Shown one piece after another: positions 1 through 35,411 of a stretch of DNA of 35,411 nt. The notes beneath the pieces are model-generated. The model made no database searches. It was given only the letters and a program-made list of their open reading frames with translations, and had not been told where the DNA came from. The stretch comes from Alphaproteobacteria bacterium (GTDB lineage: Bacteria > Pseudomonadota > Alphaproteobacteria > M2410). Within the stretch, counting starts at the first letter, position 1, and the number at the start of each line of letters is the position of its first letter. The position numbers and the translations under genes are program-made. The stretch is taken from positions 1-35,411 of the forward strand of contig JAUWTJ010000042.1 in the NCBI GenBank assembly GCA_030614785.1. Reading direction: 5' to 3'.

Positions 1-132
1 TCGGAGCCGGTGCAAACCGAAGAATCAACGGAAGTTTTTGGTAGAGACCCCGATGGCAATCTGTTTAGTCTGATTGAGCCAGCGCCGGGTTCAACGAACT
101 CAATTGCTGCACTAAAAGGTCGCCACAGATAG
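1..132 (+). CDS. VOC (glyoxalase/bleomycin-resistance) family protein, C-terminal end only
   Basis: The first 43 codons of the window are open in frame 1 and end at TAG 130-132. They contain RDPDGNLFSLIEP, which matches the last beta strand of vicinal-oxygen-chelate proteins, where a DPDGN turn precedes a strand carrying the metal-binding Glu (here probably the E of LIEP). The start and most of the protein lie before the window, so neither substrate nor subfamily can be read. The next gene lies 81 bases downstream on the same strand, so co-transcription is possible. The family assignment rests on one short motif. Confidence 0.6.
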   Translation, partial: SEPVQTEESTEVFGRDPDGNLFSLIEPAPGSTNSIAALKGRHR

Positions 133-213
133 TTGATATTGTCAGCAACCGTCCTTAGAACAAATTCAATAAAGCTTAATCTTCATTGAGCAAATAAATC
201 AGGGAGAAGACTT

Positions 214-1296
214 ATGGCGCCAATACCACAAGGCGGAACAGTTGCCGTGACCGGCAGCGCTGGATTTATCGGCGGATGGGTCGTTCGGCAGCTTTTGGAC
301 AAGGGCTACAGGGTACGCGCCTGCGTGCGGGACGCAAACGACGCAAAGAAAACGGCCTTTCTCAAGGCCATGCCGGGCTATGCCTCCGGTCGTTTGACAC
401 TTCATTCGGCAGACCTCGATGAGGCTGGCTGCTTTGATGAGATCTTCAAGGGCTGCCAGGGCGTTGCGCACCTGTCCCATGTCTCCACCTATGATGACAT
501 GGACTACGTCAAAATGGTCTGTGATCACGTCATCAACAGCATCAACATGTCGGAAACCGTAAACCGCGTCGTTGTGACGTCCAGTATTGCTGCCGTGATC
601 TCCGAACAGGATATGCAGGAGCTTGTCCGGCGGCCGGTCCTTTACGAAGACCGCTATCCTGATGAACAAAATCCCAAACGCCTGGCGGCGCGTGGCCAGG
701 GCTATTCCATGGGCAAGGTCCTCGCAGAACGCGCCTTTGCTGACGCTGCCGAGGCAAGTGGCCGCTGGGACGCCATCACCTGTTGTCCCGGAGATAATGT
801 CGGTCCTATTCAGGCGCCACACCAAAAGGATTTTGGCCCCTGGCAACACAACATCGAGACCATGATGCTGGGCGAGTATACACAAAACGTGATCGGCGCC
901 TATCGAGCATGGTATACCGTTGATGTGCGTGACACGGCGGAGGCACATATTCGTATGCTCGAAAGTGTCGGAGTTGAAAACGGTGAGCGTTTCATTGCCT
1001 GGTCGACAGAGACACGCAACGTGGAAGACGTCTGCGCCAGCATTGACCGCCTTCTTCCTGAACTGGGGTTCGCCGGCGCGACACTTGTTGATCCGTTTCC
1101 GGAGAAAATTCAGGCAAGGGAAGCCGAATTCAGGGCCATCTGGGGCGGCTGCGAATTGCGCAATGACCGTATCCGGGCAGCCCTCGGCATGGAGTTTCGC
1201 ACGCTCGATGTTTCCATTCGCGACTGTGTGGAATCTCTGTTGTCGGTGGCAAAGGTCAAGCCTGTGCTCAAACCGGGGTTTGAGCTGCGAACCTGA
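214..1296 (+). CDS. NAD(P)-dependent epimerase/dehydratase (extended SDR, dihydroflavonol-reductase-like)
   Basis: This 360-residue protein has the extended short-chain dehydrogenase layout. A Rossmann dinucleotide site lies near the N-terminus (VTGSAGFIGGWVV, about residues 12-24), followed by basic residues (RACVRD) at the end of beta 2 that suggest NADP. The catalytic Tyr-Lys pair is in YSMGK near residue 166, and TSS precedes it as the catalytic Ser strand. Length and motif spacing fit dihydroflavonol-4-reductase or cinnamoyl-CoA-reductase-like enzymes, which reduce a carbonyl or epimerise a sugar; the substrate cannot be told. The ATG at 214 has AGGGAGAAGA just upstream as ribosome site. 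Its neighbours, a VOC protein and two dead enzymes, suggest a decaying catabolic cluster. Confidence 0.85.
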   Translation: MAPIPQGGTVAVTGSAGFIGGWVVRQLLDKGYRVRACVRDANDAKKTAFLKAMPGYASGRLTLHSADLDEAGCFDEIFKGCQGVAHLSHVSTYDDMDYVKMVCDHVINSINMSETVNRVVVTSSIAAVISEQDMQELVRRPVLYEDRYPDEQNPKRLAARGQGYSMGKVLAERAFADAAEASGRWDAITCCPGDNVGPIQAPHQKDFGPWQHNIETMMLGEYTQNVIGAYRAWYTVDVRDTAEAHIRMLESVGVENGERFIAWSTETRNVEDVCASIDRLLPELGFAGATLVDPFPEKIQAREAEFRAIWGGCELRNDRIRAALGMEFRTLDVSIRDCVESLLSVAKVKPVLKPGFELRT

Positions 1297-1424
1297 TAAT
1301 TGCAAGCGTTGCCCCCTGATATTTGCGAGCGCTGCTCGATGTCAACATAATCTGCCTGTTAATGATTTGTCAGACATCAGTAGCGCTTGCCATTTGCATC
1401 TGATGGGCGGGCACTCTGATTGCG

Positions 1425-1895
1425 CTACTTGCCTTTAGCACTCTTTTTGTTTTGCCCAATATTCGCATCACGAATCTCTTCCGGCGTTTCCTTTCTCCTG
1501 GTGTTGTTTTCCAGTTCCGGCGGGACATACCAGTGCACCTTGTCACCATGGTAGGCGTTCCAGACAGCCTCTGCGACTTCACAAGGCGCTATGGTCCTGG
1601 AGGCGTCTGTTCTGTCTGCATTCCTTTTGGGTGTCTTTTCAAAAGTCGAAACCGCCTTGCCGTCAACGTATCTGTTGCTTCGCCACAAGGGCGTGTCGAT
1701 AATTCCCGGCAGCACATCCGAGGCTCGGGAGCCAAACCGCGCCAGTTCAACGCTCATCGCCTGGGTAAAGCCCTTCACAGCAAATTTTGTGGCACTATAA
1801 ACGGCCATTCCTGCTGTGCCAAAGATGGCCGCAGACGATGATGTGGTAAAGCACAGAGAGTTCTCTTCCTTGTGAAAGCTCTGTTTGACATCGGG
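1425..1895 (-). pseudogene. Short-chain dehydrogenase/reductase remnant, C-terminal half
   Basis: The reverse strand is open from 1895 to TAG 1427-1425. It encodes the catalytic half of a classical SDR: a Ser-containing strand (FTTSSSAAIFGTAG), the YSATK active-site pair and the following helix (FAVKGFTQAMSVEL), then PGIIDTPLW and a C-terminal tail. The Rossmann half with the TGxxxGIG motif is missing. An in-frame TGA lies at 1898-1896 and no continuation is recognisable beyond it. From the internal Met at 1808 a 127-residue product could be made, but it would lack the cofactor site. I read it as a gene decapitated by deletion. It faces the neighbouring hydrolase remnant head to head. Confidence 0.75.
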
Positions 1896-2032
1896 TCAAT
1901 TAAACTGGCGACGCTTAATGTCCGGGCAGCATGATTGTAATTGCGCAATTTGTCACAATGGAATTGATTAAGTCACGATTGGTATCAAACTCAAAACATT
2001 CAGTTTGGCAAACTTCAGAAAGAGAGCAGACC

Positions 2033-2266
2033 GTGGAAGATGTGTGGGACCGAGTAGAGCACTGCTATACCGACAATGACGGCACGAGAATTCACTATGT
2101 GACCCTTGGGGAAGGAGAGCCAATTGTCTTCGTCCAGGGATTTCCCGATTTCTGGTATTCGTGGCGCCATTAAATGAAAGCACTGGCACCCCGCTTTAAA
2201 GTCATTGCAATCGACATGCGCGGCTATAATTTGAGCGATCAGCCGGAGGGGATCAAAGACACTTGA
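2033..2266 (+). pseudogene. Alpha/beta hydrolase (epoxide-hydrolase-like) remnant with internal stop
   Basis: A GTG at 2033, preceded by AGAGAG, opens a reading frame whose product begins VEDVWDRVEH and runs through VTLGEGEPIVFVQGFPDF. That is the beta 3 / oxyanion HG-x-P region of soluble epoxide hydrolase-like alpha/beta hydrolases, here QGFP rather than HGFP. After WYSWRH comes TAA (2171-2173), then the same frame continues MKALAPRFKVIAIDMRGYN and LSDQPEG up to TGA 2264-2266. Relatives read WRHQM here, so the TAA is explained by one CAA or CAG to TAA change. Everything beyond about one third of the protein, including the nucleophile elbow, is absent. An upstream in-frame ATG at 1931 exists but adds unrelated residues. 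Confidence 0.8.
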
Positions 2267-2321
2267 GTGAAAATCGAAGCGTTGGTTTGGCGGGTTGCCG
2301 ATGGCCCTGTTCCCACGCCAC

Positions 2322-2351
2322 AAAAAAAAGGCGGCTCCCGGAGGAACCACC
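2322..2351 (-). terminator. Rho-independent terminator of ahcY
   Basis: On the reverse strand, 24 bases after the ahcY stop codon, the arms GGUGGUUCC and GGAGCCGCC form nine pairs (two G-U) around a UCCG loop and are followed by eight U residues. This is a textbook intrinsic terminator and closes the ahcY transcript. Confidence 0.9.
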
Positions 2352-2375
2352 TTAAACTTTGTACGCTGACTAAAA

Positions 2376-3689
2376 CTAGTAGCGATAGTGATCAGGCTTG
2401 AACGGGCCTTCTTGCGCCACGTCGATATAGGCCGCCTGCTCTTCGGAGAGAACAGTAAGCGTGGCGCCAAGCTTGGCCAGATGAAGCTGGGCAACCTTTT
2501 CATCGAGATGTTTTGGCAACACATAGACCTGGTTTTTGTAGTTGGCGTGGTTCTTCCACAGCTCGATTTGCGCCAGCACCTGATTGGTAAAACTGGCACT
2601 CATCACAAAGCTCGGGTGGCCGGTTCCGCAACCAAGATTGACCAGACGCCCTTCAGCGAGAAGGATCATCCGCTTGCCATCGGGGAAAAGGATTTCGTCG
2701 ACCTGCGGCTTGACATTTTGCCATTCAAAATTGCGCAGCGCAGCAACCTGAATTTCACTGTCGAAATGACCGATGTTGCAAACAATCGCCCGGTCCTTCA
2801 TGGCGCGCATGTGATCAATGGTGATGATGTCCTTGTTACCGGTACAGGTGACAAAAATATCGCCGCGCGGGGCAGCGTCTTCCATGGTGACAACTTCGTA
2901 GCCTTGCATCGCAGCCTGCAGTGCGCAAATCGGATCAATTTCTGTCACCAGAACGCGGGCGCCCTGAGAGCGCAGGCTTTCCGCCGAGCCCTTGCCAACA
3001 TCGCCAAAACCGCCGACAACAGCAATCTTGCCGGCCAGCATCACATCGGTTGCCCGCTTGATGCCGTCGACAAGGCTTTCACGGCAGCCATAAAGATTGT
3101 CGAACTTCGACTTGGTGACACTGTCATTGACATTGATCGCCGGGATCTTCAGCTTGCCGGCCTTGGCCATTTCATAGAGCCGCAGAACACCGGTGGTGGT
3201 TTCTTCGGAAACACCGACGCAATCGTCAAGGTATCCGGCAAAACGCTCTTCATGCATCATCGTGGTCAGGTCGCCGCCGTCATCGAGCAGGATGTTTGGA
3301 CGCCAGCCATCAGGACCTTCGATGGTCTGTTCAATGCACCAGGCCGATTCTTCTTCGGTTTGACCCTTCCAGGCAAAAACCGCGATACCCTGGTCAGCAA
3401 TCGCTGCAGCGGCGTGATCCTGGGTCGAGAAGATATTGCACGACGACCAGCGGATTTCAGCACCGAGCGCAATCAGCGTCTCGATGAGAACAGCGGTCTG
3501 AATGGTCATGTGGAGACACCCGGCAACCCGCGCGCCCTTAAGCGGCTGCTCGGCACCAAATTCATCACGGATCGACATCAGACCCGGCATTTCGGTTTCC
3601 GCAATGCGGATTTCCTTGTGGCCCCACTCTGCAAGGCTCATATCGGCGACCTTGAAGTCTCCGGTGTCTTTTACTGCCGCTTGGCTCAT
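2376..3689 (-). CDS. ahcY: Adenosylhomocysteinase
   Basis: S-adenosylhomocysteine hydrolase splits SAH into adenosine and homocysteine, removing the inhibitory by-product of methyl transfer. The 437-residue protein carries the family hallmarks in order: [20 protein letters not shown] (substrate-binding His and Thr), [32 protein letters not shown] with the catalytic Lys, the NAD site GGFGDVGKG at about residues 226-234, NIGHFDSEI, and a C-terminal KPDHYRY. That C-terminal Lys-Tyr pair reaches into the NAD site of the neighbouring subunit in known structures. An ATG at 3689 follows AGGGAGAATG. Upstream lies a promoter with a perfect palindrome over its -10 box; downstream is a strong terminator, so it is probably a single-gene unit beside the PTS block. 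Confidence 0.98.
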
Positions 3690-3799
3690 CTTTCATTCTC
3701 CCTGAAACCGTTTATCTCTATCGGTCTCTAAAATAGCGCGTTCACATGTCAAGGCCAGCCCGGGCGCAAAAATCCGTCACCTCAGGCTGAAACCCAATG

Positions 3800-3840
3800 A
3801 TATAAAGAGATCTTTATATGTTTAAATGATTACATGTCAA
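3800..3840 (-). promoter_or_regulatory. ahcY promoter with palindromic operator (SahR-type candidate)
   Basis: Reading toward ahcY, TTGACA (3840-3835) and TATAAA (3818-3813) are separated by 16 bases, a good sigma-70-like promoter. A perfect inverted repeat, arms ATATAAAGA and TCTTTATAT around two bases (3800-3819), lies exactly over the -10 box. A repressor bound there would block transcription. From memory, a similar ATAAAGAtatCTTTAT palindrome precedes SAM-cycle genes of Alphaproteobacteria and is ascribed to the ArsR-family regulator SahR; that identification is inference. A second TTGACATG sits about 90 bases nearer the gene (around 3747-3754) and could be another promoter. Confidence 0.7.
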
Positions 3841-3869
3841 GAGGATTGAAAAATCCTTAACCCTGTGTT

Positions 3870-5648
3870 TCACCCGAGCGCCATTTCGTTGAAATCGGCC
3901 AGAATCACACTGATCCGGGCCCGGTCCGACTGGCTCATGATCGCCTCCGCGCAGCGTTTCGCTGCACCGCTGTCGAGGCTGCGGATCCGGCCCTTGACCC
4001 GCGGCAAGGCTGAGGCACTCATCGAAAGCTCCTCAATCCCCAACCCCAGAAGCAGGGGCACAATGCGCGCGTCCCCGGCCATCTCACCGCAGACATTGAC
4101 CGGAATACCGGCCGCCGCCCCGGCATTCACGGTAAACTGGATCAGCCGCAGCACTGCCGGGTGCAGCGGATCATAAAGCGTTGCCACCTGATCATTGGCC
4201 CGGTCGATGGCCAGCGTGTACATCGTCAGATCATTGGTCCCGATGGAAAAGAAATCCGCCACCCGTCCCAGCGCATCAGCTGCAAGCGCTGCGGCCGGAA
4301 CCTCGATCATGACACCGATCGGCGGCAGGGGACGCTCTTCAAGACGACCTGAGGCAACCAGCGCCACGCGGATCTCCTCAATCAGACGCCGCACTACCTT
4401 GACCTCCTCCACATTGGAAATCATCGGCAGCAAAATGCGAATGGGGCCAAGCGCACTAACGCGTAAAATGGCGGCGACCTGTGTTGCAAACAGATCCCTG
4501 TGCCGCAGGGAAAACCGGATAGCCCTCAGGCCAAGTGCCGGATTGGCACTGTCGTCGCCATAGTCCGCTTCGAAAACATCGGCAAACTTCTCGCCGCCGA
4601 TATCAAGCGTTCGAATGGTCACCGGCTTGCCGCCCATAGCATTGACAATGGCGGCGAGGGCTTCGAATTGCTCGTCCTCGCTCGGCAAGGTCTCCCGGTT
4701 CATAAACATGAATTCAGTCCGAACCAGCCCGATACCCTCCGCACCGTGAGCATCAGCCAGACCCACCTCAACAGGAAGTTCAATATTCGCCTTGAGAGAA
4801 ATTCGGGTCCCGTCACGGGTCAGCGCCGGAAGCTCTCGCAAGCGCGCGAGGCTCTGTTCATTTTCCACTTGCCTTGCATGGCGCGCTCGATACTCGGCAA
4901 TCTCGGCATCCGTCGGCCTGAAAATAATGCGGCCCTCGGTGCCATCGAGAATCGCCAGATCGCCGCGCCGTGCCGCCTTCAACAGACCGCTCACCCCCAG
5001 AACCGCCGGGATGCCCAGAGAGCGCGCCATAATCGCCGTATGGCCCTCCGCCCCGCCAAGGATCGTCGCAAAACCGCCAACCAAAGCCGGATCCATCAGG
5101 GCCGCATCAGACGGCGTAATCTCATCGGCAACAATAATACTGCCCTTGGGAACACCGCCATAACGCGGCATCGGGGCCTGCACGAGATTGCGAATGAGCC
5201 GGGTTCCGACTTCCTGAATATCGTCGATCCGGCCTGCCAGATAGACATCTGTAATGGCCCGGTATTGCCCGGCGATTTCCGCGATACCGTCCTCAACCGC
5301 CGCCTCTGCATTGAGGCCTTCGTCAATGCGCGCCTCGATGCCGCGGACCAGCCTTGAGCCGGACAACATTTGGCTGTGCGCGTCGAGCAGATCACCGACC
5401 TCCTCGGCCACGCTCCCGGCCTTTGCCGCAATCTCCTGTCTGAGCAGCGCAATCTGTTCAAGCGCGCCCGCCACCGCAGCGGAAAACCGCTGCAACTCAT
5501 CGGCACGTTTTGTTCTGGAAATTTCATAGCGCGGGATGTGAAGCCTGCCCGGCGCAACAGGAAAAACCGGGCCGATCACAATCCCGGGTGCCGCGCCGAT
5601 CCCTTCACAGATCACGGGGGATTTGTCCGAGGGTCTAGTCTTCATCAA
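3870..5648 (-). CDS. ptsP: Phosphoenolpyruvate-protein phosphotransferase (PTS enzyme I), no GAF domain
   Basis: Enzyme I takes phosphate from PEP and passes it to HPr. The 592-residue protein has the N-terminal HPr-binding/phosphohistidine region, with the active His in GGAEGHTAIMARSLGIPAVLG (about His203), then the PEP-binding TIM barrel with EGIGLVRTEFMFMNR, IRTLDIGGEKF, the metal-binding GVMIEVPAA, FFSIGTNDLTMYTLAIDR and the catalytic Cys region VCGEMAGD. There is no N-terminal GAF domain, so by structure it is a plain EI rather than EI-Ntr, although ptsP is the symbol usually attached in this class. The ATG at 5648 overlaps the end of ptsH by 14 bases, implying coupled translation. It is the last gene of the chvI-to-ptsP block. 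Confidence 0.95.
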   Translation of the reverse strand: MMKTRPSDKSPVICEGIGAAPGIVIGPVFPVAPGRLHIPRYEISRTKRADELQRFSAAVAGALEQIALLRQEIAAKAGSVAEEVGDLLDAHSQMLSGSRLVRGIEARIDEGLNAEAAVEDGIAEIAGQYRAITDVYLAGRIDDIQEVGTRLIRNLVQAPMPRYGGVPKGSIIVADEITPSDAALMDPALVGGFATILGGAEGHTAIMARSLGIPAVLGVSGLLKAARRGDLAILDGTEGRIIFRPTDAEIAEYRARHARQVENEQSLARLRELPALTRDGTRISLKANIELPVEVGLADAHGAEGIGLVRTEFMFMNRETLPSEDEQFEALAAIVNAMGGKPVTIRTLDIGGEKFADVFEADYGDDSANPALGLRAIRFSLRHRDLFATQVAAILRVSALGPIRILLPMISNVEEVKVVRRLIEEIRVALVASGRLEERPLPPIGVMIEVPAAALAADALGRVADFFSIGTNDLTMYTLAIDRANDQVATLYDPLHPAVLRLIQFTVNAGAAAGIPVNVCGEMAGDARIVPLLLGLGIEELSMSASALPRVKGRIRSLDSGAAKRCAEAIMSQSDRARISVILADFNEMALG

Positions 5649-5928
5649 ATTTCGCCTCGATCAATTCAACAATCGCTTCAAGGGCCTCGCTCGCTTGCGG
5701 CCCGCTGGCGGTTATCGAGATGGAGGACCCTTTCGCAGCGGCGAGCATCATCAGCCCCATGATCGACGTACCGACAACGTTCATCCCGTCACGCGAGACG
5801 ATCAACTCGGCATCAAAGTCTGCGGCGCGCTTGACAAATTTGGCGGATGCGCGCGCGTGCAGACCACGTTGATTGGCGATCTTGACCTCACGGGACAGTG
5901 CCACGCCTTCGTCCTCATCAGCACTCAC
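5635..5928 (-). CDS. ptsH: Phosphocarrier protein HPr
   Basis: This is a 97-residue HPr. It carries the phosphoacceptor His in QRGLHARASAKFV (His24) and the HprK target Ser in VGTSIMGLMML (Ser55), exactly the 31-residue spacing of His15 and Ser46 in classical HPr. The roughly ten extra N-terminal residues are acidic. HPr receives phosphate from EI and gives it to EIIA; phosphorylation of the Ser by HprK slows that flow. It sits 31 bases downstream of the EIIA gene and overlaps the EI gene, so one mRNA supplies the whole chain. Confidence 0.96.
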   Translation of the reverse strand: MSADEDEGVALSREVKIANQRGLHARASAKFVKRAADFDAELIVSRDGMNVVGTSIMGLMMLAAAKGSSISITASGPQASEALEAIVELIEAKFDED

Positions 5929-5959
5929 GCTGTGGTTCCCTGTTTTGTATCACCGGCGT

Positions 5960-6367
5960 CTATTGATCATCGCCGGAAAGAACATTCGAGGCAACATTGA
6001 TATACTTGCGCCCGGACTCTTGTGCCTGATCAACAGCGCTTTTGAGATCATTGTCGCCGCGCACCGATGCCAGCTTGATCAGCATGGGCAGATTGATACC
6101 CGCGATCACTTCGACATTGGCGTTGTCCATAATAGAAATCGCCAGATTGGACGGCGTCCCGCCAAACATATCCGTAAGCAGAATAACGCCGTTACCATCA
6201 TCGACCGTGGCAACTGCGCTCAGAATTTCCTTGCGGCGTTGCTCCATATCATCATCTGGCCCGATACACACCGCAACGGTGGCCGACTGCGGCCCGACCA
6301 CATGCTCTGTCGCGGCAATAAATTCTTTGGCCAACAGGCCGTGTGTCACAAGCACCAATCCAATCAT
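5960..6367 (-). CDS. manX: PTS EIIA component, mannose/fructose (EIIA-Man) family
   Basis: The 135-residue cytosolic EIIA-Man domain starts MIGLVLVTHGLLAKEF, with the phosphorylated His at position 9, and has the conserved VILLTDMFGGTPSNLA loop and an ANVEVIAGINLPML strand. No EIIB, EIIC or EIID is encoded anywhere in the window, so the domain cannot be driving sugar import from this locus. In related Alphaproteobacteria such soluble EIIA proteins are the output of a regulatory PTS. It lies between hprK (86 bases upstream) and ptsH (31 bases downstream), same strand. Confidence 0.94.
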   Translation of the reverse strand: MIGLVLVTHGLLAKEFIAATEHVVGPQSATVAVCIGPDDDMEQRRKEILSAVATVDDGNGVILLTDMFGGTPSNLAISIMDNANVEVIAGINLPMLIKLASVRGDNDLKSAVDQAQESGRKYINVASNVLSGDDQ

Positions 6368-6453
6368 AGTCTCAACACCAATTCATTGATCCGGCCAACC
6401 AGGCGTCGCCGCACGCTTAAAGACAAGCTTCGCCTGTTTTCAGGAGTTCTTTC

Positions 6454-6888
6454 CTATCCCAGAAGGGAGCCAAGCGCCACTTTTACTTTTTGCGGCGCAG
6501 AGGCTTCAAACGCAAAAAGGTCAAGCACCGGCAGGTCCAGACCGAGGATGTTTTCCATTTTCGCATCCGGTAATCTGGGAACATCTTCAAGGGGAACCAG
6601 ATTGACAATCAGGGCCAGAGGCACCCGCGCCCGGGCCGGCATCGGCACCACCCCGACACCCCGAACCTCAAGCAAACCGGCAATCGCGGCTGGCGCCGAG
6701 GCATGGACAAGACCGCCCGACAGCACCAGCTGGATCTGATCATCGGCCACCAGCACGGCGCCGCCGTCAATCAACCGCAAGGCGAGATCGGACTTGCCGG
6801 AGCCGGACTTGCCGCGCAGCACCACACCCCAGCCATCCAGGGCAACAACCGTGCCGTACATCAGCGCACCGCCGGAAACCTCACTCAT
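6454..6888 (-). CDS. hprK: HPr kinase/phosphorylase, short alphaproteobacterial form
   Basis: The 144-residue protein corresponds to the C-terminal catalytic domain only of the roughly 310-residue Gram-positive enzyme, which is the normal size in Alphaproteobacteria. It shows the P-loop GKSGSGKSDLAL (about residues 26-37), the ADDQ catalytic segment and the LEVRGVGV signature. It phosphorylates the regulatory Ser of HPr with ATP and can reverse the reaction. Its ATG at 6888 overlaps the chvG stop by four bases (ATGA), so translation is coupled to the sensor kinase. That ties PTS phosphorylation to the ChvG/ChvI signal at the level of expression. Confidence 0.95.
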   Translation of the reverse strand: MSEVSGGALMYGTVVALDGWGVVLRGKSGSGKSDLALRLIDGGAVLVADDQIQLVLSGGLVHASAPAAIAGLLEVRGVGVVPMPARARVPLALIVNLVPLEDVPRLPDAKMENILGLDLPVLDLFAFEASAPQKVKVALGSLLG

Positions 6889-8717
6889 ATCCGGCCTCCC
6901 CTGGAACCCTTGCCGGAGGCCCCTTCACTGCCTTTGCGCACCGGGAGAATAACAACAAACCTGGCGCCCGCGATCTCGCCATCAACTGTGCCCGCGCGGT
7001 TCTCGGCCCAGATCTTGCCATCCAGCATCTCGACAATCTGCCGCGAGATTGACAGGCCCAAACCTGAGTTCGTGCCGAATTCATCCTGCTCGGGTCGCTC
7101 CGTGTAGAAACGTTCGAAGATGTTTTCAAGATTGTCTTCCGGGATGCCAGGACCCATATCCTCGACCACGACGCACACCACATCCTGACCTTGATAGAGG
7201 CGGCGAAACAACGTGACCTCAATCATGTCTCCGGCGGCAGAGAACGACACCGCATTGTTAATGAGATTGCGAAACACCTGCCCGAGACGGCCTTCAAGAC
7301 CGTTGACCACAAAACTGCGATCCGGGGCATCGCGGTCGCGCGCCACCGTGAGCTTGACGTGCGGGGCGCCCTCACGGCGCGTTGCCTCATAGACCTGATG
7401 CAGACCCTCAAGGAAGGGCGCCATATCGAGCGGCTCTGTGGCTTCGCGCACCAGCTCCGCATCAAGTCGCGAGGCGTCGGAAATGTCGCTGATCAGGCGA
7501 TCAAGCCGCCCGACATCCTGAACGATCAGCGCCAGCAATTTTTCCTTCGCCGCATCGTCCTTGACCAGTTCAAGGGTTTCCACCGCGCTGCGGATCGAGG
7601 TCAGCGGGTTCTTGATCTCATGCGCAACGTCGGCGGCAAAACTCTCAATGGCTTCAATCCTGGTATAAAGCGCCCGGATCATGCGTCGGAATGACAGGGA
7701 AAGATCGCCAATCTCATCATTGCGAATGGAAAAGTCAGGCATTTCCACCCGGGCAAAGTTCGTTCCCGTGACCGCTTCGTCGGCGGTTTGCGCCAGACGC
7801 TTGATCGGCCGCACAATATAGACAGAAAAAGCAAGTGACAGAAACACCGTGCCCAGCAAGCCGTAGCCAACCAGCGTGAGGGTCTGAAGACGGCTCTCGC
7901 GGATCATCTGATCAATATCGTCGCCTTCTGCGGTGACTAGCAGAACCCCGAGAACAATCTTGAACCGCCGGATCGGCACGGCAACAGAGACCACCAGATC
8001 GCCTTCAGAATTCTGTCGGCGCGCCGTCGCCGTCTCGCCTTCCAGCGCCCTGGTAACCTCTTCAAAGTCCGTACCCGGCTGATTGGCATATTCGCGGTAC
8101 TGCGGCAGGTTCGACGAAAAGAACAGTTTGACCCACAGGTCATAGACCCCTTCCAGCGGGGAGAACCACCCGCCGTCTTCATCGCCTTGTCCGATCGGCG
8201 CGAGATCGAAGCTTTCGACCTGACCGGCGCCGAGCAGTTTGGAATCTGAAAGCAAACGCCCGCTTTGCGTATAGAGCCGCGCCCGCACATCCGTCGGCGA
8301 GACCATGATGCGCATCATACGGTCGGCCTTCTCCGGCATGATGTCTGTGCTCTCCTCATCGACCACCGTTTCGCTGGCAAACGAGCGCCCGATCAGCTCC
8401 GCCTGAATTTGCATCGCGTCGATCCGGCCCTGCACCAGCTGCTCACGCGATTTGTCGGTGATGAGAAAGACCGCAATGATGACCACAATGAAGAACAGAT
8501 TGAGGGTGATCACCCGCGCCCCGAGCCGGGAAAAAACATGCGGCAGGGACCGGCCGGGCAGCCTCGCGCTGAGCGCAGCAAGACTTGAAGGCACAGGCGC
8601 TGGCGGGATAGCGCTTGAAGATCCTGGCCTTTGCGGCTCATGCGAGGTGCCCGCGTCATCAATCATCGCAGCCCGCTCCTGTCTGGATGACCCCGGAGGC
8701 GGACCCCTGGCGCTCAA
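6885..8717 (-). CDS. chvG: Envelope sensor histidine kinase ChvG (ExoS-type)
   Basis: This 610-residue membrane kinase is ordered as follows: a Pro-rich cytosolic N-terminus, TM1 at about 69-87, a periplasmic stimulus-sensing domain to about 275, TM2 near 280-302, HAMP, HisKA with the phosphorylated His in [13 protein letters not shown] (His366), and HATPase with the N box NLINNAV, DMGPGIP and NSGLGLSIS. This is the architecture of ChvG/ExoS, which senses acid or envelope stress in rhizobia and Agrobacterium. Start and stop codons overlap the flanking genes by four bases each (chvI upstream, hprK downstream), the standard arrangement for this operon. The C-terminus is Gly/Arg-rich and shows no further domain. 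Confidence 0.95.
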
Positions 8718-9397
8718 ATATCGCGGTAGCGATAGCCGACACCATAGAGGGTTTCGATGGCCTCAAAGCTGTCTTCCACCTGCTTGAACTTCTTGCGCAG
8801 GCGTTTGATATGGCTGTCAATGGTGCGGTCATCTACATAAACCTGATCATCATAGGCCGCATCCATAAGGTTATCGCGGCTCTTTACGAAGCCGGGCCGT
8901 TGCGCCAGCGACTGGAGTATCAAAAACTCGGTTACCGTCAACGTTACAGGCTGATCGTCCCATGTGCAAAGGTGCCGTCGCGCGTCGAGTTTCAGCTTGC
9001 CGCGCACGATAGCCTCTTCGTCGGCTTCGTCACTGACCTCGTGGCGTCGCAGCACCACCTTGATGCGCTGGATCAACAGCCGCTGGGAGAACGGTTTGCG
9101 GATAAAATCCTCTGCGCCCATGGAGAGCCCCAGGATCTCGTCCACTTCCTCGTCCTTTGAGGTCAGGAAGATCACCGGCACTTTCTGGGTCTCGCGCAAT
9201 TTGCGCAACAGTTCCATGCCGTCCATACGGGGCATCTTGATATCAAAAACCGCCAGATCCGGCGGCGACTGATTGAGCCCGATCAGCGCCGACGCGCCGT
9301 CGGTATAGGTGCGAACCTCGTAACCTTCCGACTCCAGCGCCAGCTGAACGGAGGTCAGAATATTGCGATCATCATCAACCAATACAATCGTTGCCAT
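8714..9397 (-). CDS. chvI: Two-component response regulator ChvI (OmpR family)
   Basis: The 227-residue regulator (from ATG 9397) has a receiver domain with the acidic triad DDD at 8-10, phosphoacceptor Asp52 in [11 protein letters not shown], and Lys in FLTSKDEE. A winged-helix DNA-binding domain follows, with [12 protein letters not shown] and [16 protein letters not shown] and the usual C-terminal GVGYRY. An in-frame TTG at 9415 would add six residues, but the ATG matches the family start [10 protein letters not shown]. It is the promoter-proximal gene of the reverse-strand block. In rhizobia ChvI controls exopolysaccharide, motility and acid-response genes, and pckA is often nearby, as here. 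Confidence 0.95.
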
Positions 9398-9503
9398 GTG
9401 CCCCGGCCCTTTCAAATCTCACATATGCCCGATACGCGCGAGCCCTGCTACTGTTTAACCCGATTCTGCCCCGCCCTGTCACCGCAACCCCGTCACCCGA
9501 ACT

Positions 9504-10982
9504 TCAGCGCCGCGAAATTGGCCGCGACGCAACATACCAGAATCTGAGCCCCAAAAGCAGACAAGCTACAAGTACACCCATGAATAGGCCAAAAATAAGG
9601 CCCGGCGCGCCTGCATTCTGCCCCATTCCTGCAACGTGGAGGAAACCAGGCTCCCCGCCAACGCCTCCCCCAAAACCAGATCCAAAGCCAAAATATGCCG
9701 CCAGCGGCACCGCCACAACCCAAAAGGAAAAGCTCTGAATGCCCATGGGAACCCAGACATCCCCGGTGCCGCGCAACGAGCCCATCAGCACATTCATTGT
9801 CCCGTTGAAGGTTATCAGAAGGCCGCCGATCACCACCGAGACTTTTGCAATCTCGAGAACCCCCGGGTCACTGGTGAAAACCGATGCTATTGCGACCGGC
9901 AGCGACACGATCACCAGCGCCGTCGGGATCATGATCGAGGCCAGCAGCCCGACCGCCGTCCAGCCCGACAGTCTGACGCTGTGGAGGTCATGGCCGCCGA
10001 CAGCAAAGCCGACCCGCACCGAGGCCGCCGCCCCCATGCCGATGGCCACCATATAGAAAAACTGCACCACATTCATCGTCACCTGGTGAGACGCGGTGGC
10101 AACGGCCCCCATATTGCCGGCCATGAAGATCAGCCCGGCCATGGCCGAGCTCTCCACCGCCTGGGAGATCCCCATCGGGGCGCCGAGCCGCCGGATGCGT
10201 CGCCCGAGCGTGCGGGCTTTATCGGTCAGAAGATCGCGCACCTCCATGTGGATGCCGTATTTCTCCCGGTCGAGCACGAAGATCACATAGGCCAGAATGA
10301 CAACAAAAAGCATCCAGCGGATGAACGACGTCACCCCGACAGCCCCGGTCGCACCCATCGCCGGGATCACATGGCCCCAGCCATAGATAAAGGGGATGTT
10401 GAGAGCCACGTTGACCAGATTGGCACTGAGGGTAATCACCATGCCCACCTTGGGCCGCCGGATCCCCTCAAGCAGATAGCCGCAGGCGATATAGAGCAGC
10501 ATCCCGGGCATGCCCCAGGCAAATTGCACCGCGACCGCCCCGGCGCCGCGCGCCAGGTCTTCTTCAATTCCCAGAGCCCGGGTCAGCGTTCCGCCAAACA
10601 TCGAGATCCCGGCAAAAATCAGCCCGAGCACAGCCGCGTGGGCCAGACTGACCCGCCAGATATCGCCGCAGCTTTTATACTCGCCGGCCCCGTAAGCCTG
10701 CGCCGTGAGCACAATCCCGCCCTGCAGCACCCCGATCGCCACCAGCATCAAAACCAGCTGTGGCCCGATCCCGAGGCTCAGATAGGCCAGGTCCTGCGCC
10801 CCGAACCGGCCCACCATCATGGTGTCAACCAGGGTGAGCAGCAGCAGCCCGGCGCGCGAAAACATCACCGGCACCGCCAGCCGGACCGTATCAAACACGT
10901 GGGATCGGATGGCAGTCGCCATAGGCAGTGGTTGGGGCAATGATTGCGGCGGCTGGTCCGGTGAAAGATCGTCTGACGTCAC
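9504..10982 (-). CDS. MATE family efflux transporter (NorM/DinF-like)
   Basis: This 492-residue integral membrane protein has about twelve hydrophobic segments in two similar halves. It opens the first half with AVPVMFSRAGLLLLTLVDTM and MVGRFGAQDLAYLSLG, the typical MATE start in which a Pro-rich TM1 is followed by the D-x-x-xVGR motif. The second half starts GAPMGISQAVESSAM. MATE proteins expel cationic drugs or metabolites using Na+ or H+ gradients; the substrate cannot be read. The GTG at 10982 has AAGGAA seven bases upstream; an internal ATG at 10922 would remove a Pro/Gln-rich leader. The loop before the last helices is unusually Gly-rich (FGFGSGFGGGVGGEPG). It stands between chvI and pckA, usually direct neighbours. 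Confidence 0.9.
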   Translation of the reverse strand: MTSDDLSPDQPPQSLPQPLPMATAIRSHVFDTVRLAVPVMFSRAGLLLLTLVDTMMVGRFGAQDLAYLSLGIGPQLVLMLVAIGVLQGGIVLTAQAYGAGEYKSCGDIWRVSLAHAAVLGLIFAGISMFGGTLTRALGIEEDLARGAGAVAVQFAWGMPGMLLYIACGYLLEGIRRPKVGMVITLSANLVNVALNIPFIYGWGHVIPAMGATGAVGVTSFIRWMLFVVILAYVIFVLDREKYGIHMEVRDLLTDKARTLGRRIRRLGAPMGISQAVESSAMAGLIFMAGNMGAVATASHQVTMNVVQFFYMVAIGMGAAASVRVGFAVGGHDLHSVRLSGWTAVGLLASIMIPTALVIVSLPVAIASVFTSDPGVLEIAKVSVVIGGLLITFNGTMNVLMGSLRGTGDVWVPMGIQSFSFWVVAVPLAAYFGFGSGFGGGVGGEPGFLHVAGMGQNAGAPGLIFGLFMGVLVACLLLGLRFWYVASRPISRR

Positions 10983-11041
10983 GGGTTTCCTTTTCCCTCA
11001 CAAGATCAGGAGTTTGCGGTCCGGGCAACCCTCGAAGTTAG

Positions 11042-11151
11042 CCCCTTATCCTTCGAGACGACCGCTGCGCGGCCTCCTCAGGATGAGGTTGAATGTTACT
11101 CTACAAATACTCCTCATCCTGAGGTGCGAGCACAGCGAGCCTCGAAGGATC
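11042..11151. repeat. Palindromic intergenic repeat, copy A
   Basis: This 110-base element starts CCCCTTATCCTTCGAG and ends GCCTCGAAGGATC. Its two arms of about 40 bases are imperfect reverse complements (CTTCGAGACG...CTCAGGATGAGG against CCTCATCCTGAGG...CTCGAAGG), so it can fold into a long hairpin. Copy B at 11435-11544 has the same length and nearly the same sequence; copy C is at 17497-17598. Such elements are dispersed in many alphaproteobacterial genomes. A further fragment (GCCTCAGGGTGAGG) is seen near 11199. The gene-free stretch 10983-11271 otherwise shows nothing. Confidence 0.9.
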
Positions 11152-11271
11152 GCAGGCCCGGATCAGTCAGTCCGACGTTGAAACGCTGCCAGGCAACGCC
11201 TCAGGGTGAGGTCGAAGTTGAGTTGAGCATAAGGGAAAATCCTATAAAATGTTGTCCTGGAGGAAACACAT

Positions 11272-11431
11272 ATGACCGCCTGGGTTTACATCGCCGAGTG
11301 TGCGGACGGGAGCTACTATACTGGAAGCGCCAGAGGAGACTCTCTGGAGCCGCGCCAAGAAGCATGCCCTGATCCTCGGTGACTTTGAGGCAATCCGGCG
11401 ACTATCCAAAAGAAGAGGTGGGGAAGATTGA
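11272..11431 (+). pseudogene. GIY-YIG nuclease superfamily protein (UPF0213/YhbQ-like), deleted and frameshifted
   Basis: A good ribosome site (GGAGGAAACACAT) leads into ATG 11272 and MTAWVYIAECADGSYYTGSA, the start of a GIY-YIG domain in which YI...YYTG is the GIY-YIG signature with the first Gly replaced. After GSARGD the frame turns to nonsense and stops at TGA 11380-11382. In the +1 frame, 11387-11431 encodes EAIRRLSKRRGGED, matching the conserved C-terminal IKRLSR-KK segment of about 95-residue UPF0213 proteins. So start and end survive, while roughly 40 middle codons and the frame are lost. It lies between repeat copies A and B. Confidence 0.75.
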
Positions 11432-11434
11432 GCG

Positions 11435-11544
11435 CCCCTTATCCTTCGAGACGACCGCTGCGCGGCCTCCTCAGGATGAGGTTTGAGTGTTATTCGCAGA
11501 TACTCCTCATCCTGAGGTGCGAGCACAGCGAGCCTCGAAGGATC
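11435..11544. repeat. Palindromic intergenic repeat, copy B
   Basis: This second 110-base copy has the same orientation and ends as copy A and differs mainly in the central spacer (TTTGAGTGTTATTCGCAGA). It begins three bases after the end of the GIY-YIG remnant. The rest of the gap to pckA (11545-11770) shows no convincing gene or clear promoter; a 17-codon frame at about 11628 is not supported by anything. Confidence 0.9.
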
Positions 11545-11770
11545 CCGGCCCTGAACAAAACAGGACACCCCGCAGATTCTATCCTTAACGCCAAAAAAGC
11601 GCATTGCACGGGGCCTGGAGGTTTACTATGGTGCCGCTTTACTCATGGACACAAACGCTGTCGGCGACTGAGAAAACATCAATCTGAACACATCAAAAGA
11701 TCTGGCATCCGGGCCCGACACAGTCACACCCCGGGGAACCAGGCGAAATTAATTGGGAACACTTGTAAAA

Positions 11771-13366
11771 ATGACCACGCACGGGATCGAAACACTTGGC
11801 AACGGCCTGCCGGGCTTCAAAAACCTGAAAGCCGAACACTGGAACCTGAGCGCCCCGGTGCTCTTTGAGACAGCGGTTCAGCGCGGCGAAGGCGAAGTGG
11901 CTGCCGACGGCCCCCTCGTGGTCAAAACAGGCGAGCACACCGGGCGCTCTGCCAAAGACAAGTTCGTCGTCCTGAACGATGAGACCAAAGACACCATCTG
12001 GTGGGACGCCAACAAGCCGATCTCAACCAAGCAATTCGACCTTCTGCTCGGCGACATCATCGCCCATTGCGAAGGCAAGGAGCTCTATATTCAGGACCTG
12101 TTTGGCGGCGCCGACCTGACCCACCGCCTGCCCAGCCGCATCATTACCGAGCTGACATGGCACAATCTGTTCATTCAGCATCTCCTCATCGAGGCGACCC
12201 CGCAAGAACTCGAAGATTTCGCGCCGGAGTTCACCGTCATCAACGTGCCGAGCTTCTCCGCCGACCCAAAGCGTCACGGCTCGGTCGGTGCGACCATGAT
12301 TGCCTGTGACCTGACCCGCCAGATCGTGCTCATTGTCGGCACCTCCTACGCCGGCGAGACCAAGAAGTCCGTCTTCACCATGCTCAACTACCTGCTGCCC
12401 AAGAAAGACGTCATGCCGATGCATTGCTCGGTCAATGTTGGCAGCCACAACGACCCGGCCATCTTCTTCGGCCTGTCGGGCACCGGCAAGACGACGCTGT
12501 CGGCAGACCCCACCCGCACGCTGATCGGCGACGATGAGCACGGCTGGTCGGAAAATGGCCTCTTCAACTTTGAAGGCGGCTGCTACGCCAAGATGATCAA
12601 CTTGAGCGCTGAAGCCGAGCCGGAAATCTTCGCCACCTCAAAGCGCTTCGGCACCGTGCTTGAAAACGTTGTCATGGACCCGGACACCCGCCAGCTTGAT
12701 TTTAATGACGCGACGCTGGCTGAAAACTCCCGCGGCGCCTACCCGCTGTCCTATATTCCAAACTCATCGGAAACCGGCCGCACGGTTCAGCCCATGATCG
12801 TCATTATGCTGACCTCTGATGCCTTCGGCGTCCTGCCGCCGATTTCCCGCATGACACCAAGCCAGGCCATGTACCACTTCCTGTCCGGCTACACAGCCAA
12901 AGTCGCAGGGACGGAAAAAGGCGTCACCGAGCCGACACCAAACTTCTCGACATGTTTTGGCGGACCGTTCATGCCGCGCCATCCTTCCGAATATGGCAAC
13001 CTCTTGAGGAAGCTCATCGCCGAGCACAACACCACATGCTGGCTGGTCAACACCGGCTGGACCGGCGGCACTTACGGCGTGGGCAACCGCATGCCGATTA
13101 AAGAAACACGCGCGCTCCTCGCCGCGGCTCTTGATGGCTCACTCAACGCCGCCGACATGCGCATCGACGAAAACTTCGGCTTCGAAGTCCCCGTCGCCGT
13201 CCACGGCGTCGATACGTCTATCCTGAACCCGCGCGACACCTGGGCCGACAAGAACGCCTACGACGCCCAGGCCCAAAAGCTGGTTGGCATGTTCATCACC
13301 AACTTCGAAAAATTCCTCGACTACGTCGACCCGGAAGTAAAGGCCGCGGCGCCGAAGGTGGGATGA
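11771..13366 (+). CDS. pckA: Phosphoenolpyruvate carboxykinase (ATP)
   Basis: This enzyme converts oxaloacetate and ATP to PEP and CO2, the first committed step of gluconeogenesis and the source of PEP for the nearby enzyme I. The 531-residue protein carries [14 protein letters not shown] (substrate Arg), [13 protein letters not shown], the P-loop [11 protein letters not shown] (about 234-244), the metal-binding [18 protein letters not shown] and [15 protein letters not shown], all in family order and length. I chose ATG 11771; an in-frame TTG at 11753 would add six residues and neither start has a strong ribosome site. It ends 29 bases before a clear terminator. Confidence 0.98.
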
Positions 13367-13394
13367 GCTGAGATTTGATTTTTGATTTAAAGAG

Positions 13395-13425
13395 CCGGGG
13401 GCAGGAAACTGCCTCCGGTTTTTTT
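13395..13425 (+). terminator. Rho-independent terminator of pckA
   Basis: CCGGGGGCAG and CTGCCTCCGG pair over ten positions (one G-U) around a GAAA tetraloop, followed by seven T residues. It also separates pckA from the converging AT-rich islet, whose first stop codon lies six bases beyond. Confidence 0.92.
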
Positions 13426-13430
13426 AAGAC

Positions 13431-14693
13431 CTAGGTGACATTGGGGACTTCCATCCCTACCGCATCAAACAACTGCTCGCGGATGAACTCAAAAGCTTTA
13501 TCAAGTGCATTTGCATCATCAAGAGCAACAGTCAATTTGCAACACACATTGCCAAAAATCTTATCAGAAAACCTGTCGGAATAGTTGTTTAATAAAACCA
13601 ATTTGAACCCATTTACATTTACCAAGCCAAATTCGAAATTCGCCTCTCCCAAATAATCAAGAGTGGCAGCGAGCTTTAGATATGCACTGAGTGAACTACG
13701 CACTCTCTCTAACAAAGCGCCTGTTGGAATGTAGTCAAAGGTATACTTTTCCCGCTCACTTCCACGCTCCAGCAAGCACCCATCTACTCCCCAGATTTCC
13801 CTATTTTGGAAAATCTGAGTCGAGGACATCAATTCGAAGTTAGTGTCGAACGCATATGACACAAAGCCAAGCCCATTTCTTGAATACGAGCTACTTCCAC
13901 TGCGCATCAAGAATGGAAGAACCCCTTTCGAACGGAGGGCACCTAATTCGCGCCCATTCATGACCGGCAACGAGCTACTTGGCCACATCCTCAAATATAT
14001 CAATGGCTGATCTGACGAATAACCGAAATCGACCTCTTGTCCTGCTTTCGCTGGGTCGACGTCAGACGAGACGACTGGTTTACCGTCGCCCCAATAGCTA
14101 GCAGCGTTCATTGTCGATTCAACGGGCTGATACTGAACATCTTTTACATCTGGCATACTGCCCAAGTAGGCTTTGATAATCTCGCTGAAGTGCTTTGCCA
14201 ATTTCGACTTTTCTTTTTCACGCGCAGCCTTATCGGCTGATGGAGAAAGACAATATTCTACCGGTTTCCTTTTGTGATTGAGATCAAATGGCAATTCTTT
14301 GAAGCTTCCAAAATGGTTGTTCATGACCGGAAGCAAGACTTCATCACCGTGACACCCCATTGCAAAACCGTATTCAATCGCTACGTTGCTATTGATCAAT
14401 TTCTTCTGAGCATCCTGAGTATCAGTATCTCCCATATTTTCCACGTCAACCAACCCAACCAGTGTAACGTCAGCAACAAAAACATTCGCATGTTGGATCT
14501 TGCGTAGTATCGTCTCGGCAATGCTCGGAGAGCCAAGTACTCCTTGAGTGTCTTGGTCAACTTCAATTCGTTTCGCTTCATCCACGTCGAGTTTTTCTTT
14601 AAGCTCTTCAATTGCATCATCGAGAGCCTCTCGAATGAAGCTTCTACCAATCCTGTTTGGCGTATCAGACTGCCATGAGTAAAATATCTTCAT
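13431..14693 (-). CDS. TIR-like (nucleotide-binding-fold) domain protein, putative defence effector
   Basis: The 420-residue protein has no recognised enzyme name. Its N-terminal 130 residues look like a TIR-like domain: MKIFYSWQSDTPNRIGRSFI (first strand and loop), GSPSIAETILRKIQHANVFV plus ADVT (central helix and strand), and NSNVAIEYGFAMGCHGDEVL, where Glu107 sits where TIR-like and deoxyribosyltransferase folds keep a catalytic or binding acid. The remaining 290 residues resemble nothing I know and may be a sensor; they are Ser-rich near 220-260. Base composition is AT-richer than pckA. It follows a dead xre fragment and the HEPN gene on the same strand. I infer an NAD-cleaving or nucleotide-sensing defence role; the fold call is from motifs only. 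Confidence 0.6.
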   Translation of the reverse strand: MKIFYSWQSDTPNRIGRSFIREALDDAIEELKEKLDVDEAKRIEVDQDTQGVLGSPSIAETILRKIQHANVFVADVTLVGLVDVENMGDTDTQDAQKKLINSNVAIEYGFAMGCHGDEVLLPVMNNHFGSFKELPFDLNHKRKPVEYCLSPSADKAAREKEKSKLAKHFSEIIKAYLGSMPDVKDVQYQPVESTMNAASYWGDGKPVVSSDVDPAKAGQEVDFGYSSDQPLIYLRMWPSSSLPVMNGRELGALRSKGVLPFLMRSGSSSYSRNGLGFVSYAFDTNFELMSSTQIFQNREIWGVDGCLLERGSEREKYTFDYIPTGALLERVRSSLSAYLKLAATLDYLGEANFEFGLVNVNGFKLVLLNNYSDRFSDKIFGNVCCKLTVALDDANALDKAFEFIREQLFDAVGMEVPNVT

Positions 14694-14726
14694 GCTTGAA
14701 TTTCGTCCCTCAAACCGTTTTCCAAT

Positions 14727-14879
14727 CTAGACCAACTCCACCCGCACCTCACGCCCCAGAACATTCGGAGTCTTATACAGCGTCTCGAGCTGGATCTTCA
14801 CATCATCCGGGTCAAGAATACCGTCGAGTTGACTGCGGTTTATGTTCATGAGAGCCGCCATCTTCACTTTGGTTTTGGC
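14727..14879 (-). pseudogene. Truncated second copy of the xre gene 3' end
   Basis: The reverse strand encodes KTKVKMAALMNINRSQLD then ILDPDDVKIQLETLYK and GREVRVELV before TAG 14729-14727. This aligns without gaps to the last 49 residues of the Xre protein at 15998-16288; I count about 23 base differences in about 146, roughly 84% identity. No start codon or N-terminal half is present. The copy begins right after the HEPN stop codon, and in the same frame (TAA 14882-14880). Together with the intact xre it flanks the HEPN gene and the tRNA-like sequence as a direct repeat. Confidence 0.85.
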
Positions 14880-15815
14880 TTAGACCTCCCCTTGCATCCC
14901 CAGAAAACCAATGACCTTTTTGGGTACCAATTCAGAAAGTTGTACTAACACGTCATCTTCAAACTCGACTGAGTGATCGTGCATTCTTGAGTCTGATAAG
15001 CCCAAATTTTTCAGATAGGACATAACTGCAATATGTCGATCAGATTTATCCCGCCCCCAAATACTAGAGATCCTTCTTTTCTTATGGGCTTCCTTTTCAT
15101 TTGAACCAAGAGTGTCGTCTTCAAGATCAGCACAAATCAATTGTCTAAGGTATTCTGTCTCATTCAAGGCTTTGAATTGTTCTATCTCCAAGAGACCCAC
15201 AATATTATGGGCAACCTGGATCATAGAAGCCGTTTCCTTGAAAGTCGGAGCCTTGTTCGCATCAAAGTCTTCCAGCAAACGTTCAACTTCTAAGCCCCTA
15301 TAATCAAGCGCTATCTTGTCACCATTTTCATTCAGGAGTTCCCATCGCTCTTTAGTGATATCGTTTTTAGCCAACGAATGCACACTTCTGTTTCTCCAAG
15401 CGATCATAAATTCTGTCAACGCGACTGTAACGGGATCAAGCGAAGAGTAGTGGGCCTGAAAGGCCAAGAATTTATTGAGAATGCGATTTCCACTTTCATC
15501 CACGTCGTTTCTTAAATCAGCGTTTTGAATCAAAGAGGGCTTTCGTCGCGACCAACTAATATAGGCATCCAAAGCATCCACTGCCCTGATCAATGTCATC
15601 TCCAGAACCAGTCTCCGGCTTCTACGTGACGAAGCAGTTTTATCTTTTGGATTCCACGCGGCACGGAGCTCCTTCGGCGGAGCTTTTATATCGCCCGACT
15701 CGATAGCATCTAAGCCCACAAGTATGGTGACAAGCATTTGATTGGCATTGCCAAGAAGGCTTTTGAATCGCTTTCTTGCTTGGCTGTTATTCAAATAAAG
15801 CGACAATTCGGCCAT
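14880..15815 (-). CDS. HEPN-motif (RNxxxH) protein, putative RNase effector
   Basis: This 311-residue cytosolic protein belongs to no family I can name. It is largely alpha-helical by composition and contains AWRNRSVHSLA with R141-N142-x3-H146, the Rx4-6H motif of HEPN ribonucleases, set in a helix after a DALDAY-containing helix as in HEPN bundles. The C-terminal third is charged (DLEDDTLGSNEKEAHKKRR). Several HEPN proteins (PrrC, RloC and toxin HEPNs) cut tRNA anticodon loops; here a tRNA-like sequence occupies the leader just 23 bases before the start codon. The ATG at 15815 has GAGGA immediately against it, a poorly spaced ribosome site. Composition is AT-rich, suggesting transfer. Function as RNase is inference from the motif and context. 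Confidence 0.6.
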   Translation of the reverse strand: MAELSLYLNNSQARKRFKSLLGNANQMLVTILVGLDAIESGDIKAPPKELRAAWNPKDKTASSRRSRRLVLEMTLIRAVDALDAYISWSRRKPSLIQNADLRNDVDESGNRILNKFLAFQAHYSSLDPVTVALTEFMIAWRNRSVHSLAKNDITKERWELLNENGDKIALDYRGLEVERLLEDFDANKAPTFKETASMIQVAHNIVGLLEIEQFKALNETEYLRQLICADLEDDTLGSNEKEAHKKRRISSIWGRDKSDRHIAVMSYLKNLGLSDSRMHDHSVEFEDDVLVQLSELVPKKVIGFLGMQGEV

Positions 15816-15838
15816 TCCTCAAAGCGGAGCACAACGGA

Positions 15839-15932
15839 GCGCTGGACATGATTCGAACATGCACCTTCCGTTTTGAGGGAACCCCAAAGGGCTCGTTAAA
15901 GACGGACGCTCTTACCCGCAAGCTACCAACGC
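15839..15932 (-). tRNA. tRNA-like cloverleaf with a 30-nt anticodon loop (23-nt insertion)
   Basis: The reverse strand folds as a full tRNA. The acceptor is GCGUUGG (15932-15926) with CCAGCGC (15845-15839), then UA. The D stem GCUU/GAGC encloses an eight-base loop with GGG. After one G comes the anticodon stem UCCGU (15906-15902) / ACGGA (15871-15867), five perfect pairs. The variable region is AGGU, and the T stem GCAUG/CAUGU closes the classic loop UUCGAAU. The anticodon loop (15901-15872) has 30 bases, not 7, and holds its own weak pairing (GAG...CUC, CCC...GGG). No CCA is encoded; the bases after the acceptor are UCCG. It could be a tRNA pseudogene used as an integration site, an unusual tRNA or a regulatory tRNA mimic. 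No ordinary anticodon can be assigned. Confidence 0.6.
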
Positions 15933-15938
15933 GCATAT

Positions 15939-15967
15939 ATCGTACGTTGTACTAAATTTGATTACAA
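15939..15967 (-). promoter_or_regulatory. Candidate promoter for the tRNA-like / HEPN transcript
   Basis: TTGTAA (15967-15962) and TACGAT (15944-15939) lie 17 bases apart, each four of six matches to consensus. Counting seven bases from the -10 box puts the transcript start at 15932, the first base of the tRNA-like acceptor stem. A small inverted repeat GTAC-AAC-GTAC lies between the boxes. Confidence 0.45.
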
Positions 15968-15997
15968 CACCAAATTCCCTTTGCCCGAACTGGACCT

Positions 15998-16288
15998 CTA
16001 AACCAACTCCACCCTCACCTCGCGCCCCAATACCCTCGCAGCCTTGTACAGCGTCTCCAGCTGGATCTTCACATCGTCCGGGTCAAGAATACGGTCGAGC
16101 TGGCTGCGGCTGGTGTTCATCAGCTGCGCCATTTTCACTTTGGTCATGCCCTGGGCGGTCATGGCTTCGCGCAGTTGCCACGATAGAACGCGCTTGATGG
16201 ACTGCGCTGTGATTTCCTCGTAGAGCCCCTCGTCTTTCAGAAAGTCATCGAAAGAAGAGCCAACACTGGAATTTAATTTACCTGCCAT
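15998..16288 (-). CDS. Xre-family helix-turn-helix regulator (antitoxin-like)
   Basis: This 96-residue protein has a helix-turn-helix in its middle: MTKVKMAQLMNTSRSQLDRI, followed by LDPDDVKIQLETLYKAA and a basic C-terminal strand GREVRVELV. This form is typical of HigA-like antitoxins and small autoregulators. No HigB or RelE toxin is found next to it, so it may control the downstream tRNA-like/HEPN/TIR genes or itself. A near-perfect 24-base inverted repeat lies 51 bases before the ATG. Its 3' half is duplicated beyond the HEPN gene. The ribosome site is weak (AAGG well upstream of ATG 16288). Confidence 0.85.
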   Translation of the reverse strand: MAGKLNSSVGSSFDDFLKDEGLYEEITAQSIKRVLSWQLREAMTAQGMTKVKMAQLMNTSRSQLDRILDPDDVKIQLETLYKAARVLGREVRVELV

Positions 16289-16641
16289 TTTTCAAATGTG
16301 CCTTCATCACTCCAACCGCCCGCGCCTCACACTATGCCGGATGCACCATATAAAGTACATCCATCATATGTCGGTTTTCGTATATTGCCGTCACCCGCAC
16401 ATTTCCGCCCGCCCCACACAATATTTGGACAACCCTCCTGCCTGGCTTTGTGATCCTGGATTGAGTGTAAGAGGACATTGCGACGAGGTCAGCCATGAAG
16501 GCCCTGCCCTCGTGGGGCGAGACGCACGCGGCTTGCGACGGCTGGGCGGCGTCCCTGCAGGGGCAAAGCTTCACAACAGTCTGAAGATCAGCGGGTTTTC
16601 GGGGCGGGCAGTTTTCGGCGGCCCGCCACTTGCTCCGACCC
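16289..16641. other. Intergenic region between xre and the CPBP protease gene
   Basis: About 350 bases without a convincing gene. The part next to xre is AT-rich and holds the inverted repeat described separately; the remainder is GC-rich and unstructured. An 80-codon reverse frame (16574-16332) crosses the inverted repeat, resembles no toxin partner I know, and is not accepted as a gene. Confidence 0.6.
16339..16362 (-). promoter_or_regulatory. Inverted-repeat operator candidate upstream of xre
   Basis: The arms GGATGCAC and GTACATCC are reverse complements at seven of eight positions and are separated by the AT-rich spacer CATATAAA. Distance (51 bases before the xre start), symmetry and an AT core fit an autoregulatory Xre operator. 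No strong -35/-10 pair is evident beside it. Confidence 0.5.
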
Positions 16642-17412
16642 CTACTCCAGCCCCAGATACATCGCTGTGAAGCCTGCGGTGTCGATCAGTCCGTGGAAGA
16701 TGATCAGCGGCCACAGGTTTCGTTTGTAGACGAGGAAGAGCGTGCCGAAAGCGAGGCCGATGGTGCCAGTCTCAACGAAACCGCGCAGACCTTGATAATA
16801 GTAGTGGCCATAGCCAAACACCATGGCGGCCAGAACAACAGCCAGGACAGCGCCCCAGCGCGTGTCGCCGAAGACTTTTTGCAGCTGGACAATCAGAAAT
16901 CCGCGAAAGAACATTTCCTCGCCGAAGGCGGCAGCGGTCCAGATAATCCCGAGCCACGCCAGAAACAGCGGCAGGTTGCCCTCAATCGCGCCCCAGCGAT
17001 CTTCCACGCCCTCCGGTTCGACCTGCATGAAGGCGATATCGAGCGCCGCACTGCCCCCTTGAACACTCACCAGAACGGCACCGAACGCGACCAGTGTCAC
17101 CACGACCTTGAAGGCCAGCCAGCGCTTTTTGCCCCTCTGCCCGTCACGTCCGAGGCCCGGGAACGACGGCAGTCCATAGGACGTCCAGCTCCAGCCGCGC
17201 AGTCGCATATAACCGGTCAGGACAAGCAGCGTAATCCCCAGCGACACCGGCCCTGAATAGCGCCAGAAATAAGGATCGAGCAGTTGCTTTGAAACAAGCG
17301 CAAAAGCCAGCAAGGCAATAAATTCAGCAAGGGCAATGAGCCGCCCGTTGACCTTTGGGACGGACACGGCCGGATCAGTTTGTTCTAAATCAGTTTGTTC
17401 TAAAGGGGTCAT
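16642..17412 (-). CDS. CPBP family intramembrane metalloprotease (CAAX protease-like)
   Basis: The 256-residue membrane protein has about seven hydrophobic segments. It carries the three family motifs: EEMFFRGFL (Glu-Glu-x3-Arg, near residue 164), FGYGHYYYQ (His of motif 2, near 198) and FHGLIDTAGF (His of motif 3, near 240). In this glutamate protease family these residues lie in the membrane at the active site. Bacterial members range from bacteriocin immunity to protein processing; the substrate here is unknown. The N-terminus contains LEQTDLEQTD, produced by a 15-base tandem duplication. It stands alone between xre and the repeat that ends the araC-like gene. Confidence 0.88.
   Translation of the reverse strand: MTPLEQTDLEQTDPAVSVPKVNGRLIALAEFIALLAFALVSKQLLDPYFWRYSGPVSLGITLLVLTGYMRLRGWSWTSYGLPSFPGLGRDGQRGKKRWLAFKVVVTLVAFGAVLVSVQGGSAALDIAFMQVEPEGVEDRWGAIEGNLPLFLAWLGIIWTAAAFGEEMFFRGFLIVQLQKVFGDTRWGAVLAVVLAAMVFGYGHYYYQGLRGFVETGTIGLAFGTLFLVYKRNLWPLIIFHGLIDTAGFTAMYLGLE
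17374..17403. repeat. 15-bp tandem duplication in the CPBP gene
   Basis: ATCAGTTTGTTCTAA occurs twice in direct succession. Being a multiple of three it keeps the frame and encodes LEQTD twice near the N-terminus, before the first membrane segment. It looks like recent slippage. Confidence 0.9.
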
Positions 17413-17496
17413 TTCATCTCACAAACAAAAGGGACATTCCCCGTGACCATGCCCGGTCTGGCCGCCGCCCTATAGAACGTTTGTGCGCGATGGGAG

Positions 17497-17598
17497 GACC
17501 CTTCGAGATGATCGCTTCGCGATCCCTCAGGGTGAGGTTCCCTGGACCTGGACACAATCCTCATCCTGAGGTGCGAGCGCAGCGAGCCTCGAAGGACC
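17497..17598. repeat. Palindromic intergenic repeat, copy C, overlapping the araC-like 3' end
   Basis: This third copy of the CTTCGAG...CTCGAAGG element is more diverged than A and B in its left arm (CTTCGAGATGATCGCTTCGC) and in its spacer, but keeps CTCATCCTGAGGTGCGAG and AGCGAGCCTCGAAGG. Unlike A and B it lies partly inside a reading frame: the last codons of the AraC-family gene, including its stop at 17527, are inside it. Confidence 0.9.
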
Positions 17599-18453
17599 AT
17601 CCAGCGCCTCGTCCTTAAGGGTTCCGGCCCATTTTTTGGGCGTCAGACCCCAGGTCTTTTTGAAATGGCGGGTGAAATGGCTCTGGTCGGCAAACCCCGA
17701 GGCATAGGCGCTATCGGCAAGGCAATGTCCCTCGCGGATCATCGCCCGCGCCCGGTCGAGGCGGCGCAAGGTGAGATAGCGATGCGGACTGGTGCCATAG
17801 AGCGCCCTGAAATCTCGTGATAGCTCCCACCTGTTGTGACCGGTTGCGGTCTCCAGTTCATCCAGCGTGACACCATCGTCGAGGTGCTCATGGATAAGCT
17901 GGCGGGCGGCCTCGGCGGCAGCATAGTTGGCCCGGCAGCTGGTCGCTCGGTTCGAAGATCTGTCGCCGCATATCGCGCTGAGGATCGTGGCAAGATCATA
18001 GAGCGCGTCTTGATAGTCCAGCGGATCAAGGGCGCGGCTGAAATCTTCCAACAGCGGCAGTACGGCGCGTAATAATCTCGGGTCGGACGAAACCCCGCCT
18101 TCAATGAACGGCAGCGGCGCGCCCTGCAGCACATCCTGAAGCGACGCCGGTTCAATACAGATCGTGCGGTAACGAAATCTCTCATCCGTTCCGGCGCGCC
18201 CGTCGTGAACCTCATCGGGGTGCAGGATCACCAGATTGCCCGGCAGCGAGCTGCGCGCCGCGCCCCGGTAGTCAAAACTTTGCACCCCCTGAAGGGTCAC
18301 ACCAATCGTATAGGTGTCATGGCGATGCGGCGCAAAGGCAACATTGGAAAATGAGGCCTCAAAGCGTTCAATGTCGCCGGCTCCGGCCCGCATCCAGTTT
18401 GTGCTGCTCTCGTAATACAAAGTCCGGTCCCGGTATTTGGCATGACCCCGCAT
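17527..18453 (-). CDS. AraC family transcriptional regulator with repeat-encoded C-terminus
   Basis: This 308-residue regulator has an N-terminal cupin-like ligand domain (APHRHDTYTIGVTLQG, then GNLVILHPDEVHDG) and a C-terminal double helix-turn-helix. HTH1 is GVTLDELETATGHNRWELSR; HTH2 runs LADSAYASGFADQSHFTRHF, ending with the family signature GLTPKKW. The pattern (HxHDxYxIG and HPxExHDG) is that of AraC activators of amino-acid exporters or catabolic genes. After KKWAGTLKDEALDG the frame enters repeat C, so the last 20 or so residues (SRLAALAPQDED and onward) are translated from the repeat and replace the native tail. The function of the extension is unknown and probably nil. The target gene is not evident; the divergent side is the kinase region. 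Confidence 0.88.
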   Translation of the reverse strand: MRGHAKYRDRTLYYESSTNWMRAGAGDIERFEASFSNVAFAPHRHDTYTIGVTLQGVQSFDYRGAARSSLPGNLVILHPDEVHDGRAGTDERFRYRTICIEPASLQDVLQGAPLPFIEGGVSSDPRLLRAVLPLLEDFSRALDPLDYQDALYDLATILSAICGDRSSNRATSCRANYAAAEAARQLIHEHLDDGVTLDELETATGHNRWELSRDFRALYGTSPHRYLTLRRLDRARAMIREGHCLADSAYASGFADQSHFTRHFKKTWGLTPKKWAGTLKDEALDGPSRLAALAPQDEDCVQVQGTSP

Positions 18454-18675
18454 TTGGGGCGTTGCGTCTGATATTCAAGTGTCCCCCAGCCGCCAAAGCC
18501 CGGGCCACCAAAGATAGCCGTCAAAGATAGCCACTAAAGATAATATGGCGCCGCCGCGCCCTGTGCACCCTGGTTTACACAGCCCGTGAAAAAGCCCTCC
18601 CGGAGCCCGGAGAGGCCATTGCCGTGACGGCCAGATCGCTTGATTTCCTTCACCCCGGCGCGATCAGGACCGCCT

Positions 18676-21330
18676 TTATCCCGTCCCGGTTTCCGCAACA
18701 TGCAGTTTCCAGTTCACCCGCCCGGAGGGGGCACTTGCCGCTTCACCCTGCGGCGCCCTCGTGTCTTCACAGCCACGGTCCAAAACCTTTTGAAGCGCCG
18801 CCATCAGCTCCGACATCGCGACCGGCTTGGTCAGTACATCATCCATCCCTTCGGCCAGATAGCTTGTCACCTGCTCAGGCAGGGCGTTGGCCGTCAAGGC
18901 AATGATGGGAATATCTGCATAGGGCGCATTCGAACTTCGGATCTGCCGCGTCGCACCGACGCCGTCCAGCACAGGCATCTGAATATCCATCAACACAACG
19001 TCAAACGGCTCCCGTTTCAAGGCCTCCAGCGCCTCATGTCCATTACCGGCAACTGTGCAGCTATGGCCATATTTCTTGAGATATGTGGTCACAAACATCT
19101 GATTGATGCGGTGGTCCTCGGCCAGCAAAACACGGCACGGGTCGACATGTTCCACAGTCACAGGCTCTGCCAGGGCGGCAGGAGCCCCTTCAATCATGGC
19201 AGAGGCAGCGTCTCCAACCGGGAAGGACACGACCACTTCAAAAACCGTTCCCTTGCCATCAGCCTCATTGTCCAGGATCGTGATGGTCCCGCCCATCAGT
19301 TGAACCAGCTGGTCGCAGATCGAAAGCCCAAGGCCAGTGCCGCCAAATTCTCGTGTTGTGGATGTGTCGGCCTGCTGAAACGGCTGGAAGATAGTGTCCC
19401 GCGCTTCGACCGGGATGCCGATGCCGGTATCGATCACCCTCAAAACAAGTTGAACCTCACCGTTCCGGATGGGCGAGACCGAACCACCGATCCGCACATC
19501 TCCCTCCCTGGTAAACTTGATGGCATTGTTCACCAGATTACTGATCACCTGCAGCAATCTGTGCGGATCACCGCGCAGAAAAAGCCCTTCGGGTACAACC
19601 AGATCCTGGACCAGGGACAATCCCTTCTCGCGTGCGCGCGGCTGCCACAGAGCGATACAGCGCTCGAGCAGGAACCCGAGATCAAGATCCGTTTCCTCCA
19701 GAACCAGTTTTCCCGCCTCAACCTTGCACATGTCAAGAACATCATTGAGCACGATCAGGAGATCATCTCCGGATTGTCTGATGGCGCCAAGAAACTCTGT
19801 CTGGGTTTCATCGAGTCTCGTTTCGTGGAGCAAGCTTGCCATGCCCAGAAGACCATTCATCGGTGTGCGAATTTCGTGGCTCATCAAGGCGAGAAACTCG
19901 GTCTTGGTCCGATTGGCGCGCTGCGCTTCTATCAGGGCCGTATGAGAATTCTCAAGCGCCGTGTTGAGCTGCTCTGTCCGGCTGGCCACAGTGCTCTCAA
20001 GATCCTCGTTGTTTTGCAGAAGACGCGACCTTAAGCGCTCCGATGTGTTGATCGCAGAGGTTACCCGGCGCCCAAGGATCGCCGCCTGACCAAGCAATAC
20101 CGCTGATATGCAAAGATAGATGATGCTGTTAAGGGAATAGCCTGTGATCGAGTGCATGACGAGGCCATAAACGACCCCTCCGGTCATAACCGCCATGCAG
20201 ACAAGCAGGAGCAAGGCGCCGTCAAGCCCGCGGCGGACAGCAACGGCGAACGAGGCAAGACCAGTCAAAAGACTGACCGCCACCAGTGCCTGGATGAGGG
20301 GCAGAAACCCGGTAAAGACCAGGGAGGGTGTCACAAGGACAAGCACGACACCGGCGACAACACAGCCCGTCAATATGCGCGAGGCAGGAAGCCATCTTGT
20401 TTGGGGATAAAGACGCCAGACAAACATCACACCGGCAAAGGAGGCAACAATGAGCGACAGATATTCAAGGTGGAGCATGAAGGCGGCATTGGCGTAGGGC
20501 AAGACAAAGCGCATCAGATACAGACTGCAGACGCCATGAACGCCAATCGTCAAAAGAAACGCAGAAAATAACAGAAGGCTCAAATCTCCGCGCCGATTGA
20601 GAAACATGACAATGTGATAAATCGCCAGCAGCAGCGCCCCGCCGATCAACATAATACGCGCTATGAGGTCGATGGTAAGTTCACGGCTCATGTACATTGC
20701 CTCACCGAGACTCATGGCGGCGCGAAACCCGCCATTGGCATGAATGTGGTTTGACAGATGAACAACCAGATCCAGAGTACGTTGTTGTCCCTGCGACCCC
20801 TCGATCATAACAAAGCCGGGCCTGACCCAGGCGGACGCCGTCTCACCTTCAGCGGTAGAACTCGGCACGCCAATCTGACGGGCAAGTTTTCCGCCGATAT
20901 AGATCCTCGACGCATAGTAGTGGGATCCCAGTTCAAGCACGAGTTCCGGATGAACCGCAGGCATCAGGATCCGCAGGCCGTAGGTCGCATAGCCGGTTTT
21001 TGAGAGCGGGCGATCGCCGCCCTTGTTTTTGCCCCAGCCATCCGGAACAGAAATGATCTGACGGGTCTCTTGCGAAAAAAAGTCTTCCGGTTCAACGAAA
21101 CTCTCCCGGACCACCTGCCAGTCACCGGAAAGAGTCAGACGCCCGGGAGAAAAGTCCCAACCCCTGAGATCAAGAATACCATTTTCGATGTCCGGGGGTG
21201 TGGACCGGGCATTGGCCGGCTGGGCTGACAATATCGCAAAACCGGCAAGCATCAGAACAGCCAGTATCCGGCGCACAACGAGCACAGACAAATCGCGACG
21301 CCTGATGCCAGGCGCGCGTCCCGCTGGCAT
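18676..21330 (-). CDS. Hybrid sensor histidine kinase/response regulator with 7TMR-DISM sensor
   Basis: From ATG 21330 the product has 884 residues: a signal peptide or N-terminal anchor ([22 protein letters not shown]), a periplasmic 7TMR-DISM extracellular domain of about 170 residues ([17 protein letters not shown] onward), seven membrane helices, a coiled segment, HisKA with [16 protein letters not shown] (His485), HATPase with [17 protein letters not shown] and GGTGLGLSI, and a receiver domain with phosphoacceptor Asp782 in [13 protein letters not shown]. The DISM sensor usually binds carbohydrates or other small ligands. An in-frame TTG at 21417 would add 29 residues; the ATG directly precedes the signal-like segment. 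No output regulator lies beside it, so phosphate probably passes to a distant Hpt protein. It is divergent from the aminotransferase gene. Confidence 0.9.
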
Positions 21331-21573
21331 GGCACACAGCGCCGATTGGCGATCGATCACTTTGCTCAAGGGTGTAGTCCTGCTGTCATTGGCGGCGACG
21401 ACGGGGCGCTTTTCCAATAAACCGCCCCGACACGTTTAGTTTGGTTACTAAACCAAATGGGTCTGAAGGATCCGTTAACCTGTCCGAAACCTTGCTTCTT
21501 GTTCAGCCTGCCCCTCTGCCCTAACGTAGGCCAAAAGAAACAGCCCCTCCCGGGGCCAGGAGGAACCCTTGCC

Positions 21574-22839
21574 ATGACCGACACATCGTTTAATTTTACA
21601 CCCCTGCTTGCGCCGAACCTGCCGGCCCCTGGCTTCAAGTGGGGCGGCCAGTATCCGCCGTATAATTTCACCGGCGGACACAATGCGCCCGAAGAAGTCC
21701 CGGTTGATGATCTGATCGCGGCGGCGACACGCGCGCTCACCAAGGATGGAGTGACACTCTCGACCTATTTTCAGGCCAGCGGGTTTTTGGGTTATCTGCC
21801 GCTGCGCGAGTTTCTCGTTCGCAAGCTGAAAGCCTCCGCCGGGATGGAGTGCACCGCGGATGAAATCCTGCTGACCTCCGGCTCGCTCCAGGGCATCGAC
21901 CTTGTCAATCAGATCCTGCTGGAGCCCGGCGACACCGTGATCTTCGAGGAGGCGACCTATGCCGGATGTCTCAGCCGCTATGCCAGCGCCGGGGTGACGC
22001 CGATCAGCATTCCGCTGGACACCAATAGCGATGGGACTGGCGGCATGCGCATGGACAAGCTGGAAGAGGCGCTCATAGCCTGCGCGCAAAAGGGCGTGCG
22101 GCCGAAATATATCTATGTCATTCCGACGGTGCAAAACCCGACCGCCACCATCATGAGCGAGGCGCGTCGCCGCGAGCTCATCGATCTGGCGGCAAAATAC
22201 GGCGTGCCGATTTTTGAGGATGAATGTTATTCGGATCTGATTTGGCCAAACGATAACAATGAAGTTGAGAGGCCGCCGGCGATTTACGCAATGGATAAAT
22301 CCAGAAGCACCATCCATATCGGCTCGTTCTCCAAGTCCATCGCCCCGGCGCTCCGGGTTGGCTATGTGGTCGCCGACTGGGAGGTGCTCGCCCAAATGGT
22401 TGGCTGCAAGTCAGACGCAGGCTCCCCCGCTCTGGACCAAATGGTGCTGGCCGAATACTGCTCCGAGCATTTCGATGCCCATGTCACGAAGCTCAACACC
22501 GCCTTCAAAAAGCGCCTCGACGCCCTGGTCGCCGCCCTTGAGGAAAACTTCGGCACAGCGGCCGAGTTCACCGTGCCGCCCGGCGGCATGTTCCTGTGGA
22601 TCAAGCTCCCCGCCGAGGTTGACACCTCGGTCCTTGCCGCCAAGGCCATGGCAGCGGGCATCTCGATCAATGCCGGGGCGGACTGGTCTTACGAGATGGA
22701 AGACGCATCGCGCTACTTCCGGGTTTGCTATGCCAATCCGTCGACGCAAGTTATTCGCGAGGGCATCGCAAAGCTGGCGGAAATCTGCAGTAAGGAATTT
22801 GGCGTGCCGACACGCATTGCCAATGTCGAAAGCGAGTGA
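21574..22839 (+). CDS. PLP-dependent aminotransferase (class I/II, 2-aminoadipate/LysN-like)
   Basis: This 421-residue fold-type I aminotransferase has the PLP-binding GSLQG loop at about 103-107, NPTATIMS (near 188), the Asp/Tyr pair in FEDECYSDL, the Schiff-base Lys254 in HIGSFSKSIAPALRVGY and a C-terminal substrate Arg in YFRVCYA. It lacks the GntR DNA-binding half of MocR proteins. LysN-type 2-aminoadipate or multi-substrate aromatic/branched transaminases are closest; the substrate cannot be fixed. The chosen ATG has CCAGGAGGAACCCTT upstream; longer in-frame starts would add unrelated residues. The GST gene begins nine bases after its stop, so the two are co-transcribed. Confidence 0.9.
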   Translation: MTDTSFNFTPLLAPNLPAPGFKWGGQYPPYNFTGGHNAPEEVPVDDLIAAATRALTKDGVTLSTYFQASGFLGYLPLREFLVRKLKASAGMECTADEILLTSGSLQGIDLVNQILLEPGDTVIFEEATYAGCLSRYASAGVTPISIPLDTNSDGTGGMRMDKLEEALIACAQKGVRPKYIYVIPTVQNPTATIMSEARRRELIDLAAKYGVPIFEDECYSDLIWPNDNNEVERPPAIYAMDKSRSTIHIGSFSKSIAPALRVGYVVADWEVLAQMVGCKSDAGSPALDQMVLAEYCSEHFDAHVTKLNTAFKKRLDALVAALEENFGTAAEFTVPPGGMFLWIKLPAEVDTSVLAAKAMAAGISINAGADWSYEMEDASRYFRVCYANPSTQVIREGIAKLAEICSKEFGVPTRIANVESE

Positions 22840-22848
22840 GCGCCAACC

Positions 22849-23493
22849 ATGATCAAGCTCTATACCGCACCGACGCCGAACGGGCGCAAAATCTCCATCG
22901 CGCTTGAGGAAATGGGCCTCGCCTATGAAGCGATCCTCGTCAACATCGGCAAGGATGAGCAGTTCGCGCCCGACTTCCTCAAAATCAGCCCCAACAACAA
23001 GATCCCCGCCATAACCGACAACACCGCCGACGGGGACTTTTCGCTGTTTGAATCAGGCGCGATCCTGATCTATCTGGCGCGCAAATCAGGCAAACTGCTG
23101 CCGCCCGAAGGCACCGATGACTACTGGCGCGTCATGGAATGGCTGATGTGGCAAATGGGCGGCCTTGGCCCCATGCTCGGCCAGGCGCACCATTTCCTGA
23201 AATATAATCAGGGTAAGTCAGACTATGCTGAAACGCGCTATCACACCGAGGCCAAACGGCTCTACGGCGTCCTCGATAAACACCTCGAAGGCCGCGCCTT
23301 TATAGTGGACAAGATGACCATCGCCGACATCGCAATCTGGCCCTGGGCCTCGCGCTATGAATGGCACCAAATTAATCTGAATGACTTTCCCAATGTGAAA
23401 CGCTGGTATATGGCTCTCGCGCAACGCCCGGCCTTCCAGCGCGGTTACAGCGTACCGGTTGATGCCGGACCCGTTCCACTTCCAAATCCCTGA
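22849..23493 (+). CDS. Glutathione S-transferase family protein (YfcG/Ure2-like)
   Basis: The 214-residue protein has an N-terminal thioredoxin-like domain, MIKLYTAPTPNGRKISIALE, followed by KIPAITD (cis-Pro) and SLFESGAILIYLA (glutathione-binding Glu-Ser). An all-helical C-terminal domain carries MTIADIAIWPW, the Asp-containing N-capping motif. Asn in TPNGRK takes the place of a catalytic Ser, as in YfcG-like disulfide-bond reductases. It directly follows the aminotransferase, probably in one operon. The 182 bases after it contain only a 22-codon frame (23511-23579) with no support. Confidence 0.93.
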   Translation: MIKLYTAPTPNGRKISIALEEMGLAYEAILVNIGKDEQFAPDFLKISPNNKIPAITDNTADGDFSLFESGAILIYLARKSGKLLPPEGTDDYWRVMEWLMWQMGGLGPMLGQAHHFLKYNQGKSDYAETRYHTEAKRLYGVLDKHLEGRAFIVDKMTIADIAIWPWASRYEWHQINLNDFPNVKRWYMALAQRPAFQRGYSVPVDAGPVPLPNP

Positions 23494-23675
23494 CAACAAG
23501 GCAAGGTTCAATGGCAGACAAGAGATTGGTACAACAAGCCGGGCTGGAAATGATCGCCATCGTCGAGACTTCGCAGTAAAACCAAGACAGGCACAGTTTA
23601 TTGTTTAATTGGGTCCAATTTGCTCTATGAAGAGCGCCCGCACCCAATTCCTCCAAACCGGACCTGATTGATCTG

Positions 23676-25283
23676 ATGAAATCCACTCTCGCAGACTTCG
23701 CCGACCGTCTTGCCATTCCCGTGCGCAAGGGGCTCGATCACCGCGATTTTACTCCGAACCGCATCAAGGTCGAAATGCTGTCCGGCCTGACGGTCGCGCT
23801 GGCCCTCGTGCCCGAGGCGGTGGCCTTTGCCTTCGTGGCGGGGGTTCATCCGCTGGTCGGCCTCTATGCCGCCTTCATCGTTGGCCTGATCACGGCGGTC
23901 TTCGGCGGTCGCCCCGGCATGATCTCCGGCGCAACCGGCGCGCTGGCCATCGTCATGGTCTCGCTGGTTGCAACCCACGGCGTCGAATATCTCTTCGCCA
24001 CTGTGGTCCTGATGGGCGTGATCCAGGTCCTGGCGGGCGCCTTTCACCTTGGCAAATTCATCCGGCTTGTCCCGCATCCCGTCATGATGGGTTTCGTCAA
24101 CGGTCTCGCCATTGTGATTTTCCTCGCCCAGCTCACCCAGTTCCAGGTCGCAGGTCCCGACGGCGCCAAAGCCTGGATGACCGGCATGCCGCTACTCATC
24201 ATGCTCGGGCTGGTCGCCCTGACCATGGGGATCATCTGGGTCATGCCAAAAATCACAAAGGCCATCCCCGCCCCACTAGCCGGCATCGCGGTGGTCGCCG
24301 GCCTGGTTATCTTCTTCGGTATTGATGTGCCGCGGGTCGGAGACCTTGCCTCCATTGAAGGCGGTCTGCCCCTCTTCCATCTGCCCATGGTCCCGCTGAC
24401 CCTTGAAACCCTGACCATTATTCTGCCGCACGCCCTGATCCTGGCCGCCATTGGTCTGATCGAAAGCCTCTTGACCCTTAATCTGGTTGGAGAGATTACC
24501 GGCAAGCGCGGCGGCGCCTCCAGGGACTGTATCGCCCAAGGGGTCTCCAACACCGTGACCGGATTTTTCGGCGGCATGGGCGGCTGCGCCATGATCGGCC
24601 AGTCGATGATCAATGTGAAATCCGGCGGGCGCACCCGGCTGTCCGGGATTTCCGCAGCACTCTTCCTTCTGTCGTTCATCCTTGTCGCCTCAAGTCTGAT
24701 CGAACAGATCCCGCTTGCCGCTCTCGTCGGTGTCATGTTCATGGTGGTGATCGGAACCTTCGCCTGGCAAAGCCTGACCATCATGCGCCGCATTCCCATG
24801 ACAGACGCCGTAGTCATCGTGCTGGTCACCGTTGTCACCGTCATGACCGACCTTGCCATCGCTGTGGTCGTTGGCGTTATCGTCTCCGCGCTGGCCTTTG
24901 CGTGGAGCAATGCGAAACATATTCACGGCGTGGTTCGCACTGCGCCGGATGGCACGCGGATCTATGAAATCGAAGGCCCCCTCTTCTTCGGTTCGACCGA
25001 GGGGTTTGCCGAGATCTTCGATCCCGAAGGCGACCCTGACAATGTGGTGGTCGACTTTCTGTCGAGCCGTGTGGTCGACCAGTCTGCTCTTCAAGCCATC
25101 GAATCCCTCGCCTCAAAATATGAGGCACTCGGCAAAACCTTGCAGTTGCGCCACCTCTCCCACGACTGTCACCAGCTCCTGACGCGTGCCGGCCAGCTCA
25201 TCGTCGACGCCGACGACGACCCCGATTACGAAATTGTTGTCGACTATTCAGTTAAAACCGGAAGCCTGGGCGGCGGCCACTAG
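23676..25283 (+). CDS. SulP family inorganic anion transporter with STAS domain
   Basis: This 535-residue membrane protein has ten or more hydrophobic segments, opening LSGLTVALALVPEAVAFAFV and GVHPLVGLYAAF, the SulP signature region. These are followed by GRPGMISGATGALAIVMVSL and ESLLTLNLVGEITGKRGGASRD. The C-terminal 110 residues form a cytosolic STAS domain. The group that carries EITGKRG differs from classical sulfate permeases; sulfate, bicarbonate or other anions are possible. The ATG at 23676 follows no strong ribosome site. Its stop codon lies in an 11-base tandem repeat. It converges on the dioxygenase gene. Confidence 0.92.
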   Translation: MKSTLADFADRLAIPVRKGLDHRDFTPNRIKVEMLSGLTVALALVPEAVAFAFVAGVHPLVGLYAAFIVGLITAVFGGRPGMISGATGALAIVMVSLVATHGVEYLFATVVLMGVIQVLAGAFHLGKFIRLVPHPVMMGFVNGLAIVIFLAQLTQFQVAGPDGAKAWMTGMPLLIMLGLVALTMGIIWVMPKITKAIPAPLAGIAVVAGLVIFFGIDVPRVGDLASIEGGLPLFHLPMVPLTLETLTIILPHALILAAIGLIESLLTLNLVGEITGKRGGASRDCIAQGVSNTVTGFFGGMGGCAMIGQSMINVKSGGRTRLSGISAALFLLSFILVASSLIEQIPLAALVGVMFMVVIGTFAWQSLTIMRRIPMTDAVVIVLVTVVTVMTDLAIAVVVGVIVSALAFAWSNAKHIHGVVRTAPDGTRIYEIEGPLFFGSTEGFAEIFDPEGDPDNVVVDFLSSRVVDQSALQAIESLASKYEALGKTLQLRHLSHDCHQLLTRAGQLIVDADDDPDYEIVVDYSVKTGSLGGGH

Positions 25284-25320
25284 CCAGCTACTAGCCAGTT
25301 ACTAGCCAGCTACTAAACTG
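25278..25320. repeat. 11-bp tandem repeat placing TAG in all three frames at the SulP stop
   Basis: The units CACTAGCCAGC, TACTAGCCAGT, TACTAGCCAGC and a broken TACTAAACTG follow each other. Each of the first three carries TAG, and because the unit is 11 bases the three stops fall in three different frames; the first is the SulP stop codon. It is a slippage-type repeat. Confidence 0.9.
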
Positions 25321-25352
25321 ACGGCAAAAGGCGCGCTGGAGCCCTTTCCGGC

Positions 25353-26258
25353 CTAGCTGTTCGCTGCCGACGGCACAAAACCACTGGCGCGCTTATCCGG
25401 GCCGGTTGTCGCGAGTTCTGTCGCCGGGTCCCCGGCGATCCGTGTTGCCCGCATGACCCGGGGCTGACTGACATCATAGGGCCGCGCCCGGTGTAGCAGG
25501 CAGCGGTTGTCCCACACGACAATATCGCCGGGCTGCCACCGATGCGTATGGATGCGAGGCGGTTGGCAGGCCACGTCAAGAAGGCCCGATAAAAGCTTCC
25601 TTGAGGCATCTTCGCTCATGCCTGGAATACTGTAGGCATGACGGCCAATAAAAAGCGACTTGCGGCCCGTGACGGGATGGGTCTTGACCAGCGGGCGCAA
25701 CGGCGCACCCTTGTCGTGATAACCGTAGCCGGCACCGGTTTCAATAACATAGCCCGCCTCGGCCTGGGAATGGTACAGCGAGTGACAGGCCGAAAGTCCG
25801 GCGATCTCATCTTGTTGATCCGTATCAAGAGCATCCCAGGCCGCCCGCATATCAGCCCATTCTGTCTCGCCGCCCTCGGGCGGCACCACCTGCGCAGACA
25901 ACAGTGCAACCTTTGACGCCAGCGGCATATAGGAGCTGTCGGTATGCCACCCTTCATTGCCGCGCAAGGTCTGGAAAAGATGCTCATCCGGCGCGAGCAC
26001 AGAGCCGTCCGCCTTTCGGTTGCTGAGCGGAACACTCGGAATGTCCATGCCCGGCACCAGAGCCTCGATAGCCCCAAAGCGGCGGCCGAAAGCGGTTTGC
26101 GCCTCCGAGGTCAGATCCTGCCCCGGAAAGACCAGCATGGCATAGTCAATAAACGCCGCCTCGACAAAGGCCCACCCGGCCTCATCAAGATTTGCCAGGT
26201 CGATGTCTGTAACCGCCGCCCCGAAACTGGCATCAACGGGAGTGATCGTTGGTTCCAT
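25353..26258 (-). CDS. TauD/TfdA family Fe(II)/2-oxoglutarate dioxygenase
   Basis: This 301-residue enzyme has the His-x-Asp...His iron triad: WHTDSSY gives His105 and Asp107, and WDNRCLLHRA gives His256. The 2-oxoglutarate Arg follows in PRVMRATRIAG. The start region PVDASFGAAVTDIDL is typical of taurine, 2,4-D or related hydroxylases that couple 2-oxoglutarate decarboxylation to substrate oxidation. The ATG at 26258 has GGGAAGGGA upstream and fits the family start; an ATG at 26288 overlaps the nitroreductase stop (ATGA) and would add ten residues. It is transcribed behind the nitroreductase. The adjacent SulP anion transporter could suit a sulfonate-type substrate, but nothing proves it. 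Confidence 0.92.
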   Translation of the reverse strand: MEPTITPVDASFGAAVTDIDLANLDEAGWAFVEAAFIDYAMLVFPGQDLTSEAQTAFGRRFGAIEALVPGMDIPSVPLSNRKADGSVLAPDEHLFQTLRGNEGWHTDSSYMPLASKVALLSAQVVPPEGGETEWADMRAAWDALDTDQQDEIAGLSACHSLYHSQAEAGYVIETGAGYGYHDKGAPLRPLVKTHPVTGRKSLFIGRHAYSIPGMSEDASRKLLSGLLDVACQPPRIHTHRWQPGDIVVWDNRCLLHRARPYDVSQPRVMRATRIAGDPATELATTGPDKRASGFVPSAANS

Positions 26259-26284
26259 GAGGTCCCTTCCCGCCCTGGAGCGGA

Positions 26285-26959
26285 TCATTCAAACCCGACA
26301 TAACTGACAAAATCATCGCCGCCTGCACGGCGCGATTTGACCGTGTTGGCCGAAAAGTCCTCGTCGGGATAGCCCATCGCGATACAGGTCATGATGTTTT
26401 GGTCATCCGGAATGCGGGCGTGCTCACGCACCACATCGGATTGCATGATACCCTGGCCATTGATCACAGTGCCAAGGCCGCGCTCCCACGCCGCAAGACA
26501 GATGCCGTAAGAAATCGCGCCAAGATCAAACTGGCTGATTGCGGCGGGTTCAAGAATTTTGTCGTAGGTCAGAACAATAGAAACCGGCGCATCAAATTGG
26601 CGGAAGCCGCGCATCACCCAGTCCATGCGTTTTTCCTTGTCATCGCGCGCGATGCCCATGGCCTCAAACAGCTGCACGGCAATCTCGATCTGGCGCTGAC
26701 GATGAACGCCCTCGTAGGCCTCCTTCATCGGAAAGTCGCGCTTGGGCTTGACGCCCGCCACCATATTTTCGGTATTGCCCTTGCGGATCCGGTCAAGCGG
26801 CACACCGGTAACCACATGCAGATACCACGGCTGGGTATTCATCGACGACGGCGCGCCCTTGGCAACCGCGATAATTTCCTCGATCACCGCGCGCGGCACC
26901 GGATCGGGCTTGTAGCCGCGAATGCTTCTGCGAGCGCGGACCAGTTCTTCAAATTCCAT
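26285..26959 (-). CDS. Nitroreductase family flavoprotein
   Basis: From ATG 26959 (preceded by CAGGGAGTTATC) the product has 224 residues and starts MEFEELVRARRSIRGYKPDP, the usual nitroreductase opening whose Arg-Arg-Ser contacts the FMN phosphate. APSSMNTQPWYLHVVTG (FMN-binding Ser and Asn, Trp) and a GLGTVINGQ segment follow, then a C-terminal CIAMGYPDE. These homodimeric FMN enzymes reduce nitro groups, quinones or enones with NAD(P)H. A longer frame to 27067 lacks a ribosome site. The dioxygenase gene follows 26 bases later or overlaps by four, so they form a small operon. Confidence 0.92.
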   Translation of the reverse strand: MEFEELVRARRSIRGYKPDPVPRAVIEEIIAVAKGAPSSMNTQPWYLHVVTGVPLDRIRKGNTENMVAGVKPKRDFPMKEAYEGVHRQRQIEIAVQLFEAMGIARDDKEKRMDWVMRGFRQFDAPVSIVLTYDKILEPAAISQFDLGAISYGICLAAWERGLGTVINGQGIMQSDVVREHARIPDDQNIMTCIAMGYPDEDFSANTVKSRRAGGDDFVSYVGFE

Positions 26960-27029
26960 GATAACTCCCTGACATCTTGTTTTTATTGGCACATTTGGTG
27001 CCAATTTGATCAGGGAACCCGCGACCAAG

Positions 27030-28229
27030 TCAAGCGAAGTTTCGAACCTGCGAAGTAATCGCATCAATCATGGGCAAAACTGTGTGATCCATCAAATATC
27101 CCGGCGAAAGTTGCGGCGATGCAAAGCGGGCAATCACAAGTTCCGAAGACGGATCAATATAGAGCAATTGACCGTGTGCGCCGCGCGCTGCCATGCAAGT
27201 GCCGTGCGCCGTATGGCGTATCCACCATTGAGATTTGTAGGACCACCCGTCCATGGCCGCCATGCCGGCCGCAGCAAACAGATCCCTGTCACCACCCGCC
27301 ACGATTTTCTCGGCAACAGGCCTCACGACCTCGGCGGTTCGCAGAAATTCACCAAACCGCAGGAAATCACGCAGCGTGCAGCTCATCGTCGTACACGAGC
27401 CGACGGGATCGAGCATGTAGCACGCGTCATGTTCGGCCCCGATGTGCTGCCAAAGCCGAGCCGAGGCGAGCCCGCTCAAATCTTTATTGGTGACGCGCTG
27501 GATGACCCAGGTCAGCACATTGATATTGGGTTCGCGGTAGGCAAAGGCCTTGCCGTGCTCGCCCTGTTTACGAACGCTCACGAGATAGTCGGTCAGGGAT
27601 TGCGGCCCGTCGGTGTTGCCTGCCATCGGGACCATGCCCCCGCTGCGCAAATAGCGCCAGACATCGGAGCCCGCGTCCAGGTAATCTTCATGAAATTCCA
27701 TGCCGATGAGCATATCCATGACCTGGCGGAGCGTTGCATCACCCCAGGCCGTATCGGCAAGCTCCGGCAGGTAGCTCGGGATCAACGCCGTTTCATCAAG
27801 AACCCCTTCGGCAATCAGCATTTCGGCCAGTATACCCGCCACGGACTTTGCGCAGGACATGATCGCATGGGGTTGATGCGGATCGCAGGCACCGTGATAG
27901 CTTTCATGCACAAGAACCCCCTTGTGCATCACCGCCAGACCGTCGGTAAATGTGGTTTCAAGGGCCTCGCTCCAGGACAAACGATCTGCGCCGTCCGTCT
28001 CAATAGTGAGATCTTCAAAACCTGCATCCCGGGCCGACACCTCCTTCGAAGCGCCGCCGCCGCGCCAGACCGATTTGGTCGGGACGAGCTGCTGGATATT
28101 TGAGAAACTCCAGCGCAATTGCGGCCATTGATAAAACGAGCCGCCCTCAAAGCGCACGACCTTGTCTGGTGCGGGCGGGAAGCCCTGCATCCAGCCAAGG
28201 GCTCCGGGATCGTTTTCACTCATTGTCAT
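27030..28229 (-). CDS. Serine hydrolase of the class C beta-lactamase / NylB-like family
   Basis: The 399-residue protein has the catalytic Ser-x-x-Lys in IMSCAKSVAGILAEML (Ser125, Lys128) and a Tyr at 231 in FAYREPNINVLTWV. The spacing of 106 is close to that of 6-aminohexanoate-dimer hydrolase NylB. The C-terminal third has the ARGAHGQLLYIDP strand replacing the KTG motif. No signal peptide is seen, so it is probably cytosolic. It would cleave an ester or amide; the substrate is unknown. The ATG at 28229 has GGGAGAGA before it and overlaps the ligase stop by four bases. It is the last gene of the symporter-MaoC-ligase operon and so probably acts on the same compound. Confidence 0.88.
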   Translation of the reverse strand: MTMSENDPGALGWMQGFPPAPDKVVRFEGGSFYQWPQLRWSFSNIQQLVPTKSVWRGGGASKEVSARDAGFEDLTIETDGADRLSWSEALETTFTDGLAVMHKGVLVHESYHGACDPHQPHAIMSCAKSVAGILAEMLIAEGVLDETALIPSYLPELADTAWGDATLRQVMDMLIGMEFHEDYLDAGSDVWRYLRSGGMVPMAGNTDGPQSLTDYLVSVRKQGEHGKAFAYREPNINVLTWVIQRVTNKDLSGLASARLWQHIGAEHDACYMLDPVGSCTTMSCTLRDFLRFGEFLRTAEVVRPVAEKIVAGGDRDLFAAAGMAAMDGWSYKSQWWIRHTAHGTCMAARGAHGQLLYIDPSSELVIARFASPQLSPGYLMDHTVLPMIDAITSQVRNFA

Positions 28230-29818
28230 TTGCTCTCTCCCTTGTCCGCGATATCTTTCAACGTCTTCTTGTCGACCTTGCCAATGGGCAACATCGGCAG
28301 TTGGCCCATGATCGAGACCCGCTTCGGGATTTTGTAGTTAGCCAGTTTGGTCTTGAGGAAAGCACGGATCGTCTCTTCATCCAGAGCCGCGCCCGCTTCG
28401 GGCATCACAAAGCCATGACCAACCTCCTGAAACGTTGGATCAGGGAAAGACACAACGGCGGCCAGCGCAACACCGCCCATCTCTTCAAGGGCAAGTTCCA
28501 CCTCGCGCGGATAAACATTATAGCCGCCAGATTTGAACATCTCCGACATGCGGCCAACAATCTCCAGATTTCCGTCAGGCCGAACAATCGCCACATCGCC
28601 GGTTTTCAGCCAGCCATCCGGCGTAAAAGCCTCTGCCGTCGCCTCGGGACGCCCCCAATACCCGCGCATGACAAAATCGCCAAAGACCTGAATTTCGCCC
28701 TGCTCACCGGGACAGGCAAGACGATCTTCGTCATGCCACAGACGAATTGGCTGGCGCGGATCCGGTGTCCCGATGGTTTCCGACAGGGCATCAAGGGTAT
28801 CATCCAGCCGTGAGTAGGTAACACCGCCGACTGTCTCGGTCATACCGTAGCCCATGGTGCACAGCTTCGCGCCGGTTTTCTCCATCAGGGTTTCGATCAG
28901 ATCACGCGGCATCCGGGCTCCGCCCCAGGCCAGCAACTCAACGCTTGAAAGATCAATCTCCGCAAAGACCGGGGACGCCGCCGAGATCTGGAAAACAGCT
29001 GGCACCGCTCCCCAGGTGTCAATCCTCTTTTCCTCGATGAGCCGCATCATGGCAACCGGATCAAACGTCTCCTGAAAATAAAGCGTCCCGCCGCCGGTCA
29101 TGGTCCGCCCGCATATATCGCTGAGCGAGCCGACGTGATTGATCGGCAGATTGCAAATGATGCTGCGCCCCGTCAGCCCCTTTCGCTCAACAGCAATGAC
29201 ATTGCAGAAGTTCTCGCCATAGTGAGACAGAAGCGCGCCCTTGGGTTTTCCGGTGGTGCCGGAGGTATAGACAATAAAGGCCGGATCGTGGGGATCTATG
29301 ACGCGGCGCCGCTCTGCAAGGACTGCGGCGCTGCAAGCCCTTCCGCTGGCACAAAAATCTGCAAAATCCTGCGCCAGCGTGCCCGACTGCCCGAGCGGGA
29401 TGAGGACGCCGCCCGCCTCGGCGGCCAGGCTGGCAAGATCATCTGACCGATCCTGTCCTGATGCCCCCGTTTGCGCAAAGATCGCGCGTGGTTTGGCGTC
29501 ACCCACGATATGAGCAAGCTCGCCGGACGTATATTTTGGATTAAGCCCCATCCAGATCGCACCAATGGAACTCACGGCGAGAAAGTGAATGAAAAAGGAC
29601 GGCGCCGGATTGCCGAACCAGGCAACGCGGTCACCCTTCTCGATGCCCGCTTCCAGCAGTGCCCTGGCACAACCATCAACCGCCCGGGCGGCTTCCTTGT
29701 ATGTCATCTCCTCATCAGGCGATGACAGAAAGAGCGCGTCGGGGGTTCTCTCGGCGTGGAATGCGACATAGTCATGAATTAATTTCAGCAGCGGAGCTGC
29801 TTTCAAGGTGGAGGTCAT
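28226..29818 (-). CDS. AMP-forming acyl-CoA synthetase/ligase
   Basis: This 530-residue member of the ANL family has the P-loop-like FIVYTSGTTGKPKGALLSH, the A5 motif MGYGMTETVGG, the hinge/A7-A8 region GWLKTGDVAIVRPDGNLEIV plus GRMSEMFKSGGYNVYPREVE, and a C-terminal Lys in NYKIPKRV (A10). It activates a carboxylic acid with ATP to the adenylate and then to the CoA thioester. Length and SGGYNVYP fit medium-chain or aromatic acid ligases. It begins 12 bases after the MaoC gene with GAGGAT as ribosome site, and its stop overlaps the hydrolase start. Confidence 0.93.
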   Translation of the reverse strand: MTSTLKAAPLLKLIHDYVAFHAERTPDALFLSSPDEEMTYKEAARAVDGCARALLEAGIEKGDRVAWFGNPAPSFFIHFLAVSSIGAIWMGLNPKYTSGELAHIVGDAKPRAIFAQTGASGQDRSDDLASLAAEAGGVLIPLGQSGTLAQDFADFCASGRACSAAVLAERRRVIDPHDPAFIVYTSGTTGKPKGALLSHYGENFCNVIAVERKGLTGRSIICNLPINHVGSLSDICGRTMTGGGTLYFQETFDPVAMMRLIEEKRIDTWGAVPAVFQISAASPVFAEIDLSSVELLAWGGARMPRDLIETLMEKTGAKLCTMGYGMTETVGGVTYSRLDDTLDALSETIGTPDPRQPIRLWHDEDRLACPGEQGEIQVFGDFVMRGYWGRPEATAEAFTPDGWLKTGDVAIVRPDGNLEIVGRMSEMFKSGGYNVYPREVELALEEMGGVALAAVVSFPDPTFQEVGHGFVMPEAGAALDEETIRAFLKTKLANYKIPKRVSIMGQLPMLPIGKVDKKTLKDIADKGESK

Positions 29819-29829
29819 GGATCTTATCC

Positions 29830-30300
29830 TCAGGAATTAAATTGCATAAAGGCCAGCCACTCGGCAACGATGGCCGGGGTCTCGTCACCCTCGCCCTCAA
29901 TGACGGCTTCAAGGGTCGCAAGCACAGAGGTGTCTGATTTCAACACGGCATCTTTCAGCGCAAAGCGCCCGCGAAACTTTTGCCCTGTTTTGACAGGCGT
30001 AATGATCCGTATCCGGTTGAAACCGTAGTTCATCCGAAAGGCAATGTCGCCCGCAGGCCACTCCAGTGACTTCGCCATTTGCGTGAAAGTCGACAGGATG
30101 AGCGAGCCCTGAACAATTGTTCCACCAAAAGGTGTGTTCGCCTTGCACCATTCAGGATCATTGTGGATCGGCCCCTGGTCACCGGTCAGGCTCCCGTGTG
30201 CATTGATCTGGTCCTGATCGAACGACAGCCAATCGGTGATACCGATCTCCTGCCCGGCCATGGATTTGATTTCATCCAGAAAATCAACTGCATTTTTCAT
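29830..30300 (-). CDS. MaoC-like hotdog-fold dehydratase/hydratase
   Basis: From ATG 30300 the product has 156 residues, with the hydratase-2 motif DQDQINAHGSLTGDQGPIHNDPEWCK, which contains the Asp...His catalytic pair, and the following FGGTIVQGSLILSTFTQM helix. MaoC proteins hydrate enoyl-CoA esters. The alternative ATG at 30312 forms part of GGAGG, the ribosome site itself, so it is rejected. Located between the symporter (18 bases upstream) and the ligase (12 bases downstream), it would act after CoA activation of the imported acid. Confidence 0.9.
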   Translation of the reverse strand: MKNAVDFLDEIKSMAGQEIGITDWLSFDQDQINAHGSLTGDQGPIHNDPEWCKANTPFGGTIVQGSLILSTFTQMAKSLEWPAGDIAFRMNYGFNRIRIITPVKTGQKFRGRFALKDAVLKSDTSVLATLEAVIEGEGDETPAIVAEWLAFMQFNS

Positions 30301-30318
30301 AAAAACCTCCATCAGGTA

Positions 30319-31776
30319 TTATTCAGTAATCAAATTATCTGGCGCCTTGCGGTCAACCAGTCTAACGGTGGGAACGCTCGACCGGGCAGTGAGCGCGCTG
30401 ACAACGACAAGAAGAACAACGCTCGCCAGAAGGCCGAGAAAAATCGGTTCAACCCCGTGCGGCAACAAATCGATTTTTCTGAGGCCATAGGAGAGCAGCA
30501 CCACAACGGTCGCGCCGGTCAACGACACCAGTGCCGCCGTACTCGTCGCCCGACGTGAAAACAGCGCCGCCATGGTCGGAAAAAATATTCCGGACACATA
30601 AACCGCTACGGTCAGCAGCATTATTTCAAAAATCCCGCCCTTTCTCAGAGCAATAAGCGTACCGATGATCCCGATTGCGATAATGGTCCCGCGCGTCGCC
30701 CGCATGACAGTCTTGTCCTTGATGCCTGGCCTGAGCGGCTGAACCACATCGAAACCCATCGTGGTCCCACCGAGAAGCAGGGCGGTATCGGCGGTCGACA
30801 TCATCACTGCCATCAGCGCAGCCAGGCACAGGCCCTTGGCGACAGGCGGCATGTAAAGGACAATGAGTTCGGGGATTGCCGCATCACCGCCGCGCCCGTC
30901 AATGCCGAGCTCCGGGATCAGGACAGAGGCCCAGATCCCCAGCGCAATCGCGATGATGCTCCACACCACATACACCAGGATCGTCCAGTACAACGCCGTC
31001 TTCATCTGGCTATCGCTGGAGGCAGCCGCATTGCGCTGCCACAAGGACATATCGACCAGCGCCGCAGGAATATCAATGACAAAGAACGACAGAATAAACA
31101 TCACGCCCATACCGCCCAGAAGGTGTCCCGGCGATGGCTTCAAGTGCGCCATGGCCACGGCCGGGCCATCAAGGTTTGACATCACCAGCCATGGCAACAT
31201 GATGCCGATGCCCAGAACCATAATCACCGCCTGAACCAGGTCTGTATAGGCAACGGCGAAGAAACCGCCAACAACCGTATAGGCCACCATGATGAAGGCG
31301 GCCGCGAGGATCGCCTGGGTATAGGTTATCCCGCCATCCCCCGACAACGCCACAACGGCCAGACCAAAGGCAATAAGCTGTGCACTGAACAAGGCGGCAA
31401 TCGCCATCAGGATCACGACCGAAACTGCAATGCGCATCGTCGGACCAAATCGCATGGCCAGCGCGCCGGGAATTGTCCAGATCTGATTGCGCCGCAAAAT
31501 CGGTGACAGTCGGGTAAAAAGAAACAGCCCAAGCGCATAGGCAAGCGAGGCGATACCAATGGCGATGCCAACTTCATAGGCCTTGCCGGCGCGCCCCAGT
31601 GTCGCCCCGCCGCCAATTTGTGTTGCAACCAGCGTACCGAGCAAAACCGGAAACCCCAGCTTGCCCCCGGCGATGGCATAATCCTGAACCGAATTGACTT
31701 TCCGGCTCGCCAGATAGCCGACAAACAACATGCCCAGAAAATAAAAGGCGATCATTGCCAGATCGATGGTTGCCAT
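30319..31776 (-). CDS. Sodium:solute symporter (SSS) family transporter
   Basis: This 485-residue protein has about thirteen hydrophobic helices. The start MATIDLAMIAFYFLGMLFVG leads to SRKVNSVQDYAIAGGKLGFP (the SSS N-terminal signature), then ATQIGGGATLGRAGKAYEVG with the first sodium-site region and the helix FAVAYTDLVQAVIMVLGIGI. SSS proteins import sugars, amino acids or carboxylates with Na+; the substrate is unknown. GGGAGG precedes the ATG. It is the first gene of a four-gene operon ending at 27030, and its start faces the LysR gene across about 155 bases. Confidence 0.93.
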   Translation of the reverse strand: MATIDLAMIAFYFLGMLFVGYLASRKVNSVQDYAIAGGKLGFPVLLGTLVATQIGGGATLGRAGKAYEVGIAIGIASLAYALGLFLFTRLSPILRRNQIWTIPGALAMRFGPTMRIAVSVVILMAIAALFSAQLIAFGLAVVALSGDGGITYTQAILAAAFIMVAYTVVGGFFAVAYTDLVQAVIMVLGIGIMLPWLVMSNLDGPAVAMAHLKPSPGHLLGGMGVMFILSFFVIDIPAALVDMSLWQRNAAASSDSQMKTALYWTILVYVVWSIIAIALGIWASVLIPELGIDGRGGDAAIPELIVLYMPPVAKGLCLAALMAVMMSTADTALLLGGTTMGFDVVQPLRPGIKDKTVMRATRGTIIAIGIIGTLIALRKGGIFEIMLLTVAVYVSGIFFPTMAALFSRRATSTAALVSLTGATVVVLLSYGLRKIDLLPHGVEPIFLGLLASVVLLVVVSALTARSSVPTVRLVDRKAPDNLITE

Positions 31777-31858
31777 ATCGTCGTCCTCCCTGTGGTCGGC
31801 AGCAAGCCCTCCCAGGCCCGATGTGTTCCAACGATCCTGAGACTATACCGGAACCGGA

Positions 31859-31915
31859 AATATTAAAAATTGATATCTCATATATATGATATACTCTTAT
31901 ATTATATCGCAAATA
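31859..31915. promoter_or_regulatory. AT-rich divergent promoter/operator region between symporter and lysR
   Basis: This stretch is almost entirely A and T in an otherwise GC-rich neighbourhood. Its core is the perfect 12-base palindrome TCATATATATGA (31878-31889), flanked by GATATC and TATACT. TATAAT-like boxes occur in both directions but no single -35/-10 pair stands out. The position between a LysR gene and its divergent operon is where a LysR box is expected. Confidence 0.55.
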
Positions 31916-31932
31916 GAAGAGAGGCCGCCCTC

Positions 31933-32856
31933 ATGCATCTCAGAAACATCGATCTGAACCTCCTGACGGTCTTCGACGCCATCATGGCCGAAGGCAATAT
32001 GACCCGCGCCGCAGCGACCATCGGCATGACCCAGCCTGCAATCTCTTTGGCGGTCTCCAGGCTGCGCGCCCTGGTTGGCGATCCCCTCTTCGAGCGCACC
32101 GGTCGCGGCGTCAAACCCACGCCGCGCGCCCTGGCCATGGCCGCACCGGTGCGCCGCGCACTCGAAACCATTGCCAATGCCGTCGAGGCCGGCGTTGAGT
32201 TTGACTACAGGTCAGCCGACCGCACCTTCAAGCTGGTCCTCAGCGACTATGGAGAAATGCTTTACCTGCCTCCCCTGATGGGGTGGCTTGGCCAACACGG
32301 CGCCAGCATCACCATCGATACCTTCCCCGTTACCGGACTTGACGTCACAAGAGATCTTCGGTTTGGCACGATTGATCTTCTGGTCTGGCTCGAGCCGATT
32401 GAGGACGAGGAGGTATGCGTTCATCAGCTTGCCTCGGAAGGACAGGTCTGCCTCATCCGGAAAGATCATCCGTTAGCGGATAAACAAATGACTGCCGAAG
32501 ATTACGCCGCACTGGATCACCTCGCGATCCGCTTGCCCCTGGGCTACAATCAGTCTGTCGTCGCCCAGCGCATCAGGGCAAGGGGCCTCGAACGGCGCAT
32601 CGCCCTGGAAGTCCATTCCTGCCACGAAATGCCGCCGGTTATAGCGACCACGGATCTCGTCTGCACCCTGCCCACAAGAATGGCTGAAGCCATGGCCCGC
32701 CACTATCCGCTCAAGGTCATGGCAGCGCCCTTGCCTGAAATGAACCTGCCAGTCTACATGATGTGGCACAGAAGCATGGACCGCGATCCGGGCCACACCT
32801 GGCTGCGCGAACGGCTGATCAACATCGCGGAGGAAGATCAGCTCAAGCAGGCTTGA
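31933..32856 (+). CDS. LysR family transcriptional regulator
   Basis: This 307-residue regulator begins MHLRNIDLNLLTVFDAIMAE, then NMTRAAATIGMTQPAISLAV and SRLRALVGDPLF, the standard LysR winged helix (residues 1-60), followed by the RGVKPTPRA linker and a periplasmic-binding-like ligand domain. The NodD/PcaQ-like opening DLNLL is common among catabolic activators. The ATG at 31933 has AGAAGAGAGG upstream; an in-frame start at 31870 would add 21 residues with no ribosome site. It is divergent from, and probably controls, the symporter-MaoC-ligase-hydrolase operon. Its 3' end overlaps the convergent methyltransferase gene by 14 bases. Confidence 0.93.
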   Translation: MHLRNIDLNLLTVFDAIMAEGNMTRAAATIGMTQPAISLAVSRLRALVGDPLFERTGRGVKPTPRALAMAAPVRRALETIANAVEAGVEFDYRSADRTFKLVLSDYGEMLYLPPLMGWLGQHGASITIDTFPVTGLDVTRDLRFGTIDLLVWLEPIEDEEVCVHQLASEGQVCLIRKDHPLADKQMTAEDYAALDHLAIRLPLGYNQSVVAQRIRARGLERRIALEVHSCHEMPPVIATTDLVCTLPTRMAEAMARHYPLKVMAAPLPEMNLPVYMMWHRSMDRDPGHTWLRERLINIAEEDQLKQA

Positions 32857-33658
32857 GCCGATAAAGCTCCCGGCAGAGCAGCCCGCCCGCTATGACCTCG
32901 ACAAGAGCGGTATCTCTTTCGAGCCTGTCCTGAAGCTCCTCCGCGCTCATAAGATCGGCAAGCTCGACCTTGTTGTCCTGGTTGGCGTCGCGAAACGTGC
33001 CGGCGCTGTCCAGAAATTGAGCTGTCTGATCGATCACGTCCAGTACCGCCCAGCCGGTCTGCCGCAACATCTCATCATACGGTTTTTCCGACACCACAAA
33101 AGGCGGGCCGATCTCGACAGCGCGGGCGCGATCTCTGTCGTTCAAACCCGGCGCGATCGAAATGACCGAAAAAATCATCCGGCCATCACTGCGGAGCGTT
33201 CGTTGGCACTCTGCCAGCACATCCTGTTTGCCGGGCAAACAACAAAGGACGTCCGAGTGCGTTATTGCGTCGAAACTCTCATCGGCAAAGGGCAGCGTGC
33301 GACCATCAGCAACACTGGCTGAGAAGGACCCGGTGAGCCCGTCCTCTCTGGCCCGCGCTGTCGCCACCGCCAGACCTTCCAGAGGCAAATCAAGGAGCGT
33401 GATATCGCAGCCCGATTGTTTCGCCAGATAGATCCCTGGCCAGCCGGACCCGGCCCCCAGATCCATCAAGTGCTGACCCGGGCGCAGCGCCAGCATCGCG
33501 CTGACCTGGTCGATTTCCTCACGTGTCGCCCAACTGACCCCGCCATAGTCGCAGCCACACACCGCCCGCTCAATGCGCTGCATCACCGGCAGATGGCTTT
33601 GGGCGTAGGCCAGCCCGAACTGTTCCCTCAGATCTTCCTCGGCCGCCGAAAGAGCCAT
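32843..33658 (-). CDS. Class I SAM-dependent methyltransferase
   Basis: The 271-residue protein has the SAM motif I HLMDLGAGSGWPGIYLAKQS (near residue 63), the acidic residue at the end of beta 2 (ITLLDLP), motif II/III ADGRTLPFADESFDAITHSD and VLAECQRTLRSDGRMIFSVI, in the order of UbiE/MenG-like small-molecule methyltransferases. The acceptor is unknown. The ATG at 33658 has GAGGAC upstream. It lies 32 bases downstream of the polA stop on the same strand and could be read through from it; its tail overlaps lysR by 14 bases. Confidence 0.9.
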   Translation of the reverse strand: MALSAAEEDLREQFGLAYAQSHLPVMQRIERAVCGCDYGGVSWATREEIDQVSAMLALRPGQHLMDLGAGSGWPGIYLAKQSGCDITLLDLPLEGLAVATARAREDGLTGSFSASVADGRTLPFADESFDAITHSDVLCCLPGKQDVLAECQRTLRSDGRMIFSVISIAPGLNDRDRARAVEIGPPFVVSEKPYDEMLRQTGWAVLDVIDQTAQFLDSAGTFRDANQDNKVELADLMSAEELQDRLERDTALVEVIAGGLLCRELYRLKPA

Positions 33659-33690
33659 GCTGTATCGTCCTCACTCATTGAGTGTTGAAT

Positions 33691-35411
33691 TTAGTGCGCC
33701 TCGTCCCAATTGGCACCCTGGCCGGCATCGACCGTGAGCGGAATGCCCATATCGCAAACCGGCAGCGCCGCGCCTTCCATGATGTCCTTGACAACCCTTG
33801 TGGTTTTTTCCGTCTGATCTTTCGGTACTTCGAAGATCAGCTCGTCATGCACCTGTAGCAGCATTTGTGCATCAAGTCCGGCATCAGCCAGCGCGCCGGG
33901 CATACGGATCATGGCGCGGCGAATGATATCGGCCGCCGTGCCCTGGATTGGCGCATTGATCGCCGCGCGCTCCATAAAGCCGCGCTGTTGCGGGTTCTTC
34001 GACGTGATATCACGCAGATGGATCCGCCGCCCGAACAGGGTCTCTACATAGCCATTGGTTTTGGCAAACTCCTTGGTGCTGACCATATAGGCGCGAATGC
34101 CCGGGAATTTTGCGAAATAGGCCTCGATATAATCCGCCGCTTCCTTGCGCGGGATCGACAGCTGGCGCGCCAGCCCGAACGCCGAGATGCCGTAGATGAT
34201 GCCGAAATTGATCGCCTTGGCATTGCGCCGGATCATCGGATCCATGCCCTCGATCGGCACGCCAAACATCTCGCTCGCCGTCATGGCATGAATATCCATC
34301 CCGTCGAGGAACGCCTGCTTGAGCGTATCAATGTCCGCCATATGGGCCAGCACCCTGAGCTCGATCTGGCTGTAATCCGCGCTGATCAGCACATTACCTG
34401 CCTCGGCGATAAACGCAGTACGGATCTGGCGGCCCTCTTCGGTACGGATCGGAATGTTTTGCAGGTTGGGATCGGTTGACGCCAGACGCCCTGTCGAGGT
34501 GCCCGCCATGGAGTAGGAGGTGTGGATGCGTCCCGTCGTCTCGTTGATGTGCTCGGGTAAGCTGTCCGTATAGGTACTTTTTAGTTTGGAGAGCTGGCGC
34601 CAGTTAAGCAGCGTCTTCGGCAACTCGTGACCTTCGGCGGCAAGGTCCTCAAGGATATCAGCGCCCGTCGCCCAGGCTCCGGTCTTGGTTTTCTTCGCGC
34701 CGGGAAGGCCAAGCTTGCCGAAGAGGATTTCCCCAACTTGCTTGGGCGAGGCCAGATTGAAGCTCTCGCCCGCCAGCCCGTGCACCTCTTCTTCCAGACG
34801 CAACATGGTCTGGGCAAAATCACCGGACATGCGCTTCAGCGCTGTCCGGTCAACCTTGACGCCGGCGCGCTCCATGGCAACCAGCACCGGCGCCAGCGGG
34901 CGTTCGAGCGTTTCATAAACCGTTGTCATGCGGTCTTCGGCAAGGCGCGGCTTTAACAGTCGGTACAGCCTGCCCGTAATATCGGCGTCTTCGGCCGCAT
35001 AACGCGTCGCATCGGCGACCGGCACCTGGTCAAATGTCAGCTTGTTCTTACCCGAGCCAACGACCTCCTTGAACGGGATCGGCGTGTGCTTCAGGAACAG
35101 CTCCGAGAGAGCGTCCATGCCGTGGCCATGCACCCCGGCATCCAGCGCATAGGACAGCAACATCGTGTCATCGATTGGTGCGACCGTAAGCCCGTATTTT
35201 GCCAGCACCAGCATGTCATATTTGATGTTCTGGCCGACCTTCATGACGCCTGGGTCTTCAAGCAGCGGCTTCATCAGCGCAATCGCGTCTGCAAGCGGGA
35301 TCTGCACCGCGTTCTCCATATCGCCAAGATCAAACCCGTCGTTTTGCGTCCCGTGCAGCAACGGCACATAGCAGGCCTTGCCCGGTACCATGGAGATTGA
35401 AAAACCAACCA
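33691..35411 (-). CDS. polA: DNA polymerase I, C-terminal part (cut by window end)
   Basis: The frame is open to the end of the window (VGFSIS before the Met at 35391), so the 5' part, including any 5'-3' exonuclease domain, lies outside. What is present is most of the 3'-5' exonuclease domain (GQNIKYDMLVLAKYG, DDTMLLSYALDAG, and YAAEDADIT with acidic metal ligands intact, so proofreading looks active), and the whole polymerase: TGRLASTDPNLQNIPIRTEE, motif A SADYSQIELRVLAH, motif B RRNAKAINFGIIYG, motif C LLQVHDELIFEVP. It ends GQGANWDEAH. It repairs and processes Okazaki fragments. Confidence 0.97.
   Translation of the reverse strand, partial: VGFSISMVPGKACYVPLLHGTQNDGFDLGDMENAVQIPLADAIALMKPLLEDPGVMKVGQNIKYDMLVLAKYGLTVAPIDDTMLLSYALDAGVHGHGMDALSELFLKHTPIPFKEVVGSGKNKLTFDQVPVADATRYAAEDADITGRLYRLLKPRLAEDRMTTVYETLERPLAPVLVAMERAGVKVDRTALKRMSGDFAQTMLRLEEEVHGLAGESFNLASPKQVGEILFGKLGLPGAKKTKTGAWATGADILEDLAAEGHELPKTLLNWRQLSKLKSTYTDSLPEHINETTGRIHTSYSMAGTSTGRLASTDPNLQNIPIRTEEGRQIRTAFIAEAGNVLISADYSQIELRVLAHMADIDTLKQAFLDGMDIHAMTASEMFGVPIEGMDPMIRRNAKAINFGIIYGISAFGLARQLSIPRKEAADYIEAYFAKFPGIRAYMVSTKEFAKTNGYVETLFGRRIHLRDITSKNPQQRGFMERAAINAPIQGTAADIIRRAMIRMPGALADAGLDAQMLLQVHDELIFEVPKDQTEKTTRVVKDIMEGAALPVCDMGIPLTVDAGQGANWDEAH

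Follow-up and report, generated by a model that had tools for sequence, protein, structure and literature searches.

In this work, we describe a two-part module in which a predicted HEPN ribonuclease may be held in check by an RNA that mimics a tRNA, a reading to which we give a probability of about 0.5. The module lies in an alphaproteobacterial genome, within the window (i.e., the whole 35,411-nt stretch of DNA that was analysed), and its RNA stands directly before the nuclease gene (Table 1). At the level of sequence, the comparison of 15 loci establishes that RNA and gene are linked, that the fold of the RNA is conserved, and that RNA and protein evolve together; the function proposed for the pair is worded conditionally throughout.

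The tRNA-like RNA was recovered by Rfam as a match to RF00005 at 15838-15932 (-) (46.1 bits, gathering score 29, E 6.5e-7) and by ARAGORN as a tRNA at 15836-15932 (-), each program finding it to be the sole tRNA in the window. The canonical cloverleaf, with its acceptor, D, anticodon and T arms, is complete, and the four stems are fully paired, as the earlier note on this DNA had described. The anticodon loop, by contrast, has 30 nt (CUUUAACGAGCCCUUUGGGGUUCCCUCAAA), also as described, and the canonical 7-nt loop with a readable anticodon is absent from this RNA, ARAGORN finding no anticodon in it. The minimum free energy structure is the full cloverleaf with a further 6-bp hairpin in the anticodon loop (-32.9 kcal/mol), only modestly more stable than the folds of shuffled sequences (z -1.67), so that the case for the RNA rests on comparison and not on energy. 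Among the 40 tRNA matches in the source genome, this one measures 95 nt and the other 39 measure 71-87 nt, and its sequence occurs a single time in that genome. In an arm-by-arm comparison with the tRNAs of the source genome, the window RNA was nearest to tRNA-Arg(UCU) (41/56, next 35). Results outside the window were ambiguous, a pooled reference set being biased towards Arg/Lys, and no clear likeness to one host tRNA was found at most loci, which counts against the antitoxin reading.

Table 1. Features of the module in the window and the evidence or details for each.
Feature	Position	Strand	Details
Candidate promoter TTGTAA-17-TACGAT	15939..15967	-	Weak; start would fall near the first base of the RNA
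tRNA-like RNA	15839..15932	-	94 nt without discriminator; ARAGORN, Rfam, fold, covariation with 13 relatives
Acceptor stem	5' side GCGUUGG 15926..15932, partner CCAGCGC 15839-15845	-	7/7 pairs; both sides change in relatives
D arm	15908..15923	-	4/4 pairs
Anticodon arm	15867..15906	-	5-bp stem (15902-15906 with 15867-15871), 5/5 pairs; loop 15872-15901, 30 nt
Inner fifth hairpin GAGCCC-UUUG-GGGUUC	15879..15894	-	Inside the anticodon loop; minimum-energy fold, 6 bp
T arm, UUCGAAU loop	15846..15862	-	5/5 pairs
Spacer, 23 nt	15816..15838	-	GAGG Shine-Dalgarno-like sequence at 15817-15820; no terminator
HEPN-family protein P0001, 311 aa	14880..15815	-	Motif WRNRSVH at residues 140-146

HEPN proteins with an RxxxxH motif are ribonucleases, and several of them cut tRNA anticodon loops. 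In P0001, the RNxxxH motif reported in the earlier note was recovered as R141/N142/H146, and WRNxxxH is invariant among the 14 aligned proteins of the family. P0001 itself had no family match in Pfam, PADLOC, NCBIfam or PHROGs at the thresholds used, a Pfam HEPN profile included. Its relatives gave weak Pfam matches to HEPN_RiboL-PSP (E 5.5e-4 and 0.008) and, for L143, to HEPN_Apea (E 0.0068), all below the gathering score, and the assignment to the HEPN group is based on these matches together with the invariant WRNxxxH. Two AlphaFold models of the protein, built with 5-6 sequences, were of low confidence (mean pLDDT 59 and 57); the RNxxxH motif is placed at the end of a helix (residues 128-145) with local pLDDT of about 70-89 in a model that is unreliable overall, and PDB/structure searches for the protein returned no match. 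We regard the P0001 family as predicted HEPN ribonucleases, rare and unnamed.

The 15 family loci were gathered from whole genomes, genome contigs, plasmids and viral contigs; they display protein identities of 20-76% and come from alpha- and gammaproteobacteria, plasmids and two IMG/VR contigs, one of them with phage genes. Carriers include Flavisphingopyxis (Sphingorhabdus) soli, an Asticcacaulis sp. MAG, Pseudaminobacter salicylatoxidans, a Pseudoalteromonas plasmid, the two IMG/VR contigs, and several other alpha- and gammaproteobacteria or other phylum members. A tblastn search against plasmids retrieved one record, from Sinorhizobium americanum (40% identity), where nothing is annotated upstream of the gene, yet Rfam detects a tRNA 18 nt before its start codon. 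The family is rare, with 4 of 385 genomes of the class, 4 of 398 in a sample of the phylum and 1 of 369 in the class of genome G424, counts that each include genomes already in hand; it occurs in two plasmid records, and carrying genomes hold one copy, except for one tandem pair. At L013 (1363-2915), two tandem HEPN paralogues lie behind a single tRNA-like RNA, near a TnsA-like gene, and could form a heterodimer.

In all 15 HEPN loci, a cloverleaf lies directly upstream of the gene on the same strand, and its anticodon loop is enlarged to 20-37 nt, a length that would bar the RNA from a part in translation, a loop of normal size being found in none. ARAGORN or Rfam calls the RNA at 11 of them (the window, L003, L004, L005, L006, L008, L009, L012, L013, L018 and L143). 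As for the other four, the L007 RNA aligns closely and at full length with those of L003, L008, L009 and L018; the L015 RNA parses with one D-stem pair missing; the L011 RNA gives a nearly full parse, the anticodon and T stems each having a single mismatch and one base being in excess; and the L016 RNA parses with an ambiguous acceptor stem, in a record where the HEPN reading frame is broken. Further, CCA directly follows the discriminator at six loci (L003, L004, L009, L012, L015 and L018), with a chance probability of 6.5e-8 if loci are independent, which we take as the sign of an end like that of a mature tRNA. Eight loci show the inner hairpin clearly (the six of the main clade, L006 and L143), and elsewhere it is weak or absent, so the long loop, and not the hairpin, is the general feature. 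In about nine loci, CUUUA or CUUCA was observed after the anticodon stem, which in most of these would place a stop-reading UUA or UCA at positions 34-36.

Across 14 aligned sequences, 97.3% of the stem cells are paired, 18 of the 21 pairs have changed on both sides, and none of 1000 shuffles reached any of four covariation measures, the covariation counts being raw and uncorrected for shared ancestry. Among the six main-clade loci, double changes occur in nine pairs, two of which belong to the inner hairpin (A-U to G-C and C-G to U-A), and when the partners are shifted by 1-3 columns, pairing falls from 99% to 24-47%. Judging from these alignments, the structure of the RNA is under selection; the stems covary while the long loop is kept beside the HEPN gene at every locus, the point that the earlier note had proposed to check. 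Furthermore, distances between the RNAs (arms only) follow those between the proteins (Mantel r=0.81, 0/5000 permutations), also when four close relatives are left out (r=0.47, 0/5000 permutations), and on this comparison RNA and protein evolve together.

When the RNA by itself served as the query, the matches led back to the HEPN gene. From 72,556 plasmid records a single one was retrieved, the Sinorhizobium locus with its HEPN gene, whose RNA is 92% identical to the phage-contig RNA; from 2.9 million IMG/VR viral contigs, likewise a single one, L018, with a HEPN gene; and 50,697 phage records gave no match. With a covariance model of the main clade, the window RNA scored 86.6 bits in 385 alphaproteobacterial genomes and all else 60.7 or less, the other listed matches being ordinary tRNAs of 69-73 nt; this model is blind to the divergent clades, whose scores fall short of those of ordinary tRNAs. 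Model R1 recovered held-out loci at 34-45 bits, but ordinary tRNAs reached up to 61 bits, so that only scores well above this value, such as that of the window, are specific, and the held-out matches were excluded as independent proof. No orphan copy of the RNA without a HEPN gene was found in the plasmid, IMG/VR, phage and 385-genome searches. In sum, of the observations that the earlier note had named as speaking against its proposal (homologues without the cloverleaf, stems without covariation, stray copies of the RNA), none was encountered.

The candidate promoter that the earlier note had placed so as to start transcription at the first base of the RNA is weak in the window. A -10-like hexamer ends 6 nt before the window RNA, but the 8/12 match is equalled by 228 of 500 shuffles and a stricter scan of the window found no promoter. 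In the main clade other than the window, TTGACA lies ~36-40 nt upstream of the RNA and a -10-like hexamer ends 6-10 nt before it; given TTGACA at the matching position in several relatives, a start at about the first base of the RNA is plausible in the window as well. Downstream, 23 nt separate the end of the RNA from the ATG at 15815, as had been noted, and the true start is probably the in-frame TTG at 15806, which fits better since homologues begin with M-[PT]-LYL; GAGG stands 10 nt from this TTG and 1 nt from the ATG. A scan of the window found no terminator between the RNA and the HEPN gene, and no tandem repeats were found at 15600-16100.

This arrangement also suits the main rival of the antitoxin reading, an account that we consider rather unlikely: the tRNA-like would be the 5' leader of the HEPN mRNA, and the HEPN protein, recognizing its own leader as a tRNA substrate, would block ribosomes or cut the leader and so limit its own synthesis, with no need for a free antitoxin. 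The lack of a terminator agrees with such a leader and counts against the antitoxin module, as nothing in the sequence makes the RNA exceed the mRNA, unlike in AbiF and type III systems. The distance from the RNA to the likely start codon, 6-32 nt in most loci, agrees with it too, and so does L006, where the ribosome-binding region would overlap the acceptor stem. At L004 (2133-2223) and L005 (1394-1486), moreover, none of the usual start codons stands where one would be expected after the RNA, and the sole plausible ATG in frame appears to fall within the anticodon loop together with a Shine-Dalgarno-like sequence (AAGGGG before the ATG in L004), which a cis-acting leader fits better than a separate RNA and which likewise counts against the antitoxin. 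The thrS operator of E. coli offers a known likeness, being a tRNA-like leader before the gene of a tRNA-binding protein, by which ThrRS limits its own synthesis; there, however, the protein is a synthetase, and operators of this type mimic only parts of a tRNA, with no full cloverleaf with CCA. Conversely, the conserved acceptor stem, D arm and T arm of the present RNAs, and CCA in 6 of the 15 loci, exceed what an operator needs, and RNase P/Z would probably excise a tRNA-like of such quality, destroying the leader. It is because the RNA keeps these traits of a mature tRNA that stands on its own that we favour the decoy or antitoxin.

The genomic setting is that of mobile elements and defence genes. 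Behind the HEPN gene, the window carries a TIR-like neighbour, P0002 (13431-14693, -, 420 aa, weak PF10137), with weak similarity to the CAP12/Pycsar TIR domain (E 0.0061, below cut-off); having relatives in 68 plasmid records, against two for the HEPN family, it was rejected as a constant partner and is probably a separate defence gene. An XRE/HTH_3 protein encoded immediately upstream of the RNA (15998-16288, -) is of the kind found as the antitoxin of RelE/HigB pairs, and what remains of a toxin may precede it. At other loci, the neighbours include ApeA (beside the module), caspase-like and RES proteins (L003), DUF4365 and SIR2 (L023), TnsA (L013), a transposase (L015) and integrases (L007 and L020), and in L018 the module (4896-5927) sits on the opposite strand between phage tail and head genes, as a moron would. 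L009 is flanked by a 1265-aa protein with a weak AAA_16 match and a DUF5677-like protein (656-4453 and 6038-6898). No constant third gene was found across the loci, and the neighbours indicate a mobile or defence cargo.

Within such a setting, which extends to a phage contig, the tRNA-like might instead serve as bait, i.e., as the sacrificial target of phage enzymes that attack or modify tRNAs, whose cleavage or modification would release or switch on the HEPN protein. The exposed long loop, whose 5' part keeps CUUUA or CUUCA in about nine loci, would suit this role. This is a guard version of the antitoxin model; sequence cannot separate the two, and we hold the bait to be unlikely.

Several known systems bear a likeness to the module. 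AbiF (Abi_2 toxin, RNA RCd22, Rfam RF03085) also combines an HEPN RNase, with the motif R(N/H/D)xxxH, and an upstream RNA. In C. difficile, AbiF/RCd22 is carried on a prophage, the small RNA lies directly upstream of the HEPN toxin gene and shares its start site, and RCd22 reduces the expression of the toxin besides neutralising it (PMC12373285). The AbiF RNA, however, is made of two repeated ~35-nt motifs followed by a terminator, whereas that of the module is one cloverleaf with neither repeats nor terminator; the abiF RNA motif RF03085 had no Rfam match in the window (only RF00005 did), and no Abi_2 (AbiD/F) Pfam match was found among 13 family members. Type III toxin-antitoxin systems (ToxIN, CptIN, TenpIN and AbiQ) likewise join a ribonuclease toxin gene and an RNA that precedes it in a single operon, but their antitoxins are tandem repeats and their toxins are of another fold, while the module has no tandem repeats and no terminator, and its toxin would be a HEPN protein. 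PrrC and RloC are HEPN-type anticodon nucleases of phage defence with an ATPase domain, PrrC being held by a protein partner; the module protein, in contrast, is of about 300 aa, gave no ATPase match and has an RNA as its partner. ApeA, which adjoins the module in L003, and other stand-alone HEPN defence proteins are similar as HEPN nucleases in defence islands; to our knowledge, no RNA partner of theirs has been described, and the present family differs from them in having no PADLOC model match (0 of 13 members). By the features tested (Abi_2, abiF RNA, repeats and terminator), the module belongs neither to AbiF nor to the type III systems, like which it would work.

Relatives of AbiF have been proposed as ancestors of Cas13 (PMC12373285), and the module joins a HEPN nuclease to an RNA with a 20-37-nt loop, a combination that invites the thought that the enlarged loop pairs with a target RNA and directs the nuclease as a crRNA does Cas13. 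This is very improbable, as five main-clade loci from different sources (L003, L007, L008, L009 and L018) share nearly the same loop and in eight loci the loop folds on itself, unlike a changing guide, with one copy per genome. Even less credible is an interrupted tRNA, in which the HEPN protein and a host ligase would splice out a short intron to leave a tRNA whose anticodon reads stop codons: UUA or UCA does fall at positions 34-36 in about nine loci, but L004, L005, L012, L013 and L016 do not fit, the borders of the insert vary, and there is neither a conserved bulge-helix-bulge motif nor a constant ligase neighbour. Lastly, the tRNA pseudogene or att-site scar lying by chance beside the HEPN gene, also raised in the earlier note, is rejected, for although tRNA genes are common attachment sites and integrases lie near two loci, the RNA is retained at all 15 loci, its stems covary and it diverges in step with the protein, and at L007 the likely attachment site is an ordinary tRNA (1907-1990) beside the integrase, not the tRNA-like.

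The two functional roles first suggested for the RNA, a decoy or RNA antitoxin and a self-cleaved or autoregulatory leader, thus both stand, and we rank the antitoxin or decoy first, the cis-acting leader second and the phage-sensing bait third. What favours the first is that a stretched-loop look-alike of a tRNA, co-transcribed with the nuclease gene, is the form expected of an inhibitor that mimics a substrate. The two leading roles need not exclude each other, as the AbiF RNA both neutralises its toxin and lowers the expression of the latter, and self-regulation in cis may coexist here with an antitoxin role.

For the inhibition, the processing of the RNA, the target and the trigger, we infer a course in which transcription from the promoter would begin at or near the first base of the RNA, one transcript would probably hold both this RNA and the HEPN ribonuclease gene, and the RNA would be freed, or kept, as a folded tRNA-like body. 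The natural substrates of the HEPN protein are probably the anticodon loops of certain tRNAs, which are also cut by the HEPN nuclease Cas13a according to work cited in PMC12373285; the protein would bind the mimic instead of the tRNA and be held inactive. Phage infection or loss of the element would then remove the RNA, and the freed nuclease would halt growth by cutting tRNAs. Such an RNA-plus-HEPN-toxin module probably acts against phages. More tentatively, it may represent a new type of toxin-antitoxin or phage-sensing system. The antitoxin of such a system would imitate a whole tRNA, its anticodon loop being expanded and often capped by a hairpin, and would fill the active site of a HEPN nuclease that cuts anticodons; a phage that attacks transcription or the tRNA pool would then directly release the nuclease.

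Literature searches, with limited coverage of subscription papers and preprints, did not turn up any description of a HEPN toxin that has a tRNA-like RNA as its partner. Research on bacterial immunity is currently advancing on RNA-controlled HEPN nucleases, among them AbiF, which is linked to Cas13. The module, if the proposal is true, would add an independent HEPN lineage that has a modified tRNA as its RNA partner, and no paper found describes such an origin. It would offer a direct, testable handle on how a nuclease that possibly cuts tRNAs spares its own cell, and it would imply that what is annotated as an odd tRNA, or discarded as one, can have a function as the partner of a defence gene.

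Follow-up and report, generated by a model that had tools for sequence, protein, structure and literature searches.

Serine hydrolases of the NylB-like type are numerous, and the members with solved structures are named after a hydrolase of nylon by-products. In NylB itself, Asp181 and Asn266 are described as important for hydrolysis of the linear nylon dimer (PMC7019077). Another NylB-like enzyme, Pme (PFLU3311), is reported to hydrolyze phenylpropanoid methyl esters, its nearest validated relatives being 6-aminohexanoate-dimer hydrolases, and in the pathway proposed for it, feruloyl-CoA synthetase acts next on the acid (PMC12642758). Among the 2-oxoglutarate/Fe dioxygenases, SdpA/AAD-12 is reported to attack aryloxyalkanoate herbicides (PMC4507535).

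Here, we analyze a window (the whole stretch of 35,411 nucleotides under study) from an alphaproteobacterial genome, in which a gene for a NylB-like hydrolase overlaps that of an acyl-CoA ligase. On balance, the surrounding genes probably constitute an inducible module for taking up a carboxylic ester or, less likely, an amide, hydrolyzing it, converting the freed acid to its CoA thioester, and adding water to an enoyl-CoA. The gene identities, the spacing, the catalytic motifs, and the repeated occurrence of the hydrolase clade next to CoA-activating genes come directly from sequence; from these, we infer the preference for ester over amide, the order of the steps, import, regulation, and everything said about the substrate.

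Organization of the locus

Five intact genes, identified by reading the sequence and by Pfam matches, make up the core of the locus: a sodium/solute symporter (SSF), a MaoC-type hydratase, the acyl-CoA ligase, and the hydrolase follow each other on the minus strand, with a LysR-type regulator gene divergent on the plus strand (Table 1), which bears out the gene content and order given in the initial annotation. The spacing that it listed (18, 12, and -4 bases) stands for the first and last intervals, namely, the 18-base gap between the symporter and MaoC genes and the 4-base ATGA overlap of the ligase and hydrolase genes, whereas the MaoC-ligase gap is 11 bases rather than 12. The description of the operon as self-contained does not hold. 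The co-directional run continues beyond position 27030, with a nitroreductase gene 70 bases from the hydrolase gene and, after another 26 bases, a gene for a dioxygenase of the TauD/TfdA family that belongs to the SdpA clade; a scan of nine proteins encoded in and around the cluster detected none of the acyl-CoA dehydrogenase, 3-hydroxyacyl-CoA dehydrogenase, and thiolase required for the later steps of beta-oxidation; and the other genome regions examined did not contain the four-gene set. In appearance, the operon is ordinary for a bacterium.

Table 1. Features of the locus, in order of position in the window
Feature	Coordinates	Strand	Matches and remarks
SdpA-clade 2-oxoglutarate/Fe dioxygenase (TauD/TfdA family), possible sixth gene	25353..26258	-	PF02668 2.7e-56
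Nitroreductase-family flavoprotein, possible fifth gene	26285..26959	-	PF00881 3e-25
NylB-like Ser-x-x-Lys hydrolase, presumed esterase	27030..28229	-	PF00144 6.8e-26
Acyl-CoA ligase (AMP-binding)	28226..29818	-	PF00501 9.5e-72, PF13193
MaoC-type enoyl-CoA hydratase	29830..30300	-	PF01575 5.4e-13
Sodium/solute symporter (SSF)	30319..31776	-	PF00474 5.6e-31
Divergent intergenic region	31777..31932	.	AT-rich near-palindrome 31874-31893
LysR-type regulator	31933..32856	+	PF00126 6e-20, PF03466 1.5e-21

The LysR gene likely starts at the ATG that opens the interval in Table 1, with a purine-rich stretch upstream, and its position suggests that the encoded protein controls the operon. The near-palindrome in the divergent intergenic region, an inverted repeat with 90% complementarity, is a candidate LysR site by position, in an AT-rich region where chance palindromes are likely. 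The symporter matched seven NCBIfam models, all below the cut-off, and falls outside the named SSF subfamilies PutP, PanF, and ActP (scores against cut-offs of 100.6/515.5, 83/328.05, and 23.1/1099.25, respectively). In searches for its relatives, the only match was the protein itself, both among 385 genomes of the class at E<=1e-60 (the 384 others lacked one) and among 398 genomes of the phylum at E<=1e-90.

The start chosen for the MaoC gene is preceded by GGAGG, and the product, a member of the hot-dog hydratases, has Rv0130 as its best PDB match (5.9e-20). The two share a G-D-x-x-x-I-H stretch, in the form G-D-x-x-P-I-H in the window protein, with conservation of the Asp and His that are presumably the catalytic residues of Rv0130. 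The ligase belongs to the ANL superfamily, with PF00501 and PF13193 both above the cut-off, and carries the motifs YTSGTTGKPKG at position 184 and PIGKVDKK at position 511, which we take to be the ANL core motifs; its best PDB match is 8wev (1.6e-77), labelled feruloyl-CoA synthetase. As for the dioxygenase gene, a purine-rich stretch precedes its inferred start. The protein is 52-54% identical to two SdpA-type proteins, compared with 39% to TfdA and 34% to TauD, and in a tree of eight rows, it shares with the SdpA-type proteins a clade of 100/100 support that excludes TfdA and TauD.

The hydrolase and its clade

The hydrolase is a PF00144 serine hydrolase of the NylB-like type (score 91.7 against a cut-off of 27) that retains S125, K128, Y183, and Y231, the two tyrosines being equivalent to Tyr170 and Tyr215 of NylB, respectively. 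With no signal peptide evident by eye, the enzyme is presumed to be cytoplasmic. The best PDB match is labelled 6-aminohexanoate-dimer hydrolase (9.8e-45), with matches to NylB-type structures ranging from 9.8e-45 to 3.4e-40. The residues associated with action on the nylon dimer are nevertheless missing: in the alignment to the PDB match, NylB position 181 corresponds to Leu194 and position 266 lies within a deletion, with the caveat that the solved chain used for the numbering itself has Gly181 and His266. The window protein thus lacks the Asp181/Asn266 pair described for functional dimer hydrolase (NylB/EII; PMC7019077), which speaks against the earlier suggestion of a cyclic-oligomer substrate.

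In a tree of 49 rows with long branches, the window hydrolase falls into a clade of seven, together with two proteins from Desulfobacterales and four from gammaproteobacteria (support 90/100, the bootstrap value of 90 being below the 95 that the program stars). A gene for an AMP-binding or CaiB protein lies within 2.5 kb in 5 of the 6 other clade members but in none of the 40 homologues outside the clade, which occur in varied gene contexts. When the clade members are collapsed to three contexts, the contrast becomes 2/3 against 0/40 (Fisher p 0.003) and weakens at 8 kb to 2/3 against 2/40 (p 0.019); this test counts loci as independent, draws its signal from two of the three contexts, and considers AMP-binding and CaiB genes alone, with ten query proteins, such that other CoA enzymes beside the homologues outside the clade would escape it.

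The neighborhoods differ substantially in composition. In Desulforhopalus singaporensis and another Desulfobacterales member (the latter on a contig of 3.4 kb that cuts the neighborhood), the hydrolase is 59-61% identical to that of the window and is encoded in a series of same-strand genes that includes one for an acyl-CoA ligase. Identity between that ligase and the window ligase is only 28-30%, a PF04909 amidohydrolase gene is present, and a MaoC homologue is absent; in D. singaporensis, a gene for a membrane-protein-like product of 492 aa, with no match in Pfam, in NCBIfam, or to the window symporter, sits between the hydrolase and ligase genes. At three gammaproteobacterial loci, the hydrolase is 53-54% identical and the CoA-activating gene is 146 bases away, but a tandem class III CoA-transferase (PF02515) replaces the ligase, and homologues of the window symporter and MaoC protein were not found. 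No CoA-activating gene lies in the vicinity of the remaining clade member, L010. With the Desulfobacterales ligases so distant and the gammaproteobacterial enzymes from another family, these loci do not represent one inherited cluster.

At E<=1e-4, none of the NylB-homologue loci compared encodes a homologue of the window symporter or MaoC protein, and for the dioxygenase and nitroreductase of the window, the loci of the six other clade members yielded no homologue either. The four genes of the window are, then, separately distributed among relatives, the very situation that the initial annotation had named as counting against its proposal. In contrast, the tie between the hydrolase and CoA activation is supported, given that five of the six close relatives (two of the three collapsed contexts) adjoin CoA-activating enzymes that are distantly related or unrelated to the window ligase, and that the acids released by Pme are described as passing to a CoA synthetase (PMC12642758).

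It is possible, and we propose this tentatively, that the clade, with its SCAK/SANK and FAY[R/K]EPN signatures, is a distinct group dedicated to the release of acids for CoA activation, the genes of which arrived independently next to ligase or CoA-transferase genes in the window lineage, Desulfobacterales, and Gammaproteobacteria. If so, marine and sediment bacteria (habitats surmised from record titles and general knowledge of the groups) would consume, both with and without oxygen, a natural ester or amide that is yet to be characterised. The location of the clade next to CoA-activating genes suggests that the natural role of these enzymes is to supply acids for CoA-dependent degradation, and the clade offers a small gene set with active-site signatures for testing that role, which, if true, would caution against inferring a nylon hydrolase from the family name.

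Proposed pathway and alternatives

Under the favored scenario of an ester-catabolic module, the symporter would import the compound, either as such or in charged form. The hydrolase would form an acyl-enzyme via Ser125, with Lys128 and Tyr231 as acid/base, and free an acid together with an alcohol (or amine); the ligase would adenylate the acid and convert it to the CoA thioester; and the MaoC protein would hydrate an alpha,beta-unsaturated CoA intermediate, leaving later beta-oxidation to enzymes encoded elsewhere. The LysR protein may sense the compound or an intermediate. We consider this the best explanation because of the tight co-directional packing with the ATGA overlap and because catalytic residues are kept in the hydrolase, the MaoC protein, and the ligase; doubts arise because the full set occurs in no other region and because the symporter is without a relative at the thresholds used.

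The same sparse distribution, in which the four genes were never found together in the genomes searched, along with the varied contexts of homologues outside the clade, would also fit a fortuitous grouping, with the symporter, MaoC protein, and ligase serving one acid and the hydrolase functioning separately. Such a coincidence appears unlikely in the face of the overlap with the ligase gene and the repeated occurrence of the clade beside CoA-activating genes. Equally unlikely, in our view, is a pathway for phenylpropanoid (hydroxycinnamate) methyl esters, in which a Pme-like esterase and a feruloyl-CoA-synthetase-like ligase would cooperate with a MaoC protein standing in for the usual hydratase/lyase. 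It has the precedent of Pme and the label of the top PDB match of the ligase in its favor, as well as the amidohydrolase gene adjoining the hydrolase clade in Desulfobacterales, CouO of Rhodococcus p-hydroxycinnamate catabolism being described as a member of the amidohydrolase superfamily (PMC4737184). However, no vanillin-dehydrogenase-type gene is present among the nine proteins scanned, and the genome, which is 99% complete, has no match to PF00775 (intradiol), PF02900 (LigB), PF05138 (PaaA/PaaC), or TIGR03225 (BoxB), a marker set confined to these four families, of which the first three were each detected in 4 of 14 control genomes and BoxB, weakly and under the cut-off, in 1 of 14. Because these four families are unmatched, an aromatic substrate for the operon is doubtful.

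Somewhat less probable still is a six-gene unit whose substrate would be an aryloxy- or alkoxy-alkanoic acid ester, whereby the dioxygenase would cleave the ether and the ligase would take another acid part. The shared strand, the short gaps, the absence of a terminator-like site from the 70-base gap, and the affinity of the dioxygenase with SdpA, given the activity described for SdpA/AAD-12, all point in this direction; yet that gap contains a hairpin that may mark a separate unit, homologues of the two additional genes were not found at the other clade loci at E<=1e-4, and the tested marker families provide no ring-cleavage route for a released phenol.

We regard it as improbable that the hydrolase acts on or with a CoA thioester, as an editing thioesterase or in LovD-like acyl transfer, rather than on an imported compound. 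The beta-lactamase fold does host acyltransferases such as LovD, the clade neighborhoods would accommodate this role, and 3-succinylated cholic acid synthase is weakly matched (22 bits, the cut-off being 800), but no gene for making an acyl acceptor was recognized among the nine proteins scanned, and the relatives NylB and Pme are described as amide and ester hydrolases. Just as improbable is the degradation of a nylon-like or cyclic oligomeric amide, for which the best characterised relatives and the retained tyrosines would speak, against the loss of the linear-dimer residues and the lack of an amidase or NylC-type Pfam match among the six co-directional genes.

Comparison with known systems

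The favored module shares some of its parts with several described or sequenced systems. The locus on plasmid pTHN of Novosphingobium sp. THN1 resembles it in having ligase (40% identical) and MaoC (37%) genes as neighbors, but there the two are divergent, an S15-type hydrolase gene (PF02129) adjoins MaoC, and a homologue of the window NylB-like protein was not found. NylB (PDB 1wyb, 2zm0, and others) and the window hydrolase have in common PF00144, the Ser-x-x-Lys motif, and both tyrosines, and differ at the dimer-specific positions and in the overlap of the window gene with a CoA ligase gene. The closest tested precedent is Pme, in light of which the view that the degradation of fatty or aromatic acids seldom involves such a combination was overstated. 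In the Pme system of Pseudomonas fluorescens SBW25 (ech/fcs), as described, the hydrolase gene belongs to a neighboring cluster, Ech serves as the hydratase/lyase, the listed regulators are of the MarR, TetR, and sigma-54 types, and known aromatic pathways follow, whereas the window has a MaoC hydratase, an SSF symporter, and a LysR regulator, and the four aromatic markers were not found in its genome; in both, a NylB-related serine hydrolase releases, or in the window would release, an acid that passes to a CoA synthetase encoded nearby (PMC12642758).

Layout of the gene cluster

The four-gene set and its divergent LysR gene are arranged as the initial annotation had described them, and the spacing it gave from symporter to MaoC to ligase to hydrolase (18, 12 and -4 bases) is correct to within one base, the sequence giving 18, 11 and -4. 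The hydrolase carries S125-K128 and Y231, the MaoC protein G-D-x-x-P-I-H, and the ligase YTSGTTGKPKG and PIGKVDKK, motifs that we take to be those expected of active members of these families. The operon is of an ordinary type, with an unusual combination of genes. In the general scheme that we propose, the symporter-containing module would import an ester, the NylB-like hydrolase would cleave it, the ligase would activate the released acid with CoA, and the MaoC protein would hydrate an enoyl-CoA, with the remaining steps of beta-oxidation being contributed by genes elsewhere. This scheme appears somewhat likelier to be right than wrong. The assembly that carries the window, G000, comprises 3.86 Mb in 148 contigs, with a completeness of 99.11%.

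Positions in the window of the operon, its neighbors and other features discussed in the text
Feature	Position	Strand	Remark
Sodium/solute symporter (SSF)	30319-31776	-	First in transcription order
MaoC hydratase	29830-30300	-	Second in transcription order
AMP-binding acyl-CoA ligase	28226-29818	-	Third in transcription order
NylB-like hydrolase	27030-28229	-	Fourth in transcription order
LysR gene	31933-32856	+	Opposite direction to the four-gene set
Nitroreductase	26285-26959	-	70 bases after hydrolase
TauD/TfdA-family dioxygenase	25353-26258	-	26 bases after nitroreductase
Sulfate permease	23676-25283		Converges on nitroreductase/dioxygenase pair
Methyltransferase	32843-33658	-	Overlaps LysR gene tail to tail by 14 bases (32843-32856)
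Nested inverted repeats	26966-27016		Hydrolase-nitroreductase gap
Low-GC stretch	13431-15932		Two windows of 2 kb have GC 0.45-0.48; most of the window has 0.55-0.60
tRNA	about 15836-15932		No assigned anticodon; adjoins low-GC stretch

The low-GC stretch looks like a small island; two proteins encoded there matched no Pfam or PADLOC family, and the RNA-family search returned nothing besides the tRNA.

A hydrolase clade associated with CoA activation

Our main test started from the expectation that, if hydrolase and ligase act together, relatives of the hydrolase would also adjoin CoA-activating genes. A scan of genome contigs yielded six hydrolase loci, namely, L005 from Desulfobacterales (61% identical), L006 from Desulforhopalus singaporensis (59%), the gammaproteobacterial MAG loci L007-L009 (53-54%), and L010 from a marine gammaproteobacterium (49%). 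Matches were present in 9 of 385 genomes of the class sample (E<=1e-60) and 27 of 398 of the phylum sample (E<=1e-80), with the window's own genome counted and every other match at most 46% identical; the only match among the four genomes of the order sample was the window's own, and all 139 plasmid records with a match fell below 60% identity. G000 itself encodes three more distant homologues (28-29%). In a midpoint-rooted tree of 49 rows (the window, the six genome-contig loci, 9 class, 25 phylum and 5 plasmid loci, and the three own-genome homologues), where some rows, L003 most of all, have long branches, the window hydrolase joins L005-L010 in a seven-row clade with an SH-aLRT of 100 and an ultrafast bootstrap of 90, a value short of the 95 from which the tree program adds a star. 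All seven rows contain SCAK or SANK, and FAYREPN or FAYKEPN; neither motif, in either form, occurs in the other 42.

In five of the six clade members other than the window, the hydrolase gene has an AMP-binding or CaiB gene no more than 2.5 kb away, as against none of 40 homologues outside the clade; for a distance of 8 kb, the figures are five of six and two of 40. When L005/L006 and L007-L009 are each collapsed into one context, the contrast becomes 2/3 versus 0/40 at 2.5 kb (p 0.003) and 2/3 versus 2/40 at 8 kb (p 0.019), L010 being the sole clade member with no such gene nearby. Of the 40 homologues, 9 are from the class sample (L020-L028), 25 from the phylum sample (L054-L078) and 6 from the 139 plasmid records (L087-L091 and L094). 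Their flanks are about 8 kb, with two exceptions: L074 has 377 bases to one side, and L094 has 14 kb. The clade flanks are often shorter (1.9 and 0.4 kb for L005; on one side, 3.1 kb for L008 and L009 and 3.7 kb for L010), so that the detection of neighbors is biased against clade members. Given that the L005/L006 ligases are only 28-30% identical to the window ligase, and that the gammaproteobacterial CoA-activating enzyme is a class III CoA-transferase (PF02515), the association most likely has more than one origin, which speaks for a functional link. This recurrent association is the strongest evidence for a connection between the hydrolase and CoA activation, and a clade of NylB-like proteins tied to CoA activation is the point of wider interest here.

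The individual loci offer further observations. In Desulforhopalus (L006, 1297-8955), genes for a BNR/YCF48-like protein and an MMPL transporter lie upstream of those for an amidohydrolase, a ligase, a 492-aa protein that matched neither Pfam nor NCBIfam, and then the NylB-like hydrolase. In L007 (6561-19073), the hydrolase gene adjoins a tandem CoA-transferase, and within 9 kb are genes for two proteins resembling ring-hydroxylating dioxygenases and for a GPH-type symporter, each scoring below its NCBIfam cut-off. Outside the clade, the NylB homologues of L072, L088 and L090 are each immediately preceded by a related gene, annotated in L090 as an alginate export family protein, which is a second recurrent context of the NylB-like family.

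Scattered relatives of the other genes

Neighborhood conservation, the check that the initial annotation had put forward, gave a negative outcome: no conserved multi-gene neighborhood was seen in the regions opened, which came from genome-sample searches with the hydrolase and symporter (class and phylum) and the ligase (class only), and from plasmid searches with all seven genes, the MaoC, LysR, nitroreductase and dioxygenase queries being directed at the plasmid collection and part of the listed plasmid matches being opened. The compared NylB-homologue loci (a set without L094) contained no homologue of the window MaoC, symporter, LysR, nitroreductase or dioxygenase at E<=1e-4. The ligase matched 3 of 385 class genomes at E<=1e-120, its own counted; at the other two, L083 and L084, where the ligase is 44% identical, no homologue of the window MaoC or NylB-like protein is nearby, and on the Novosphingobium plasmid pTHN, a ligase gene (40%) is divergent from a MaoC gene (37%). 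The symporter found only itself among the 398 phylum genomes (E<=1e-90) and the 385 class genomes (E<=1e-60). On plasmids, the LysR protein has its best relative in Indioceanicola (38.5%), where the gene diverges from those for 3-hydroxyacyl-CoA dehydrogenase, thiolase, acyl-CoA dehydrogenase and CoA ligase. Among nitroreductase relatives, that of Sphingobium JS3065 (56%) lies in or near a beta-oxidation gene group, several Paracoccus entries overlap thiolase annotations, the closest (Sulfitobacter guttiformis, 65%) has an outer-membrane gene as its neighbor and a MaoC gene at a distance of 3.6 kb, and that of Polymorphobacter (58%) has no beta-oxidation-type genes around it. In the light of these scattered neighborhoods, the operon gives the impression of having been put together locally from common acyl-CoA components.

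The downstream pair

The nitroreductase and dioxygenase genes may be members of the operon. The gap between hydrolase and nitroreductase is free of predicted terminator-like sites; apart from this absence, promoter and terminator predictions are uninformative (25200-33000 contains 6 promoter-like sites, versus 3.5 in shuffles, and 14 terminator-like sites, versus 7.6). The gap contains nested inverted repeats, the inner a perfect 8 bp, with a GG-N10-GC spacing like that of sigma-54 promoters, and the outer 7 bp, overlapping the Shine-Dalgarno region of the nitroreductase gene. The outer stem is present in the centroid structure, with another pairing in its place in the minimum-energy structure, and the fold exceeds shuffled sequences by a modest margin (z -1.68, with 12 of 200 shuffles doing equally well), so the repeats are a lead only.

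In an eight-row tree, two SdpA-type proteins (52-54% identity) form a 100/100 clade with the dioxygenase, outside which are TfdA (39%) and TauD (34%). In organisms that degrade herbicides, SdpA and RdpA are described as cleaving the enantiomers of racemic substances, and AAD-12 (= SdpA) is described as breaking down fluroxypyr (PMC4507535). A member of this clade, from a family known for cleavage of aryloxyalkanoate herbicides, is found in a genome with no match to four markers of aromatic catabolism.

Candidate substrates and known systems

Among candidate substrates, a hydroxycinnamate would agree with the top PDB match of the ligase, labelled feruloyl-CoA synthetase. A classical aromatic route, this one included, is weakened by the lack of matches in G000 to the four marker families searched, PF00775 (intradiol), PF02900 (LigB), PF05138 (PaaA/PaaC) and TIGR03225 (BoxB), of which the last had a weak control.

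The cyclic-oligomer substrate, one of two kinds suggested in the initial annotation, was not borne out. The closest solved structures are 6-aminohexanoate-dimer hydrolases (9.8e-45 to 3.4e-40), and Tyr170 and Tyr215 of NylB are kept, as Y183 and Y231. At position 181 the hydrolase has Leu, and a deletion covers position 266; a paper on a related enzyme states that hydrolysis of the linear dimer depends on Asp181 and Asn266 as important residues (PMC7019077). With these two positions not conserved, the NylB family name tells little about nylon here, and a nylon substrate is set aside as the leading idea, nylon-type oligomers being quite improbable substrates. Structure prediction by AlphaFold2 from an alignment of 7 sequences gave a model too poor to be informative (mean pLDDT 59). 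An N-acyl-taurine, suggested by the TauD-family gene downstream, the convergent sulfate permease and Desulforhopalus, a genus known for taurine, was dropped, the dioxygenase grouping with SdpA, not TauD. The top PDB hit of the symporter, a choline-transporter-like chain, suggested a choline ester, an idea judged weak and dropped; SSF structures are few among those hits, and the symporter scores under the cut-off in all 7 NCBIfam models matched, PutP being the top-scoring named subfamily yet far below it.

The observation itself is confirmed, and the initial interpretation of the operon is supported in part: the link between hydrolase and CoA ligase finds support, the cyclic oligomer does not, and the combination it called unusual has an experimentally tested counterpart. 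In a literature search on NylB-type or beta-lactamase-like hydrolases together with CoA ligase, MaoC or symporter, PMC12642758 was the paper with a bearing on the operon; it describes Pme (PFLU3311), a NylB-like phenylpropanoid methyl esterase whose acid product, in the proposed pathway, passes to feruloyl-CoA synthetase. The logic is similar in the PipM system, where a hydrolase liberates piperic acid before a beta-oxidation-like pathway takes over (PMC12753220), but the PipM hydrolase is unrelated to that of the window.
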